Shown: piece by piece, positions 1 to 64,000 of the stretch
Layout: each line of letters opens with the position of its first letter
Position numbering within the stretch: the first letter of the stretch is position 1
Assembly: GCF_019431455.1 (NCBI RefSeq)
Contig: NZ_JAHYSR010000005.1
Location: 1-64,000, forward strand
Direction: 5' to 3'
Source: Paracoccus bogoriensis
Lineage (GTDB): Bacteria > Pseudomonadota > Alphaproteobacteria > Rhodobacterales > Rhodobacteraceae
Length of the DNA: 64,000 bases
Program-made: the position numbers and the translations under genes
The notes under the pieces: model-generated
The model's database searches: none
What the model saw: the letters and a program-made list of their open reading frames with translations, nothing else
What the model was told of the DNA's origin: nothing

Positions 1-154
1 CGCGCTTGACATGGCCCTTCACGCAGGTGGGCGGCATGAGCCGGACATCATGCCCGAACTTGATCACTTCCCGCCCCCGGTCGTGCGCGCTGGCGCAGGC
101 TTCCATACCGAACAGGCAGGGCGGCGGGCGCCGGAAGAATTCAAGCATCTGGCT
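1..154 (-). pseudogene. IS110/IS1111-family (DEDD) transposase fragment, window edge
   Basis: About 50 residues can be read on the minus strand, including GMEACASAHDRGRE and VRLMPPTCVKGHVKR. This is the typical stretch of IS110-type transposases (GxEAC followed by the LMPPxYVKxYVKR motif) that lies between the first and second acidic residues of the DEDD catalytic domain. The piece starts in mid-protein, in frame with IS66 TnpC sequence, so its own start is missing. The rest lies outside the window. I treat it as a broken gene produced by recombination between two insertion sequences. Confidence 0.7.
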
Positions 155-617
155 GTGCCGCGTGACCAGCGCCTGGACCTGCGCCGGGATCACATCGAGC
201 CGCGCAAGGATCTCCTCTCCGATCCGGGCCATCTCGCCGCAGCCATAAGGGCAGAGCGTGCGGCCGGGCTCGATCACGCGCTCGACCACGCGCTCGACCC
301 GGGCCAGGTGCGCGGGCAGATGGCCACGGTTGCGCGCGGGCTTGCGAGGTTCTTCCCCGCGCGCCCGGGCAGGCGCGGGCTCGGCCTTCTCCTGTGCGGC
401 CTCAAGCACGCCCTGGGCCAGTGGCGTCCTCAAGCGGCAAATTGAACTGGCCGGGCGACAGTTTCCCGGAACTCTTGCCGAAGCGCTCGCGCTGCGAGGC
501 GCGCAAGATGTCCTCCAGCCGGCGGTTGGCCTCCTGCAGCCCGAGCAGCGCCGCCTCGACCTCGCTGAGCCCTGCCGTCAGATGAGCGTTCTCGCGGCTG
601 AGGGCATCGGCATCCAT
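155..617 (-). pseudogene. tnpC: IS66 transposase TnpC, N-terminal remnant with frameshift
   Basis: The start at 617 gives MDADALSREN, a leucine-zipper-like region and the IS66 motif RERFGKSSGKLSPGQFNLPLED. The frame then ends at a stop at 402-404. A one-base shift near 425 restores the family sequence: EAAQEKAEPAPARARGEEPRKP, the proline/basic linker, and the zinc-finger start CPYGCGEMARIGE with LDVIPAQ. IS66 identity stops near base 155, where IS110-type sequence begins. The catalytic DDE domain is therefore absent and the product cannot be an active transposase. Confidence 0.75.
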
Positions 618-686
618 GCCTCGGAGCGAACCACGCTGACGCGGTCCTGGCCAGCAAGAACAGGCGCTTCCCCTGCGTCCGCCCGC

Positions 687-1040
687 TCATCCTGCGACCA
701 GCGGGCGCCGCGCCCGTTCCGGCCGCACCAGCCGCCAGTCCAACCCCTGGAACAGAGCCGCCAGCTGCGCAGAGGACATTCGCATCACCCCATCCCGCAC
801 CGGGGACCAGACGAACGCGGCCCCCTCCTGGCATTTGTGAACGAGCACCATCCCGGTCTGGTCCCGGACCAGCAGCTTGATCCGGTCGGCCCGCTTCGCA
901 CGGGACACGAAGACCGCACCGCAGAACGGGTCCAGCCCGACCATCTCCTGCACGGCCAGCGCAAGGCCGTCGATCCCCTTGCGGAGGTCCACCGGGCGCG
1001 TCGCCACGCAAACCTTCACTGCCCCACCCTGGCCGAGCAT
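687..1040 (-). CDS. tnpB: IS66 family accessory protein TnpB
   Basis: This 117-residue protein has the full-length IS66 Orf2 pattern: VATRPVDLRKGIDGLA near residue 13, then the FCGAVFVSRAKRADRIKLLVRDQTGMVLVHK core and a C-terminal QLAALFQGLDWRLV. TnpB is an accessory protein of IS66 transposition whose exact biochemical role is unsettled. The ATG at 1038-1040 starts the family sequence. The upstream tnpA remnant is fused in the same frame because its stop codon has been lost. The frame is intact, but the flanking tnpA and tnpC are broken, so it probably has no function in place. Confidence 0.8.
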   Translation of the reverse strand: MLGQGGAVKVCVATRPVDLRKGIDGLALAVQEMVGLDPFCGAVFVSRAKRADRIKLLVRDQTGMVLVHKCQEGAAFVWSPVRDGVMRMSSAQLAALFQGLDWRLVRPERARRPLVAG

Positions 1041-1483
1041 CACTGCCGCCCGCACCGCCCGGATCGACCGCGTCAGCAGGGCCTCATCCGCATCGGCGTC
1101 GAGGCGGATCACGACATCGCCGACAACGATCTCCACGCCGGTGGCGAGCCCCGTCTCTGCCGGCATCGCCGCGGCGGGGGCCTCCACGACCAGCTCCGCA
1201 AGCATCGGCAGGGCCGCCACGCTCTCGGGCACGACAAGCTGACCCGTCCGCATCTTCTTGCGCCAGTCGCAGGCCTGCCAGCGCGTCCTCCCGTGCCGCC
1301 GCGCGATATCCGCCATCGAAGCCCCCGGGACAGCTCTCCGCCGCGATCCGCGCCCGCGCCGCCTTCCTGCGCCGCCGCCGGTCGGCCCCTCGAGCCCCTC
1401 CAGCCGCGAAACCCCGCTGCCCACCGAGCCGTCCAGATGGACGCCCACTTTGCCGTCTCGTTCCAAGCCAACACATCCGACAC
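1041..1483 (-). pseudogene. tnpA: IS66 transposase accessory TnpA, frameshifted
   Basis: The coding sequence starts with GTG at 1483 (SDVLAWNETAK) and then jumps frame (VGVHLDGSVGSGVSRLEGLEG). It passes through a second shift around a basic RRRRKAARARIAAES stretch and returns to the previous frame at MADIARRHGRTRWQ, the helix-turn-helix. It continues through the LVVPESVAALPMLAELVV and VEIVVGDVVIRLDADADEALL region typical of IS66 TnpA. At least two indels are needed to rebuild it, and it reads directly into tnpB without a stop. It is a dead gene, recognisable only by piecing frames together. Confidence 0.7.
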
Positions 1484-1751
1484 TCATGCGCACAGAGAAT
1501 GGCCCGGTCAGATCACCAGCGGCAAAAGGGGGACTGCGTCGCGCTTGCTGACGAACTGTTTCTGACCCTGCAATCGACCAACCTCGCCGTTGCGGCGGCG
1601 CGGCTGGTCCTGGCGATGGCGCCTGGTGCAGCCCTTGCCTTGGGAATGCGAGCGCAGCGCTCAAGCGCCGGGCATAGGGGTGCGGATGGCGGTATCCCTC
1701 CAGGCGCCCCCCGCGGGACGCAAGCGAAGGTTCCCCCGCTGAATCCCGGGC

Positions 1752-4304
1752 TCAGTAGAGCCCGCCCGACGACATCGTTCCGAAATCGGTGCGGCTGGGG
1801 ATGACACGCCTCTCACCGGTGGAAGTGACAATCGAGGTCGATGCCCGCGACTCGGCGCCCGCCTCCCAGGGCAGGATCACCGGGCCGTCGCCGAAGCCGG
1901 TCACGACAAGGGGCGCGCCCCAGTTCGGGTCCGAGCCCTGGCGGAAATATTCCGCGATGACGTTCGGACCCGTCGCATCATCCGGCAGGCGCTGGCCCGT
2001 CACCCGGTCGATCTTGACCCAGTAGCCGCCCGGCGGCACGCGGAAGGCCGTGCCGCCATATTCCGCCACCGCCGCCCGCATGAAGGCGTTGAAGACCGGA
2101 ACGCAGAGCGTGCCGCCGAAGGCATTGCTGCCAAGCGTGCGCGGCTGGTCGAAGCCCAGATAGCAGCCCGCCACGATATTGCTGGAATAGCCGATGAACC
2201 ACACGTCCTTGGCGTCGTTGGTGGTCCCGGTCTTGCCTGCAATGGGGACGGGCAGGTTTACCCCCGAACCCGAACCGCGCGTCACTGCCCCTTCCAGCAT
2301 CGAGGTCAGCTGATAGGCGGTAATCGCGTCCATCACCCGCTCGCGATTGCTTTCGATCACCGGAGCGGCTCCGGCCGGAAGGGCCTGCAGGCCGCAGGTC
2401 TGGCAGACGCGGCGGTCATGGCGATAGATCGTGCGTCCGCGCCGGTCCTGTACGCGGTCCACCAGCGTCGGCTCGACCCGCTCGCCGCCATTGGCGAACA
2501 TCGCATAGGCCGCAACCATGCGAAACAGCGTCGTTTCCTGTGCGCCAAGAGCATTCGCCAGGAAAGGCTGCATCCGGTCATAGACGCCGAAGCGCTCGGC
2601 ATATTCGGCCACTGTCTCCATGCCGATATTGTCGGCGATACGGATCGTCATCAGGTTGCGCGACTGCTCGATCCCGGTTCTGAGCGGGGTCGGCCCGTAA
2701 TGTCGCCCCGAAGCGTTCTTGGGTTCCCACAGGCCTTGGGGCGTGTTGATGCGGATCGGCTCGTCCACGACGATCGTGGCGGGGGTGTAGTTGTTGTCCA
2801 GAGCCGCCGCATAGACGAAGGGCTTGAAACTGGAACCCGGCTGACGCAGCGCCTGCGTCGCCCGGTTGAAAACCGAGGACTGATACGAAAACCCGCCCTG
2901 CATCGCAAGAACACGCCCGGTATTGACATCCATCGCCATGAAACCGCCCTGGATCTCGGGAACCTGTCGCAGAGACCAGCGCAGGAAGCTGCCATCGCTG
3001 TCGCGCGTGAGGGCGCGCACCAGCACGACCTCGCCCACACGAACCAGGTCGCCCGCCCCCTGCGCGCGCGGCCCCAGACTGCCCGTCTGGCGGTCCCGGC
3101 GGCGCGCCCAGGTCACATCCTCGGCCGGAATCCAGTGGCCTTCGGGCTCTTCGGCAATGCCCTCGATCCCGATGCGGGCGCGGCTGCCTTCGATGGCCAG
3201 CACGACGGCCGGGCGCCAGCCGGGAATGTCGCGCGGCAGGCGCAAATCCCACAGCGCGCCACGCCACGCCGCCTCGTCGCGCAGCAGCGACGGGTCGATT
3301 TCTTCGCCTGTGCCGCGCCAGACGCCGCGGCCCCGGTCGTAATCCTCCAGCGCCTGTTGCAAGGCCGCCGCAGCCTGGGCTTGCAGGTCGGGATCGACGG
3401 TGGCGCGGATCGTCAGGCCGCCGCCGAAGAACTCTTCGCGGCCGAATTCGCGGCTGAGCTGGCGGCGGATTTCGTCGGTAAAATAGTCGCGGGGTGGCAG
3501 GCTGTTCTGAAAGCCGGGGAAATCGCCGTTCTGGACGCTGCGCAGCGGCTTGGCCGCTTCGGCCCGAAAGGTGGCCTCGTCCAGATAGCCGTTATGCCAC
3601 ATCTCGCGCAGCACGTAATTGCGCCGGTCGGTCAGGCGCCCCTTGGCGCGCACCGGATGCAGCCGGCCCGGAGCCTGCGGCAAGGCGGCCAGCATCGCGG
3701 CCTCGTGGGGCGCCAGTTCGGACAGCGACTTGTTGAAATAGGTCTGTGCGGCGGCGGCCACGCCGAAGCTGTTCTGGCCCAGGAAGATCTCGTTCAGATA
3801 GAGTTCCAGGATCTGATCCTTGGTCAACGTGTTTTCCAGCCGGGCGGCCAGGATCAGCTCCTTTACCTTGCGTTCGATGCTGCGGTCGCTGGACAGAAGG
3901 AAGTTCTTCATCACCTGCTGCGTGATGGTCGAGGCGCCGCGCACGCTGCTGCCGCGCGAGGCGACCGCCTCGTAGGCTGCCGACAGGATCCCCCGCAGGT
4001 CATAGCCCGGATGATGAAAGAAGTTCTTGTCCTCGGCGCTGATGAAGGCCTGCACGATCAGGTCCGGCACCTCGTCGATGGGCACGAAGATTCGCCGCTC
4101 TTCGGCGAATTCGTCGATCAGTCGGCCCTCGGAGGAATAGATGCGGCTGATGGTCTTTGGCGTGTATTGTGCCAGCGTCTCGTGGCTGGGCAGGTCGCGG
4201 GAATAGATCCAGAAAACCGCGCCCAGGGTCAGTGCGACGAAGATGATCGCAGTCACGAACCACGAAAAGATCGCGCCAAAAAAGGAAAGGATGCTGCGAA
4301 CCAC
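1752..4304 (-). CDS. mrcA: Penicillin-binding protein 1A (bifunctional glycosyltransferase/transpeptidase)
   Basis: This 850-residue class A PBP polymerises lipid II into glycan strands and cross-links stem peptides in the periplasm. An N-terminal membrane anchor (about residues 5-33) is followed by a GT51 domain with catalytic Glu91 in EDKNFFHHPG and the RGASTITQQ motif near 122-130. An OB-like insert follows, then a transpeptidase domain with SxxK at Ser491-Lys494, SRN at 548-550 and KTGTT at 691-695. All catalytic motifs are present and the length is normal. It is transcribed on the same strand as the upstream amidase gene, with a 78-base gap, so the two may share regulation. Confidence 0.95.
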   Translation of the reverse strand: MVRSILSFFGAIFSWFVTAIIFVALTLGAVFWIYSRDLPSHETLAQYTPKTISRIYSSEGRLIDEFAEERRIFVPIDEVPDLIVQAFISAEDKNFFHHPGYDLRGILSAAYEAVASRGSSVRGASTITQQVMKNFLLSSDRSIERKVKELILAARLENTLTKDQILELYLNEIFLGQNSFGVAAAAQTYFNKSLSELAPHEAAMLAALPQAPGRLHPVRAKGRLTDRRNYVLREMWHNGYLDEATFRAEAAKPLRSVQNGDFPGFQNSLPPRDYFTDEIRRQLSREFGREEFFGGGLTIRATVDPDLQAQAAAALQQALEDYDRGRGVWRGTGEEIDPSLLRDEAAWRGALWDLRLPRDIPGWRPAVVLAIEGSRARIGIEGIAEEPEGHWIPAEDVTWARRRDRQTGSLGPRAQGAGDLVRVGEVVLVRALTRDSDGSFLRWSLRQVPEIQGGFMAMDVNTGRVLAMQGGFSYQSSVFNRATQALRQPGSSFKPFVYAAALDNNYTPATIVVDEPIRINTPQGLWEPKNASGRHYGPTPLRTGIEQSRNLMTIRIADNIGMETVAEYAERFGVYDRMQPFLANALGAQETTLFRMVAAYAMFANGGERVEPTLVDRVQDRRGRTIYRHDRRVCQTCGLQALPAGAAPVIESNRERVMDAITAYQLTSMLEGAVTRGSGSGVNLPVPIAGKTGTTNDAKDVWFIGYSSNIVAGCYLGFDQPRTLGSNAFGGTLCVPVFNAFMRAAVAEYGGTAFRVPPGGYWVKIDRVTGQRLPDDATGPNVIAEYFRQGSDPNWGAPLVVTGFGDGPVILPWEAGAESRASTSIVTSTGERRVIPSRTDFGTMSSGGLY

Positions 4305-4382
4305 GACAGAAGAGGCCTTTCAGGAGATTGTCCCGTCTATAGACCCGCGCGGGCTGCGGGTCAAAACACGATTACCCCGCCT

Positions 4383-5624
4383 TCAGCGTCGCAACAGACC
4401 CGCCCGCGCAGTCTCGTCGGTCCACCATCCGGTGACGGCATCGGCCACCGCCTCGACCATGCGCGCCCGCCACAACGGGTCGGTCAGATTGGCGCGGTCG
4501 GTCTCGTCCGACAGGAAGCCCAGTTCCAGCAGCGCCGAGGGAATGTCGGGCGATTTCAGCACCGAGAATGCGGCGCCCTGCACCGGGCGGCCATGCAGGC
4601 CGATCCCCAGCAGCGCCATGCGCGAGGTCAGGATGCGCGCGAAGGCCTCGGAACGGGGCTGCGTGTCGGTGCGGGCGAAATCCATCATCACGGCGGCCAG
4701 TTGGTCGTCCTGCCCGGTCAGGTCCAGCCCCCGCAGCATGTCATCGCGTTCATGGCGCAGCGCCAATTGCGCCGCCGCCCGGTCATCGGCCGAGGGGTTC
4801 CAGACATAGACCGTTGCCCCCGCCGCATGGCCCTGGGGCAGCGCATCGGCATGAAGCGACAGGAACAGGTCCGCCCCCGCCTGACGCGCCATTGTCAGCC
4901 GCGCCTGAAGCCCGACATAGACATCCCGATCCCGCGTCATCTGCACGTTCACACCGCGCCGTTGCAATTCCTCGCGCAGTTCCAGACCGAAGGCCAGAAC
5001 CAGCGCCGCCTCGGATTCGCCGTCCACCTGCGCGCCGGGATCAAAGCCGCCGTGGCCGGGGTCCAGCATGACGGTCAGCATTTCCGGCCGGGTCCGGGCG
5101 GGCGGCAGATCGGCAGGGTCGGGCAGATCGCGCAAGGCCGCCGCAGCCGAGGGGCGGGGTGCAAAATCGGCCTTGGAAACGGGATGCAGCAGGATGGCGA
5201 TGCGCGGCTGCGCCCCGCCCGAGACCTTTCCTGCCTGCGCGATCCGGTATGGTCCGGGCAGTTCGATCACCACCCGAGACCAGCCCGGTTGAAAGATACC
5301 CCACCGCAAGGCAGGGACCAGATCATGCCCGAACAGATCCGACGGGCTCAGCCCCGACAGATCGACGCCTTTCAGATCGACCACCAGTCGCGCGGGATCG
5401 CCCACCAGAAAGACCCGATAGGGCACCGCATGATCCAGAGCCAGCGTAAGCTCCAGCGAGGGCTCGCCGAAAAGCCTCTGCCACCAGCCGCGCTCGGTCC
5501 GTGTCAGCGAGGATGCGCCCAGGTCCAGCCGCACCGCCGGTTCGGCGGCCAGGGGCAGCGCCAGGGCCAGCGCAAGCCAGAGGGCCATCAGCAGGGCGCG
5601 GAAAGGCGGCACCAGGCGGCTCAT
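4383..5624 (-). CDS. amiC: N-acetylmuramoyl-L-alanine amidase with AMIN domain
   Basis: The 413-residue protein has a signal peptide (about 1-27), an AMIN-type cell-wall/septum targeting domain (about 30-150) and an Amidase_3 catalytic domain from about 183. Expected zinc and catalytic residues are visible: His191 in DPGHGG, Glu203/Glu205 in DGESE, His258 in SLHAD and Glu367 in LLELGF. Such enzymes cut the bond between MurNAc and the stem peptide, usually during daughter-cell separation. Its start overlaps the stop of the upstream aminotransferase gene by four bases. AmiC is the closest match; I cannot separate AmiA, AmiB and AmiC types by eye. Confidence 0.9.
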   Translation of the reverse strand: MSRLVPPFRALLMALWLALALALPLAAEPAVRLDLGASSLTRTERGWWQRLFGEPSLELTLALDHAVPYRVFLVGDPARLVVDLKGVDLSGLSPSDLFGHDLVPALRWGIFQPGWSRVVIELPGPYRIAQAGKVSGGAQPRIAILLHPVSKADFAPRPSAAAALRDLPDPADLPPARTRPEMLTVMLDPGHGGFDPGAQVDGESEAALVLAFGLELREELQRRGVNVQMTRDRDVYVGLQARLTMARQAGADLFLSLHADALPQGHAAGATVYVWNPSADDRAAAQLALRHERDDMLRGLDLTGQDDQLAAVMMDFARTDTQPRSEAFARILTSRMALLGIGLHGRPVQGAAFSVLKSPDIPSALLELGFLSDETDRANLTDPLWRARMVEAVADAVTGWWTDETARAGLLRR

Positions 5625-6754
5625 CGCGTGGCCATGAACCTTTCCAGCCGCGCAAGCCCTTCGACGATGTCGGCTGTCGCGCGGGCATAGCTGAAGCGCA
5701 GTGTGCGGCGCCCACGCTCGGGGTCGAAATCAAGACCCGGCGTGACCGCGACGCCTGCGCGTTCAAGGATCTCGGCGGCAAAGGCCAGCGAGTCATCGGT
5801 CAGGTCCGACACATCGGCATAGATATAGAATGCCCCTTGGGGCGGGGCGATCCTGCGAAAGCCGGCCCGCGGCAGGCCCTCCAGCATCAGGCGCCGATTT
5901 TCCGCATAGACGGAAAGGTTTGCCTCGGCTTCCTCGATACAATCCAGGGCCGCCAGCGCCGCAACCTGGCTGGCATGGGGCGGGCAGATGAACAGGTTCT
6001 GGGCCAGACGCTCGAGCGTGCGGATCATCGGCTCGGGCACGACCATCCAGCCGATCCGCCAGCCGGTCATCGAGAAATACTTGCTGAACGAGTTGATGAC
6101 GACGACCTCATCCGTCACCTCCAGCGCCGAGACGCAGCGCCCGTCATAGGACAGGCCGTGATAGATCTCGTCCGAGATCAGCGCCATGCCGCAAGCTTCT
6201 GCCGCCTGTGACAGCGCGGCCAGTTCCGGTGCGGTCAGCACCGTCCCCGAGGGATTGCCGGGCGAGGCCAGGATCAGCCCCTCGGCCTGCGGCAGATCCT
6301 CGGGGCGGGGCTGATAGCGGTCCTCGGGGCGGGTCGGGATGCCGACGGGTTCCAGCGACAGGGCGCGCAGGATCTGGCGATAGCTGGGATAGCCCGGAAA
6401 GCCCATCGCCACCCGGTCGCCTGCATCGAACAGCGCCGAGAAGGCCAGGATGAAGGCCCCGCTGCTGCCCGGCGTCACCACGACCCGCGCCGGGTCCAGA
6501 TCGACCCCATACCAGCGCCGGTAAAGATCCGCGATGCCCTGCCGCAAGGCAGGCAGGCCAAGCGCGACCGTGTAGCCAAGCGGCGCGTCCAGCGCCTGCG
6601 CCAGCGCGCGGCGGGCGCCTTCGGGGGCGGGGGTGCCGGGTTGGCCGACCTCCATATGGATGACATGGCGGCCCGCAGCCTCGGCGCGTGCGGCTTTCTC
6701 CATCACGTCCATCACGATAAAGGGGTCCACCTGCCCCCGCCTCGAATGCCTCAT
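5621..6754 (-). CDS. Class I/II PLP-dependent aminotransferase
   Basis: The 377-residue fold-type I aminotransferase carries the PLP lysine at Lys225 (NSFSKYFSMTGWRIG), the conserved Asp-Glu of SDEIYHGL (about 194-201) and NPSGT near 167. The start at 6754 (MRHSRRGQVDPF) matches the N-terminus of family members; the longer open frame upstream is antisense to the neighbouring gene. The substrate cannot be told from sequence, and aspartate- or alanine-type transamination are both possible. It probably forms a transcription unit with the downstream amidase gene, since the two overlap by four bases, and is divergent from the DsbA-like gene. Confidence 0.88.
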   Translation of the reverse strand: MRHSRRGQVDPFIVMDVMEKAARAEAAGRHVIHMEVGQPGTPAPEGARRALAQALDAPLGYTVALGLPALRQGIADLYRRWYGVDLDPARVVVTPGSSGAFILAFSALFDAGDRVAMGFPGYPSYRQILRALSLEPVGIPTRPEDRYQPRPEDLPQAEGLILASPGNPSGTVLTAPELAALSQAAEACGMALISDEIYHGLSYDGRCVSALEVTDEVVVINSFSKYFSMTGWRIGWMVVPEPMIRTLERLAQNLFICPPHASQVAALAALDCIEEAEANLSVYAENRRLMLEGLPRAGFRRIAPPQGAFYIYADVSDLTDDSLAFAAEILERAGVAVTPGLDFDPERGRRTLRFSYARATADIVEGLARLERFMATR

Positions 6755-6889
6755 TGCCTGTCCCCTTGCCTTTTGCAGCGGTTTAGCGCGCCCCTCTCCG
6801 CCAGACCAGTTCCTTTCGGCGGACCTCGCCTTGCCTTTGGACGCCCGAAGGCGCAAGTTGAGCGCCAGAAAAACAGGGGAAGAACCACC

Positions 6890-7627
6890 ATGAAACGCCT
6901 GATCGCCGCGTTGCTTCTGGCTGCGGCCCCCGCCTTGTCGCTGGATCTGTCCGCCATGACCGAAACCGAGCGCGAGGCCTTCGGCGCGGCCGTGCGCGAC
7001 TACCTGATGGAGAACCCGCAGGTTCTGGTCGAGGCGATCAATGTCCTCGAGGCGCGGCAGGCCGAGATGGGCGCGCAGAACGACCGCGCGCTGGTCGCCG
7101 CCAACCGCGACGCCATCTTCGCCGATGGCCATAGCTGGGTGGGCGGCAATCCCGAGGGCGACCTGACCGTGGTCGAGTTCATCGACTATCGCTGCGGTGT
7201 CTGCCGCCAAGCCGCCGCGGATATCATGGCCGCAATCGAGCAGGACGGCAATACACGCTTGATTCTGAAGGAATTCCCGATTCTCGGGCCGGAAAGCGAA
7301 CTGGCGTCGCGCTTTGCCATCTCGGTGCATCAGATCGCGGGCGATGACGCCTATCGGGCCGCCCATGACGCGCTGATGGAGATGCGTGGCAGCATCACCG
7401 CCGACAGCCTCTCCGCATTGGCCGCCCGTATCGGGGTCGAAGCCGAGCCGGTCCTGAACCGCATGAATACCGAACCCGTGACCCAGGTTCTGCGCGCCAA
7501 CCGGCAACTGGCCGAAATCATGGCCATTCAGGGCACGCCGACTTTCATCATCGGCGACGAGATGCTGCGCGGCCTGCCCCGTGCAGGGCTTGCCGCCACG
7601 ATCCAGGCGATCCGCCAGGATTCGTGA
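6890..7627 (+). CDS. DsbA-family thiol:disulfide oxidoreductase
   Basis: The 245-residue protein has a signal peptide (about 1-18), a short helical N-terminal extension typical of the Com1/ScsC-like group, and a thioredoxin fold with redox motif CGVC at 102-105. The cis-proline loop reads GTPTF near residue 216. It should form or isomerise disulfides in periplasmic proteins. The ATG at 6890 follows AGGGGAAG with good spacing. CGVC is not the classical DsbA CPHC, which suggests a specialised partner set. It stands alone and divergent from the aminotransferase gene, with a strong hairpin just after its stop. Confidence 0.88.
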   Translation: MKRLIAALLLAAAPALSLDLSAMTETEREAFGAAVRDYLMENPQVLVEAINVLEARQAEMGAQNDRALVAANRDAIFADGHSWVGGNPEGDLTVVEFIDYRCGVCRQAAADIMAAIEQDGNTRLILKEFPILGPESELASRFAISVHQIAGDDAYRAAHDALMEMRGSITADSLSALAARIGVEAEPVLNRMNTEPVTQVLRANRQLAEIMAIQGTPTFIIGDEMLRGLPRAGLAATIQAIRQDS

Positions 7628-7636
7628 GCAGCTTGG

Positions 7637-7659
7637 CGCGCCCGCGGCAGGCGGGCGCG
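7637..7659. terminator. GC-rich hairpin between convergent genes
   Basis: A perfect nine-base-pair stem (CGCGCCCGC / GCGGGCGCG) with loop GGCAG lies in the 39-base gap between the convergent dsbA-like and betA genes. There is no uridine run on either strand, so it may act as a bidirectional attenuator or RNA 3' end protector rather than a classical intrinsic terminator. Confidence 0.45.
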
Positions 7660-7666
7660 GAGCGGC

Positions 7667-9334
7667 CTATTGCGCCGCCAGCGGCTGGTCGGGATCGGCC
7701 AGCGCAACGCGGCCCAAAATCAGATCGGCCGCCTTTTCGCCGGTCATGATCGAAGGCGCGTTCAGGTTGCCGTTCGTGATGCGCGGAAAGATCGAACTGT
7801 CCGCGACCCTGAGCCCCTTGACCCCGATCACGCGCAGTTCCGGATCGACCACCGCCATCGGATCGGTGGCCGCCCCCATCCGCGCACTGCCGCAGGGGTG
7901 ATAGGCCGATTCGGCGTGGTCCCGAATGAAGGCGTCGATCTGGTCATCGGTCTGAACCCCGTCGCCGGGCTGGATCTCGTCGCCGCGATATTCGGCAAAG
8001 GCGGGCTGGCTGAAGATCTTGCGGGTATGGCGCACACAGGCCCGGAACTCGATCCAGTCATCAGGGTGGGACATGTAGTTGAAGCGGATCTCGGGCGCGA
8101 CACGGGGGTCGGCCGATGCCAGGCGGATCGTGCCGCGCGACTTGGACCGCATCGGGCCGACATGCGCCTGAAAGCCGTGCCCCTTGGCCGCCGCCTTTCC
8201 GTCATAGCGCACGGCCAGCGGCAGGAAGTGATACTGGATGTCCGGATAATCCACCGCATCCGAAGAGCGGATGAAGCCGCAGCTTTCGAACTGGTTCGAC
8301 GCACCAAGCCCGGTTTTTTGCAGCAGCCACTCGACCCCCACCCGGCTTTTGCCCAGCAGGTTGTAATAGGTGTAAAGCGTCACCGGCTTCAGCGACTTGT
8401 ATTGCATGTAGATTTCAAGATGGTCCTGAAGATTGGCGCCGACGCCGGGCCGATCCGCGACCGGCATGATGCCGTGCTGGCGCAGATGGTCGGCAGGACC
8501 GATCCCTGACAGCATCAGAAGCTTGGGTGTGTTGATGGAACTGGCCGAAAGGATCACCTCGCGCGTGGCCATGGCGACCTGGACGCGGCCCTTGCGGTCC
8601 AGCTCGACCCCCACGGCGCGACCATCGGCGATCAGCACGCGCCGCGCAAGGCCGCGCAGGATGGTCAGCAGGCCGCTGCGCCTGGCCGGGCGCAGATAGG
8701 CGTTGGCGGCGGACCAGCGACGGCCCTTCCAGATCGTGGCCTCCATCGGGCCGAAGCCTTCCTGCTGCGCGCCATTGTAATCGTCGGTGCGGGGCCATCC
8801 GGCCTGCTGGCCTGCCTCGATGAAGGCGTTGAACAGCGGGTTCTTGCGCTTGCCGCGCGTGACGTGCAGCGGCCCGTCGGTCCCACGCCAGGGCGAGGTC
8901 TGCACCCCGTTCGGATCGCCGTGCCAGGTCTCCATCCGCTTGAAATATGGCAGAACGCCCGCGTAATCCCAGCCGATCGCGCCCGATTCGGCCCAATGGT
9001 CGAAATCGGCGGGGTTGCCGCGCACGAAGACCATCCCGTTGATCGAGGACGACCCGCCCAGCACCTTGCCGCGCGGCGTGGCCAGTCGGCGCCCGCCCAG
9101 ATGCGGTTCGGGCTGGGTGGAAAAGCCCCAGTCGTAGCGGCTCATGTTCATCGGATAGGACAGCGCGCCCGGCATCTGGATGAAGGGCCCCATATCGCTG
9201 CCGCCATATTCGATCAGCGTGACGCGGCGCCCGGCCTCGGTCAGACGATAGGCCAGTGCGCAGCCGGCGCTGCCCGCGCCGACGATGACATAGTCCGCGT
9301 CTGCGGCGGCCTTGGACAGATCAATAGGGAGCAT
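7667..9334 (-). CDS. betA: Choline dehydrogenase (GMC oxidoreductase)
   Basis: The 555-residue FAD enzyme oxidises choline to betaine aldehyde, the first step of glycine betaine synthesis. Visible features are the dinucleotide fold GAGSAG at 19-24, the GMC signature around [16 protein letters not shown], and the C-terminal [12 protein letters not shown] containing the active-site His, ending in the [17 protein letters not shown] motif. The start at 9334 has GGGAGGC about six bases upstream and overlaps betB by 14 bases; an upstream alternative at 9355 lacks this support. It is the last gene of a betI-betB-betA unit. Confidence 0.95.
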
Positions 9335-10769
9335 CGACGCCTCCCATCCCGACATAGACGGATTTCAGCTGCGAATAATGTTCGATGGCGGCGGCGGAAT
9401 TTTCACGGCCCAGACCCGACAGCTTGACGCCGCCAAAGGGCATTTCCACAGGCGTGAGATTGTAGGCGTTGATCCAGCAGGTTCCGGCCTCAAGCGCCGC
9501 GATGACGCGGTGCGCGCGGGTCAGATCCCGGGTAAAGACCCCGGCGGCCAGACCGAAACCGGTGCTGTTGGCGCGCGTAATGACTTCGGATTCGTCATGA
9601 AAGGTCAACGCGGTCAGGACCGGGCCGAAGATCTCGTCGCGGGCGATGGCCATGTCATCGCTGGCATCGGCGAATACGGTGGGCGGGATGAAGGCCCCCT
9701 CGCCCGCCCCCCCGCAGACCAGCCGCGCGCCTGCGGCGATGCCGCCTGCGATGGCCTCGCGGATCCTGGCGGCCTGGGTCGGGTTGATGATCGGGCCGTG
9801 ATTCGTCGCAGGGTCCAGCGGATCGCCCATCTGCACCCGGCGGACACGCTCGGCCAGACGGTCGAGAAAGGCGTCGCGGATGCCCGTCTGCAGAAAGACC
9901 CGCGTCCCGTTCGAACAGATCTGCCCCGAGGAATAGAAATTCGCCAGGATCGCGGCACTGACGGCGTGTTCCAGATTGGCGTCGTCGAAAACGATCAGGG
10001 GCGACTTGCCGCCCAGTTCCATCGTGACATGACGCATCCCTTCGGCGGCGGCGGCATAGACGCGCCGCCCCGTGGGAACCGATCCGGTCAGCGAGACCTT
10101 CGCGACATGAGGATCCGCGACCAGCGCCGCGCCGACCTGACCGCCACCCTGCACGACGTTGAAAATGCCTGCGGGCAGCCCTGCTTCGGCAAGGATTTCC
10201 GCCAGTTTCAAGGCCCCTAGCGGCGTTTCCTCGGACGGCTTGAACACCATCGCATTGCCCATCACCAGCGCAGGCGCGGCCTTCCAGCAAGCGATCTGGC
10301 TGGGATAGTTCCAGGCCCCGATGCCCGCGCAGACGCCAAGAGGCTCACGCCGCGTATAGGCCCAATCAGTCCCCAGTGGTATCATATGACCCGTCAGCGT
10401 CGCCGCCAGACCCGCGAAATATTCCAGCGCGGCCGCCCCCGAGGGCCAGTCGGCGACCAGTGTTTCCTGGATGGGCTTGCCAGTATCCAGCGTCTCGAGC
10501 CGCGCGAGTTCTTCGTTTCGCTCCAGGATGATGGCGGCGGCGCGCGCCAGGATGCGACCGCGTTCGACGGGCGCCAGCGCAGCCCAAGCGGGCTGGGCGG
10601 CGCGGGCGCGCGCGCAGGCCGTGGCCACCTGCGCGGGGCTGGCCTCGCGCAGTTCGGCGATGGGCTGGCCGGTAAAGGGATAACGCACCGTCAGCGCCGC
10701 GCCTTCGCCCTCGACGAATTGGCCGTCGATGAACAGGCTTGCCGCAGGCTGGGCTTGGGGGCGGCTCAC
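9321..10769 (-). CDS. betB: Betaine aldehyde dehydrogenase
   Basis: The 482-residue NAD(P)-dependent aldehyde dehydrogenase converts betaine aldehyde to glycine betaine. Catalytic residues are in place: Asn154 (GAWNYP), Glu251 (MELGGKSP) and nucleophile Cys285 ([11 protein letters not shown]). The gene overlaps betI by four bases (ATGA) and betA by 14 bases, indicating translational coupling. Together with BetA it makes the osmoprotectant from imported choline. The family is broad, but the flanking betI and betA make the assignment secure. Confidence 0.94.
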
Positions 10770-11332
10770 GCAAGGGCCTCGTTCAGATAGGTTTCGATGA
10801 CCTGCTGCGCGGCGGCGGCGTCGGTCGGGCCGGGCGTCAGAACCGCACGCAGATAGACCCCGTCGATCAGAGCGCCGAGGGTGTCGGCCACGCGGCCCGG
10901 GTCATCCGTCAGCCCCCGCAGCGCGACCAGCAGATTCGAGCGAAGGCGTCGGTGATAGACCCGCAGCAGGCGCGCGGCCTCGGGGCTGGTCAGGGCCAGC
11001 GCATAGAAGTTCAGCCAGGCGCTGACTGTCTCGCGCTGAAAGTTCACGGGCGCGAAACTGGCGCGGATGATCGCGTTCAGCCGCCCGCGCGTGCCGCGCC
11101 CGGGCAGCGATTCGCGCACGCTGTCGCCATAGATGCGCAGGATATAGCGCATCGCCGCCAGGAACATCTGGTCCTTTGATCCGAAATAGTGATGCGCCAG
11201 CGCCGGAGACATTCCCGCACGCCGCGCGATCTGCGCAACCGTCACGTCCAGAGAGCCCGCCCGCCCCACCTCGAAAATGGTGGCGTTGATCAACGCGGCT
11301 TTTCGGATAGGCTCTGCCCCAAGTTTCGGCAT
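10766..11332 (-). CDS. betI: TetR-family choline-responsive repressor BetI
   Basis: The chosen start gives [15 protein letters not shown], which matches the beginning of known BetI proteins, for 188 residues. The helix-turn-helix lies at about 30-50 ([24 protein letters not shown]). BetI represses bet genes in the absence of choline. In-frame starts further upstream (ATG at 11350, TTG at 11398) are possible; the TTG overlaps the proposed operator and is unlikely. The gene heads the betI-betB-betA unit and is divergent from choX, so a single operator between them could control synthesis and uptake together. Confidence 0.9.
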
Positions 11333-11382
11333 GTCGCTTTTGCGCCCCATGTTTCCTGTTGCCATGTCGGAACCACTTATCG

Positions 11383-11398
11383 TTAATTGATCAACCAA
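11383..11398. promoter_or_regulatory. Candidate BetI operator in the betI-choX divergent region
   Basis: TTAATTGA|TCAACCAA is an imperfect palindrome centred on GATC, with 6 of 8 positions matching between arms. It overlaps a second inverted repeat, TTGAT-N6-ATCAA (11387-11402). It sits in the AT-rich gap between the two divergent units, about 20 bases before choX, where a TetR-type repressor would be expected to bind. Assignment to BetI is inference from position. Confidence 0.5.
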
Positions 11399-11418
11399 TC
11401 AAGAACAGGGAAGTTTCG

Positions 11419-12360
11419 ATGACATATCGCCGCATCGCACCCGCGCTCACCGCCCTTGCCCTTCTGGCGCAGCCGACGATGGCTTTGGCCGACGATCATT
11501 GCAGCCGCGTCGTGTTCTCGGATGTCGGCTGGTCGGACATCACGGCGACGACGGCGCTGGCCACGACCGTGCTGGAGGCGCTGGGCTATCAGACCGAGAC
11601 GCGCATCCTGTCGGTTCCCGTCACCTATACGGCTCTGTCCACCGGCGATGTTGACGTGTTCCTGGGCAACTGGATGCCCACGATGGAGGCCGATATCGCC
11701 CCCTATGCCGAGGCCGGCACCGTTGATACCGTCCGCACCAACCTGACCGGCGCGAAATACACCCTGGCCACGAATCGCGCGGGTGCCGATCTTGGGATCA
11801 CCGATTTCGCCAACATCGCCGAACACAAGGAGGCGCTGGAAGGCCGCATCTACGGGATCGAACCGGGCAATGACGGCAATCGTCTGCTGCTTGAGATGAT
11901 CGCGATGGACAAGTTCGGCCTTGGCACCTTCGAGGTGGTGGAATCCAGCGAGCAGGGTATGCTGGCGCAGGTCCAGCGGGCCAGCAATGCGAACCGTCCA
12001 ATCGTCTTCCTGGGATGGGAGCCGCATCCGATGAATGCGCAGTTCGACATGACCTATCTGACCGGGGGCGATGACGTGTTCGGCCCCGATCTGGGCGGCG
12101 CCGAGGTCCGCACCAATACCCGCGCAGGTTATGTCGAGGATTGCCCGAATGTCGGCCGTTTCCTTCAGAACCTCGAATTCACGCTGGAGATGGAGAACGA
12201 GTTGATGGGCATGATCCTCAATGACGGGCAGGAGCCCTCGGCGGCCGCGCGCGCCTGGCTGGCGGCCAATCCCGAGGCTGCGCTGCCCTGGCTGGATGGC
12301 GTGACCACGATCGACGGCAATGATGCCGTGACCGCCCTGAACGAGGCTCTGGCGGGATAG
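11419..12360 (+). CDS. choX: Choline ABC transporter periplasmic binding protein
   Basis: The 313-residue OpuAC-type binding protein has a signal peptide ending at ALA|DD (about residue 24). Aromatic residues that can form the quaternary-amine cage are visible in SDVGWSD (Trp38), FLGNWMP (Trp85) and the later FLGWEPHPMN. It delivers choline to the ChoWV transporter. The start at 11419 follows CAGGGAAG. The order choX-choW-choV next to bet genes is the Sinorhizobium-type choline uptake system. A strong hairpin follows the stop codon before choW. Confidence 0.93.
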   Translation: MTYRRIAPALTALALLAQPTMALADDHCSRVVFSDVGWSDITATTALATTVLEALGYQTETRILSVPVTYTALSTGDVDVFLGNWMPTMEADIAPYAEAGTVDTVRTNLTGAKYTLATNRAGADLGITDFANIAEHKEALEGRIYGIEPGNDGNRLLLEMIAMDKFGLGTFEVVESSEQGMLAQVQRASNANRPIVFLGWEPHPMNAQFDMTYLTGGDDVFGPDLGGAEVRTNTRAGYVEDCPNVGRFLQNLEFTLEMENELMGMILNDGQEPSAAARAWLAANPEAALPWLDGVTTIDGNDAVTALNEALAG

Positions 12361-12368
12361 GCTCTGCC

Positions 12369-12397
12369 GCCCGGCGCGCCCGCTTGGGTCGCCGGGC
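12369..12397 (+). promoter_or_regulatory. Intercistronic stem-loop between choX and choW
   Basis: GCCCGGCG (12369-12376) pairs perfectly with CGCCGGGC (12390-12397) around a 13-base loop, within the 61-base gap. Such hairpins after binding-protein genes commonly protect the upstream mRNA from 3' exonucleases, so more binding protein than permease is made. There is no uridine run, so readthrough into choW is expected. Confidence 0.55.
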
Positions 12398-12421
12398 AAG
12401 GCTGCAGGCAAGGACGCGCGC

Positions 12422-13279
12422 ATGGATTTCCTGGACCCGCCCCTGGGCTGGATTACCGACAACAAGATCCCCGTCGGCCGGATGGCGCGTTCGGCCTTTG
12501 ACTGGCTGAACGCGCATGGCGCGGCGGTATTCGACGCGATCTCGAATGCGATGAACGCGCTGATCGCGGCCGTGCTGGCCGCGCTTCAGGCGCCGCATCC
12601 GCTGCTTTTCACCGCGCTGGCCATGGCGCTGACCTACGGCCTGCAGCGCCGGATCGCGCCGGTCCTGCTGGTCGGAGCGGGGCTATTGTTCATCCTCAAC
12701 CAGGGCTACTGGACCGAGACGCTGCAATCGCTGACACTGGTCCTGTCGGCCTGCATCATCTGCATGGCGATCGGGGTGCCCATCGGCATCGCTGCCGCAC
12801 ACAGGCCCCGGCTTTACGCCTGGATGCGCCCGGTTCTCGACCTGATGCAGACGCTGCCGACCTTCGTCTATCTGATCCCGGCCATCGTCTTTTTCGGCAT
12901 CGGCATGGTGCCCGGCCTTCTGGCGACGGTCATCTTCGTGTTGCCCGCGCCGATCCGGCTGACGCAGCTGGGCATCGCCTCGACCCCGCCTGCGCTGATC
13001 GAGGCCGCAACCGCCTTCGGCGCGACCCGCCGCCAGCTTCTGTGGAAGGTCGAACTGCCAAGCGCCTTGCCCCAGATCATGGCCGGGCTGAACCAGACAA
13101 TCATGTTGTCGCTGTCCATGGTCGTGATCGCGGCGCTGGTCGGCGCTTCGGGGCTTGGCGTGCCGGTGGTGCGCGCGCTCAACAGCGTGAACACCGCGCT
13201 CGGCTTCGAGGCCGGGTTCGTGATCGTCGTCGTCGCCATCCTTCTGGACCGGATGCTGCGCATGGAGAACCGCAAATGA
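12422..13279 (+). CDS. choW: Choline ABC transporter permease
   Basis: The 285-residue inner-membrane protein has a soluble N-terminal part followed by about six membrane segments. The binding-protein-dependent permease signature region reads EAATAFGATRRQLLWKVELPSALPQIMAGLNQTI (about 195-228), which docks to the ATPase. It resembles ProW/OpuAB-type permeases for quaternary amines. The ATG at 12422 lies 61 bases after choX, and its stop overlaps the choV start by four bases (ATGA), so permease and ATPase are translationally coupled. Confidence 0.93.
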   Translation: MDFLDPPLGWITDNKIPVGRMARSAFDWLNAHGAAVFDAISNAMNALIAAVLAALQAPHPLLFTALAMALTYGLQRRIAPVLLVGAGLLFILNQGYWTETLQSLTLVLSACIICMAIGVPIGIAAAHRPRLYAWMRPVLDLMQTLPTFVYLIPAIVFFGIGMVPGLLATVIFVLPAPIRLTQLGIASTPPALIEAATAFGATRRQLLWKVELPSALPQIMAGLNQTIMLSLSMVVIAALVGASGLGVPVVRALNSVNTALGFEAGFVIVVVAILLDRMLRMENRK

Positions 13280-14286
13280 GCCGTATCGCCGTCGCGTTCG
13301 ACCGCGTGAACATCGTCTTCGGCGATCATCCCGAACGCGCCCTGCCCCTGATGGACGAGGGGCTGGAGCGCGGCCTGATCAAGGCAGAAACCGGCCAGGT
13401 TCTGGGCGTCCATGATTGCAGCCTCGATGTCGCCGAGGGCGAGATCCTTGTCCTGATGGGGCTGTCTGGCTCTGGCAAATCGACGCTGCTGCGGGCGGTG
13501 AACGCGCTGAACCCGGTCTGCCGGGGAGAGGTGCGGCTGCGCGTGGGCGACGAGATGGTCAGCGTGACCGCCGCCCGCGGCCGCGCCCTGCGCGAGATCC
13601 GATTGCGCCAGGTCGCGATGGTCTTCCAGCAATTCGGCCTGCTGCCCTGGCGGACCGTGCGTGAGAATGTCGGCCTGGGTCTTGAACTGGCAGGCGTTCC
13701 GGCGGCGGAACGGCGCGCGGTGGTGGACCGGCATCTGGCGGTCGTCAACCTGTCCGACTGGGCCGACCGCAAGGTGGGCGATCTGTCGGGCGGCATGCAG
13801 CAGCGGGTGGGCCTGGCCCGCGCCTTTGCGACCGAGGCGCCGATCCTGCTGATGGACGAGCCCTTCAGCGCGCTGGACCCGCTGATCCGCGCGCGGCTTC
13901 AGGACGAGTTGCTGGAGCTTCAGGCCCGCACCAAGCGCACGATCATCTTCGTCAGCCACGACCTGGACGAGGCCTTCAAGCTGGGCAACCGCATCGCGCT
14001 GATGGAGGGGGGGCGCATCGTGCAGGTCGGCACCGCGCGCCAGATCATCGCCGCGCCGGCGAATGGCTATGTGGCGGATTTCGTGGCCCATATGAACCCG
14101 CTCGGCGTGCTGACCGCCGAGGATGTCGCCCAGGAGGGCACGCTTGCTGACGCACGCAGCCTGCCCCGCAACCTGCCTCTGCGCGAGGTCATGCGCCACC
14201 TGGCCGAGACGCCCGCCCTCGCGCTGGAAGGCGGCGGCGTGGTGCGGCGCGAGGCGGTTCTGGCCCGGCTGGCCGAGCGAGGGTGA
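13276..14286 (+). CDS. choV: Choline ABC transporter ATP-binding protein
   Basis: The 336-residue ProV/OpuAA-type ATPase has Walker A GLSGSGKST at 62-70, signature LSGGMQQRVGLARA near 173-186 and Walker B ILLMDEPFSALDP near 193-205. The C-terminal tail is shorter than that of osmoregulated ProV proteins, which carry tandem CBS domains, and I see no clear CBS pair. That fits a high-affinity choline transporter rather than an osmotically gated one. The start overlaps the choW stop. It is the last gene of choXWV and converges on kpsM. Confidence 0.92.
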   Translation: MSRIAVAFDRVNIVFGDHPERALPLMDEGLERGLIKAETGQVLGVHDCSLDVAEGEILVLMGLSGSGKSTLLRAVNALNPVCRGEVRLRVGDEMVSVTAARGRALREIRLRQVAMVFQQFGLLPWRTVRENVGLGLELAGVPAAERRAVVDRHLAVVNLSDWADRKVGDLSGGMQQRVGLARAFATEAPILLMDEPFSALDPLIRARLQDELLELQARTKRTIIFVSHDLDEAFKLGNRIALMEGGRIVQVGTARQIIAAPANGYVADFVAHMNPLGVLTAEDVAQEGTLADARSLPRNLPLREVMRHLAETPALALEGGGVVRREAVLARLAERG

Positions 14287-14293
14287 TCCCCGA

Positions 14294-15178
14294 TCAGCTG
14301 TGCTGAAGGTCGCGGTGATAGCGCACAAGCAGCGTCAGCCCCAGGGCGATCAATCCCAGCCCCAACCCGAACACATAGACATGGCTGACGTAATCGCCAC
14401 TATAGCTTGGATAGAAGGCCTTGCGCATCTGGCCGACGACATGAACCAGCGGGTTCCACCACAGCCATTCGCGATAGGGAAGCGGGATCGTGTCGAACAG
14501 AAAGAAGATGCAGGAGACCAGGAACAGGGGCCGCATCAGGATGCTCCAGACCGGTTGCCACCAGGCGAAGGCCGCGAAGAGAAAGCAGTTCATCACCCCC
14601 ACCGCCGTTGCGATCAGGATCGTCATCGCAAAGGCCAGCGCAATCTGCAGGATCTGCGGATCGGTGCGCGTGTCCAGCATCAGCAGGATACCCGAAAAGA
14701 TCAGCACCGCCACCATGGCCTGGGTGATGACGCTGAACAGGATGCGCGCAATCAGCGCGTCCATGAAGGTTACCGCCGGATAGGTCAGCAGCGGCTTGGA
14801 GTAGCGGATCGAGCCCGCGACCTTGTTCGACATGTCCAGATAGGCCATGAACGGGACCACCCCGGTCGCGTAGAAGATCGCGAAATTCGTCCCGAGCGGC
14901 GGCGCCCGGAAGCCCACCGAAAAGATCAGCGTCAAGAGGACGATCCCGCCCACGGGTTCGGCGATGGCCCAGAGATAGCCGCCTGCGGACCGGCCATGGC
15001 TTGTGGCCATTTCGCGCAGCATCAATGCACCGATCGCGCGCAGCGAGGCAAAGCGGCGATGCTTGCGGACCTCTTGCAGGCGGCGCGTTTCACCCCGGCC
15101 CGCCTTGCGCTGCGGCAACGGCACAGCCGGGCGAATGGTGGATTGGTCTGACGGCTGGCGGGCGGGGCTGTCTGACAT
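14294..15178 (-). CDS. kpsM: Capsule polysaccharide export ABC permease (KpsM-like)
   Basis: The 294-residue protein has a cytoplasmic N-terminus of about 60 residues and six predicted membrane segments. The ABC-2 type polysaccharide-exporter pattern is visible, for example MLREMATSHGRSAGGYLWAIAEP and the conserved PLFLVSCIFFLFDTIPLPYREWLWWNPLVH region. It should move a lipid-linked polysaccharide across the inner membrane with KpsT. The start at 15178 (MSDSPARQ) is the first ATG compatible with the divergent kpsE region. kpsM is separated from kpsE-kpsT by being on the opposite strand. Confidence 0.88.
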   Translation of the reverse strand: MSDSPARQPSDQSTIRPAVPLPQRKAGRGETRRLQEVRKHRRFASLRAIGALMLREMATSHGRSAGGYLWAIAEPVGGIVLLTLIFSVGFRAPPLGTNFAIFYATGVVPFMAYLDMSNKVAGSIRYSKPLLTYPAVTFMDALIARILFSVITQAMVAVLIFSGILLMLDTRTDPQILQIALAFAMTILIATAVGVMNCFLFAAFAWWQPVWSILMRPLFLVSCIFFLFDTIPLPYREWLWWNPLVHVVGQMRKAFYPSYSGDYVSHVYVFGLGLGLIALGLTLLVRYHRDLQHS

Positions 15179-15308
15179 CGCGGGGGCTCCGGGCTTTTCC
15201 GGCTCACGGTCCTTTGCCCGGTCCGGGCGGGGATCGCGCTGGAAGTGTCCATCCGGCTTATGTATGAGGGCCGGGCAGAGATCAACAAGCCAAGGCGGCA
15301 AAACGCGC

Positions 15309-16544
15309 ATGTCGGTTCCCTCGAACAGCCCCGCACCGGTCACGCCTGCGGGCAAGAACACGGTCTCCGCGCCGCGGGCACCGAAATCCGCCGGCCCCAA
15401 GCCAGCCGCAGCCGCCCAACCGGCCCGACCGACGGCCAGCCCCGCCACGATGAAGCCCCGCCATTACGGCCTGGCGGTCAGCTTCGTCCTTGTGGTGATG
15501 CTGCCGCTTCTGGTCAGCGCGTGGTATCTGCACTTCCGCGCGGCCGATCAATACGCCTCTTATGTCGGCTTCTCGGTCCGCAGCGAAAGCGCGCCGGGCG
15601 CCACCGATATTCTGGGCGGGCTGGGCTCGCTGGTCGGCGTTACCAACAGTTCGTCCAGCGATACCGACATCCTCTACAAGTTCATCCAGAGCCGTGACCT
15701 GGTCGAACGGGTCAATGCCCGGATCGACCTGCGCGAGGTCTGGTCCAAAGCGCCCGACGATCCGGTCTTCCGCTTCCGCGGCGGCAGCAGTCTCGAGGAT
15801 CTGGCGCGGGAATGGGACCGCAAGGTCCGCATCCACTTCGACAGCGGCATGATCGACCTGCGTATCCTGGCCTTTACCCCCGAGGACGCACAAGCCATCG
15901 CCAAGGCCATCCTTGAGGAAGGCGGCCTGCTGATCAACGAACTGAACGATGTCGCGCGCGAGGATGCCTTGCGTTATGCTCGCCAGGAACTGGACCGCGC
16001 CGAAACCCGGCTGAGCGAGGCGCGCACCCGGATGACAGAATTCCGCAACCGCTATCAGCTGGTCGATCCGGCAGCGGATGTGCAGGGACAGGTCGGCGTG
16101 GTCAGCTCGCTTCAACAGCAACTGGCCGAACAGCTGGTCGCACTTGGCCTGCTGCGCGCCAACGCCCAGGAAAACGATCCGCGTATCGCGCAGACCGAAT
16201 TGCGCATCGAGGTGATCCGGGAACAGATCGAGGCCGAACGCATGAAGATCGGCAGCCTCAACGGCGAACGCGCCCTGTCCGATCTGGTGGGCGAATTCGA
16301 GACCCTCGCCGTCGAACGCCAATTCGCCGAGACCAGCTATACGGCCGCGCTGGCCAGCTACGAGGCCGCCCGCGCCGAGGCCGCCCGCCAGTCGCGCTAT
16401 CTGGCGCCCTATATCCGCCCGACCCTGGCTCAGGACGCCGAATTTCCCGAACGCATGACGCTTCTGGCGATGATCTTCGGATTCCTGTCGCTGCTCTGGA
16501 TCATCGGGACTCTGGTCTTCTACAGCCTGCGCGACCGGCGATGA
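15309..16544 (+). CDS. kpsE: Capsule export inner-membrane adaptor (KpsE/PCP-type)
   Basis: The 411-residue polysaccharide co-polymerase-type protein has a Pro/Ala/Ser-rich cytoplasmic head (1-50), a first membrane segment (about 53-75) and a large periplasmic region with heptad-rich coiled coil (about 210-310). A second membrane segment lies near the C-terminus (about 383-405). Members link the inner-membrane ABC exporter to an outer-membrane channel. The start at 15309 was preferred because AGGCGG precedes it; an ATG at 15267 would add 14 residues. The stop overlaps kpsT by four bases. No outer-membrane KpsD-type gene is present nearby. Confidence 0.87.
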   Translation: MSVPSNSPAPVTPAGKNTVSAPRAPKSAGPKPAAAAQPARPTASPATMKPRHYGLAVSFVLVVMLPLLVSAWYLHFRAADQYASYVGFSVRSESAPGATDILGGLGSLVGVTNSSSSDTDILYKFIQSRDLVERVNARIDLREVWSKAPDDPVFRFRGGSSLEDLAREWDRKVRIHFDSGMIDLRILAFTPEDAQAIAKAILEEGGLLINELNDVAREDALRYARQELDRAETRLSEARTRMTEFRNRYQLVDPAADVQGQVGVVSSLQQQLAEQLVALGLLRANAQENDPRIAQTELRIEVIREQIEAERMKIGSLNGERALSDLVGEFETLAVERQFAETSYTAALASYEAARAEAARQSRYLAPYIRPTLAQDAEFPERMTLLAMIFGFLSLLWIIGTLVFYSLRDRR

Positions 16545-17209
16545 TCCATCTGGACGACCTGTGCAAGACCTACACGTTGAACGGCCGCCACAAGGTCGTG
16601 GCCGACCATATCACGATGACCTTTCCCAGCTTCGCCTCGGTCGCGCTGCTGGGGCGCAACGGAGCGGGAAAATCCTCGTTGCTGCGGATGATCTCGGGGG
16701 CGATGCTGCCCAGTTCGGGGCGCATCCTCTCGACCGGCACGATCAGCTGGCCGGTCGGCTTCTCGGGTAATTTCAGCAGCGAGCTGACGGGCGAACAGAA
16801 CACCCGCTTCGTTGCGCGGATCTACGGTATCGACACCGACGAAATGGTCGATTTCGTGGCCGATTTCGCGGAATTGGGCCAGCATTTCAGAATGCCGGTC
16901 CGAACCTATTCCTCGGGGATGAAATCGCGCCTGGCCTTCGGGATCTCGATGGCGGTTCCCTTCGACACCTACCTGGTGGACGAAGTCTCGGCGGTCGGCG
17001 ACGCGGCCTTCAAGGCAAAGTCGAACCGCGTCTTCAACGACCGCCTGGCCCAGGCCGGGGCGGTCGTTGTCAGTCACTCGATGGGCCTTCTGCGTGAGAT
17101 CTGCGACTGCGGCGCCGTGCTAGAAGCGGGGCGGCTGACCTGGTATGACGACATCGACGAGGCGATCGAGGCCCACCTGGCCAACATGAAACGCCCTCGC
17201 CCGGCCTGA
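16541..17209 (+). CDS. kpsT: Capsule polysaccharide export ATPase (KpsT-like)
   Basis: The 222-residue ABC ATPase has Walker A GRNGAGKSS at 38-46, the short signature YSSGMKSRLAFG near 125-136 and Walker B YLVDEVSAVGD near 145-155. The divergent signature and small size are typical of polysaccharide exporters (KpsT/CtrD/BexA). It would energise KpsM. ATGA overlap with kpsE indicates coupled translation. The gene ends three bases before the convergent DUF2147 gene. Confidence 0.9.
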   Translation: MIHLDDLCKTYTLNGRHKVVADHITMTFPSFASVALLGRNGAGKSSLLRMISGAMLPSSGRILSTGTISWPVGFSGNFSSELTGEQNTRFVARIYGIDTDEMVDFVADFAELGQHFRMPVRTYSSGMKSRLAFGISMAVPFDTYLVDEVSAVGDAAFKAKSNRVFNDRLAQAGAVVVSHSMGLLREICDCGAVLEAGRLTWYDDIDEAIEAHLANMKRPRPA

Positions 17210-17212
17210 CGC

Positions 17213-17596
17213 CTACCGCACCCTGACCCAGGTCTGGCTCTTGCACAAAAGCCCGCCCGCGACGCAGCCCGACAGGCTCATCCGGTCGCCCGAGACGCTG
17301 GCCTTGCCGGCATAGATGCGGTCATTGGCCGGGCGCCAGACACGGCCCTGGTAATTGCCGCCGCCTTGGGGCGCCATGTCGATGACGATCTGCCGCCCGA
17401 TATTGGGCGAAGCATATTCGGCCCGATCCTTGAAGGCCTTGGTGATCGTGCCGCAAAAGGCGTTGCCGCAAGGCGCGATGGTGACATGGGCAAAGGCGCC
17501 CTCGTCGGGTTGGGTCTGCCAGACCCCCTCGATCGGGTCGGCAGCAGCCGCACCCGCGGCAAGCGCCAGCCCAACGGCCAGAATCATGTGACGCAT
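17213..17596 (-). CDS. DUF2147 domain protein, secreted
   Basis: The 127-residue protein has a cleavable signal peptide (about 1-19, AGAAAADPIEGVW). A single DUF2147 beta-rich domain follows, with the family pattern GVWQTQPDEG near the N-terminus, the AHVTIAPCGNAFCGTI core and a closing WVRVR. Members are small periplasmic proteins of unknown function. Three or four cysteines (Cys48, Cys53 and the CVAGGLLCKSQ pair near the C-terminus) could form disulfides. It is alone on its strand between kpsT and hisA, and I cannot give a role. Confidence 0.8.
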   Translation of the reverse strand: MRHMILAVGLALAAGAAAADPIEGVWQTQPDEGAFAHVTIAPCGNAFCGTITKAFKDRAEYASPNIGRQIVIDMAPQGGGNYQGRVWRPANDRIYAGKASVSGDRMSLSGCVAGGLLCKSQTWVRVR

Positions 17597-17738
17597 GGTC
17601 CCTCCTCCTCAGGAATGGGACCAGATTGTCGCGCAGCCCGGGCTTCTGGCAAGCATGACGTGAGGTCCGGCCCTTGCCGCCAGACCTTGCCTCATGCCAA
17701 AGACGCGCCAGACCGACAGCATCACCGAAGGGCGCGCC

Positions 17739-18455
17739 ATGATCCTCTATCCCGCCATCGACCTGAAAGACGGCCATTGCGTGCGCCTTCTGCGCGGCGA
17801 TATGGAAGCAGCAACCGTCTTCGGCACCGATCCCGCAGCCCAGGCCCGCGCCTTCCAGAATGCGGGCGCGCGCTATCTGCATCTGGTTGACCTGAACGGC
17901 GCCTTCGCAGGGCGTCCCGTCAACGCCGCGGCGGTCGAGGCCATCCTTGCCGCCATCGACATCCCCGCCCAGCTGGGCGGCGGCATCCGCGACATGGCCA
18001 CGATCGAGACCTGGCTTTCGCGCGGGCTCGACCGGGTGATCCTGGGCACCGTCGCGGTCGAGAACCCCGATCTGGTGCACCAGGCCGCAGCCGCCTTTCC
18101 CGGCCGCATCGCGGTCGGCATCGACGCAAGGGCGGGCCGGGTTGCCACGCGAGGCTGGGCGACCGAGACCGATATCGAGGCGACCGACCTCGCGCGCCGC
18201 TTCCAGGATGCGGGCGTCGCCGCCATCATCTACACCGATATCGACCGTGACGGCGCCATGGGCGGCCCCAATATCGCGGCGACAGAGGCGCTGGCCCGCG
18301 CCGTCCAGATCCCCGTCATCGCCTCGGGCGGCGTCTCTTCGCTGGCCGATCTCAAGGCGCTGGCCGCGACGGGCGTGATCGCGGGCGCAATCTCGGGCCG
18401 GGCGCTCTACGACGGTGCCTTAGATCTGGCCGAAGCGCTCGCCGCGCTCGGCTGA
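17739..18455 (+). CDS. hisA: Phosphoribosylformimino-5-aminoimidazole carboxamide ribotide isomerase
   Basis: The 238-residue (beta/alpha)8 barrel catalyses the fourth step of histidine synthesis (ProFAR to PRFAR). Catalytic Asp8 in PAIDLKDG and the second acid in the TDIDRDG strand are visible, as are the two phosphate-binding GG loops (LGGGIRD and IASGGVSS). The start at 17739 (MILYPAIDL) is that of the family; an open frame extends 15 codons further upstream without support. It heads a hisA-hisF-hisE set, with a repeat-bearing 136-base gap before hisF. Confidence 0.95.
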
Positions 18456-18466
18456 TCCTTTGTCTT

Positions 18467-18527
18467 GGCCCCAATATCCCGGGGGAAATCGCGCTTGCGT
18501 GATGGGCGGCAGCGCCCCCTTGCCCGC
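18467..18527. repeat. Intergenic hairpin repeat, copy A
   Basis: The gap after hisA contains CCAATATCCCGGGGG (from 18471) and then GGCAGCGCCCCCTTGCCCG (18508-18526). The same two blocks, in the same order and spacing class, recur at 50312-50370. The second block can fold (GGGC.GCAGC.GCCC). It looks like a dispersed extragenic element of this lineage. Confidence 0.55.
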
Positions 18528-18591
18528 TCTGGCCCCTCGGGCCCGCCTGCGCTAGAAGCACCCTGACAGCGACAGCCCAAGGCCCTGCCCG

Positions 18592-19353
18592 ATGCTCAAG
18601 ACCCGCATCATCCCCTGCCTCGACGTGGCCGATGGCCGCGTGGTCAAGGGCGTGAACTTCGTCGATCTGGTCGATGCCGGAGACCCGGTCGAGGCGGCCC
18701 GCGCCTATGACGCCGCCGGCGCCGACGAGATCTGTTTTCTCGACATCCACGCCACGCATGAAAACCGCGGCACGATGTTCGATCTGGTGACGCGCACGGC
18801 GGAACAATGCTTCGTGCCGTTGACGGTCGGCGGCGGCGTGCGGACTCACCAGGATGTGCGCGCGCTGCTTCTGGCGGGGGCGGACAAGGTCAGCTTCAAC
18901 TCGGCCGCCGTGGCCGACCCCGATGTCGTGGCCCAGGCCGCGGACCGATTCGGCAGCCAGTGCATCGTCGTGGCCATCGACGCCAAGACCGTGGCGCCGG
19001 GCAAATGGCAGATCTTCACCCATGGCGGCCGAAAGCCCACCGGCATCGACGCGGTCGAATTCGCTCGCCTGGTGGAATCGAAGGGCGCGGGCGAAATCCT
19101 TCTGACCTCGATGGACCGCGACGGCACGCGGGCGGGCTTCAACCTGCCGCTGACCCGGGCCATCGCCGATGCTGTGACTATCCCCGTCATCGCCTCGGGC
19201 GGTGTCGGCACGCTGGATCACCTGGTCGAGGGCGTGACAGAGGGCCGCGCCAGTGCGGTCCTGGCCGCCTCGATCTTCCATTTCGGCACCCACACCATCG
19301 CCGAGGCCAAGGCCCACATGGCCGCGGCCGGCATCCCGGTGAGGCTGACATGA
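18592..19353 (+). CDS. hisF: Imidazole glycerol phosphate synthase cyclase subunit
   Basis: The 253-residue (beta/alpha)8 barrel cyclises PRFAR with ammonia from HisH to give imidazole glycerol phosphate and AICAR. Catalytic Asp11 ([15 protein letters not shown]) and Asp130 (VAIDAKTV) are present, with phosphate loops TVGGGVR and ASGGVGT. Length and start match the family. HisH is not in the window. The stop overlaps the hisE start by four bases (ATGA), so the two are co-translated. Confidence 0.96.
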
Positions 19354-19664
19354 GCGCGCTTCACCGCCTTGCCGCCACGATCGAGGCCCGCAAAGGCGCC
19401 GATCCGGAGGCCTCCTGGACCGCGAAGCTGCTGGCCAAAGGCCCCGAGAAATGCGCCGAGAAATTCGGCGAAGAGGCCGTCGAGGCGATCATCGAGGCCG
19501 TCCGGGGCGACCGCGAGCGCCTGACCGCCGAGGCGGCGGATGTGATCTTTCACCTGCTTGTCATGCTGGCCGCGCGCGGCATCACGCTGGCCGAGATCGA
19601 AGCCGAACTGACCCGGCGCGAAGGTCTCTCGGGTCTGGCCGAAAAGGCGGCGCGGCAGGGCTGA
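19350..19664 (+). CDS. hisE: Phosphoribosyl-ATP pyrophosphatase
   Basis: The 104-residue MazG-like all-alpha enzyme hydrolyses PR-ATP to PR-AMP in the second step of histidine synthesis. The diagnostic [17 protein letters not shown] and [16 protein letters not shown] helices with their metal-binding acids are visible. It is a stand-alone HisE, not a HisIE fusion. The start at 19350 lies inside the hisF stop (ATGA). A 128-base gap follows before accB. Confidence 0.94.
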
Positions 19665-19792
19665 AGGCATTGAATTCCCGCCCCCCGCCGCTGATGGGCG
19701 CCAGACCCTTCCCCTTGGGCAGTCAGAAAGGCTATAAGCCCCTCAATCGCCGCGCAGGAACGCGGCCCGACCAGAACATGGCAGAGGATGGC

Positions 19793-20311
19793 ATGAGCAA
19801 CGATTCCAAAACGGGCAAGCATCACGAGGGCGATGTTGCCTTCATCCGGTCGCTGGCCGAACTGCTGAACGAAAGCGAACTGAACGAAATTTCCGTCAAG
19901 CGCGAATATGGCGAACATGACCGCCTGACCGTCAGCCTGACCAAGCAGGTCAAGCAGGTCGTCCAGGCGCAGGCCCCCGTCGCAGCCCCGGTCGCCGCAT
20001 CCGCGCCCGCCTCTTCTGCTCCCGCCGCGCCCGCGGCTCTGGCTGCCCCCGCTGTCGGCGAGGATCCGGCCAGCCATCCCGGCGCCGTTGTTTCGCCCAT
20101 GGTCGGCACCGCTTACCTGGCGCCGGAACCGGGTGCCGCGCCCTTCGTCACCCTGGGCCAGACCGTCGCCGAGGGCGACACGCTGATGATCGTCGAGGCG
20201 ATGAAGACCATGAACCATATCCCCTCGCCCCGTGCGGGCACCGTCAAGCGCATTCTGGTCGATGACGGCATTCCGGTCGAGTTCGGCACGCCCCTGATGA
20301 TCGTCGAGTGA
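19793..20311 (+). CDS. accB: Acetyl-CoA carboxylase biotin carboxyl carrier protein
   Basis: The 172-residue carrier has an N-terminal helical segment, a flexible Ala/Pro-rich linker (about 57-90) and a biotinyl domain. The biotin-accepting Lys138 lies in EAMKTMN, preceded by the thumb region. It shuttles carboxybiotin from AccC to the carboxyltransferase in malonyl-CoA synthesis. The ATG at 19793 gives the family N-terminus; the open frame continues upstream only as antisense or shadow sequence. accC follows five bases after the stop, as in most bacteria. Confidence 0.95.
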
Positions 20312-20316
20312 CGCGC

Positions 20317-21663
20317 ATGTTCGACAAGATCCTCATCGCCAACCGGGGCGAGATCGCGCTGCGCGTGATCCGCGCCTGCCGCGAGATGGGCATTGCCTCG
20401 GTCGCGGTCCATTCCACTGCCGATGCGGATGCGATGCATGTCCGCATGGCCGACGAATCGGTCTGCATCGGCCCCCCTCCATCAAGCCAGAGCTACCTGT
20501 CGATGCCCGCGCTGATCTCTGCCTGCGAGATCACCGGCGCTCAGGCAATCCATCCGGGCTACGGCTTCCTTTCGGAGAATGCCGGCTTCGTCCAGATGGT
20601 CGAGGATCACGATCTGGTCTTTATCGGTCCACGCGCGGAACATATCCGCATCATGGGCGACAAGATCACCGCCAAGGACACGATGAAGGCGCTTGGCGTG
20701 CCCTGTGTTCCAGGCAGCGATGGCGGCGTGAACAGCGTGGATGAGGCCAAGCGGGTCGCGGCGCAGATCGGCTATCCGGTCATCATCAAGGCCACGGCCG
20801 GCGGCGGCGGCCGGGGCATGAAGGTTGCCCAGGACGAATCCAGCCTGGAAGTCGCCTTCCGCACCGCCCGGTCCGAAGCCAAGGCCGCCTTCGGCAATCC
20901 CGATGTCTATATCGAGAAATACCTTCAGAAGCCCCGCCACATCGAGATCCAGATCTTTGGCGATGGCAAGGGCCGCGCGGTCCATCTGGGCGAACGCGAC
21001 TGCTCGCTGCAACGCCGCCACCAGAAGGTGCTGGAGGAAGCCCCCGGCCCCGCCATCACCCCCGAGGAACGTGCCCGGATCGGCAAGATCTGCGCCGATG
21101 CCGTGGCCAGGATCGGCTATTCCGGCGCGGGCACGATCGAGTTCCTCTACGAGGATGGCCAGTTCTATTTCATCGAGATGAACACCCGCCTTCAGGTCGA
21201 ACATCCCGTCACCGAGGCGATCTTTGGCGTGGACCTTGTTCGCCAGCAGATCCGCGTTGCCGCCGGCCTGCCGATGGAATTCGAGCAGGACAAACTGGCC
21301 ATCAACGGTCATGCCATCGAGGTGCGAATCAATGCCGAAAAGGTGCCGGGCTTCACGCCCTGCCCGGGTCGGATCACGCAATACCACGCGCCCGGCGGGC
21401 TTGGCGTGCGGATGGATTCGGCGCTCTATCAAGGCTATTCGATCCCGCCCTATTATGACAGCCTGATCGGCAAGCTGATCGTCCATGGCCGCGACCGCGA
21501 CGAGGCGCTGGCGCGCCTGTCGCGCGCCCTGGGCGAACTGATCGTGGATGGTGTCGATACGACCGTGCCGCTGTTCCGCGACCTTTTGAAAGAGCCTGAC
21601 ATCCAGTCCGGCGATTACTCGATCCACTGGCTCGAGCGCTGGCTGGAACGGCATTACGGCTGA
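20317..21663 (+). CDS. accC: Acetyl-CoA carboxylase, biotin carboxylase subunit
   Basis: The 448-residue ATP-grasp enzyme carboxylates the biotin of AccB. The start [17 protein letters not shown] is canonical; a GTG three codons earlier is less likely. The glycine-rich ATP loop [12 protein letters not shown] (about 159-170), [30 protein letters not shown] and [14 protein letters not shown] are all intact. It forms an accBC unit and is followed four bases later by aat, an arrangement seen in other Rhodobacteraceae. Confidence 0.97.
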
Positions 21664-21667
21664 CCCG

Positions 21668-22297
21668 ATGATCGGCCCCGCGCGTCTGCTGGAAAGCTAT
21701 GCGCGGGGCGTCTTTCCCATGGCAGACAGTGCCGAGGATGATCGCCTGTTCTGGGTTGACCCTCCGATGCGCGGGGTGCTGCCGATCGGAGGGATTCATG
21801 CCTCGCGCTCTCTGCTGCGGGACTTGAGGCGGGGTGGATGGACGGCGCATCTCGATTGCGATTTCGACGCGGTCGTCGAAGCCTGTGCCGCCCGCGAAAC
21901 GACCTGGATCAACGGGCCGCTGCGTCAGCTCTATCACCAGCTGCATCGCGCCGGGCACGCCCATGCGATCGAGATCCGACACGACGGCGCGCGGGCGGGC
22001 GGTCTTTTCGGCGTCACGATCGGCGGCGCATTCTTCGGCGAGTCGATGTTCTCAACGCGGCGGAGTGGATCACGCATGGCGCTTCTCTGGACCTCGTCGC
22101 ACCTGAAACGCTGCGGCTTCCGCCTGTTCGACACGCAGTTCCTGACACCGCATCTGGCCAGCATGGGCGGCTACGAAATCCCGCGCCCGCAATATCACGC
22201 CTTGCTGCGCGAGGCGATCGCCCTGCCCGCCGATTTCCGTCTGCATCCTCTGCCCGAGGCCGATCAGCTCTGGCAGGAGATCACCCAGACATCATAG
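21668..22297 (+). CDS. aat: Leucyl/phenylalanyl-tRNA--protein transferase
   Basis: The 209-residue enzyme adds Leu or Phe to N-terminal basic residues, creating N-degrons for ClpS/ClpAP. The family motifs FWVDPPMRGVLP, FGVTIGGAFFGESMFS and FRLFDTQFLTPHLASMGG are complete. It starts four bases after accC. Its 3' end overlaps the convergent DUF2155 gene by 34 bases, so both stop codons lie inside the other gene. Confidence 0.95.
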   Translation: MIGPARLLESYARGVFPMADSAEDDRLFWVDPPMRGVLPIGGIHASRSLLRDLRRGGWTAHLDCDFDAVVEACAARETTWINGPLRQLYHQLHRAGHAHAIEIRHDGARAGGLFGVTIGGAFFGESMFSTRRSGSRMALLWTSSHLKRCGFRLFDTQFLTPHLASMGGYEIPRPQYHALLREAIALPADFRLHPLPEADQLWQEITQTS

Positions 22298-22626
22298 CGC
22301 GCATCGTCCAGCGCCGAAAGGGCAGGCGCACTGGCCAACATCCAGCCCGCAAAGACCTGCGCGTTCTGGCGCAGGTCAATGATCGTCAACTGGGCGTAGG
22401 CATCCGAACTGGGATCGGCCGCCGGATAGCGGCACTCGCCCAGCCGGATCTCGAGCCGGCCGTAGCGGATCGCTTCGCCCACCTGGATGGGCAGATCGGT
22501 AACTCGTCCCGACACCTTGTCGAGCCCGCGCAGGATGGCACCACCGGCACGCTGAGTCTCGCCCCGATCCTGTGCCAGCGCGCCGGTGGCGAGCAACAGG
22601 GCCAGCGCCGCGGCCAGTCGCGTCAT
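22264..22626 (-). CDS. DUF2155 domain protein, secreted
   Basis: The 120-residue protein has a signal peptide (about 1-18) and one DUF2155 domain. The region GRVTDLPIQVGEAIRYGRLEIRLGECRYP is typical, and the family tail FAGWMLASAPALSALDDARYDVWVISC is complete. DUF2155 proteins are periplasmic, mainly alphaproteobacterial and of unknown function. The two cysteines (GEC and the last ISCQS) could pair. Its start overlaps the mlaD-like stop by four bases, tying it to an envelope-lipid context. Confidence 0.88.
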   Translation of the reverse strand: MTRLAAALALLLATGALAQDRGETQRAGGAILRGLDKVSGRVTDLPIQVGEAIRYGRLEIRLGECRYPAADPSSDAYAQLTIIDLRQNAQVFAGWMLASAPALSALDDARYDVWVISCQS

Positions 22627-23087
22627 GGCGTGGCCTCGCCGGCTTGGCTGTCCACGAATTTCATCATCAGCTGAAACAGGCTGACCGCGCCCTGGACATC
22701 CTCGATCTCGTCGCCGGGGGCCAGATTATCCATGCTTCCGCCGGGCTGGATCTGAATATAGGCGCCACCAAGAAGCCCGTCCGACTGGATGATCGCGGCG
22801 CTGTCGGATGGCAGCAGCACATCCTGCGGCAGCCGCAACACCGCATCGGCCATGTAGGTTTGCCGGTTGAGCGTGATCGCAGAAACGCGACCGACCGGCA
22901 CACCGGCCAGCCTGACCTCGGTGCCCACCGTCACCCCATCGACATCGGGAAAAGAGGCCCTGACTTCATAGCCTCTGCCGGGAATGATCCGCCCGCTGGC
23001 GGCCCAGCCCAGAAAGCTCAGCGCCACCGCCAGCACGATGCCTCCGGCGATCAGCTCGGCCCGAGCTTCGGACGCGCTACTGCTCAT
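22623..23087 (-). CDS. mlaD: MlaD-family (MCE domain) lipid transport protein
   Basis: The 154-residue protein has an N-terminal membrane anchor (about 12-32) and one MCE domain. The domain reads VRASFPDVDGVTVGTEVRLAGVPVGRVSAITLNRQTYMADAVL and then LPSDSAAIIQSDGLLGGAYIQIQPGG. MCE proteins form hexameric rings carrying phospholipids between membranes. No MlaE, MlaF or MlaC gene is next to it, so its ABC partners must be encoded elsewhere. The start directly abuts the NDUFA12-like stop. Confidence 0.9.
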   Translation of the reverse strand: MSSSASEARAELIAGGIVLAVALSFLGWAASGRIIPGRGYEVRASFPDVDGVTVGTEVRLAGVPVGRVSAITLNRQTYMADAVLRLPQDVLLPSDSAAIIQSDGLLGGAYIQIQPGGSMDNLAPGDEIEDVQGAVSLFQLMMKFVDSQAGEATP

Positions 23088-23462
23088 CTATTCCGGCTGC
23101 CAGGCATCGTAGTCGCGGCGCCGGGCGGGCTGGACGCGCATCAGCGAACCTTCGGGCACATGGGCCGCTGGCGTACCGGTCAGATTCGGCTTGTGCGGCT
23201 TTTCCCAGGCCTTGCGCGGCAGGGGCTGTTCGGTCGGAGGCTCGTTCCAGGTGTGGTGCAGCCAGCCATGCCACTCGGGGCTGATGCGGCTGGCCTCGGA
23301 TTCGCCATTATAGATGACCCATCGACGCTTTCCATCGCGGCTTTTGTAAAAGACGTTTCCTTCGGCATCTTCGCCGACCTTGACCCCGTTGCGCCAAGTC
23401 CAGAACTGGGTGTTGAGCGTCTGGCTGTTCCACCAGGTCAGGAAACGCAGCAGAAAGGACAT
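23088..23462 (-). CDS. NDUFA12-family NADH:ubiquinone oxidoreductase accessory subunit
   Basis: The 124-residue homologue of the mitochondrial complex I accessory subunit NDUFA12/B17.2 starts [26 protein letters not shown], followed by [19 protein letters not shown] and the PPEWHxWLHHT-type motif ([16 protein letters not shown]). Alphaproteobacterial complex I carries this subunit; in Paracoccus it is located away from the nuo operon. ATG at 23462 is preferred over the in-frame GTG at 23471. Confidence 0.92.
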
Positions 23463-23551
23463 CGGGTCCACCGTGTTGAAGCTCTGTCAGAGGTCATATG
23501 CCGCAGATCGGCGGCAAGGTCCAGCGCAACGACATGCCCAAAGGGCGTGCC

Positions 23552-24817
<1,266 letters not shown>

Positions 24818-24975
24818 CGTCCACTTCCTTCAATTCCGCAGCCGGTCAGGCGGTCTGCGGGCAGCCCCGGCTTTTGCCTTCGGCCGCGTGTCCTGTTCTG
24901 CCGCCCCGCTATCAGGCGGAACGGGCTTGTCGTCATGTTAAGGACGGACCGAGCCCGTCACAATCCCCAACACGG

Positions 24976-25608
24976 CTATTTCTTGTCCGGGTCCGCTTTG
25001 CCGCGGGGTGTCACGACCTCGTCGATCAGGCCCCATTCCTTCGCCTCTTCGGGGGACATGAAGCGGTCGCGCTCCAACGCTTCCTCGACCTCGGCGAGGG
25101 TCTTTCCGGTATGCTTCACATAGATCTCGTTCAGGCGACGCTTCAGCTTTTCGGTCTCGCGGGCATGGATCAGGATATCGGTCGCCTGCCCCTGGAAGCC
25201 GCCCGAGGGCTGATGGACCATCACCCGGCTGTTGGGCAGCGAATAGCGCAGCCCCGGTTCACCCGCGGCAAGCAGCAAAGAGCCCATCGAGGCCGCCTGA
25301 CCCACGACAAGCGTCGAGACGCGGGGGCGGATGTATTGCATCGTGTCATAGATCGACAGGCCCGAAGTCACGACGCCGCCGGGGCTGTTGATATACATGC
25401 TGATGTCCTTGGACGGGTTCTCCGCCTCGAGGAACAGAAGCTGCGCGCAGATCAGCGTGGACATGCCGTCATGGACCGGACCCGAGACAAAGATGATCCG
25501 TTCCTTGAGCAACCGCGAGAAGATGTCATAGGCCCGTTCGCCGCGCGAAGTCTGTTCGACCACCATGGGAACGAGGGTGTTCATGTAGAATTCTGCCGGA
25601 TCGCTCAT
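24976..25608 (-). CDS. clpP: ATP-dependent Clp protease proteolytic subunit ClpP
   Basis: The 210-residue serine protease has the catalytic triad visible as Ser107 (GQAASMGS), His132 (MVHQPSGG) and Asp181 (ALERDRF). It forms the double-heptamer chamber used by ClpX and ClpA. The start at 25608 ([10 protein letters not shown]) matches the family; an upstream in-frame start would add 16 residues of unlike sequence. It is divergent from pth across 166 bases in which I found no convincing heat-shock promoter. Confidence 0.97.
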
Positions 25609-25774
25609 CTTCTGTCCTTGCCTGTTCTTCCCTGTTCCCGCGATTCGTGAGGGCATTCCACCCTGTCCTAGCCGCGAAAGGTTGACAGAGTCTTAGTAAC
25701 CGGCAAGGTCCGCCGCAAGGGACGCAAATCAGAAATGCCCTCTGCCAGGGCAGCACAAGGGATGGAGGCGCCTG

Positions 25775-26488
25775 ATGAAACTGATTGTCGGTCTGGGCAA
25801 TCCCGGCGCGAAATATGCCGCCAATCGCCATAATATCGGCTTCATGGCGCTGGACCGTATCGCCGCGGATCACGGCCTGGGGCCGTGGAAGGCCCGTTTT
25901 CAGGGCCTGACCGCCGAGGGCCGGATCGGCGCCGCGCGGGTCGTCTTGCTGAAGCCGCAGACCTTCATGAACCTGTCGGGGCAATCCGTTGGCGAGGCGA
26001 TGCGCTATCTGAAACTCGACCCCGCCGAGGTGATCGTCCTTCACGACGAACTGGACCTGGCGCCGGGCAAGTGCCGTCTGAAGCACGGCGGCGGCCATGC
26101 AGGCCATAATGGGCTGCGTTCGATCCATCAGCATATCGGCGAGGCTTATGGTCGCGTCCGGCTGGGGATCGGCCATCCGGGCCACAAGGACAAGGTCGCC
26201 CCCTATGTGCTGTCGGATTTTGCCAAGGCCGATCAGGACTGGCTCGATGATCTGCTGCGCGGGATCTCGGACGGGGCCGAAGCGCTGGCCTCGGGCGACG
26301 GGCCGCGCTTTCTGAACGCCGTCGCCGCGCGGACCGTCACGCCGCGCAAGCCGGGGCGGGCCGGCCAGGACACCGATATCCCTGCGCCACAGCCCGCCGG
26401 GCGCGACACCGCTGCCGAAACGACGCCTGCGGACCAGCCGCAGAGCCTTGCCGACCGGCTGCGCGCCCTGACGCAGCGGTTCCGCTAA
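25775..26488 (+). CDS. pth: Peptidyl-tRNA hydrolase
   Basis: The 237-residue enzyme releases peptides from stalled peptidyl-tRNA. The N-terminal GLGNPGAKYAANRHNIGFM carries the conserved Asn and catalytic His, followed by KPQTFMNLSGQSV and HDELDLAPGK. The catalytic domain ends near residue 190. An extra Pro/Ala-rich tail of about 45 residues follows, longer than the roughly 190-residue E. coli enzyme. The ATG at 25775 follows GGAGG. It is convergent with yebC, with only 12 bases between the stops. Confidence 0.96.
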   Translation: MKLIVGLGNPGAKYAANRHNIGFMALDRIAADHGLGPWKARFQGLTAEGRIGAARVVLLKPQTFMNLSGQSVGEAMRYLKLDPAEVIVLHDELDLAPGKCRLKHGGGHAGHNGLRSIHQHIGEAYGRVRLGIGHPGHKDKVAPYVLSDFAKADQDWLDDLLRGISDGAEALASGDGPRFLNAVAARTVTPRKPGRAGQDTDIPAPQPAGRDTAAETTPADQPQSLADRLRALTQRFR

Positions 26489-26500
26489 GCCGCAGATGCC

Positions 26501-27244
26501 TCACATCTTGGCGGCCAGTTCGCTCGACAGGTCGAAATTGCCGGTGACGTTCTGCACGTCATCGTCATCTTCCAGCATGTCGATCAGCTTCATCAGCTTC
26601 TGCGCGGTCTCGAGATCGGTAATCTCGGTCGGAGAGCGTGGCTTCCAGATCAGCTTGGCCATCTCGGATTCGCCAAGCGTGTTCTCGAGCGCGGTCGAGA
26701 CATCGTTCAGCGCGGTGTCGGCGCAATAGATCCAGTGGCCTTCGTCATCGGTCGAGACATCGTCAGCGCCTGCCTCGATCGCGGCCATCATCACGGTATC
26801 GGCGTCGCCGACCGACAGCGGATACATGATCTCGCCGACGCGGTCGAACATGAAGCTGACCGAACCGGTCTGGCCCAGATCGCCGCCCGCCTTGGTGAAG
26901 TAGCTGCGCACGTTCGAGGCGGTGCGGTTGCGATTGTCGGTCATCGCCTCGACGACCAGCGCGATGCCATTGGGGCCATAGCCCTCATAGCGGATTTCCT
27001 CGTAATTCTCGGCATCGCCGCCTTGCGACTTCCTGATCGCGCGCTCGATCACCTCCTTGGGGACGGATTTCGACTTGGCCTCCTTGACAGCCAGACGCAG
27101 GCGGGGGTTCTTTTCAGGATCGGGGTCGCCCATCTTCGCCGCCACGGTGATTTCCTTGGCGAGCTTGGAAAACAGCTTCGACCGCGCGGCGTCCTGCCGG
27201 CCCTTGCGGTGCTGGATATTGGCCCATTTGGAATGACCTGCCAT
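26501..27244 (-). CDS. yebC: YebC/PmpR family DNA-binding transcriptional regulator
   Basis: The 247-residue protein begins [32 protein letters not shown], the diagnostic YebC opening. The three-domain pattern continues with [28 protein letters not shown] and the GGxLGxxGSVxFMF-type motif. Members act as DNA-binding regulators, and recent work links some to ribosome stalling relief. No operon partner is visible. Confidence 0.95.
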
Positions 27245-27382
27245 GTGGGGTCGTCCTTCGCAGTTCGGATGAAAACTGTGCCGCTTCTAGTCCAGCCCAA
27301 GGCGCAGCCGCAAGACGAACCCGAAACCGCCTGATACGTTGGCAACGGCAAGCCCGCCGCAACCGGGTGATGGGGAACAGGA

Positions 27383-29161
27383 ATGACTTATCCGCAAATG
27401 GTGCTGTTCACGCTGCTGGCGGTGATGATGGCGCTGATGTTCTGGGGCCGCTGGCGGTATGATCTGGTGGCCTTCGCCGGCCTGATGGCCGCGGTGCTGC
27501 TGGGCGTCGTCCCGGCCGAGCACGCCTTCGATGGCTTTGGCAATCCCACCACGCTGATCGTGGCGCTTGTGCTGATCGCCACGGCCGGACTGGTGCGCAG
27601 CGGGGCAGTGGCACGGCTGACACAAGTGATCGCGGGGCGCGAGCGGGGAACGACCGGGCATATTCTCACCTTTGGCATGGTGGGCGGCGTCCTGTCGGGC
27701 TTCATGAACAACATCGCGGCGCTGGCCATGCTGATGCCCGTCGATCTGCATGCGGCGCGCAAGGCCAGGCGAGCGGCGGGGCTGACGCTGATGCCCCTGG
27801 CCTTTGCGACGATTCTCGGCGGAATGCTGACGCTGATCGGGACGCCGCCCAACCTGATCGTGTCCGGCTTTCGCGCGGATGTCCTGGGCGAGCCCTACCG
27901 GATGTTCGATTTCCTGCCGGTCGGAGGCGCGGTGGCGGCGACCGGGATCGCCTTCATCGCGCTGATCGGCTGGCGGCTTCTGCCTGCGCGCCTGGCCGAG
28001 ACGGGCCCGGGACAGGACGGTCCGCAGCGGCGCTATCTGGGAACGCTGGTGGTGACGCCGGCCAGTCTTGACGGGCTGCGGGTGCTGTCCGATGCGCGGG
28101 CCGAGGCGCTCAAGCAGGGCGTTCGCATCATCGCCATACAGCGCCACGGGCAGGACGTGCCGGGCAAGCTGGACGACCAGAGAATCGAGGATGGCGATGC
28201 ACTGGTCCTGCGCGCAGATCCTGCGGCGCTGGATGCGTTCCGCTCGACCCAGAAACTGGCCTTTCCGGACGGGCGCAACGAGCCCCGCGCCCGCCCCGAT
28301 GCCGAGGAACAGCATCTGGTGGAATGTCTCGTTCCTGCCGCCTCGGAACTGATCGGCCGCAGCGTGCAATCCTTCGGCTTGATGAACCGCCATGACAGCG
28401 TGCTGATCGGGCTGCGGCGCAGGGGCGTGGCATTGCGCGACGCGCTGCCGCGCCAGGTGCTGGAATCGGGGGATATGGTGCTGCTGCTGGTTCCCGACAG
28501 CCGCGCCGAGGAATTGCTGCAGGCGACCGGCCTTCTGAGGATCGACGGCGGCATCCTGCCGGTGAACCGCGAACGCCACATGCGCCGGGCCATCGCACTG
28601 TTCGCGCTGGCGGTGCTGGCGACCAGCCTGGGCTCGGTCTCGTTGCCGATCGCGCTCGGCTGCGTGATCGTGGCCTATGTCCTGTCGGGCGTGCTGTCGG
28701 TCAGCGAACTCTACAATCACGTGGATTGGCCGGTCATCGTGCTTCTGGGCGCAATGATCCCGCTTGGCCTGGCGCTGGACCAGACAGGGGGAACGGCGCT
28801 GATCGCATCGGGGCTTGCGGCGCTGACACAGGGTTATCCGGCCTGGCTGGCGCTGATCCTGCTGATGGGGGCCACAATGATGCTGTCGGACGTGCTGAAC
28901 AACAATGCGACGACGATAATCGCGGCACCGGTCAGCATTCGCCTGGCCGAGCAATTGCAGGTTCAGCCCGATGCGTTCCTGATGGGGGTGGCGGTGGCGG
29001 CCTCCTGTGCGTTCCTGACGCCGATCGGGCACCAGAACAACACCGTGATCCTTGGGCCGGGAAATTACCGCTTTTCCGACTACTGGCGGATGGGCCTGCC
29101 CCTTGAACTGATCGTGCTGGCCGTATCGGTGCCGCTGCTGCTGATCGTCTGGCCGCTCTGA
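27383..29161 (+). CDS. SLC13-family anion permease with two RCK-C domains
   Basis: The 592-residue inner-membrane transporter has membrane segments at both ends (about 5-210 and 410-590) and a cytoplasmic centre. The centre contains two TrkA-C/RCK-C-like domains (about 213-290 and 310-385), with RVLSDARAEALKQGVRIIAI and the RIEDGDALVL and VLESGDMVLLL motifs. The half-repeat motifs GTPPNLIVSG and a later FLTPIGHQNNTVILGPG are typical of the SAC1/SLC13 group, often sulfate or dicarboxylate carriers. Substrate is not decidable. A second member of the family lies on the opposite strand at 29568-31352. Confidence 0.88.
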   Translation: MTYPQMVLFTLLAVMMALMFWGRWRYDLVAFAGLMAAVLLGVVPAEHAFDGFGNPTTLIVALVLIATAGLVRSGAVARLTQVIAGRERGTTGHILTFGMVGGVLSGFMNNIAALAMLMPVDLHAARKARRAAGLTLMPLAFATILGGMLTLIGTPPNLIVSGFRADVLGEPYRMFDFLPVGGAVAATGIAFIALIGWRLLPARLAETGPGQDGPQRRYLGTLVVTPASLDGLRVLSDARAEALKQGVRIIAIQRHGQDVPGKLDDQRIEDGDALVLRADPAALDAFRSTQKLAFPDGRNEPRARPDAEEQHLVECLVPAASELIGRSVQSFGLMNRHDSVLIGLRRRGVALRDALPRQVLESGDMVLLLVPDSRAEELLQATGLLRIDGGILPVNRERHMRRAIALFALAVLATSLGSVSLPIALGCVIVAYVLSGVLSVSELYNHVDWPVIVLLGAMIPLGLALDQTGGTALIASGLAALTQGYPAWLALILLMGATMMLSDVLNNNATTIIAAPVSIRLAEQLQVQPDAFLMGVAVAASCAFLTPIGHQNNTVILGPGNYRFSDYWRMGLPLELIVLAVSVPLLLIVWPL

Positions 29162-29225
29162 GGGCCGAAACGCAAGACGCGGCCCGAAACCGGACCGCGG
29201 ATGCGTGCTGGCGGATGCTGCGCGA

Positions 29226-29450
29226 TCAGAGCGCGGCGGTGCCGCCCAAGATGCGGCGGATCTCGCCGTCGCGGGTCAGGCCCTTGGCGGCCAGTTCCTC
29301 GTCAGAAATCTCGCTGAGACGGCTCAGCGCGCGCATTTGCGGGCTGGCTTCGGCCAGCATGACCAAGAATCGACCGACAGCGCGGAAGGGCGCCAGAAGA
29401 ACCGAGGCCGAGAAACCCTGCCCACGGGCATTGGTGGTGATGGTTGCCAT
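29226..29450 (-). CDS. DUF1127 small protein
   Basis: The 74-residue protein has a variable N-terminus and a C-terminal DUF1127 motif: LSRLSEISDEELAAKGLTRDGEIRRIL. Short arginine-rich DUF1127 proteins are abundant in alphaproteobacteria; in Rhodobacter sphaeroides one (CcaF1) binds RNA and is co-transcribed with stress-induced CcsR small RNAs. AAGGAG precedes the ATG at 29450 with good spacing. I did not find a CcsR-like tandem downstream of it. It sits between two SLC13 permease genes. Confidence 0.85.
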   Translation of the reverse strand: MATITTNARGQGFSASVLLAPFRAVGRFLVMLAEASPQMRALSRLSEISDEELAAKGLTRDGEIRRILGGTAAL

Positions 29451-29531
29451 TTCGGAAACTCCTTGCAGGTGACAAGCCGTTTCCTCCCCTGCGACCTAGA
29501 TCGTGCGTCGCAGGGGGAATCGCAACCGCCG

Positions 29532-29548
29532 ATGCTGCATGGCAGCAT
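29532..29548. repeat. Perfect 7-bp inverted repeat upstream of the DUF1127 gene
   Basis: ATGCTGC-ATG-GCAGCAT is a perfect inverted repeat about 82 bases upstream of the DUF1127 start and 20 bases after the stop of the SLC13 gene on the same strand. It could be an operator or the transcript end of the permease gene. No uridine run follows on the minus strand. Confidence 0.4.
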
Positions 29549-29567
29549 TGACCGACATGCAAGCCGC

Positions 29568-31352
29568 TCAGGGCGTCAACGGCCAGATGACGGGGATCAG
29601 AACCGCCGCGACCACCGCCATGATCAGGTTCAGCGGCACGCCGACCCGCAGGAAGTCGGCAAAGCGGTAGCCGCCCGGGCCATAGACCAGCGTGTTCGTC
29701 TGATAGCCGATCGGGGTGGCGAAACTGGCCGAAGCGCCCAGCATCACCGCCACGACCAGCGGTCGCGGATCAAGGCCGAGCGTATGACCAAGCGTGATCG
29801 CCAGCGGCGTCAGGATCACCGCGACGGCGTTGTTCGTCACCGTCTCGGTCAGGATCGAGGCCAGCAGATAGACCGCCAGCACCAGCGCCCATGGTGGAAG
29901 CGTCTGCAGCCAGGGCGCGACGCTATCCACGATCAGCGTGACGGCGCCGCTGTTTTCCAGCCCCGCGCCCACGGCCAGCATGGCAAAGATCAGCGCCATC
30001 AGACGGCCATCCACAAAGGACAGGGCCTCGTCGGCGTCGATGCAGCGCGTGCCCAAAACGATCCCCACCCCAATGAAGGCCAGAAGCAGGATCGGCGCGA
30101 CCTCTAGCGCCGAAAGAAGCACCACCCCCAGCAGCACCGCCACCACGATGGGCGCGTGCTTGCGGCGATAGGCCCGGTCCGAGGGGGCGTTCACCTCGAC
30201 CATATCCATGTCGGCGGCCAGGCGCTGGATGTCGGCAGGCGCGCCTTCCAGCAGCAGCGTGTCGCCCACGCGCACGACCAGATCGTCAAGCTGGCGGCCG
30301 ATATTCTGGTTCTTGCGATGCGCGGCCAGCACATAGACGCCGTAGCGGCGGCGCAGGCGCATCGAGCCGAGGCTGCGGCCCACCATCCGGCAGCCCGGCG
30401 TGATCAGCACCTCGACCGTCGAGGTCTGGACCGAGCTGAGCTTGTCCACCATGCGCAATTCCTTGTGCGCCTGAAGGCCCAGAACCTCGGACATGGGGGT
30501 GCGCAGGACGACGCGGTCGCCCTCTTGCAGTCGAACCCCCGCCAGGTCACGGCGTAGCGAGGCATCGCCGCGCAGAACGTCGATCACCCGGGCGCTGTCG
30601 CGGCTGAAGATGTCCACCTCGTCGATCCCCTTGCCGATCAGGCTGGACCCTTCGGGAATGGCGACTTCGGTGAAGAACTTCATCTTGCTGCGGCCCGACA
30701 GAAGCTGCGACATGGAATCGCGGTCGGGCAGCAGGCGGGGCGCGAAGATCATCAGATAGAGCACGCCCACGATGGTCATGGGCAGCCCGACCCATGTGAT
30801 CTCGAAAATCGAGAAATGCTGCATCCCCTGTGCGCGCGCCACGCCATCCACAAGCAGGTTGGTCGAGGTTCCGATCAGCGTCATCGTGCCGCCCAGGATC
30901 GACAGATAGGATAGCGGAATCAGCAGCTTCGAGGGCGACTTGCCCATTTCCTTCGCCAGCTGCATGAAGATGGGCATCATCACGACGACCAGCGGCGTGT
31001 TGTTCACGAAGGCCGACAACAGGCAGACCACGCAAGAGACAAGCGCCAGCGTCAGGACAGGATGATCGCCCGCATGGGCGGCCGCGCGCTGGCCGATCCA
31101 GTCCAGCGCGCCGGTCCGCACCAGCCCGCCCACGATGATGAACATGAAGGCGATGGTCCAGGGCGCGGAATTCGACAGAACCCCCGCGATCTGAGAAGGT
31201 TGCAGGATACCCAGGACCAGCAGCACCACGGCGCCGATGATGGCGGTGACTTCGGGCGGATAGGTTTCGCGGATGAACAGGACCAGCATCGCAAAGATGA
31301 TGGCAATGGTCAGCAGCGCACCGGCAGTTCCGCCCAATTCAAATCCGAACAT
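29568..31352 (-). CDS. SLC13-family anion permease with two RCK-C domains (second copy)
   Basis: The 594-residue protein has the same architecture as the permease at 27383: terminal membrane bundles and a central pair of RCK-C-like domains (about 215-290 and 300-385, with RLQEGDRVVLRTP and VRVGDTLLLEG). The signature loops are GTSTNLLVDGVA and FATPIGYQTNTLVYGPGGY. The GTSTN loop and the TNTLVYGPGGY end are closer to the citrate/sulfate-type SLC13 branch, whereas the neighbour has GTPPN and QNNTVILGPG. The two are therefore diverged paralogues, probably with different substrates, rather than a recent tandem duplication. Confidence 0.88.
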   Translation of the reverse strand: MFGFELGGTAGALLTIAIIFAMLVLFIRETYPPEVTAIIGAVVLLVLGILQPSQIAGVLSNSAPWTIAFMFIIVGGLVRTGALDWIGQRAAAHAGDHPVLTLALVSCVVCLLSAFVNNTPLVVVMMPIFMQLAKEMGKSPSKLLIPLSYLSILGGTMTLIGTSTNLLVDGVARAQGMQHFSIFEITWVGLPMTIVGVLYLMIFAPRLLPDRDSMSQLLSGRSKMKFFTEVAIPEGSSLIGKGIDEVDIFSRDSARVIDVLRGDASLRRDLAGVRLQEGDRVVLRTPMSEVLGLQAHKELRMVDKLSSVQTSTVEVLITPGCRMVGRSLGSMRLRRRYGVYVLAAHRKNQNIGRQLDDLVVRVGDTLLLEGAPADIQRLAADMDMVEVNAPSDRAYRRKHAPIVVAVLLGVVLLSALEVAPILLLAFIGVGIVLGTRCIDADEALSFVDGRLMALIFAMLAVGAGLENSGAVTLIVDSVAPWLQTLPPWALVLAVYLLASILTETVTNNAVAVILTPLAITLGHTLGLDPRPLVVAVMLGASASFATPIGYQTNTLVYGPGGYRFADFLRVGVPLNLIMAVVAAVLIPVIWPLTP

Positions 31353-31458
31353 TCACGACCCATTATTGCAGACACAGCGCAACGGCCGGCCCCGACGGCG
31401 GCATCCTGCGCCAAGTGACCTTGCCGCCGCAAGCACCCAAATCATGCGGCGCAAGCCT

Positions 31459-32274
31459 TCATCCAGGCAGGCTTGGCGCCAGCCGGCCACCCTCGCGAAT
31501 GGGCAGGATGCTGCGGGCAAGCCCGCTGCGATCATCTGTCTCGACCAGCACGCCCGCAAGCGTCGCCGCGCCTTCGGCCGGGGTGAAGCGGTCGCGCGCC
31601 ATGCCGGTGACGAAGCGGCGCAAGGGCTCGGATTTTTCCATGCCGATGACGCTGTCGTAATCGCCGCACATGCCCGCATCCGACAGATAGGCCGTGCCGC
31701 CCGGCAGGATCTGGGCGTCGGCGGTCGGCACATGAGTATGGGTGCCCACCACAAGGCTGGCACGCCCGTCGCAGAAATGGCCGATGGCCATCTTCTCGCT
31801 GGTGGCCTCGGCATGGATATCGATCAGCGCTGCCTGGACCATTCCGCCCGGCGGGTGCGCCCTCAGCACCCCATCCAATGCCGAGAACGGATCATCATAG
31901 GGCCGCGACATGAAGACCTGGCCAAGCGCCTGCACGACCAGCGCCTTGCGCCCGCGGGCATCGCTGATGATCGCGTGGCCACGGCCCGGCGCCTCGCGTG
32001 CGAAATTCAGCGGCCGGACGATGCGCGGCTCGCGGTCGATGAAGGCGATCATGTCCTTCTGGTCGAAGGCGTGGTCGCCAAGCGTCAGGCAATCGGCCCC
32101 CGATTCCAGCAGAAGCTGCGCGTGGCCGGCCGTCACGCCGCGCCCGCCGCTGGCGTTTTCGGCATTCACCACCACCAGATCGGCCTTGAGCCGCGCCCTG
32201 AGGCCCGCCAGCCGCTCGGAAATCGCCCGGCGGCCCGATCGGCCCATCACATCGCCAAGAAAGAGAATACGCAT
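31459..32274 (-). CDS. ymdB: TIGR00282-family metallophosphoesterase (YmdB-like)
   Basis: The 271-residue calcineurin-like phosphoesterase begins MRILFLGDVMGRSGRRA, with metal ligands Asp8, the Glu-Asn of VVNAENASGG (about 39-40), and later GTHTHVPTADAQI. Bacillus YmdB hydrolyses cyclic nucleotides, mainly 2',3'-cAMP. One motif normally written GNH reads GDH here (LTLGDHAFDQ), a conservative change at a metal-binding site. The neighbour on the same strand is the DUF3572 gene; a functional link to the nearby diguanylate cyclase is only a possibility. Confidence 0.85.
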   Translation of the reverse strand: MRILFLGDVMGRSGRRAISERLAGLRARLKADLVVVNAENASGGRGVTAGHAQLLLESGADCLTLGDHAFDQKDMIAFIDREPRIVRPLNFAREAPGRGHAIISDARGRKALVVQALGQVFMSRPYDDPFSALDGVLRAHPPGGMVQAALIDIHAEATSEKMAIGHFCDGRASLVVGTHTHVPTADAQILPGGTAYLSDAGMCGDYDSVIGMEKSEPLRRFVTGMARDRFTPAEGAATLAGVLVETDDRSGLARSILPIREGGRLAPSLPG

Positions 32275-32317
32275 CCCGCCCTGCTAAGCCAAAGCCGGCC
32301 GCGCCTCAAGGTCGCTT

Positions 32318-32608
32318 CTAGTCGGCCGCCCAGGCATGGCTGCCTGGCCCCGTCAGCAAGACCTGCGCCTCCATGATGTCGCGCGGGGACATGCCCGCGC
32401 TTTGGGCCACATCCAGAAGACGCGCATCTTCCTCGGCCAGGAAATCCAGCAGCGCAAGCTGTGCCGACCCGTCGCGCGCCATTCTGCGCAGATCGCCCGG
32501 CTGCAGACCGCTTGCGGCCAGAAAGGCCGACAGGATCTCGGGGCGTTCGGTAATGTGCAGAAGCAGCGCGGTGGCCCTGTCGCGGGCCTGGGATGCAGAA
32601 ATCGGCAT
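32318..32608 (-). CDS. DUF3572 domain protein
   Basis: The 96-residue soluble, all-helical protein follows the DUF3572 pattern: ATALLLHITERPEILSAFLAASGLQPGDLRRMA and LLDFLAEEDARLLDVAQSAGMSPRDIMEAQVLL. This small alphaproteobacterial family has no known biochemical role. It is usually found next to a PleD-type response regulator, as here, where it is divergent from the cyclase gene across 111 bases. The ATG at 32608 fits the family length; the frame upstream is antisense. Confidence 0.82.
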   Translation of the reverse strand: MPISASQARDRATALLLHITERPEILSAFLAASGLQPGDLRRMARDGSAQLALLDFLAEEDARLLDVAQSAGMSPRDIMEAQVLLTGPGSHAWAAD

Positions 32609-32719
32609 GATTTTTCCACTTTTTCGTGAGAGCGGCGCGGGGGCGCCCGCCCGGAAACACTTTGTTAAGGATTTCACCCGAGAATGACAGTCACATGTCA
32701 TGCTGGCGAGGCCAAAAGG

Positions 32720-34111
32720 ATGACCGCACGAATTCTGGTCGCAGATGGAGTCGCGACGACACGCATCACCCTCAAGGTGCGGCTGTCGGCGGCCTGCTAT
32801 GACGTGGTCACGGCCACAGCGATCGACCAGATCGCGGGCCTTGTCGATGAGGTGCGTCCCGATCTGCTGATCCTGGGCAATGGCTTTCCCGAAAGCGAAG
32901 CGCTGCACATCTGCGAACTTCTTTCGCAAGCGGGGGCACATGCCACGATCCCGGTCCTGATGCTGGTGCCCTCCCGGTTGCGGCTGGCCGCCCTGCAGGC
33001 AGGTGCTGCCGCGGCGCTGGATCCCGACATCGACGACCGGATGTTGCTGGCCCGCGTGCGCGGCCTTCTGCGCGACAGCGAACCCGCCCTGCCCGTGGGG
33101 CCGGGGCTGAGCGAAAGTGCGCCACCGTTCGAGGGGCGGCAGTCCCCGCGCATCGTGCTTGTGACCGACAACCCGTCGCGTTCGCAACGCTGGCGGCAAT
33201 TGCTGTCCGACCGGATCGAGGCGCGATTCGACATCCGCAACCCTGAAGAGACTCTGTCCGCGGTGCGACAGGGGCGGCCTGCGGATCTCTACCTCATCTG
33301 CGCCGATCTGGAGCAGCGCGGCGATGGGCTGCAATTGCTGTCCGAATTGCGCTCGCGTCATGGATCTCGGAATGCGGGATTCGTCGTCGCCATCGCCCCC
33401 GACCGGGGCGAGCTGGCGGCGATCGCGCTGGACCTGGGGGCGGGCGACGTGCTTCCCGACACCCTCGCGGGCCCCCACGAAATCGACGCCGCCGCCATGA
33501 CCTTGCGGATGCAGCTGGCGCGCAAGACGCGCGGGGACCGCCAGCGCGCCGAAGTGCACCGCCACATGATCTGGGCGATGACCGATCCCCTGACCGGCCT
33601 CTACAATCGCCGCTACGCCCTGCCCCGCCTGTCCGAGATCGCGCGCGATGCGATCATGCGCGATCGTCCCTTTTCGATCCTGGTCATGGACCTCGATCAC
33701 TTCAAGTCGATCAACGACCGCTTCGGCCATGCGGCAGGCGACGCGGTCCTGGTGGCGGTTTCGCAGCGCATCACTGACGCGCTCGGCGCCGAGGGCATGG
33801 CCGCACGCATGGGGGGCGAGGAATTTCTGGCCGTTCTTTGTTCCTGCGACGGCCCTGCGGCCGAGGCAATTGCCGAACGGCTGCGCCGTGACGTGCAGGA
33901 CAGACCGATTGCGCTGCCCAGCCTGTCGGGCGGAGGTCAGGCGCAGGTCACGGTCTCGATTGGCGTGGCGACGGCCCGGCACTCGGATCGCTACGACTGG
34001 CCCGAACGGCTTGCGCGCGAGACGCTGGAGCGCGCCGACCGCGCCTTGCTTGCCGCGAAGGCTGCCGGGCGGAACAGGATCGTCATGTTCGAACCCGCCC
34101 ATGCGGCCTGA
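32720..34111 (+). CDS. pleD: PleD-like diguanylate cyclase with degenerate receivers
   Basis: The 463-residue protein has the PleD layout: receiver 1 (about 3-118), receiver 2 (about 143-267) and a GGDEF domain (about 285-455) with an intact active site GGEEF at 365-369, so c-di-GMP synthesis is expected. The phospho-acceptor position of receiver 1 is Gly53 (LLILGNGFP) instead of Asp, and only one acid (Asp9) remains in the pocket. Receiver 2 has no clear acceptor. The RxxD inhibitory site usually five residues before GGEEF is absent. Control by phosphorylation and by product inhibition therefore seems lost. The start MTARILVADG was chosen by family alignment. Confidence 0.87.
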   Translation: MTARILVADGVATTRITLKVRLSAACYDVVTATAIDQIAGLVDEVRPDLLILGNGFPESEALHICELLSQAGAHATIPVLMLVPSRLRLAALQAGAAAALDPDIDDRMLLARVRGLLRDSEPALPVGPGLSESAPPFEGRQSPRIVLVTDNPSRSQRWRQLLSDRIEARFDIRNPEETLSAVRQGRPADLYLICADLEQRGDGLQLLSELRSRHGSRNAGFVVAIAPDRGELAAIALDLGAGDVLPDTLAGPHEIDAAAMTLRMQLARKTRGDRQRAEVHRHMIWAMTDPLTGLYNRRYALPRLSEIARDAIMRDRPFSILVMDLDHFKSINDRFGHAAGDAVLVAVSQRITDALGAEGMAARMGGEEFLAVLCSCDGPAAEAIAERLRRDVQDRPIALPSLSGGGQAQVTVSIGVATARHSDRYDWPERLARETLERADRALLAAKAAGRNRIVMFEPAHAA

Positions 34112-34192
34112 AGGACTGCGACACAAGGAGGGCTGGCATCGCCGCTTCGCACGTCCTAACCTTCCGCGCAGCACGATCAGGGGATGAAGGCA

Positions 34193-34612
34193 ATGACGAA
34201 CGGCGCTTTGCGTGAGATGGCCGCAAGCGGAGATGACCGAGCGACCGGGCTTGCGATGCGGCGCGGCGCGCTCGGCCGCTGCCCGGCCTGTGGCCAGGGA
34301 AGGCTCTTCAGCAACTTTCTCAAGGTGGCCGATCATTGCCCCGTCTGTAACGAAGCGCTGCACCATCAGCGCGCCGATGACGGACCGGCTTATCTGACGA
34401 TCCTGATCGTTTCGCACCTGGGCGCTCCGATCCTGCTGGCCGCCTACATGGCGTGGCGGCCAAGCGCGATGACGATGATCCTGTCCTTCGGCGCCGGCGC
34501 GATCATCCTGTCCCTGGCCTTGCTGCCCGTGATCAAGGGCGGCATGGTCGGCCTGCAATGGGCGCGCCGGATGCATGGATTCGGGTCCGAGCCCGATCGG
34601 GCAGCGCGATGA
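34193..34612 (+). CDS. DUF983 membrane protein with zinc ribbon
   Basis: The product has about 139 residues. A CPACGQG ... CPVCNEAL pair (Cys4 zinc ribbon) precedes two membrane segments (LTILIVSHLGAPILLAAYMAW and TMILSFGAGAIILSLALLPVI). This is the DUF983 family, of unknown function, often near heme-copper oxidase genes in alphaproteobacteria. ATG 34193 lies nine bases after AGGGG; an in-frame ATG at 34184 is too close to that SD sequence. The stop overlaps the Nudix gene start by four bases. Confidence 0.85.
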   Translation: MTNGALREMAASGDDRATGLAMRRGALGRCPACGQGRLFSNFLKVADHCPVCNEALHHQRADDGPAYLTILIVSHLGAPILLAAYMAWRPSAMTMILSFGAGAIILSLALLPVIKGGMVGLQWARRMHGFGSEPDRAAR

Positions 34613-35292
34613 CCGAGGGTGATCCCCCGATCCGCGACGCGGCCAGCATCCTCGTGCTGCGGCGCGGCCCAAAGGGCGCGCATGTGCTGATGGGAATGCG
34701 CGGCCAGGCCGCGGCGTTCATGCCGTCGAAATTCGTCTTTCCGGGCGGCGCGGTGGACCCGGACGACGCCGCGATCCCTTTGGCCCGGCCCCTGGCGCAG
34801 CCCCATCGCGACCGCCTGCTGGCCGAGCCGCGTGATGGAACGCCCAGCCCGGATGCCATCGCCGCAGCCGCCCTGCGCGAACTGGCCGAAGAAACGGGGT
34901 TGCTGATCGGCCGATCCGGCAGCGGCGGACCAGCGGGCTTTGCCCAGGCAGGGCTGGTCCCCGATGCGGGGGCCCTGTCCTATCTGTTCCGCGCGATCAC
35001 GCCGCCCGGCCGGCCGCGCCGGTTCGACGCGCATTTCTTTGTGGCCGACGCTGCCGACATCGCGGGTGATCCCGACGACTTCAGTGCCGCCTGCGACGAG
35101 CTTTCGCATCTGCACTGGGTCGCCCTGGCCGAAGCCCGGTCGCTGGACCTGCCCTTCATCACCGAAGTTGTTCTGGCTGAACTGGCAGAACTGGCCGGTC
35201 GGGCGCGGTGGGACGAGCCTCTGCCCCTGCCCGCCAGCGTGCCCTTCTTCGACAATCGCGGCCACGCGCCGCGCCTTGTCCAGATCGCCTGA
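34609..35292 (+). CDS. NUDIX hydrolase, NUDT19-like
   Basis: The 227-residue Nudix protein has the box split by an insertion: KFVFPGGAVDPDD, then about 45 residues, then AAALRELAEETGLLIG, which contains the REXXEE metal-binding helix. This arrangement is typical of the NUDT7/NUDT19 group, which hydrolyses CoA derivatives, though the substrate cannot be fixed here. The start overlaps DUF983 (ATGA), so the two are co-expressed. It converges on the PaaG-like gene with no gap. Confidence 0.85.
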   Translation: MTEGDPPIRDAASILVLRRGPKGAHVLMGMRGQAAAFMPSKFVFPGGAVDPDDAAIPLARPLAQPHRDRLLAEPRDGTPSPDAIAAAALRELAEETGLLIGRSGSGGPAGFAQAGLVPDAGALSYLFRAITPPGRPRRFDAHFFVADAADIAGDPDDFSAACDELSHLHWVALAEARSLDLPFITEVVLAELAELAGRARWDEPLPLPASVPFFDNRGHAPRLVQIA

Positions 35293-36063
35293 TCAGCGGC
35301 CCTGAAAACGCGGCGCCCGCTTTTCCAGAAAGGCGGTCACGCCCTCGACGAAATCGGCGCTGCGACCGGCCTGGCCCTGGAGCCGCGCCTCAAGCTCAAG
35401 CTGCGCCGACAGCTCGTTCTGGGTCGAGGCCGCCAGCGCCTCGCGGATCGCGCGATAGGCCCCGGTCGGCCCCGAGGCCAGATGCCGCGCACGGGCCGTC
35501 ACCCCGGCCTCGAAATCGGCATCGGGCAGGCATTCCCAGATCATGCCCCAATCGGCGGCCTGACGGGCGGTGATTGTCTCGGCGAAAAGCATGGCCCCCG
35601 CCGCACGCGCCAGGCCGATCAGGCGCGGCATCATCCAGGTGCCGCCCGCATCGGGCACCAGCCCGATCCGCGTGAAGGCCTGCACGAAAGAGGCGCTTTC
35701 GCTGGCGATGACCACATCCGCAACCAGCGCCAGATTGGCACCCGCCCCCGCCGCCACCCCGTTGACCGCCGCGATCACCGGCACCGGGCAGGCCCGGACC
35801 GCGTGCAGCATCGGTTCGTATTCGCGCCGCAGCGTCTGCTCCAGATCGTGCGCCGCCGAGGCGTCTGTCAGATCCTGGCCCGAGCAGAAGCCACGCCCCG
35901 CCCCCGTCATCACCACGCAGCGCGTGCCTTGGGGCAAATCGCTCAGGGCTGCGGTGATCTCGGCCCGCATGGCGCTGTTCAGCGCGTTCATCACCTGCGG
36001 CCGGTTCAGCACCAGCCGGGTCACGCCCGCATCGTGGCTCAGCGCGATCGTCTCTTGGGTCAT
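35293..36063 (-). CDS. paaG: Enoyl-CoA hydratase/isomerase, PaaG type
   Basis: The 256-residue crotonase-fold protein has oxyanion-hole motifs GRGFCSGQDL and NGVAAGAGANLALVADVVIAS. The acid in LVPDAGGTW matches the 1,2-epoxyphenylacetyl-CoA isomerase (PaaG) pattern rather than the Glu pair of classical hydratases. No other phenylacetate genes are near, so the physiological substrate is open; a general fatty-acyl role is also possible. It lies 68 bases downstream of ccmH on the same strand. Confidence 0.75.
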   Translation of the reverse strand: MTQETIALSHDAGVTRLVLNRPQVMNALNSAMRAEITAALSDLPQGTRCVVMTGAGRGFCSGQDLTDASAAHDLEQTLRREYEPMLHAVRACPVPVIAAVNGVAAGAGANLALVADVVIASESASFVQAFTRIGLVPDAGGTWMMPRLIGLARAAGAMLFAETITARQAADWGMIWECLPDADFEAGVTARARHLASGPTGAYRAIREALAASTQNELSAQLELEARLQGQAGRSADFVEGVTAFLEKRAPRFQGR

Positions 36064-36131
36064 GCGGTCCTCCGTTCGTCATGTCTGGCGATCATGCGCG
36101 AAACGAAGCCCGGGAAAAGCGCGACCCCGCG

Positions 36132-36611
36132 TCAGTTGCCGCGCATGATCTCGTCAAGGCGGCGACGTTCGGCCTCGGAGAGGCGGGCAGGCTCTTCGGG
36201 CCGGGCCTGGGCGCGGCTGGCCAGAAAGCGCCAGGCGACGATTATCGCGATCATCCCCATCAGGGGCGCCGACAGCCAGAGCAGCCAGTTGATCCCCTCG
36301 GCGCGCGGCTCGAACAGGACATATTCGCCAAAGCGGTCGGCGACATTGTCCAGAACCTCGGCGTCGTTGTCACCCGCGACCAGCCTTTCGCGGACATAAA
36401 GCCGCAGGTCACGGCTGATCGGCGCGTTCGATTCGTCGATGGTCTCGCCCGCACAGACCGGACAGCGCAGCTTCTGCGACAAGGCGCGGGCGCGGCTTTC
36501 CAGATCGGCATCCTCCAGCACCTCGTCGGGCTGGACCGCCATGACGGGCGCGGCGGGCGCCAGAGCCAGCGCCAGCGCCAAGGCCAGCGTATGAAGGACC
36601 GCGCGCCTCAT
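36132..36611 (-). CDS. ccmH: Cytochrome c-type biogenesis protein CcmH
   Basis: The 159-residue protein has a signal peptide (about 1-25), a three-helix domain with the redox motif LRCPVCAGET (Cys50, Cys53) and a C-terminal membrane segment (about 108-130). It reduces apocytochrome c thiols or holds the apoprotein for heme attachment with CcmF. The protein is the short CcmH/CycL form, so the CcmI part must be separate. Its start overlaps the ccmF stop by four bases. Confidence 0.94.
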   Translation of the reverse strand: MRRAVLHTLALALALALAPAAPVMAVQPDEVLEDADLESRARALSQKLRCPVCAGETIDESNAPISRDLRLYVRERLVAGDNDAEVLDNVADRFGEYVLFEPRAEGINWLLWLSAPLMGMIAIIVAWRFLASRAQARPEEPARLSEAERRRLDEIMRGN

Positions 36612-38575
36612 TCCGCCGGCACCGCGCCACGAGGGCGCGCATCGCGCGCAGCCCCCGCCGCGACCCGATGGCGGCGGTCGGTCAGGCTGATCAGCCCGCC
36701 GAGCGCCATCAACATCGAACCCGCCCAGATCCAGCTTGCAAAAGGCCGGATATAGCCGCGCACCGCCCAACCGCCATCGGGCTGCTGGTCGCCCAGGACC
36801 AGATAGATATCGCGAAAGAAGCCGTAATGGATCGAGGCCTCGGTCGTCGGCATGTTCTGCACCGTATAGACGCGCTTTTCCGGGTTCAGCATGGCAACCG
36901 GGCGCCCGTCACGCGTGACTTCCAGCCTGCCCATGGCCGAGATGTAATTCGGCCCGTCCACGCGATCCACCGAGCGCAGCACGATCTCGTAGGGGCCAAG
37001 CGGATAGGGTTCGTCGATCTGGGCGACGCGGATGTCCTCGACCTGCCAGGCGGTGATCAGGGCGATGGCGATGAAGGTGACGCCCAAACCCGCGTGAGAC
37101 ACGGCCTTGCCCCAATCGGCGCGTGGCAGGCGCCTCAGCCGCGACAGGCCGGAACTGCCTGTGCGGTGGACCAGTTCGGCGATCGCGCCAAAGACCAGCC
37201 AGGCCCCCAGCCCCGCCCCGATCACAGCCAGCGCCGAACGCCCGGTCGAGACCGCGAAGACCAGCGCCATCACGGCCGCCGTCAGCACCAGCGCGCCGCG
37301 CAGCGGCCGCAGGCTGCGGCCGAGGTTGCCGCGTTTCCACGGCATGATCGAGCCGATGGGCAGCACCAGCGCCAGCACCACCATGAAGGGCGTGAAGGCC
37401 TGATTGAAGAAAGGCGGCCCAACCGAGAGGATGCGCCCCCAGAGCATCTCTGCGATCAAGGGCCACATCGTGCCGACAAAGACCACGAAAGCCGACACGG
37501 ACAGCAGCACGTTGTTCAGCACCAACGCGCCCTCTCGCGAGATGGGCGCAAAGACGCCCTTGGCCGTCATCCCGGGCGCGCGGATCGCATAAAGCGTCAG
37601 CGCGCCGCCCACGAAAAAGACCAGGATCGCCAGGATCACGATGCCGCGCTCGGGGTCGTTGGCGAAGCTGTGGACCGAGGTGATCAGCCCGGACCGCACG
37701 ATGAACGTGCCGATCAGCGAGAATCCGAAGGCCATGATCGCCAGCAGGATCGTCCAGCTTTTCAGCGCCTCGCGCTTTTCGACGACGATGGCGGAATGCA
37801 GCAATGCGGCGGCCAGCAGCCAAGGCATGAAGCTGGCGTTTTCCACCGGATCCCAGAACCAGAACCCGCCCCAGCCCAGCTCGTAATAGGCCCACCATGA
37901 CCCAAGCGCGATGCCGATGGTCAGGAACACCCAGGCCGCCAGAGTCCAAGGTCGCACCCATCGCGCCCAGGCAGCGTCCACCCGCCCCTCGATCAGGGCG
38001 GCGACGGCAAAGCTGAATGCCATCGAAAGGCCAACATAGCCGAGGTAAAGAAAAGGCGGATGGAAGGCGAGGCCCGGATCTTGCAGCAGCGGGTTCAGGT
38101 CGCGCCCGTCAAAGGGCGGGTTGCCCATTCGCCAGAACGGGTTCGACGTGAAGATGATGAAGGCGTAGAAGGCCGCCGTGACCGAGGCCTGCACCGCCAG
38201 AACCCGCGCCCGCAAAGTGGGCGGCAGGTTGTTGCCGAACAGGGCCGCCGCCGCACCGAACAGGGCAAGGATCAGCACCCACAGCAACATGCTGCCCTCG
38301 TGATTGCCCCAGACACCGCTGATCTTGTAGATCAGCGGCTTCGACGTGTGCGAATTCGCGTGGACCAGCCTGACCGAGAAATCCGAGGTCACGAATGCCA
38401 TGGTCAGTGCGCCGAAGGAAATCAGCATCAGCATCAACTGCGCCAGCGCCGCGGGCCGGGCGCTGTCCATCCAGCCGTGCCAGCCTTTTGCCGCCCCGAC
38501 CATCGGCACCGTCATCTGGAACAGCGACAGCATGAAGGCCAGGATAAGGGCCAGGTGGCCGAATTCAGCAATCAT
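36608..38575 (-). CDS. ccmF: Heme lyase CcmF
   Basis: This 655-residue polytopic inner-membrane protein attaches heme b to apocytochrome c. The tryptophan-rich WWD motif lies at about 234-252 (GWGGFWFWDPVENASFMPW), and conserved periplasmic His loops such as VWGNHEGS (about 88-95) and FHPPFLYLGY are present. The ATG at 38575 matches the family start. It is separated from ccmE by the holin-endolysin pair, all on the same strand. Confidence 0.96.
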   Translation of the reverse strand: MIAEFGHLALILAFMLSLFQMTVPMVGAAKGWHGWMDSARPAALAQLMLMLISFGALTMAFVTSDFSVRLVHANSHTSKPLIYKISGVWGNHEGSMLLWVLILALFGAAAALFGNNLPPTLRARVLAVQASVTAAFYAFIIFTSNPFWRMGNPPFDGRDLNPLLQDPGLAFHPPFLYLGYVGLSMAFSFAVAALIEGRVDAAWARWVRPWTLAAWVFLTIGIALGSWWAYYELGWGGFWFWDPVENASFMPWLLAAALLHSAIVVEKREALKSWTILLAIMAFGFSLIGTFIVRSGLITSVHSFANDPERGIVILAILVFFVGGALTLYAIRAPGMTAKGVFAPISREGALVLNNVLLSVSAFVVFVGTMWPLIAEMLWGRILSVGPPFFNQAFTPFMVVLALVLPIGSIMPWKRGNLGRSLRPLRGALVLTAAVMALVFAVSTGRSALAVIGAGLGAWLVFGAIAELVHRTGSSGLSRLRRLPRADWGKAVSHAGLGVTFIAIALITAWQVEDIRVAQIDEPYPLGPYEIVLRSVDRVDGPNYISAMGRLEVTRDGRPVAMLNPEKRVYTVQNMPTTEASIHYGFFRDIYLVLGDQQPDGGWAVRGYIRPFASWIWAGSMLMALGGLISLTDRRHRVAAGAARDARPRGAVPAE

Positions 38576-38678
38576 GGGGGCAACCTCTGTGAATGCCGGG
38601 CAGCATAGCCGCCCGGCAAGGGAGGCGAAAGTCCTCCCATGGTCGCCCTGTCGCGGAAATGAAGCGCGGGGCTGCGTC

Positions 38679-39218
38679 CTAACGGCGCAGCGAGGCCGCC
38701 CAGTCCCGCAGCGCGGCATTGTCGGCGAAATCGTCTGTTGGCCGCCCCGCGACCGTGTGATCCGCTGCCAGAGCGCCAGCGGCAGGCGCTTCGGTTCGGT
38801 CGGGCTGGCGGACTGGCCAGACACGGTTCCGCAGGTAATGCGCCTCGCGCGCGCCGAAGTAGAAGCCGACGATCGCCCCCAGAAGCCACCAGAGCGGTTC
38901 GGGCACCATCTGAAGCCCCTGCATCCGCAGGCCGAAGCCATCAGGCTCGACCATCGCATAGATGAACAACCCCATCGTCCCAAGCGCCAGCAGCGGACGC
39001 GGCAGCCGGTTCAGGCCGTTCACGAAGGCATCGAAACGTCCTTCGCGCTGGATCAGGAATTCCTGGCCGTGCTGGGTCAGGGCACGAGCATGGGCTTCCT
39101 CGTCCAGCTCCATGCGGCGAGTGGCGTTGCGGGTAAAAACCTCGGCCATGCCGGTTGCGGCGTGGCCAAGCGCTGTGACGGTGGGCGCTGCGCCCAGGAT
39201 ACGGCCCATCACCCCCAT
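38679..39218 (-). CDS. Holin family protein (GTA-holin type)
   Basis: The 179-residue protein has an amphipathic N-terminal half and two clear membrane segments (about 73-91 and 108-124); a weaker first helix could make a third. It ends in a charged cytoplasmic tail. It fits the family of holins described for gene-transfer-agent release in Rhodobacteraceae. Holins form inner-membrane holes that let endolysin reach the wall. GAGGG eight bases upstream supports the ATG at 39218, overlapping the endolysin gene by 10 bases. No phage structural genes are near. Confidence 0.75.
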   Translation of the reverse strand: MGVMGRILGAAPTVTALGHAATGMAEVFTRNATRRMELDEEAHARALTQHGQEFLIQREGRFDAFVNGLNRLPRPLLALGTMGLFIYAMVEPDGFGLRMQGLQMVPEPLWWLLGAIVGFYFGAREAHYLRNRVWPVRQPDRTEAPAAGALAADHTVAGRPTDDFADNAALRDWAASLRR

Positions 39219-39820
39219 GCGGCGACCCTCGCACGATGCTGCGCCGCCGTCAGGTGATAGCGGGGCGAGATGAATTCCTCGGCGCGGGTAATCCAGCCGC
39301 CCTTGCCCCCGGATTTGGTGCGCGCGAATTTGCGACTGGCCGGGCGCTGATCGGCCAGCGCGTAGTAATAGTTGCGCCGCGCGATCCCGTAGGCATCCGC
39401 CAGATGGTCAGGCGCGGCCTCGGCGGCGGCGCGGGCTGCCGCGATGGTCAGAGGGCCCACGATCCCGTCATCTTTCGCGGCGAACCCCATCCGGGTAATC
39501 AGGCGCTGCAGGATCTTCACCGCGTTGGTGCCGGCATTCACATACATGTCGAACAGGCTTGGCTGCAGCGCGACCGGCAATTCGCCAAGCCTGGGGCGGC
39601 GGAAGTAATGTTCGACAAGGATCTGCTCGGCCTGGGCGCGGGTCAGGGCGCGCACGTCCTGCACATCGATCCGCCCGTCCTTGTTCAGATCCAGCCCGAG
39701 CGAGCGCATCGTGCCGATGGTGACGCCGAAATTCGTGGCTCCGCCCGGATCATCCGGATCATTGACGAAGCCCCCCTCGCGACGCACGATTTCTCGCGCG
39801 ATCTCTTCCACGCTTTTCAT
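39209..39820 (-). CDS. GH108-family endolysin (N-acetylmuramidase)
   Basis: The 203-residue protein has the GH108 catalytic segment REGGFVNDPDDPGGATNFGVT with the catalytic Glu15, and a C-terminal peptidoglycan-binding-3-like region around ITRMGFAAKDDGIVGPLT. There is no signal peptide, so release depends on the holin encoded next. The start at 39820 has GGGGAT upstream. The pair resembles the R. capsulatus GTA lysis genes (endolysin rcc00555, holin rcc00556). A perfect CtrA-type box lies 63-78 bases upstream. Confidence 0.85.
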   Translation of the reverse strand: MKSVEEIAREIVRREGGFVNDPDDPGGATNFGVTIGTMRSLGLDLNKDGRIDVQDVRALTRAQAEQILVEHYFRRPRLGELPVALQPSLFDMYVNAGTNAVKILQRLITRMGFAAKDDGIVGPLTIAAARAAAEAAPDHLADAYGIARRNYYYALADQRPASRKFARTKSGGKGGWITRAEEFISPRYHLTAAQHRARVAAWG

Positions 39821-39882
39821 GGCAATCCCCGTGAAACCCGCCGCGCGCAATCGCGGCATCGAGGGATGCTGCCGGGAAGGGC

Positions 39883-39898
39883 TTAACCCTTTCTTAAC
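39883..39898 (-). promoter_or_regulatory. CtrA-type binding box upstream of the lysis genes
   Basis: TTAAC-N6-TTAAC (TTAA at 39883 and 39894, seven bases between the tetrads) matches the full alphaproteobacterial CtrA consensus. It is in the 93-base gap between ccmE and the endolysin gene, 63-78 bases before the endolysin ATG, a position suitable for promoter control. In GC-rich DNA this 16-base pattern is unlikely by chance, and I noticed no other full match in the window. Confidence 0.65.
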
Positions 39899-39913
39899 CC
39901 GCCGCGCGTTGCC

Positions 39914-40372
39914 TCAGCTTTCGGGATCCTTGTAATGGCCCGTCGCCTTGAGCGTTTCGATCACCTCGCGCGGCATGTAGGTCTCGTCATGCTTGGCCAG
40001 GATCTCGCGTGCCTCGAAGCGTCCGTCGCGATACCAGCCCTTGGCGATGGTGCCCTGCCCCTCGCCGAAGAGGTCCGGGCGCGGAGTCTGCCCCACGTAA
40101 GAAACCGGGATCTCGACCGCGCCATCGGTCAGCACGAAGTCAAAGGCAACGCCGGTGCCGTTCACGATCGAACCTTCGACCACCAGCCCGCCAAGCTGGA
40201 AGAACTCGTCCGGGTCGGGCGGGGCCTCGCTGACCTGGCTGGGCGAGCGGTAGAGGTTGATGCCGTCGCTGAACCCGTATCCGATCAGCCCCGTGGCAAC
40301 GATCAGCGCGGCGGTCGCCGCGAAGATCACCTGGATCCGGCGCTGTTTCTTCAGGGATTTCATGCCCGCCAT
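39914..40372 (-). CDS. ccmE: Cytochrome c maturation heme chaperone CcmE
   Basis: The 152-residue protein has one N-terminal membrane anchor (about 13-33) and a periplasmic OB-fold domain. Heme binds covalently to His128 in LAKHDETYMP, with Tyr132 as the axial ligand. It passes heme from CcmABCD to CcmF. GGAGGG lies five bases before the ATG at 40372; a second ATG three codons on is also plausible. It follows murI by 16 bases. Confidence 0.95.
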   Translation of the reverse strand: MAGMKSLKKQRRIQVIFAATAALIVATGLIGYGFSDGINLYRSPSQVSEAPPDPDEFFQLGGLVVEGSIVNGTGVAFDFVLTDGAVEIPVSYVGQTPRPDLFGEGQGTIAKGWYRDGRFEAREILAKHDETYMPREVIETLKATGHYKDPES

Positions 40373-40388
40373 ACGGCCCTCCGTTTCG

Positions 40389-41201
40389 TCACGCCGCCTC
40401 GAAGCGGATCGGTCGGCGCATGAATTGCGTGGCTTTGCCCGACACGCGCACCGGGTCGCCGGTCGTCAGATATTTGCTTTCGCGCCCCTCGCCCAGGAAT
40501 TCCGGGCGGCGCCGAAGGTAATCGGCCAGGCTCTCCGCCACCAGCCCGGCCTGACTGTAAACGGTCACGTTTTCGCCAAGAGCGCGCTGGAAGGCGGCTT
40601 CCATCAGCGGGTAATGCGTGCAGCCCAGAATGGCCGCCTGCGGATGGGGCATACGACGCAGAAGCGATTCGACATGGCTTGTGACCAGCGCCTCGGCCAG
40701 AATCTCGTCGCCCAATTCGATCGCGTCCACGATCCCGGCGCAGGGCTGAGCCTCGACATCGACGCCGACCGCGCGAAAGGCCAGTTCACGCTGGAACGCG
40801 CGGCTGGCCACCGTCGCAGGCGTGGCGAACAGGGCCACATGCTTGACGGCAACCTCGCGCGGGGGGGAATTGTCGCCCCAACGGCGCTCGGTCAGAGCCT
40901 CGATCATCGGCACGAAGACGCCCAGAACGCGCTTGTCCTCGGGCAGCCAGGTCTCCTGAATGCGCCTCAGGGCTGCGGCGCTGGCCGTATTGCAGGCCAG
41001 GATCACCAGATCGCAGCCTTCGGCCCACAGCCGCTCGACGCCGCGGCAGGTCAGATGGAAGATGTCGTCGGCTGTCCGCACGCCATAGGGCGCGTTGGCG
41101 TTATCGCCCAGATAGACCAGGGGCAGGTCCGGCAGACGTGCGGCGATGGCCTGATGGACCGTCAGCCCGCCCAGACCGCTGTCGAAAACCCCCACTGCCA
41201 T
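40389..41201 (-). CDS. murI: Glutamate racemase
   Basis: The 270-residue enzyme makes D-glutamate for peptidoglycan. Both catalytic cysteines are present: Cys70 (ILACNTAS) and Cys194 (ILGCTHYP, followed by His196), plus Asp7 in FDSGLGG. Length is normal. It precedes ccmE by 16 bases on the same strand and may share a transcript with it, although their functions are unrelated. Confidence 0.95.
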
Positions 41202-41268
41202 GTTCCGTCCCCTTGCTGTCGCGTGACGCCTTCATAAGCCGCCACACGCGCTTTGCAAATGATCTGGA

Positions 41269-44200
41269 TCATTCGGCAGCCTGCCGAAACGGTGCACCCC
41301 CTGCCCTGAACTGCGCCAACAGCGCCTCGCGCCGGGCCGAGGCCTCTTGCGCGGCCTTTTCCTTGACCGGACCATAGCCGCGCACCGACAGGGGCAGTTC
41401 CGCCAGTTCCAGCGCGACGGGCATCGTCGCCTCGGTCACATGGGCGAAGATTTCGGCCATATCGGCCTCGTATTCACGGATCATCCGACGCTCCATCCGC
41501 CGCTCGGCCGTGTAGCCGAACGGGTCGAAGGGCGTGCCGCGCAGCCCCTTCATCGCCGCCAGAACGCGGAAGACATGCAGCATCCAGGGCCCGAATTCGC
41601 GCTTCTTCGGCCGCCCCTCGGCATCCTTGCCGCCCAGCATCGGCGGGGCCAGATGAAAGGACAGGCGCAGATCGCCCTCCCACTGGCGGGCGACGGCGTC
41701 GGCGGTGCTCAGATGCAGGCGGGCGACCTCGTATTCGTCCTTGTAGGCCAGAAGCTTGTAGTAGCTTTTCGCGACCGCCTCGCGCAGGGGCGCCGGGGCG
41801 GCATCGACCAGCTTCAGGAACCGCCGCTTCAGCCGCTTGCCCTGATAGGCGACCAGCCGCTCGGCGCGGTAGGCCACCGGATCGGCGGGCAAGGCCGCCA
41901 CCTCGGCCGGGCGCTGCGCCTGGTCGGGGAAGGCCATCGCCCAACGCCCGATCTGGAAGGCGCGCTGGTTCTCGGCCACCTTGGCGCCGTTCAGCTCGAT
42001 CGCTTTCAGGATCGCCGCTTCGGTCAGCGGGATCAGCCCCTGCTGCCAGGCCGCGCCCAGGACCAGCATGTTGGAATAGATCGAGTCCCCCAGCATCCGC
42101 AGCGCCAGATCGCTGGCATCGAAGAACGCCACCCGCTCGCGCAGGCGCGCCTGAAGCGACAGTTTCAGCCGGTCGGACGGCACCTGGAAATCGCGGTTGC
42201 GGGTGAAATCGCCGGTGATGATCTCGTGATCGTTCACCACGGCGCCGGTGCGCCCCTGGGTCATCAGACCGACGGTCTTGGCGCCCGCCGTCACGACCAG
42301 ATCGCCGCCGATGACGCAATCCGCCTCGCCGGTGGCCACGCGGATGGCGCTGATATCTTCGGGGCGGTTGGCCAGACGCAGGTGGATATGCACCGCGCCA
42401 CCCTTCTGGGCCAGACCCGCCATCTCGATCATCCCCGCACCCTTGCCGTCGATATGGGCGGCCTGCGCCAGCACCGCGCCGATGGTCACGACGCCCGTGC
42501 CGCCCACGCCAGTGATGACGATGTTGTGTGTGCCGCTGATCGCAGGCAGCGCAGGCGCAGGCAGCGGCGGCAGGTCCAGGGCCTCGGCCTTGGGCCGGCG
42601 CAGCTTGCCGCCCCTGACCGAAACAAAACTGGGGCAGAATCCCTTGACGCAACTGAAATCCTTGTTGCAGCTCGACTGGTCGATCTGGCGCTTGCGGCCC
42701 AGTGCCGTGTCCAGCGGCACGACCGAGACGCAATTCGACTGGACCGAGCAATCGCCGCAGCCTTCGCAGATTTCGGGGTTGATCCAGACGCGGCGGTCGG
42801 GGTCGGGGAATTGCCCCTTCTTGCGGCGGCGGCGTTTTTCGGCGGCGCAGGTCTGGATATAGAGGATCGCACTGACGCCCTTGACAGCCTCCAGTTCGCG
42901 CTGGACGGCCAGGATCTGCGCACGCTCTTCGAAACGCAGGCCCTGCGGGAACTGCGCACGGTCGATGTCTTCCTTTTCGTCATAGACGACGACCAGCGGG
43001 CGGACACCCATTGCAATCAGCTCGCGCGCGATCTGAGGGGCGGAAAGCCCGCCCTCGTTGGGCTGGCCGCCGGTCATCGCCACCGCGTCATTGTAGAGGA
43101 TCTTGTAGGTGATATTCGTCCCCGCGGCCAGAGCCGCCCGGATCGCCAATATCCCCGAATGATTGTAGGTTCCGTCTCCAAGATTCTGAAATACATGTTT
43201 TCTTTTACTGAATGGCGCCTCGCCGATCCAATTTGCGCCCTCGCCGCCCATATGGGTGAAGCCCTCGGTGTCGCGGCCCATCCACTGCACCATGTAGTGA
43301 CAACCGATCCCGGCATAGGCGCGGCTGCCCTCGGGCAGGCGGGTCGAACTGTTGTGCGGACAACCAGAACAGAACCAGGGCGTTCTGGTCGCAATCTCGG
43401 GGGCATTGTCGGCTCGGCACGCGGCTTCCAGCCGCGCCAGCCCCGCCCGGATCGCCTCGGTGCCGCGACCTTCCTCGACAAGGATCGCACCGATCTTCTG
43501 CGCGATCATGACCGGGTCGAGCGCATAGCGCGTGGGAAACAGTTCCTCGCCCGTGCGATCATGACGCCAGCCGTGGACACGGCGGCCGCGGCGATTGTCG
43601 AAGATCGCCTCTTTCAGCTGCACTTCGATCAGCTTGCGCTTTTCCTCGACGCAGACGATAAGTTCAAGATTTTCAGACCATTCCTGAATAGACTTCATAT
43701 CCATGGGCCAGGTCTGTCCGACCTTGTAGGTGGTCAGGCCAAGCCGCTCGGCCTCATGCTCGTCGATGCCCAGCAGCGACAGGGCATGGACCAGGTCCAG
43801 CCAGTTCTTGCCCGCCGCGACAAAGCCGATCCGCGCGCCGGGCTTGCCCCAGACCCGCCGGTCGATGCGGTTGGCGCGCGAGAACGCCTCGGCCGCCCAA
43901 CGCTTGTGGTCGATCATCCGGGCCTCTTGCGCGACGGGCGTGTCGCCCAGGCGGATGTTCAGCCCGCCTTCGGGCATGGCGAAATCTTCGGGAACGACGA
44001 AGCGCATCCGGTGCGGGTCGCCATTGACCACGGCGGTCGCCTCGACCGTATCCTTCATGGTCTTGAGCCCGGTCCAGACGCCCGCATAGCGCGACAGCGC
44101 AAAACCATAGAGCCCGAAATCCAGGATCTCCTGCACGCCGGCGGGCGACAGGACAGGGATATAGGCATCCACCATGGCCCAGTCGGACTGGTGCAGCACG

Positions 44201-44661
44201 GTCGAGCTTTCGCCCGTATGGTCGTCGCCCATCGCCATGACGACCCCGCCATGACGCGACGACCCGGCCATGTTCGCATGGCGCATCACGTCGCCCGAAC
44301 GATCAACGCCCGGCCCCTTGCCATACCACAGCGCAAAGACACCGTCATAGCGCCCCTCGCCGCGCAGTTCGGCCTGCTGGCTGCCCCAGATCGCGGTCGC
44401 GGCCAGATCCTCGTTGAGTCCTGGCTGAAAGCGCAGCCCGGCCTCGGCCAGCCGCTTGCCCTCGCGCATCATCGCCAGATCGACCCCGCCAAGCGGACTG
44501 CCGCGATAGCCCGTGATCAGACCCGCCGTGTTCAGCCCCGCCGCCTTGTCGCGTGCCGCCTGCATCAGCATCAGCCGCACCAATGCCTGCGTTCCGTTCA
44601 ACAGGACAAATTCCCTTGACAGGTCGAAACGGTCGGCTAGCGAAAATTCCTGCTTGCTCAT
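41269..44661 (-). CDS. Indolepyruvate ferredoxin oxidoreductase, fused alpha and beta parts
   Basis: The 1130-residue protein combines an IorA-like thiamine-pyrophosphate part, a ferredoxin segment with ICEGCGDCSVQSNC (about 645-660) and an IorB-like gamma domain (GVGGTGVVTIGAVLAQAA, about 725 onward). It should oxidatively decarboxylate aryl-pyruvates or branched 2-oxo acids to acyl-CoA, reducing ferredoxin. Fused forms of this kind occur in aerobic proteobacteria. The start at 44661 (MSKQEFSLADRF) is downstream of a good promoter. It is divergent from a LysR gene, whose box lies in that promoter. Confidence 0.88.
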   Translation of the reverse strand: MSKQEFSLADRFDLSREFVLLNGTQALVRLMLMQAARDKAAGLNTAGLITGYRGSPLGGVDLAMMREGKRLAEAGLRFQPGLNEDLAATAIWGSQQAELRGEGRYDGVFALWYGKGPGVDRSGDVMRHANMAGSSRHGGVVMAMGDDHTGESSTVLHQSDWAMVDAYIPVLSPAGVQEILDFGLYGFALSRYAGVWTGLKTMKDTVEATAVVNGDPHRMRFVVPEDFAMPEGGLNIRLGDTPVAQEARMIDHKRWAAEAFSRANRIDRRVWGKPGARIGFVAAGKNWLDLVHALSLLGIDEHEAERLGLTTYKVGQTWPMDMKSIQEWSENLELIVCVEEKRKLIEVQLKEAIFDNRRGRRVHGWRHDRTGEELFPTRYALDPVMIAQKIGAILVEEGRGTEAIRAGLARLEAACRADNAPEIATRTPWFCSGCPHNSSTRLPEGSRAYAGIGCHYMVQWMGRDTEGFTHMGGEGANWIGEAPFSKRKHVFQNLGDGTYNHSGILAIRAALAAGTNITYKILYNDAVAMTGGQPNEGGLSAPQIARELIAMGVRPLVVVYDEKEDIDRAQFPQGLRFEERAQILAVQRELEAVKGVSAILYIQTCAAEKRRRRKKGQFPDPDRRVWINPEICEGCGDCSVQSNCVSVVPLDTALGRKRQIDQSSCNKDFSCVKGFCPSFVSVRGGKLRRPKAEALDLPPLPAPALPAISGTHNIVITGVGGTGVVTIGAVLAQAAHIDGKGAGMIEMAGLAQKGGAVHIHLRLANRPEDISAIRVATGEADCVIGGDLVVTAGAKTVGLMTQGRTGAVVNDHEIITGDFTRNRDFQVPSDRLKLSLQARLRERVAFFDASDLALRMLGDSIYSNMLVLGAAWQQGLIPLTEAAILKAIELNGAKVAENQRAFQIGRWAMAFPDQAQRPAEVAALPADPVAYRAERLVAYQGKRLKRRFLKLVDAAPAPLREAVAKSYYKLLAYKDEYEVARLHLSTADAVARQWEGDLRLSFHLAPPMLGGKDAEGRPKKREFGPWMLHVFRVLAAMKGLRGTPFDPFGYTAERRMERRMIREYEADMAEIFAHVTEATMPVALELAELPLSVRGYGPVKEKAAQEASARREALLAQFRAGGAPFRQAAE

Positions 44662-44696
44662 CCTGCACTCCTCCAATGCCTGATGCCCCATGCACG

Positions 44697-44724
44697 AGTA
44701 TAGGTCAGAAAAGCTGACCGACAA
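44697..44724 (-). promoter_or_regulatory. Sigma-70-type promoter of the oxidoreductase gene
   Basis: On the minus strand TTGTCG (44719-44724) and TATACT (44697-44702) are separated by 16 bases. The predicted start of transcription is about 25-30 bases before the ATG at 44661. The spacer coincides with the LysR-type box. Confidence 0.6.
44703..44719. promoter_or_regulatory. LysR-type T-N11-A box
   Basis: GGTCAG-AAAAG-CTGACC is a perfect 6-bp inverted repeat containing T-N11-A (T44705, A44717). It lies in the divergent region 104 bases before the lysR start and inside the oxidoreductase promoter spacer, so bound regulator would be expected to affect RNA polymerase directly. Confidence 0.65.
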
Positions 44725-44822
44725 AGACATAAATTCTTGACTTGACGCGAGAGGGTTCCGACTTCAGTGAGAAGCAAGACCTGCAAAGAACGCATGGCAG
44801 GCATGACAGGATCGTAACGCGC

Positions 44823-45728
44823 ATGGACTGGGACAAGCTAAGAATATTTCACGCCGTGGCCGATGCCGGCAGTCTGACCCATGCGGGGGATGTCCTGCAT
44901 CTGTCGCAATCGGCCGTCAGCCGTCAGATCCGCGCGCTGGAAGAGTCGATCGGCGCGACCCTGTTTCACCGCCATGCAAGAGGGCTGATCCTGACCGAAC
45001 AGGGCGAATTGCTGTTCGAGGCGACCTCGGCCATGGCGCGCAAGCTGGACAGCGCCGCTGCGCGCATTCGCGACAGCGAACAGAACGTCCTGGGCGAGCT
45101 GAAAGTCACCACGACGGTCGGCTTCGGCACGCTGTGGCTGGCACCGCGACTGGTCAAGCTCTACGAGAAATATCCCGATCTGCGCATCGACCTGATGCTT
45201 GAGGAGCGCGTGCTGGACCTGCCCATGCGCGAGGCCGACGTGGCCATCCGCATGAAGGAACCCAGCCAGTCCGATCTGATCCGCAGGCGTCTGCTGAACA
45301 TCCGGATGCGTCTTTATGCCAGCCCCGAATATCTGGCCGCCCGCGGTATGCCCGCGACGCTGGACGAACTGGCCGGGCATCGGCTGATCAGCCAAAGACC
45401 CGATCAGCCGCAGGTCGCGGCAGGTGCGCGGCTGGTCCAGCAGCTCCTGTCGCAGGATGTCGGCTCGACGCTGACGGTCAACAACTATTTCGGCGTGCTT
45501 CAGGCGGTTCTGGCCAATCTGGGGATCGGGGTTCTGCCCGATTACCTGACCGCCGACCATGATCGGCTTGTGCGGGTTTTTCCCGATCTGGAGTCCGGCG
45601 AAGTGCCCGTTTTCCTGGCCTACCCCGAAGAACTGCGCCAGACGCGCCGTGTCGCGGCCTTCCGAGACTTCGTGCTGGAGGAAATCCAGGCCTATCGCCG
45701 CGCCCAGTCCGAGGCCGGGCTGGATTAG
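44823..45728 (+). CDS. LysR-family transcriptional regulator
   Basis: The 301-residue protein has an N-terminal winged helix (about 1-60, with SLTHAGDVLHLSQSAVSRQIRALEESIGATLFHR) and a LysR substrate-binding domain (about 88-295). Divergent placement and the T-N11-A box argue that it controls the indolepyruvate oxidoreductase gene and itself; an aromatic or 2-oxo acid effector would be logical but is inference. The ATG at 44823 is the family start. About 120 bases after its stop a candidate small RNA begins. Confidence 0.9.
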   Translation: MDWDKLRIFHAVADAGSLTHAGDVLHLSQSAVSRQIRALEESIGATLFHRHARGLILTEQGELLFEATSAMARKLDSAAARIRDSEQNVLGELKVTTTVGFGTLWLAPRLVKLYEKYPDLRIDLMLEERVLDLPMREADVAIRMKEPSQSDLIRRRLLNIRMRLYASPEYLAARGMPATLDELAGHRLISQRPDQPQVAAGARLVQQLLSQDVGSTLTVNNYFGVLQAVLANLGIGVLPDYLTADHDRLVRVFPDLESGEVPVFLAYPEELRQTRRVAAFRDFVLEEIQAYRRAQSEAGLD

Positions 45729-45779
45729 ACCGCATCCGGCCCGACGATCCGGCTTTCCCGCAGCTATTCGGTAAGTGCA

Positions 45780-45795
45780 TGGCGGCTATGTTGCA
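45780..45795 (+). promoter_or_regulatory. Sigma-54-like -24/-12 element
   Basis: TGGC-N7-TTGCA matches the invariant GG (-24) and GC (-12) with the required spacing. It overlaps a perfect 7-bp inverted repeat (AAGTGCA 45773-45779 / TGCACTT 45792-45798), which is an alternative explanation. The predicted start is near 45806, giving a transcript of about 125 bases to the terminator at 45930. Confidence 0.35.
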
Positions 45796-45847
45796 CTTGC
45801 AGCATGATCGAACTTGAACGATTCACAAACTGCACATAAATCCGGCT

Positions 45848-45930
45848 CAGAAGGCGATCATCAGCGTATTCGCTCATCACCTTCTACCTCCCTGTTGGAC
45901 TTGGGCCGGGCCTTGTGCCCGGCTTTTTTT
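45848..45930 (+). ncRNA. Candidate small regulatory RNA between lysR and purL
   Basis: The 287-base gap holds a nested hairpin (GAAGG 45850-45854 with CCTTC 45880-45884, inner AGCG-TATT-CGCT at 45863-45874) and an unpaired linker with ACCTCCC (45886-45892) complementary to Shine-Dalgarno sequences. A strong intrinsic terminator follows. A weak sigma-70-like pair (TTGAAC 45814, CATAAA 45835) could start transcription just before the first stem. No open frame fits. The layout resembles anti-SD small RNAs of Rhodobacteraceae, but homology was not tested. It might instead be only the lysR 3' end. Confidence 0.45.
45905..45930 (+). terminator. Intrinsic terminator before purL
   Basis: GCCGGGC (45905-45911), loop CTTGT, GCCCGGC (45917-45923), then seven thymines. 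It is the clearest rho-independent terminator in the window. It ends either the candidate small RNA or the lysR transcript and lies 85 bases before purL. Confidence 0.85.
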
Positions 45931-46015
45931 CTGCGTGAAGGCGCGCGGGCGGCCTTCCCCTGTCTGCCTTCTGCGCCTAAAAGGCGGCAAAATTCTCGCG
46001 CAGGAAGGGCAGGAT

Positions 46016-48192
<2,177 letters not shown>

Positions 48193-48196
<4 letters not shown>

Positions 48197-49335
48197 TCCG
48201 CGCACCCGAAGGCTTTGCCGCGCTGATCACGGCGGCCGGTCGCGGAGCCCGCGCAGGCGACGGGCCACCGAAGCAATGGCGTGACCTGGGCGGACAGCCG
48301 GTCCTGGACCGGACGCTGGCCGCCTTCGCAGGCTTTTCACGCATCGTTCTGGTCGTTCACCCCGATGACATGGCGCAGGCGCTGAACCGCTATGCAGGCC
48401 GCGTCACACTGGTCGAGGGGGCGGCGACGCGCGCCGCCAGCGTCCGCGCGGGGCTCATGGCGCTCAGCGGTCAGGCGAGCCATGTCCTCATCCATGATGG
48501 TGCACGCCCTCTGGTCCCCGATACGGTGATCCAGGGCGTGATCGACGCGCTCATGCAGGGCGCCCCCGCGGCCGCGCCGGCCCTGCCGGTTTCGGATGCG
48601 CTCTGGCGCGGTGCCAAGGGTCGCGTGACCGCCACCGCCTCCCGCGACGGGCTTTTTCGTGCACAGACTCCGCAGGGCTTTGTCCTCGACCGTATTATCG
48701 CCGCCCATCGCGCCTACCCACAGGACGCCGCCGACGATGTCGAACTGGCTCTGAAATCGGGGATCGAGGTTGCCATCACCCCCGGTTCCGAGGACAATCT
48801 CAAGATCACATTTCCCGCCGATTTCGCGCGGGCCGAACGCAACCTGGGAGGTGCCATGGATATCCGCCTCGGAAATGGCTACGACGTTCATGCCTTCGGG
48901 CCGGGCGATCACGTGACGCTCTGCGGCATCCGCATCCCGCATGACGCAGGCCTTGTCGGCCATTCCGATGCCGATGTCGGGATGCACGCCCTGACCGACG
49001 CCATCTATGGCGCGCTGGCCGAAGGCGATATCGGGCAGCACTTCCCGCCTTCGGAGCCACAATGGAGGGGCGCCGACAGCGCGATCTTCCTGACCCATGC
49101 GGCAGGCATGGCCCGCAACAAGGGCTTTCGCATCGGCAATGCCGACGTGACCCTGATTTGCGAAGCGCCCAGGATCGGCCCCCATGCGCCGGAAATGGCG
49201 CAGCGATTGGCCGCGATCCTCGGCATCGACGCCGCCCGCATCAGCGTCAAGGCCACGACCAGCGAAGGCCTGGGCTTCACCGGCCGACGCGAGGGGATCG
49301 CGGCCATCGCCACCGCCACCCTGATCAAGGAATGA
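48193..49335 (+). CDS. ispDF: Bifunctional IspD/IspF isoprenoid enzyme
   Basis: The 380-residue fusion has an IspD domain (1 to about 218, with [18 protein letters not shown] and RAQTPQGF), which makes CDP-methylerythritol. The IspF domain starts near Met222 ([11 protein letters not shown] with metal ligands Asp and His, then [15 protein letters not shown]), which forms methylerythritol cyclodiphosphate. The enzymes catalyse non-consecutive steps of the MEP pathway; fusion is common in alphaproteobacteria. ATGA overlaps at both ends link it to purL and pgpA. Confidence 0.96.
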
Positions 49336-49832
49336 CCATGGCGCGAATCCTCTGCATCTGGTTCGGCGCGGGCCTTCTGCGCCCGGCTCCGGGAACCTGG
49401 GGCTCGGCGGTTGCATTGGCGCTTGGCCTCCTGATCCACCGCATCGGGCATTTCCCGCTGCTCGCTCTTGCGACGGCCGCGGTCACGCTGACGGGGTTCT
49501 GGGCAGTGCGCGCCTACACCGCCGGCATGGCCGACCCCGACCGGCCCGAGATCGTAATCGACGAGGTCGCAGGCCAGTGGCTGGCGCTCCTCTTTCCCTC
49601 CTTCGGCTTCTGGCTGATGGGCCTGCCGGCCGAGACCTTCCCCTGGCCCGGCTGGACCGCGGCCTTCCTGTTCTTCCGCCTCTTCGACATCTGGAAACCC
49701 TGGCTCGTCGGCCGCGCCGACCGCCGACACGACGCCCGCGGCGTGATGGAGGACGACCTCTGGGCGGGCCTCTTTGCCGGCATCGCCACCATGATCGCCG
49801 CCGCGGCCTTTCACATTCCGATGATGACATGA
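49332..49832 (+). CDS. pgpA: Phosphatidylglycerophosphatase A
   Basis: The 166-residue inner-membrane enzyme dephosphorylates phosphatidylglycerophosphate. The PgpA pattern is clear: [12 protein letters not shown] near the N-terminus, [14 protein letters not shown] carrying the catalytic acids, and [31 protein letters not shown]. About four membrane segments are predicted. An ATG at 49338 is a possible alternative start. Both ends overlap neighbours by four bases. Confidence 0.94.
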
Positions 49833-50299
49833 CCCTCGCCGCCGAGATCCTCAAGGCCGCCCGCGCGCGCGGCGTGACCATCGCCACTGCCGAAAGCTGC
49901 ACCGGAGGGCTGATCGCTGGCGCCCTGACCGACGTGCCCGGCTCGTCCGACGCCTTTGATCGGGGCTTCGTGACCTATTCCAACACGGCCAAGCAGCAGA
50001 TGCTGGGCGTCCGTCCCGAAACCCTTTCGGCCCATGGCGCCGTCAGCGAAGAGGTCGCCTCGGAAATGGCCATCGGCGCGCTGCGTCATTCGACGGCAGG
50101 CATCGCCGTCTCGGTCACTGGCATCGCTGGCCCGGGCGGCTCAGAGCACAAGCCCGAAGGACGCGTCTGCTTCGGCATCGCGCAGGCCTTCGGCACGCGC
50201 ACGGAAACGGTCGAATTCGGCGCCATCGGCCGCCACCGCGTCCGCGCAGCAAGCGTCGAACACGCGCTTCGCCTCCTGCTTGACGCCCTGCGCGCCTGA
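49829..50299 (+). CDS. pncC: CinA C-terminal family nicotinamide-nucleotide amidase
   Basis: The 156-residue stand-alone CinA-C domain deamidates NMN to nicotinic acid mononucleotide in NAD recycling. Family motifs are TAESCTGGLIAGALTDVPGSS, GFVTYSNTAK and SVTGIAGPGGSEHKPEGRVCFG. The N-terminal CinA domain is absent. It is the last gene of purL-ispDF-pgpA-pncC, with an ATGA overlap at its start and an extragenic hairpin repeat after its stop. Confidence 0.93.
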   Translation: MTLAAEILKAARARGVTIATAESCTGGLIAGALTDVPGSSDAFDRGFVTYSNTAKQQMLGVRPETLSAHGAVSEEVASEMAIGALRHSTAGIAVSVTGIAGPGGSEHKPEGRVCFGIAQAFGTRTETVEFGAIGRHRVRAASVEHALRLLLDALRA

Positions 50300-50311
50300 C
50301 GCTTCTTCGTT

Positions 50312-50370
50312 GCCGAAATACCCCGGGGGGGCCGCGCGGCACGCGCGGCGGGGGCAGCGCCCCCTGCCCG
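50312..50370. repeat. Intergenic hairpin repeat, copy B
   Basis: GAAATACCCCGGGGGG is followed by a 7-bp hairpin GCCGCGC...GCGCGGC (50331-50349) and then GGGGGCAGCGCCCCC (50350-50364) with TGCCCG. The outer blocks match copy A at 18467-18527. Located between the convergent ends of pncC and the threonine aldolase gene, it could also act as a bidirectional terminator. Confidence 0.55.
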
Positions 50371-50377
50371 GCCCGCC

Positions 50378-51427
50378 TCAGGCGCAGCCCCCTCGCAGCA
50401 GCATCTCCAGCACCGCCACATCACGATCAGGCATGTCCCAGGAACAGACCAGGCGCACCGGAACGGGCGCGCCCTCGGTCAGGGGGGTGTCGCCCCACAG
50501 ATGATACAGAATGCCCGCCGCCTGCGCCCGCTCATGGGTCAAGGCCGGGATCGCGGCAAAGACCGCGTTCGACTCGGTGGGCGCCAGCAGCGTCCCGCCG
50601 CCCTCCAGCACCGCCTCGGCCAGCCGGGCAGCCTTGGCATTGGCCTGTTTCGCCAGGTCCAGCCACAATCCGCCCGTCAAAAGCGCCAGCATCTGCGCCG
50701 CCAGAAAACGGCTCTTCGACCAGACCTGCCCGGCCTGCTTGCGGCGATAGTCGAAATCCTCGGCCAGAGCCGGGTCGAAAAAGATCACCGCCTCGGCGGC
50801 AACGGCCCCGTTCTTCGTGCCGCCGAAGCACAGCGCATCGACGCCCGCGCGCCAAGTCATCTCCGCCGCCGAGCAGCCTGCGAAAGCCACCGCATTGGCA
50901 AACCGGGCCCCGTCCATATGCAGAGGCAGCCCCGCATCATGCGCCACTTGCGCCAGGGCCGCGACTTCTCTGGGGTGGTAAACCCTGCCCCATTCGGTCG
51001 CATTGGTGATCGAGACCAAGGCGTTCCGGCCGCCGTTCAGCCCTGCGCGCGCCCCGGCCGCGACCGCGCGCGCCAGCGCGTCGGGGGCGATCTTGCCACC
51101 CTCGCCCGCGACAGTCACCAGCTTGGCGCCATGGGCATGGAACTCGGGCGCGCCGCATTCGCTGGTCTCGATATGCGCGTCCTCGTGGCAGTAGATCCGC
51201 CCGAAAGACGGTGCCAATTGCGCGCAGACCAGTGCATTGGCCGCCGTGCCGGTCGCCACGAAACGCACCACCGCCCGCGGAGCCTCAAGCACCTCGCGCA
51301 GCATCGCCTCGGCGCGAGCCGTAACCGGATCGGCCCCATAGGCCATCACCGCCCCGTCATTCACCTGCGCCAGAGCCGCCAGAACGGCCGGATGTGCGCC
51401 CCAGGAATTGTCCGAGGCGAAGTTCAC
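50378..51427 (-). CDS. ltaE: Low-specificity L-threonine aldolase
   Basis: The 349-residue fold-type I PLP enzyme cleaves L-(allo)threonine to glycine and acetaldehyde. It begins with GTG (M-NFASDNSWGAHP), which overlaps the upstream stop as GTGA, and the SDN motif starts the family sequence. The PLP Lys lies in LCFGGTKNGA. The length is typical. It forms a unit with the ycgN-like and ribF genes through overlaps. Confidence 0.9.
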   Translation of the reverse strand: MNFASDNSWGAHPAVLAALAQVNDGAVMAYGADPVTARAEAMLREVLEAPRAVVRFVATGTAANALVCAQLAPSFGRIYCHEDAHIETSECGAPEFHAHGAKLVTVAGEGGKIAPDALARAVAAGARAGLNGGRNALVSITNATEWGRVYHPREVAALAQVAHDAGLPLHMDGARFANAVAFAGCSAAEMTWRAGVDALCFGGTKNGAVAAEAVIFFDPALAEDFDYRRKQAGQVWSKSRFLAAQMLALLTGGLWLDLAKQANAKAARLAEAVLEGGGTLLAPTESNAVFAAIPALTHERAQAAGILYHLWGDTPLTEGAPVPVRLVCSWDMPDRDVAVLEMLLRGGCA

Positions 51428-51864
51428 GACAGATCCTCGATGATGTAATCCTCCCAATCATCCTCGGTCACCGCGACCTCGCTGACGGTCCAGCCACGCA
51501 CGCTGGCGCCCGCACGATGCACAGCATCGGGATCGCCCGAGACCAGATGATGCCAGTCGTAAAGCGGTTTGCCCTCGGCCCGCAGACGATAGGCGCAAGT
51601 CGCGGGCAGCCACCAGGCGATCTGGCTCAGCTTTTCAGGGGTCAGGACCACGCAATCGGGCACGAATTGGTGGCGATCGGGATAGTTGGTACAGCGGCAG
51701 GTCTGTCCGTCCAGCAGCTTGCAGGCCACGCGGGTAAAGGCCAGCTCGTCCGTATCCTCGAACTCGATCTTGTTCAGGCAGCACTTGCCGCAGCCGTCGC
51801 AAAGCGCCTCCCATTCAGGGTGGGTCAGTTCATCCAGCGGCAATTCCCAGAACCTCGGACGCAT
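51424..51864 (-). CDS. YcgN family cysteine cluster protein (UPF0260)
   Basis: The 146-residue protein carries a cysteine cluster, CDGCGKCCLNK followed by a later CKLLDGQTCRCTNY and an isolated Cys in VPDC, with the family sequence PLYDWHHLVSGDP. It may bind a metal or iron-sulfur cluster; the function is unknown. ATG 51864 is chosen over a TTG one codon earlier because it makes a TGATG junction with ribF. Its stop overlaps ltaE. Confidence 0.88.
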   Translation of the reverse strand: MRPRFWELPLDELTHPEWEALCDGCGKCCLNKIEFEDTDELAFTRVACKLLDGQTCRCTNYPDRHQFVPDCVVLTPEKLSQIAWWLPATCAYRLRAEGKPLYDWHHLVSGDPDAVHRAGASVRGWTVSEVAVTEDDWEDYIIEDLS

Positions 51865-52793
51865 CAACCGCCCGCCAGCACGCGCCGCGCCTGATCGGCG
51901 TCGCGGGCGATCTGGTCGATCAGCGCGGGCAAAGTGTCAAAGCGCATCTCGTCGCGCAGGAACTCGACCAGCGCGACCGACAGGTGCTGGCCGTAAAGAT
52001 CGCCCGAGAAATCGAACAGATGCACCTCCAGATTGGGCGCGTTATCGCCGAACATCGGACGCACTCCGAGCGAGGCGACCCCCTGGCAGGACAGCCGGTC
52101 CGGCCCGGTCAGCACATCGACCAGAACCGCATAGACGCCAAGGCGCGGCAGATGCAGCCTCTCCATCGCCATGTTCGCGGTGGGCCAGCCCAGTTCGCGC
52201 CCGCGTTTGGCACCATGCAGGACTTCGCCCTCGATGCGGTGCCAATGGCCCAACATGCGCTCGGCGTCACGGGTCCGGCCCTCGGTCAGCGCCTGACGGA
52301 TCGCGGTCGAGCTGTATTCGGCCCCCGCATCGCCCACCAGCGGCAGGGTCGTGACGCCGAAGCCAAGCGCCTGGCCCAGATCAGCCAGCAGGCGGGCATC
52401 ACCGGCGCGGTCCTTGCCAAAGCGGAAATCGGCACCGACGGTGACATGATCAGCGCCCAGCCCCTCAACCAGAACCTCGCGGGCAAAGGCCTCGGGCGTC
52501 AGCCCTGCCAAAACCGCACCAAAGGGCAATTCGTAAAGATGCTCGACCCCAAGACGTGCCAGCCGGTTCGCCCGCGCCTCGGCATTCATCAGCCGGAAGG
52601 GGGGCGCGTCGGGGACAAGAAATTCGCGGGGATGAGGCTCGAAGGTCAGCACGCCAAGCGGCGCATCCGAGGCCGCACGCGCGGCCTCGATCACCGCGCG
52701 ATGCCCCCGATGAACGCCGTCGAAATTGCCCATGGCCAGACTGGCCCCGCGGGCCGAGGCGGTCAATCCGGTCCAGTCGCGATGGATCTGCAA
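51864..52793 (-). CDS. ribF: Bifunctional riboflavin kinase/FAD synthetase
   Basis: The 309-residue protein has an N-terminal nucleotidyltransferase domain (MGNFDGVHRGHRAVIE near 22-37, GADFRFGKDRAGD near 140) and a C-terminal riboflavin kinase domain (HGAKRGRELGWPTANMA near 193, NLEVHLFDFSGDLYG near 255). It makes FMN and FAD. It leads a ribF-ycgN-ltaE set with TGATG and GTGA junctions. Confidence 0.96.
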   Translation of the reverse strand: MQIHRDWTGLTASARGASLAMGNFDGVHRGHRAVIEAARAASDAPLGVLTFEPHPREFLVPDAPPFRLMNAEARANRLARLGVEHLYELPFGAVLAGLTPEAFAREVLVEGLGADHVTVGADFRFGKDRAGDARLLADLGQALGFGVTTLPLVGDAGAEYSSTAIRQALTEGRTRDAERMLGHWHRIEGEVLHGAKRGRELGWPTANMAMERLHLPRLGVYAVLVDVLTGPDRLSCQGVASLGVRPMFGDNAPNLEVHLFDFSGDLYGQHLSVALVEFLRDEMRFDTLPALIDQIARDADQARRVLAGG

Positions 52794-52889
52794 GGCCAGT
52801 CCTCATCTGATGGCCGCACGCGGCCTGTTCCGGCTTTGCGTATCGCGCAGGGCGGACCCGGTTGCAAGAGATCGGTCCGCCGCAGTCTG

Positions 52890-53759
52890 TCAGCGCAGCC
52901 GCCCGATCGCGTAGCGCGGCGCCTGTTCGTGAACCGACAGCCATTCCGCCAGCGCGACCGGATCGGGGTTCTCGACATCCGGGCCGAAGGCGTCGGCCGC
53001 CAGACCGCCGGTCACGAAAAGCGCGTCGATCCCTTCCTGCGCCGCGCCCTTGATGTCGGTGGCGATCCCGTCGCCGACGGCCAGGATGCGGGCATCTTCG
53101 GGCAGGTCCATCAGGCGGCGTGCACGGTCGTAGATCGGCGGGTGAGGTTTGCCGAAATAAAATGCCTTGCCGCCCAGGCTTTCGTAGAACTCGGCCAGCG
53201 CGCCAGCGCAATAGATCCGCGTCTCGCCCAGATCGACCACGATATCGGGATTGGCGCAAAGCATCGGCAGGCCGCGTTCGCGCGCCAGCAGGAACCGGGC
53301 GCGGTAATCTTCGGGCGTCTCGGTCTCCTCATCGAAGGGGCCCGAAACAACGATGCCCTCGGCCTCTGACAGCGGGACGCGCGTGATCGGGGGCGCATCG
53401 GCGAATTCAGGCGGGATGTCGGTGAAGAAGCCCTCATCCTTGTCCGGGCCGATATGCCAAATCTTGCGGCCCACCGCGCCCGCAAACATCGCCTCTTGCG
53501 CGGCATCGCCCGAGCTGACGACCAGATCCCAAGCGTCGCGCGGAACGCCCATGCGATCAAGCTGCTCGATCACATGGCGGTTTGGGCGCGGCGCATTGGT
53601 CATCAGGCAGACCTGGCCACCCCGCTTGCGGAAGGATTGCAGCGCCGCCACGGCCTCGGGCCAGGGTTGCCTGCCATCATGCAGGCAGCCCCAGAGGTCG
53701 CAGAAAAGCGCGTCGTAGCTGTCCGCGATCTCGGACAGCGCGCCGATGATCTGCGTCAT
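52890..53759 (-). CDS. TIGR01459-family HAD-superfamily hydrolase
   Basis: The 289-residue class IIA HAD phosphatase (NagD-like) has motif I as LFCDLWGCLHDG. The second Asp of the usual DxD is replaced by a Trp-Gly context, as is usual for this subfamily, and ILAVGDGIATDIKGAAQEGIDALFVTGG supplies the C-terminal motif IV. Substrate unknown. The start overlaps the ppaC stop by one base (TGATG), so it is coupled to pyrophosphatase synthesis. Confidence 0.88.
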   Translation of the reverse strand: MTQIIGALSEIADSYDALFCDLWGCLHDGRQPWPEAVAALQSFRKRGGQVCLMTNAPRPNRHVIEQLDRMGVPRDAWDLVVSSGDAAQEAMFAGAVGRKIWHIGPDKDEGFFTDIPPEFADAPPITRVPLSEAEGIVVSGPFDEETETPEDYRARFLLARERGLPMLCANPDIVVDLGETRIYCAGALAEFYESLGGKAFYFGKPHPPIYDRARRLMDLPEDARILAVGDGIATDIKGAAQEGIDALFVTGGLAADAFGPDVENPDPVALAEWLSVHEQAPRYAIGRLR

Positions 53760-54676
53760 CAGACCGCCAGCGCCGGCAGGATCTGCTTCTTGCGGCTCAT
53801 GATGCCGGGCAAAACGACGCTGTCGCCGGTGACGGTCACGGCGAAGCTGCGCTCGGCCACGGATTTGACGAAGTCGTTCGGCACCAGCAGCGTGGCTTCT
53901 TCGCGCAGGATGTCCACGATGAACAGCAGCACCTCGTCGGCGCCGTCATCGGCCGCAACCTTGGGCATCGCGGCCAAGAGCGCCGCCTTGCGGCCCAGCA
54001 GGACCTGAGGCGCAGTCGTTTCCAGAACCGAGACGCGCAGCTTCTTGCCGCCCAGTTCGTATTCCTTGCTGTCCATCCGCAGCAGGGCCTCTTCCGAGAA
54101 GGCGCTGACATCGGATTTCGCCGCGAACATCTCGGCGGCGTAATCGGCGATGGTGATGCCCAGATCGGCAGCCAGCTTCTCGGCCACGGCGCGGTCATGG
54201 GGCGTGGTCGTCGGGCTGCGGAATTCCAGCGTGTCCGACAGGATGCAGGTCAGCATCGCACCCTTGATGGATTGGGGCGCGCGTGCCATGTCCTCGCCAA
54301 TGAGGTCATGCATGATCGTGGCGGTGCAGGCCAACGGGCGCACGGTGATGTTGATCGGGTTGCGCGTCCTGATGCCGCCCGCCAGCAGATGGTGGTCGAT
54401 GATCTCGATCACGTCCGCTTCGTTGATCGAGGCGGGCAGTTCGGCCGGGTTGTTCGTGTCCACGACGACGCATTGATCGCCCTTGGCGACATCCTGGATG
54501 ATGCGCGGCTTGGGCAGATCCCAGCGGTTCAGCATCCAGACGGCTTCGGTGTTCGGCTCGCCCTGCAGGACGGGTTCGGCCGGCTGCTTGCGGACTTCGT
54601 TCAGATACCAGGCCCAGATGATGGGCGAGCCGGTGGAGTCGGTGTCAGGGGCGGTGTGGCCGAAGACCTTGATCAT
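53759..54676 (-). CDS. ppaC: Manganese-dependent inorganic pyrophosphatase
   Basis: The 305-residue family II (DHH) pyrophosphatase has metal motifs GHTAPDTDST (about 6-15), VVDTNNP (about 71-77) and IDHHLLAGG (about 93-101), with the DHHA2 substrate domain at the C-terminus. It hydrolyses PPi to drive biosynthesis. The gene has a well-formed promoter 39-67 bases upstream and an HAD hydrolase gene overlapped at its stop. Confidence 0.95.
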   Translation of the reverse strand: MIKVFGHTAPDTDSTGSPIIWAWYLNEVRKQPAEPVLQGEPNTEAVWMLNRWDLPKPRIIQDVAKGDQCVVVDTNNPAELPASINEADVIEIIDHHLLAGGIRTRNPINITVRPLACTATIMHDLIGEDMARAPQSIKGAMLTCILSDTLEFRSPTTTPHDRAVAEKLAADLGITIADYAAEMFAAKSDVSAFSEEALLRMDSKEYELGGKKLRVSVLETTAPQVLLGRKAALLAAMPKVAADDGADEVLLFIVDILREEATLLVPNDFVKSVAERSFAVTVTGDSVVLPGIMSRKKQILPALAV

Positions 54677-54714
54677 GGAAAAGCGCCTCTTGCTTCATGC
54701 GTCACTTGACCGCG

Positions 54715-54743
54715 CTTATAGGTAAGCGCGCGCGGCTTGTCCA
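54715..54743 (-). promoter_or_regulatory. Sigma-70-type promoter of ppaC
   Basis: On the minus strand TGGACA (54738-54743) and TATAAG (54715-54720) are separated by 17 bases. This predicts a leader of roughly 30 bases before the ATG at 54676. Confidence 0.65.
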
Positions 54744-54810
54744 CGACCGCACAGGAGCGCCCCGACCCTGCCACGCGACCGTGGCCCGGCCCCCGTGATC
54801 CGAGCCACGC

Positions 54811-54835
54811 AAAAGAGGCGCCCGGTCGGGGCGCC
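54811..54835 (-). terminator. Intrinsic terminator of carD
   Basis: On the minus strand a 7-bp stem GGCGCCC / GGGCGCC with a five-base loop is followed by TCTTTT. It lies 23 bases after the carD stop. Confidence 0.75.
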
Positions 54836-54857
54836 CCTTGCAAGGATTGCGCAGACA

Positions 54858-55367
54858 TCAGGCGGCGCGCGAGGTCAGCACCTCTTCGACGCGCTTCTGG
54901 GCGCCACCCTCGTCCAGACCGCCGACGGCGGCGACTTCGCGGGTCAGGCGATCCAGCGCGGCTTCGTAAAGCTGGCGCTCGGAATAGGATTGCTCGCGCT
55001 GATCGTCGCTGCGGTGCAGGTCGCGCACGACCTCGGCGATGGCCATCAGGTCGCCGGAATTGATCTTCTGTTCGTATTCCTGCGCGCGGCGCGACCACAT
55101 GGCGCGCTTGACGCGGGCCTTGCCCTTCAGCGTCTCCAACGCGCGCTCGATCAGGTCCGGCGAGGACAGGCTGCGCATCCCGATCTCGCTGGCGCGGGCG
55201 GTCGGCACGCGCAGGGTCATCTTGTCCTTGTCGAACGAAATGACGAACATTTCAAGCCGCAGCCCCGCGACTTCCTGCTCTTCGATCGAGACGATCCGGC
55301 CGACACCATGGGCAGGATAGACGACGAAATCATCGGGGCGGAATTCGTTCTTCTTGGTTTTCGACAT
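54858..55367 (-). CDS. carD: CarD-family transcriptional regulator
   Basis: The 169-residue protein has an N-terminal RNA-polymerase-interacting Tudor-like domain (FRPDDFVVYPAHGVGRIVSIEEQEV, about 7-65) and a C-terminal helical domain with WSRRAQEYEQKINSGDLMAIAEVVRDL (about 91-118). CarD/CdnL binds the polymerase beta subunit and stabilises open complexes at housekeeping promoters. It has its own terminator and a 348-base upstream gap. Confidence 0.95.
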   Translation of the reverse strand: MSKTKKNEFRPDDFVVYPAHGVGRIVSIEEQEVAGLRLEMFVISFDKDKMTLRVPTARASEIGMRSLSSPDLIERALETLKGKARVKRAMWSRRAQEYEQKINSGDLMAIAEVVRDLHRSDDQREQSYSERQLYEAALDRLTREVAAVGGLDEGGAQKRVEEVLTSRAA

Positions 55368-55455
55368 CTGGCTTCCTCTGTATGCGCCCCGTCAGGAGCA
55401 CAAAGAAACCGCAAGCGGCGGATGGCCGCCTTCGGTCCGTTTTCCTGTCTGTCTG

Positions 55456-55608
55456 TCAACCCGGCCCGGCAGAGGGCCCGGATAAGGCAGCTTTCCAGCG
55501 CGAACCGGGCCAGCCCTGACAAACGGTCAGCAGCCTGGCGATCAGCAGCGCGATAGTCGCCAACATAACACAAAAATGACGCACAAGAAAGCGTCCGTTT
55601 GTGCGCAT
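55456..55608 (-). CDS. Possible 50-residue membrane peptide in the carD-fdxA gap
   Basis: The 348-base gap 55368-55715 has no recognisable gene. One short frame, MRTNGRFLVR followed by a hydrophobic stretch (about 10-30) and a WPGSRWKAALSG tail, would make a single-span peptide. There is no good SD sequence before the ATG at 55608. The gap must also carry the carD promoter. I see no family resemblance, so the frame may be chance. Confidence 0.2.
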   Translation of the reverse strand: MRTNGRFLVRHFCVMLATIALLIARLLTVCQGWPGSRWKAALSGPSAGPG

Positions 55609-55715
55609 TGCGCAAGGCTGGCCTGCGCCTTTCGCCAGATCGGCAAGGACCGGGCCAGGGCGGCACATCGTCAGGCCCGGCCCTGAGCAAGCCGTCCGAT
55701 CGCCTCGGCTCGCCC

Positions 55716-56054
55716 TCAGTCGCCAGCGCCGGGCGCTTCCGAGAAATACTTTTCCAGCTTGCCTTCGACCCCATCCATCTCCGCCGCGGTGGGCAGGGGA
55801 TCCTTCTTGCGCGTAATGACCGGCCAGAGTTCGGAATACTTGCGGTTGAACTCGACCCATTTCTCCATGTCAGGTTCCGTATCCGGGCGGATCGCATCGG
55901 CCGGACATTCGGGTTCGCAGACACCGCAATCAATGCATTCGTCGGGATGGATGACCAGCGTGTTCTCGCCCTCGTAGAAGCAATCAACGGGGCAGACCTC
56001 GACACAGTCGGTATATTTGCACATGATGCAGTTGTCAGTCACGACATAGGTCAT
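55716..56054 (-). CDS. fdxA: Ferredoxin FdxA (3Fe-4S/4Fe-4S)
   Basis: The 112-residue seven-iron ferredoxin begins [29 protein letters not shown], followed by the second cluster motif [12 protein letters not shown]. The long C-terminal extension (about 58-112) is typical of the alphaproteobacterial FdxA group. It is a low-potential electron carrier; its partner is not visible. It sits 38 bases downstream of the S4-domain gene on the same strand. Confidence 0.95.
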
Positions 56055-56091
56055 CTGGCGCGCTCTTTCCGTGCATGGCTGTTCAGGGGCT

Positions 56092-56397
56092 TCACTTAGT
56101 CCCTCCGGACGGATCAATCAACCCGTCGGAAAGATCGCGGTAGAGGCCCTGTGCCTCGCCGGCGGGACCGCGGCGATGACCCAATTCAATCACCTGCAGA
56201 ACCCGCACCCGGCCATGGGCCGAGATCACCACCTCGTCGCCCGGCCTGACGGTGCGGTGGGGTTTGAAGCAGGGCTGGCCGTTCACGCGGATGCCGCCGC
56301 CCGCAATGCGATCGGCGGCGAGGGCGCGGGACTTGAAGACCCGCGCCTGAAACAGCCACTTGTCCAGGCGCAGGCCCGGATTGGCGGCCTGCTGCAC
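56092..56397 (-). CDS. hslR: S4-domain RNA-binding protein, Hsp15-like
   Basis: The 101-residue protein has an S4 RNA-binding domain: [33 protein letters not shown]. coli Hsp15 binds 50S subunits that carry nascent chains and helps recycle them. GTG at 56397 directly follows the TAG of the helicase gene, with no spacing, so translation is probably coupled. Confidence 0.87.
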
Positions 56398-59343
<2,946 letters not shown>

Positions 59344-59346
59344 TCC

Positions 59347-59928
59347 TCAGATATCGGTGCCGCGCAGGCGACGTTCCAGACGGGCGGCGGCGTCCAGCGC
59401 CTCTTGCTGATGAGGATGGACCTTCAGGCTTTCGCGATAGGCCGCCAGCGCCCGTTCCGGCTGGTCGATTTCCTCAAGCATGGCGCCAAGCTGGGTCATG
59501 GCGGCAAAATGACGCGGCTCCAGCACCAGGGTCCGGGCCAGATCCTCGATGGCGGGACCGAACTGGCCCGCCATGGCCAAGGCCGCCGCGCGGGTCTGCC
59601 AGCCCGCCGCAAAATCCGGCGCATGGTCGGTCAGCGCGCTGAGATGGCCGATCGCCTCGTCCAGATCGCCCCGATCCAGCGCATCCTCGCCCCGGCGCAG
59701 CAGCAGGTCCATCGCGGGCGAACCCGACCGCGACCAGGCCCGCAGGATGTCGCTTTCCGCGATACGCCAGCCCTCGCCCTCGGGGTTGGCCAGGCGCCGG
59801 AAGGCATCCTCAAGGTCGATCGGCTGGGCAGGTGCCGCGAAAGCTGTTGCCGCGACAATCAGGATTGTCACCAATCCGGTCTTGAATGCCGCGACGACAT
59901 CATGGAATTGGTTGCGAAGCGCGCTCAT
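59347..59928 (-). CDS. Tetratricopeptide-repeat protein, secreted
   Basis: The 193-residue protein has a membrane or signal segment (about 17-34) and then about three TPR units from residue 70 (ALDRGDLDEAIGHLSALTDHAPDFAAGWQTRAAALAMAGQ and so on). TPRs mediate protein contacts; no enzymatic motif is present. The ATG at 59928 was chosen because the signal segment then lies near the N-terminus. Its stop precedes the helicase ATG by three bases. Confidence 0.8.
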   Translation of the reverse strand: MSALRNQFHDVVAAFKTGLVTILIVAATAFAAPAQPIDLEDAFRRLANPEGEGWRIAESDILRAWSRSGSPAMDLLLRRGEDALDRGDLDEAIGHLSALTDHAPDFAAGWQTRAAALAMAGQFGPAIEDLARTLVLEPRHFAAMTQLGAMLEEIDQPERALAAYRESLKVHPHQQEALDAAARLERRLRGTDI

Positions 59929-59990
59929 AATGCCTGATGTAACCCAGCCCGTATGCCGGGCGCCAGCCAAAGCGCAAGAGAGGACATGAA

Positions 59991-60281
59991 ATGAGCGAAG
60001 TCGTGAAAGCCGCCGTCGAGAAACTGGGAGAGAAGATCGACAGCTTCGACTCGACGGCAAAATTCGTCATCACCGGCGAAGGCGCCATCATCATCGACGA
60101 AAACGGTGTGCGCGCCGCCGACGAGGGCGAAGAGGCCGAGGTGACGCTGACCGCCAGCCGCGAAACCTTCGAGGGCATCATGACCGGCGACGTGAACCCC
60201 ACCACCGCCTTCATGATGGGCAAGCTCAAGGTTGACGGCTCGATGGGGGTCGCCATGCAACTTGGTCAGAAACTGTCCTGA
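59991..60281 (+). CDS. SCP2 sterol-binding domain protein
   Basis: The 96-residue single-domain protein has the SCP2 pattern: FVITGEGAIIIDENGVRAADEGEEAEVTLTASRETFEGIMTGDVNPTTAFMMGKLKVDGSMGVAMQL. Such domains bind lipids or acyl-CoA. It starts after GAGAGGACATGAA with a reasonable SD sequence, and the hydrolase gene follows three bases after its stop, suggesting joint lipid handling. Confidence 0.9.
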   Translation: MSEVVKAAVEKLGEKIDSFDSTAKFVITGEGAIIIDENGVRAADEGEEAEVTLTASRETFEGIMTGDVNPTTAFMMGKLKVDGSMGVAMQLGQKLS

Positions 60282-60284
60282 CGG

Positions 60285-61229
60285 ATGCAGCGCGCGCCGT
60301 TCCACCAGCTGGCCGATGATCCGCTGGAACCTGCCCAGGCCTATTGGCTGCGGGCCGAGGACGGCGTCCGCCTGCGGGTGGCCTGTTGGGAAACGGCGCA
60401 CGCCGCCTCTCAGGGCAGCGTGCTGCTTTTCCCCGGCCGCACCGAATATGTCGAGAAATACGCGCCGATCGCGCGCCGCCTGAACGCGGCCGGCTATCAC
60501 GTCCTGGCCATAGACTGGCGCGGTCAGGGCCTGTCGGACCGTTTGCAGGCCGATCCGCGCCCCGGCCATGTGGGCGCCTTCAGCGATTATCAGCGCGACG
60601 TGGTCGAGATGCTCGTCGCCGCCGAGGATCTCGGCCTGCCCCGGCCCTGGCATCTGCTGGCCCATTCCATGGGCGGCTGCATCGGGCTGGCAGCGCTGGA
60701 ATCCGGCCTGCCGGTGGCCAGCGCGGTCTTTTCGGCGCCGATGTGGGGAATCAACCTGCGCAGGATTCAACACGGTGTCGCGCTTGGCATCGCCTATCTG
60801 GCGGGCCGGTTGGGGCGCGGCGGCGTGGCTGCCCCGGGCAGCGGCGGGACGCGAAGCACTTATGTCCTGGACGAAGCCTTCTCGGCCAACCTGCTTACCC
60901 GGAACGCCGATGAATGGGCCAGATTGGTCCGCGAGGCTGCAGCCTGGCCCGACCTGACCATTGGCGGGGCCAGCTTCGACTGGGTGGCCAAGGCGCTGAA
61001 CGAATGCACACGCCTGTCACAGATCCCCTCGCCCGACTTGCCGATGCTGGTCTCGGTCGGCAGCGACGAACGTGTCGTCTCGGGTCAGGCGATCCGCGAC
61101 CGAGCGGCGCGCTGGCCCGGCGGCACCCTGCTGGAAGTGCCCGGCGCGCGGCACGAGGTCATGATGGAAACCCCGCCCCTGCGCGATCTTTTCCTGCAGG
61201 CCATGCTGGATCGCTTCGCCGACAGCTAG
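60285..61229 (+). CDS. Alpha/beta hydrolase, lysophospholipase-like
   Basis: The 314-residue serine hydrolase has the nucleophile elbow HSMGG (about 128), Asp in VGSDERVVS (about 264) and His in GARHEVMME (about 290). The N-terminal LFPGRTEYVEKY is typical of PldB-type lysophospholipases and monoacylglycerol lipases. Location after the SCP2 gene suggests a lipid substrate. The stop overlaps the convergent CorC-like gene by four bases. Confidence 0.87.
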   Translation: MQRAPFHQLADDPLEPAQAYWLRAEDGVRLRVACWETAHAASQGSVLLFPGRTEYVEKYAPIARRLNAAGYHVLAIDWRGQGLSDRLQADPRPGHVGAFSDYQRDVVEMLVAAEDLGLPRPWHLLAHSMGGCIGLAALESGLPVASAVFSAPMWGINLRRIQHGVALGIAYLAGRLGRGGVAAPGSGGTRSTYVLDEAFSANLLTRNADEWARLVREAAAWPDLTIGGASFDWVAKALNECTRLSQIPSPDLPMLVSVGSDERVVSGQAIRDRAARWPGGTLLEVPGARHEVMMETPPLRDLFLQAMLDRFADS

Positions 61230-62152
61230 TCGGCCCGGGCGCCATTCCCGCCTGCGGCCTTGTCGGTCGCCGAACCCAGGCGCGGCATCCTCAGGCGCAA
61301 ACGCTTGATCCGGCGGAGGTCCGCCTCGACCACCTCGAATTCCGCGCCCGAGGGATGAGCGATGACCTCGCCCCGCAGGGGCACGCGCCCGGTCAGCATG
61401 AAGATCAGACCGCCAAGCGTGTCGATATCCTCAGCCTCGTCCTCGGGTGCAAGACGCAGGCCCGTCTCGGCCTCGACCTCATCAAGCGGTGCACGCGCCT
61501 GGATCAGCCACTGGCCAGGCTTTTCGCTGACCCACAGATGGCCTTCGTCCTCGTCATGCTCGTCCTCGATCTCGCCGATGACCTGTTCGATCAGATCCTC
61601 GATCGTCACCAGCCCGTCAACGCCGCCATATTCGTCGATGACCAGTGCCATATGGATGCGCTTTTGCTGCATCTGCTGCAGCAGCACGCCAATGGGCATC
61701 GAGGGCGGCACATAAAGCAGTGGGCGCAGCATCGGGCGCAGGGTGAACTTGCCGCCCGCGCCGAACCCGTGTTTCAGCGCCAGATCCTTGAGGTGGATCA
61801 GCCCGAGCGGGCTGTCCAGCGTGCCCCGAAAGACCGGAATCCGCGAAAAGCCGTGTTCGCGAAACATCGTCACCAGATCGTCGAGCGTGATCGTCAGCGG
61901 CGCGGCTATGATTTCGGCCTTGGGAATCGCCACGTCATCGACGCGCAGGCGACGCAAGTTCAGCATCCCCGGTGCAGGCTGATTCTCACGGCGTGGGACG
62001 GCATCGCCGTGCGTGTCGGGCTCGGGTTCGCCCCCCTTCAGCGCGTCAAAGACACGGCCGAAGAAACTGCGCTGACGATCCTGCTCGCCCTCGTCTTCGG
62101 CCAGATCGCCCGCCTCTCGGGCAGAAACCGATAATCGACTACCGGAATTCAT
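61226..62152 (-). CDS. corC: Hemolysin/CorC-family CBS-domain protein
   Basis: The 308-residue protein has a pair of CBS domains (about 80-215: VPRRENQ-type entry, VTMFREHGFSRIPVFRGTLDSPLGLIHLKDL and MALVIDEYGGVDGLVTIEDLIEQVIGEI) and a C-terminal CorC/HlyC transporter-associated domain ending near residue 290. There are no membrane segments. Members are linked to magnesium or cobalt efflux. ATGA overlap with ybeY places it in the common phoH-ybeY-corC order. Confidence 0.92.
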   Translation of the reverse strand: MNSGSRLSVSAREAGDLAEDEGEQDRQRSFFGRVFDALKGGEPEPDTHGDAVPRRENQPAPGMLNLRRLRVDDVAIPKAEIIAAPLTITLDDLVTMFREHGFSRIPVFRGTLDSPLGLIHLKDLALKHGFGAGGKFTLRPMLRPLLYVPPSMPIGVLLQQMQQKRIHMALVIDEYGGVDGLVTIEDLIEQVIGEIEDEHDEDEGHLWVSEKPGQWLIQARAPLDEVEAETGLRLAPEDEAEDIDTLGGLIFMLTGRVPLRGEVIAHPSGAEFEVVEADLRRIKRLRLRMPRLGSATDKAAGGNGARAD

Positions 62153-62652
62153 CTTTCGCTGGTCTCCTCATAGGGATCGGGGATGTTCAGACCGGCCAGA
62201 ATCTGACGCTCTGTCTGTTCCATCACGTCGGCATCGGCGTCGTTCTCGTGATCGTAGCCCAGCAGATGCAGGCAGGCATGGACCAGAAGATGCGTGACGT
62301 GATGCGCAAAGGGTTTGCCCTGCGCCAACGCCTCGGCCGCGCAGGTGTCATAGGCGATGGCGATGTCGCCGAATTCGTCCGTGTCGGGCATGGCCGGGGC
62401 TGCGCCCGGCGCGCGGGGCACGGGTTCGACCGATGGCCAGGACAGGACATTCGTCGCGCGATCCTTGCCCCGGAAATCGGCGTTCAGGGCCGCGATGCGG
62501 GCATCGTCGCAGCCCATGACCACGACCTCGCCGCCGATGCGGTGCCATTCCAGCGTCGCGGTGACGGCGCGGGCCGCCAGATCTTCAAGTCCGGCAGCCT
62601 CCCATCGGTCATCCTCGATGACGCAATCGGTGGTGATGTCCTCAGGCATCAT
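62149..62652 (-). CDS. ybeY: Endoribonuclease YbeY
   Basis: The 167-residue zinc metalloenzyme has the motif HLLVHACLHLLGYDH (H3XH5XH) near 118-132 and the conserved RGKDRATNVLSWP. It functions in 16S rRNA 3'-end maturation and ribosome quality control. Two adjacent ATGs (62652, 62649) are possible. It overlaps phoH by 11 bases and corC by four, so all three are co-expressed. Confidence 0.95.
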   Translation of the reverse strand: MMPEDITTDCVIEDDRWEAAGLEDLAARAVTATLEWHRIGGEVVVMGCDDARIAALNADFRGKDRATNVLSWPSVEPVPRAPGAAPAMPDTDEFGDIAIAYDTCAAEALAQGKPFAHHVTHLLVHACLHLLGYDHENDADADVMEQTERQILAGLNIPDPYEETSER

Positions 62653-63718
62653 TTCGCATCGCCCGCCGCAGAGCATGTTGGCCGCGCGGCTCGTTGCTGT
62701 CGCCGCGCGCGATCGCGGCGGCCTCGTCGGCATCATATGCCTTGATGATGCGCGCAACAAGCGGGTGGCGCACGACATCTTCGGCGCTGAAATAGCTGAA
62801 GCTGATCCCCTTGACCCCGCCGAGGATCCGTTCGGCATCGACCAGACCCGATTGCACCCCGCGCGGCAGGTCGATCTGGGTGCGGTCTCCGGTGACGACC
62901 ATGCGAGACCCCTCGCCCAGCCGGGTCAGGAACATCTTCATCTGCATCGAGGTCGCGTTCTGCGCCTCGTCCAGCACCACGAAGGCGCGCGACAGCGTCC
63001 GCCCGCGCATGAAGGCCAGCGGCGCGATCTCGATGCGCTTTTCCTCGACCAGCTTCTGCATCTGCTTGGCAGGCAGGAAATCGTTCAGCGCGTCATAAAG
63101 CGGCTGCATGTAGGGATCGACCTTTTCCTTCATGTCGCCGGGCAGAAAACCAAGGCGCTCGCCCGCCTCGACGGCGGGGCGCGACAGGATGATCTTGTCC
63201 ACATGACCGCCGATCAGCATGGTCACGCCCACCGCGACGGCCAGATAGGTCTTGCCCGTCCCCGCAGGCCCGATCCCGAAGGCCAGTTCATGTTCGAACA
63301 GCGACCGCACATAGGCCTTCTGCGCGTCGGTGCGCGGCTCGACCGATTTCTTGCGGGTGCGCAGTTCATAAACACCCCTCGAGAACATTTCGAGCTGATC
63401 GGCAGGGGTCGGATCGCCCGCCGGGTCGATGCCCATGCGAAGCGCCGCGTCAACTTCGCCCAAGGATACCGGGCGCTGTTTTTCAAGGCGGTCATAGAGG
63501 CCACGCAGGACGTTGCTGGCCTCGGACTGGGCCTCGGGGCCGCCGACCACGGCCAAGAGGTTGCCGCGTCGCAGGATATGCACGCCCAGGGCTTCCTCGA
63601 TCCGGGCCAGGTGGCGGTCATTCGCCCCGCACAGGTCGATCAGCAGCCGGTTATCGGGGAATTCCAGCACGGTCTCATTCGGAGGGGTGGTGACGGGGGG
63701 CGTTGGCGAAAGGCCCAA
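62642..63718 (-). CDS. phoH: PhoH family ATPase
   Basis: The 358-residue PhoH-like protein has an N-terminal KH-like region (about 25-75) and an ATPase domain with Walker A GPAGTGKT at 150-157 and Walker B FVVLDEAQNAT near 252. Members often work with YbeY on RNA. The start is a TTG at 63718 with AGGAG six bases upstream; no ATG in the right place exists. Upstream is an ABC ATPase gene instead of the usual miaB. Confidence 0.93.
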   Translation of the reverse strand: MGLSPTPPVTTPPNETVLEFPDNRLLIDLCGANDRHLARIEEALGVHILRRGNLLAVVGGPEAQSEASNVLRGLYDRLEKQRPVSLGEVDAALRMGIDPAGDPTPADQLEMFSRGVYELRTRKKSVEPRTDAQKAYVRSLFEHELAFGIGPAGTGKTYLAVAVGVTMLIGGHVDKIILSRPAVEAGERLGFLPGDMKEKVDPYMQPLYDALNDFLPAKQMQKLVEEKRIEIAPLAFMRGRTLSRAFVVLDEAQNATSMQMKMFLTRLGEGSRMVVTGDRTQIDLPRGVQSGLVDAERILGGVKGISFSYFSAEDVVRHPLVARIIKAYDADEAAAIARGDSNEPRGQHALRRAMRNDA

Positions 63719-63853
63719 ATCGTTCTCCTGCTCAGGCGTCCTTGGGGGTCATGGTGGCAAGATTGCGAGATTCGCACAAGGAGGGGTTGTCTGCCAGGGT
63801 GGCATCCCTGCCCGCCTGCGGCGCATAACGCGCGCCAGCCGATGCGGGTTGCA

Positions 63854-64000
63854 TCAGCGGTGGACAAGAGTCGCCCTGCCCATAAAGGCCGCCAAGGCCG
63901 GTTCGCTGTCCATCTCTGCAACCGGGCCGATATGGGCGATCCTGCCGTTTTGCAGCAGTGCCACCCGGTCCCCGATCAACGCGACCGAGCGCATGTCATG
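63854..64000 (-). CDS. ABC transporter ATP-binding protein, C-terminal end only
   Basis: Only the last 48 residues are in the window: HDMRSVALIGDRVALLQNGR IAHIG and an end at FMGRATLVHR. The H-loop HD, then DRVALLQNGRI, is the normal end of an ABC ATPase catalytic domain. The gene continues beyond the right edge, so substrate and partners are unknown. It ends 135 bases before phoH on the same strand; that gap shows no gene. Confidence 0.7.
   Translation of the reverse strand, partial: HDMRSVALIGDRVALLQNGRIAHIGPVAEMDSEPALAAFMGRATLVHR

Follow-up and report, generated by a model that had tools for sequence, protein, structure and literature searches.

The release of gene transfer agents (GTAs) is fatal to the producing cell, whose lysis genes are thought to kill it for the release of gene-transfer particles, and keeping these genes off in all other cells is therefore a central question. 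How might this be achieved at the locus described here? The window, that is, the whole stretch of DNA that was analyzed, covers 64 kb of a 3.0-Mb draft genome. On its minus strand, murI and ccmE are followed by a 93-base gap, then by the genes for a GH108 muramidase and a 3TM holin, and finally by ccmF and ccmH, with the main features as follows.

39914-40372, minus strand: ccmE (PF03100, 3.8e-24), upstream of and co-directional with the endolysin gene, a possible source of read-through
39209-39820, minus strand: endolysin, a GH108 holin-associated N-acetylmuramidase (PF05838, 7.2e-26; PF09374, 8.7e-22; NF040573)
38679-39218, minus strand: holin, 3TM, GTA-release type (PF11351 GTA_holin_3TM, 1.5e-27)
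36608-38575, minus strand: ccmF, co-directional, downstream of the holin gene (PF16327, 5.2e-114, on 36608-38515; TIGR00353 on 36611-38575), with the start codon placed at 38575 by choice

The initial annotation had recognized an endolysin-holin pair preceded by a 93-base gap, and both points were borne out. The gap, at 39821-39913, separates ccmE from the endolysin gene, whose ATG is at 39820-39818, and the pair is identified by PF05838 with PF09374 and NF040573 on the one hand and by PF11351 on the other. The match of the endolysin to NF040573, “holin-associated N-acetylmuramidase,” reaches 356.7 bits (cut-off, 240), and PF11351 is described as “Holin of 3TMs, for gene-transfer release.” Judged by these families, the endolysin and holin belong to the proteins of GTA release, like rcc00555/rcc00556 of Rhodobacter capsulatus. 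The 5′ end of the holin gene overlaps the 3′ end of the endolysin gene. The nearest named relatives of the endolysin gene are from Paracoccus (94% to a Paracoccus MAG), and the genus surveyed below is accordingly taken to be Paracoccus. All 81 loci compared have a relative of the holin behind the endolysin gene. In 75 of these 81, ccmE is upstream and co-directional, being the nearest upstream among six genes searched, and the lysis pair is mostly located among cytochrome-c-maturation genes.

Does the genome encode the other parts of such a system? CtrA is encoded (NF045991 equivalog, 406.6 bits; cut-off, 350), and contig 44 carries an RcGTA-like cluster comprising terminase, portal, prohead protease, tail tube, DUF2460, baseplate hub, NlpC/P60, GTA_TIM, and DUF2793 genes. 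With PF08299, the single model tried, gafA was not found in the genome: the one strong match is the DnaA family itself, and the neighborhoods of two sub-threshold matches (E values of 0.162 and 0.957) held nothing convincing as gafA by eye. Three GTA_TIM genes are present in the genome, on contigs C44 (the RcGTA-like cluster), C19, and C29; the one on C19 lies downstream of a GpA-type terminase gene and is perhaps part of a related prophage.

What does the gap itself contain? Rfam gave no match within the gap region at gathering thresholds. Elsewhere in the window, at 45878-45930 on the plus strand, a match to SorX (RF02784), a singlet-oxygen-resistance small RNA, scores 47 bits, with a gathering score of 46.6. 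The gap holds one conspicuous DNA motif.

39883-39898, read on the plus strand: full CtrA-type box TTAA-N7-TTAA, TTAACCCTTTCTTAAC (pattern match; genus-wide conservation)

A complete CtrA consensus had been reported at this position, 63-78 bases upstream of the endolysin ATG, and it is found there and at that distance, as the sole full TTAA-N7-TTAA of the window (1 match versus 0.01 expected). TTAACCCTTTCTTAAC likewise has a single match in the 64 kb and none in 100 dinucleotide shuffles. The reading of the box as TTAAC-N6-TTAAC is correct for the plus strand, but this runs against transcription, and the endolysin strand reads TTAAG-N6-TTAAG. Genome-wide, TTAA-N7-TTAA occurs at 7 places in 3.0 Mb, versus 6 for the reversed pattern; the motif is not over-represented, and a bare match is for this reason weak evidence. 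The strength of the case for the box comes not from the match but from its conservation among related sequences.

How well, then, is the box conserved? Of 125 genomes from the genus, 124 have the endolysin gene, and these yielded 122 gaps, with G085 (a fragment) and G100 (at a contig edge) left out. The initial annotation had proposed that its reading would fall if the tetrads were not conserved in close relatives. A full box is found in 110 of the 122 gaps and one mismatch in the remaining 12, so that all 122 are within one mismatch of it and the reading withstands this check. Across the family, 258 of 295 genomes (294 genera) have an endolysin match, and 88 gaps were taken from the 256 matching genomes of other genera, largely from those ranked highest by similarity and not as a random draw; L263 was left out because its genome is already in the genus set. 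Within this set no gap has a full box, 10 have one mismatch, and 78 have two or more, while a TTAA half-site is present at -75 to -30 in 77. Mononucleotide-shuffled gaps gave a full box in 0 of 6100 and TTAA at -75 to -30 in 293 of 4350. Could the tetrads be chance AT-rich words or the site of another regulator, as the genome-wide count so near the reversed control might suggest? The fixed spacing kept in 110 of 122 genomes, in which neighboring positions vary, and the failure of shuffled gaps to produce a single full box make this highly improbable.

Among 80 named relatives, a full box precedes the endolysin gene in 30 of 32 Paracoccus loci (which overlap with the 122-genome set) and in 0 of 48 others. 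In the 211 kb of the Paracoccus loci, all 30 full boxes lie within the gap; the 310 kb of the 48 other loci contain one, outside the gap. When the full box is mapped onto a tree of endolysin plus holin from these 80 loci, it requires 3 changes, versus a mean of 24.4 for shuffled labels (0 of 500 as low). These three may be read as a single gain, in the Paracoccus clade (support, 100/98), followed by two losses. From the half-sites in other genera and the three-change tree, it would most simply follow that the Paracoccus lineage completed an ancestral half-site to a full box. Such a history fits the putative CtrA half-sites described for the R. capsulatus rcc00555/6 promoter (PMC9638019). The absence of the full box outside the genus also fits the lists given for Dinoroseobacter shibae, in which CtrA sites among the GTA genes are predicted at gafA, Dshi_1585, and Dshi_2210; in the excerpts of that paper, the endolysin/holin pair is named only as quorum-sensing-induced and not among the CtrA sites (PMC6473078).

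The conserved box, the encoded CtrA, the RcGTA-like cluster, and the GTA-release families of the two proteins together support the link between this lysis module and a cell-cycle or GTA regulator that had been suggested at the outset. The gap probably contains a CtrA-activated promoter dedicated to the GTA lysis pair (probability of about 0.8). That GTA lysis depends on CtrA is already known in R. capsulatus and is not new: transcription of its endolysin is reported to require CtrA and GafA, and GafA to bind the lysis promoter (PMC6363796). What is new is a precise putative DNA target for CtrA, nearly fixed across one genus. The RcGTA lysis operon rcc00555/rcc00556 likewise consists of endolysin and holin, is CtrA/GafA-dependent in its endolysin transcription (PMC6363796), and has reported CtrA half-sites (PMC9638019), but in Paracoccus the full two-half box is nearly genus-wide, the R. 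capsulatus promoter being compared here by its published description and not by its sequence. The R. capsulatus gafA promoter has the same type of box, TTAAC-N6-GTAAC, which as a rule lies 65-71 bases ahead of the start codon (63-78 here); it differs in serving another gene and in that transcription there is said to start at the CtrA site itself (PMC6363796), whereas the start predicted here is downstream of the box.

A profile anchored on the proximal TTAA, built from 120 gaps of the genus and 77 of other genera, shows what surrounds the box.

39903-39912, minus strand: GCAACGCGCG, a conserved element lying upstream of the box (CGnRCG in the family; anchored profile)
39866-39871, minus strand: predicted -10 hexamer CAGCAT (nAnnnT), offsets 15-20 (anchored profile)
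39859, minus strand: putative transcription start, offset of about 27, 7 bases past the last -10 base (from the -10-like pattern)

Two genus and 11 other sequences without the anchored TTAA are absent from this profile and from the SD pairing, MFE, and swap tests below, and L294, for which no start codon was found, is counted in the gap survey and the profile and not in those three tests or the ATG-anchored one. The layout in the genus is fixed as GCAACGCnCG-N5-TTAAC-N6-TTAAC-N10-nAnnnT, and this spacing holds while the distance of the box from the start codon varies from 42 to 91. The GCAACGCGCG element lies 17-26 bases upstream of the proximal TTAA, with 9 of its 10 positions at 91-98% in the 120 genus gaps; its two CG steps are at 93-96% in the 77 gaps of other genera. 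At the distal half-site, at -11, TT stands at 96-97% in the genus and at 37 and 58% in other genera. Within the -10 hexamer, the A at offset 16 and the T at offset 20 reach 98%/98% in the genus and 79%/88% in other genera. A search of the genome with CGNNCG-N16-TTAA-N12-ANNNT returned the lysis promoter and one other place (C44:152734-152776), and the reversed control returned 1. As to what might bind the upstream element, GafA is a candidate, at the level of a guess. The GafY/GafZ elements of Caulobacter, in the form available from the literature, were tried as its counterpart and by eye do not match.

Might the box instead serve ccmE? In Paracoccus acridae (L034) and P. aerius (L036) no ccmE was found within 3 kb upstream, yet the GCAACGCGCG element and the full box are kept, so the promoter is that of the lysis pair rather than of ccmE; a stem of the kind described below is kept as well. 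Regulation of ccmE was set aside on these two loci and on L056, where ccmE was likewise not found upstream and the lysis pair retains both the element and the full box. The upstream neighbor in P. acridae and P. aerius resembles CinA by eye.

Provided that the predicted start is right, the box is centered at about -32 from it and overlaps the -35 region. A repressor could act there, and for phages it has been proposed that CtrA defers lysis (PMC9437464), so bound CtrA might keep the promoter shut, with lysis upon CtrA loss. In R. capsulatus DE442, however, the endolysin transcript drops to the basal level when ctrA is missing, and its rise upon gafA overexpression is smaller in a ctrA knockout (PMC6363796). 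Repression by CtrA is accordingly judged quite unlikely, and activation remains the preferred reading. In that scheme, phosphorylated CtrA would bind the full box, probably together with the GTA activator GafA, and would recruit RNA polymerase to a weak -10 element, and endolysin and holin would be made only in late-stage GTA-producing cells.

How would the pair stay silent in RNA that reads in from ccmE? The leader offers a possible answer in two segments predicted to pair.

39862-39873, minus strand: hairpin 5′ arm, upstream of the putative start, predicted to sequester the SD (folds; family-wide swap tests)
39821-39830, minus strand: hairpin 3′ arm, containing an SD-like GGGG before the endolysin ATG (folds)

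In the predicted folds, the bases just 5′ of the endolysin ATG, including the SD-like run of G, pair with the -10/start region at offsets of about +15 to +28 (putative start, +27). Folding of 81 leaders gave a mean z of -1.85, with 35 below -2, and in MFE folds a stem of at least 4 pairs joins the -10/start region to the SD region in 115 of 120 genus and 72 of 76 other sequences. Considered by itself, the hairpin of the window is unremarkable (25 of 200 shuffles do as well; z, -1.10), and the claim for the stem is founded on the set of sequences and not on this single hairpin.

Do the two arms change together? In a swap test, each 5′ arm was paired with its own 3′ arm and with the 3′ arms of other species. 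In the genus, own arms gave -15.36 kcal/mol versus -12.93 for swapped arms (z, -10.1; n = 119, one further genus sequence being absent; 0 of 2000 permutations), and in the family, -16.18 versus -11.28 kcal/mol (z, -15.3; n = 76; 0 of 2000); the segment borders were fixed after the folds had been inspected, and, as the sequences are related and so not independent of one another, the z values are no probabilities. With other segment pairs, the z values were 0.1 and -1.9 (genus) and -0.8 and -1.7 (family). When the test was anchored on the ATG and redundancy was reduced, z was -6.7 for the genus and -13.6 for the family (n = 85 each). At the gene starts of the 81 loci, z was -8.2 for the endolysin, 1.0 for the holin (10 non-redundant sequences only), 1.3 for ccmE, -1.5 for murI, and -4.0 for ccmF, so that the ccmF control is not flat (0 of 5000 permutations). 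The upstream folds of murI and the endolysin are similar in mean z (-1.79 versus -1.80), the swap signal of murI being weak. Sequestration of the SD by an upstream arm is thus a prediction backed by covariation, with ccmF also positive among the four other gene starts. The covarying stem signal before ccmF (start at about 38575) in relatives is perhaps a terminator after the holin gene.

The pairing of the SD itself can be compared with that in shuffled sequences, and the respective values are 0.71/0.56 for the endolysin, 0.58/0.50 for the holin, 0.55/0.53 for ccmF, 0.52/0.53 for ccmE, and 0.44/0.53 for murI. Mean SD pairing, which for read-through RNA is 0.85 in the genus and 0.84 in the family, is 0.46 and 0.52, respectively, for RNA from the putative start; the same comparison in shuffled leaders gives 0.73/0.57 and 0.67/0.54, respectively. 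The drop exceeds 0.3 in 79 of 120 genus and 40 of 76 family sequences, versus 28% and 19% of shuffled leaders.

In the mechanism proposed, RNA reading in from ccmE would pair its -10/start region with the ribosome-binding site of the endolysin gene and be silent, and RNA started at the CtrA promoter, being without the 5′ arm, would be translatable. The competing explanation, which disputes this lock and not the CtrA promoter, has the promoter acting without translational control and the stem arising as a by-product of the ccmE 3′ end, either a weak terminator or an RNA-stabilizing stem. The usual position of ccmE as the nearest upstream gene among those searched speaks for this, as does the ccmF signal. 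A 3′ arm that covers the SD and ends a few bases from the ATG, with no U run after it in the gaps inspected, is less easily explained this way, as are an increase in SD pairing at the endolysin that is smaller or absent at the other four genes and stems that persist where ccmE was not found upstream (for example, L034, L036, and L080). A mere by-product is therefore considered rather doubtful, and an RNA lock on translation, on top of the CtrA promoter, is somewhat favored. The lock fails if the true starts lie at least 15 bases upstream of the predicted one. Because the two lysis genes overlap, a blocked endolysin SD could shut off the holin as well, through a putative coupling.

The two levels together would form a fail-safe in which read-through RNA silences itself and only RNA from the CtrA promoter can be translated, with Paracoccus having hardened the switch by completing the half-site; the balance tips slightly toward this view. 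There is a precedent of sorts in phage T4, where long upstream transcripts of the lysozyme gene e hide its ribosome-binding site and late promoters give translatable RNA without the 5′ part of the structure (PMC3014915). The lock proposed for the lysis pair shares this logic by analogy, and kinship is not claimed; unlike gene e, the promoter here is of the CtrA type, not T4 late, and the translational effect is predicted. If the fail-safe is real, the T4 lysozyme strategy arose independently or was retained from an ancestral prophage, and the lock, if real, would account for the way in which lethal genes are tolerated in a housekeeping neighborhood. The pairing of the -10/start region with the endolysin ribosome-binding site across the family is likewise new. 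The excerpts on rcc00555/rcc00556 mention no SD-sequestering stem (PMC6363796, PMC9638019), and in the open PMC texts searched no hairpin or SD lock on a GTA endolysin, no genus-wide full box, and no covarying promoter-embedded stem was found. In Caulobacter, another alphaproteobacterium, GTA particles are likewise released through lysis of the host (LypABC), with the difference that, according to the paper describing it, there are no holin-endolysin homologues (PMC13236601).

Where else does the box occur? The other six full boxes of the genome accompany an AraC/DJ-1-type regulator and Hint-domain protein, a glycosyltransferase, a PAS protein, an RTX-repeat protein, a YifB/comM-like gene, and a cckA-like kinase, the last named with the proviso that CckA models score below cut-off and the protein is cut by the locus end. 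The gene adjacent to that of the PAS protein resembles a sensor kinase by eye. A relaxed search added ctrA and dprA, each preceded by GTAAC-N6-TTAAC, and a PAS_5 protein gene, preceded by TTAAC-N6-GTAAC. For ctrA, dprA, the cckA-like and YifB/comM-like genes, and the two PAS genes, the box and a plausible start codon are 40-55 bases apart, the starts having been picked with the box in view. A CtrA-type box is thus common to DNA-uptake genes (dprA and the YifB/comM-like gene), the regulator gene ctrA, and the GTA lysis genes. The full box of the RTX-repeat protein gene lies upstream of it (L004:1501-2518); in R. capsulatus, the RTX protein rcc00280 has been called an RcGTA repressor (PMC9638019).
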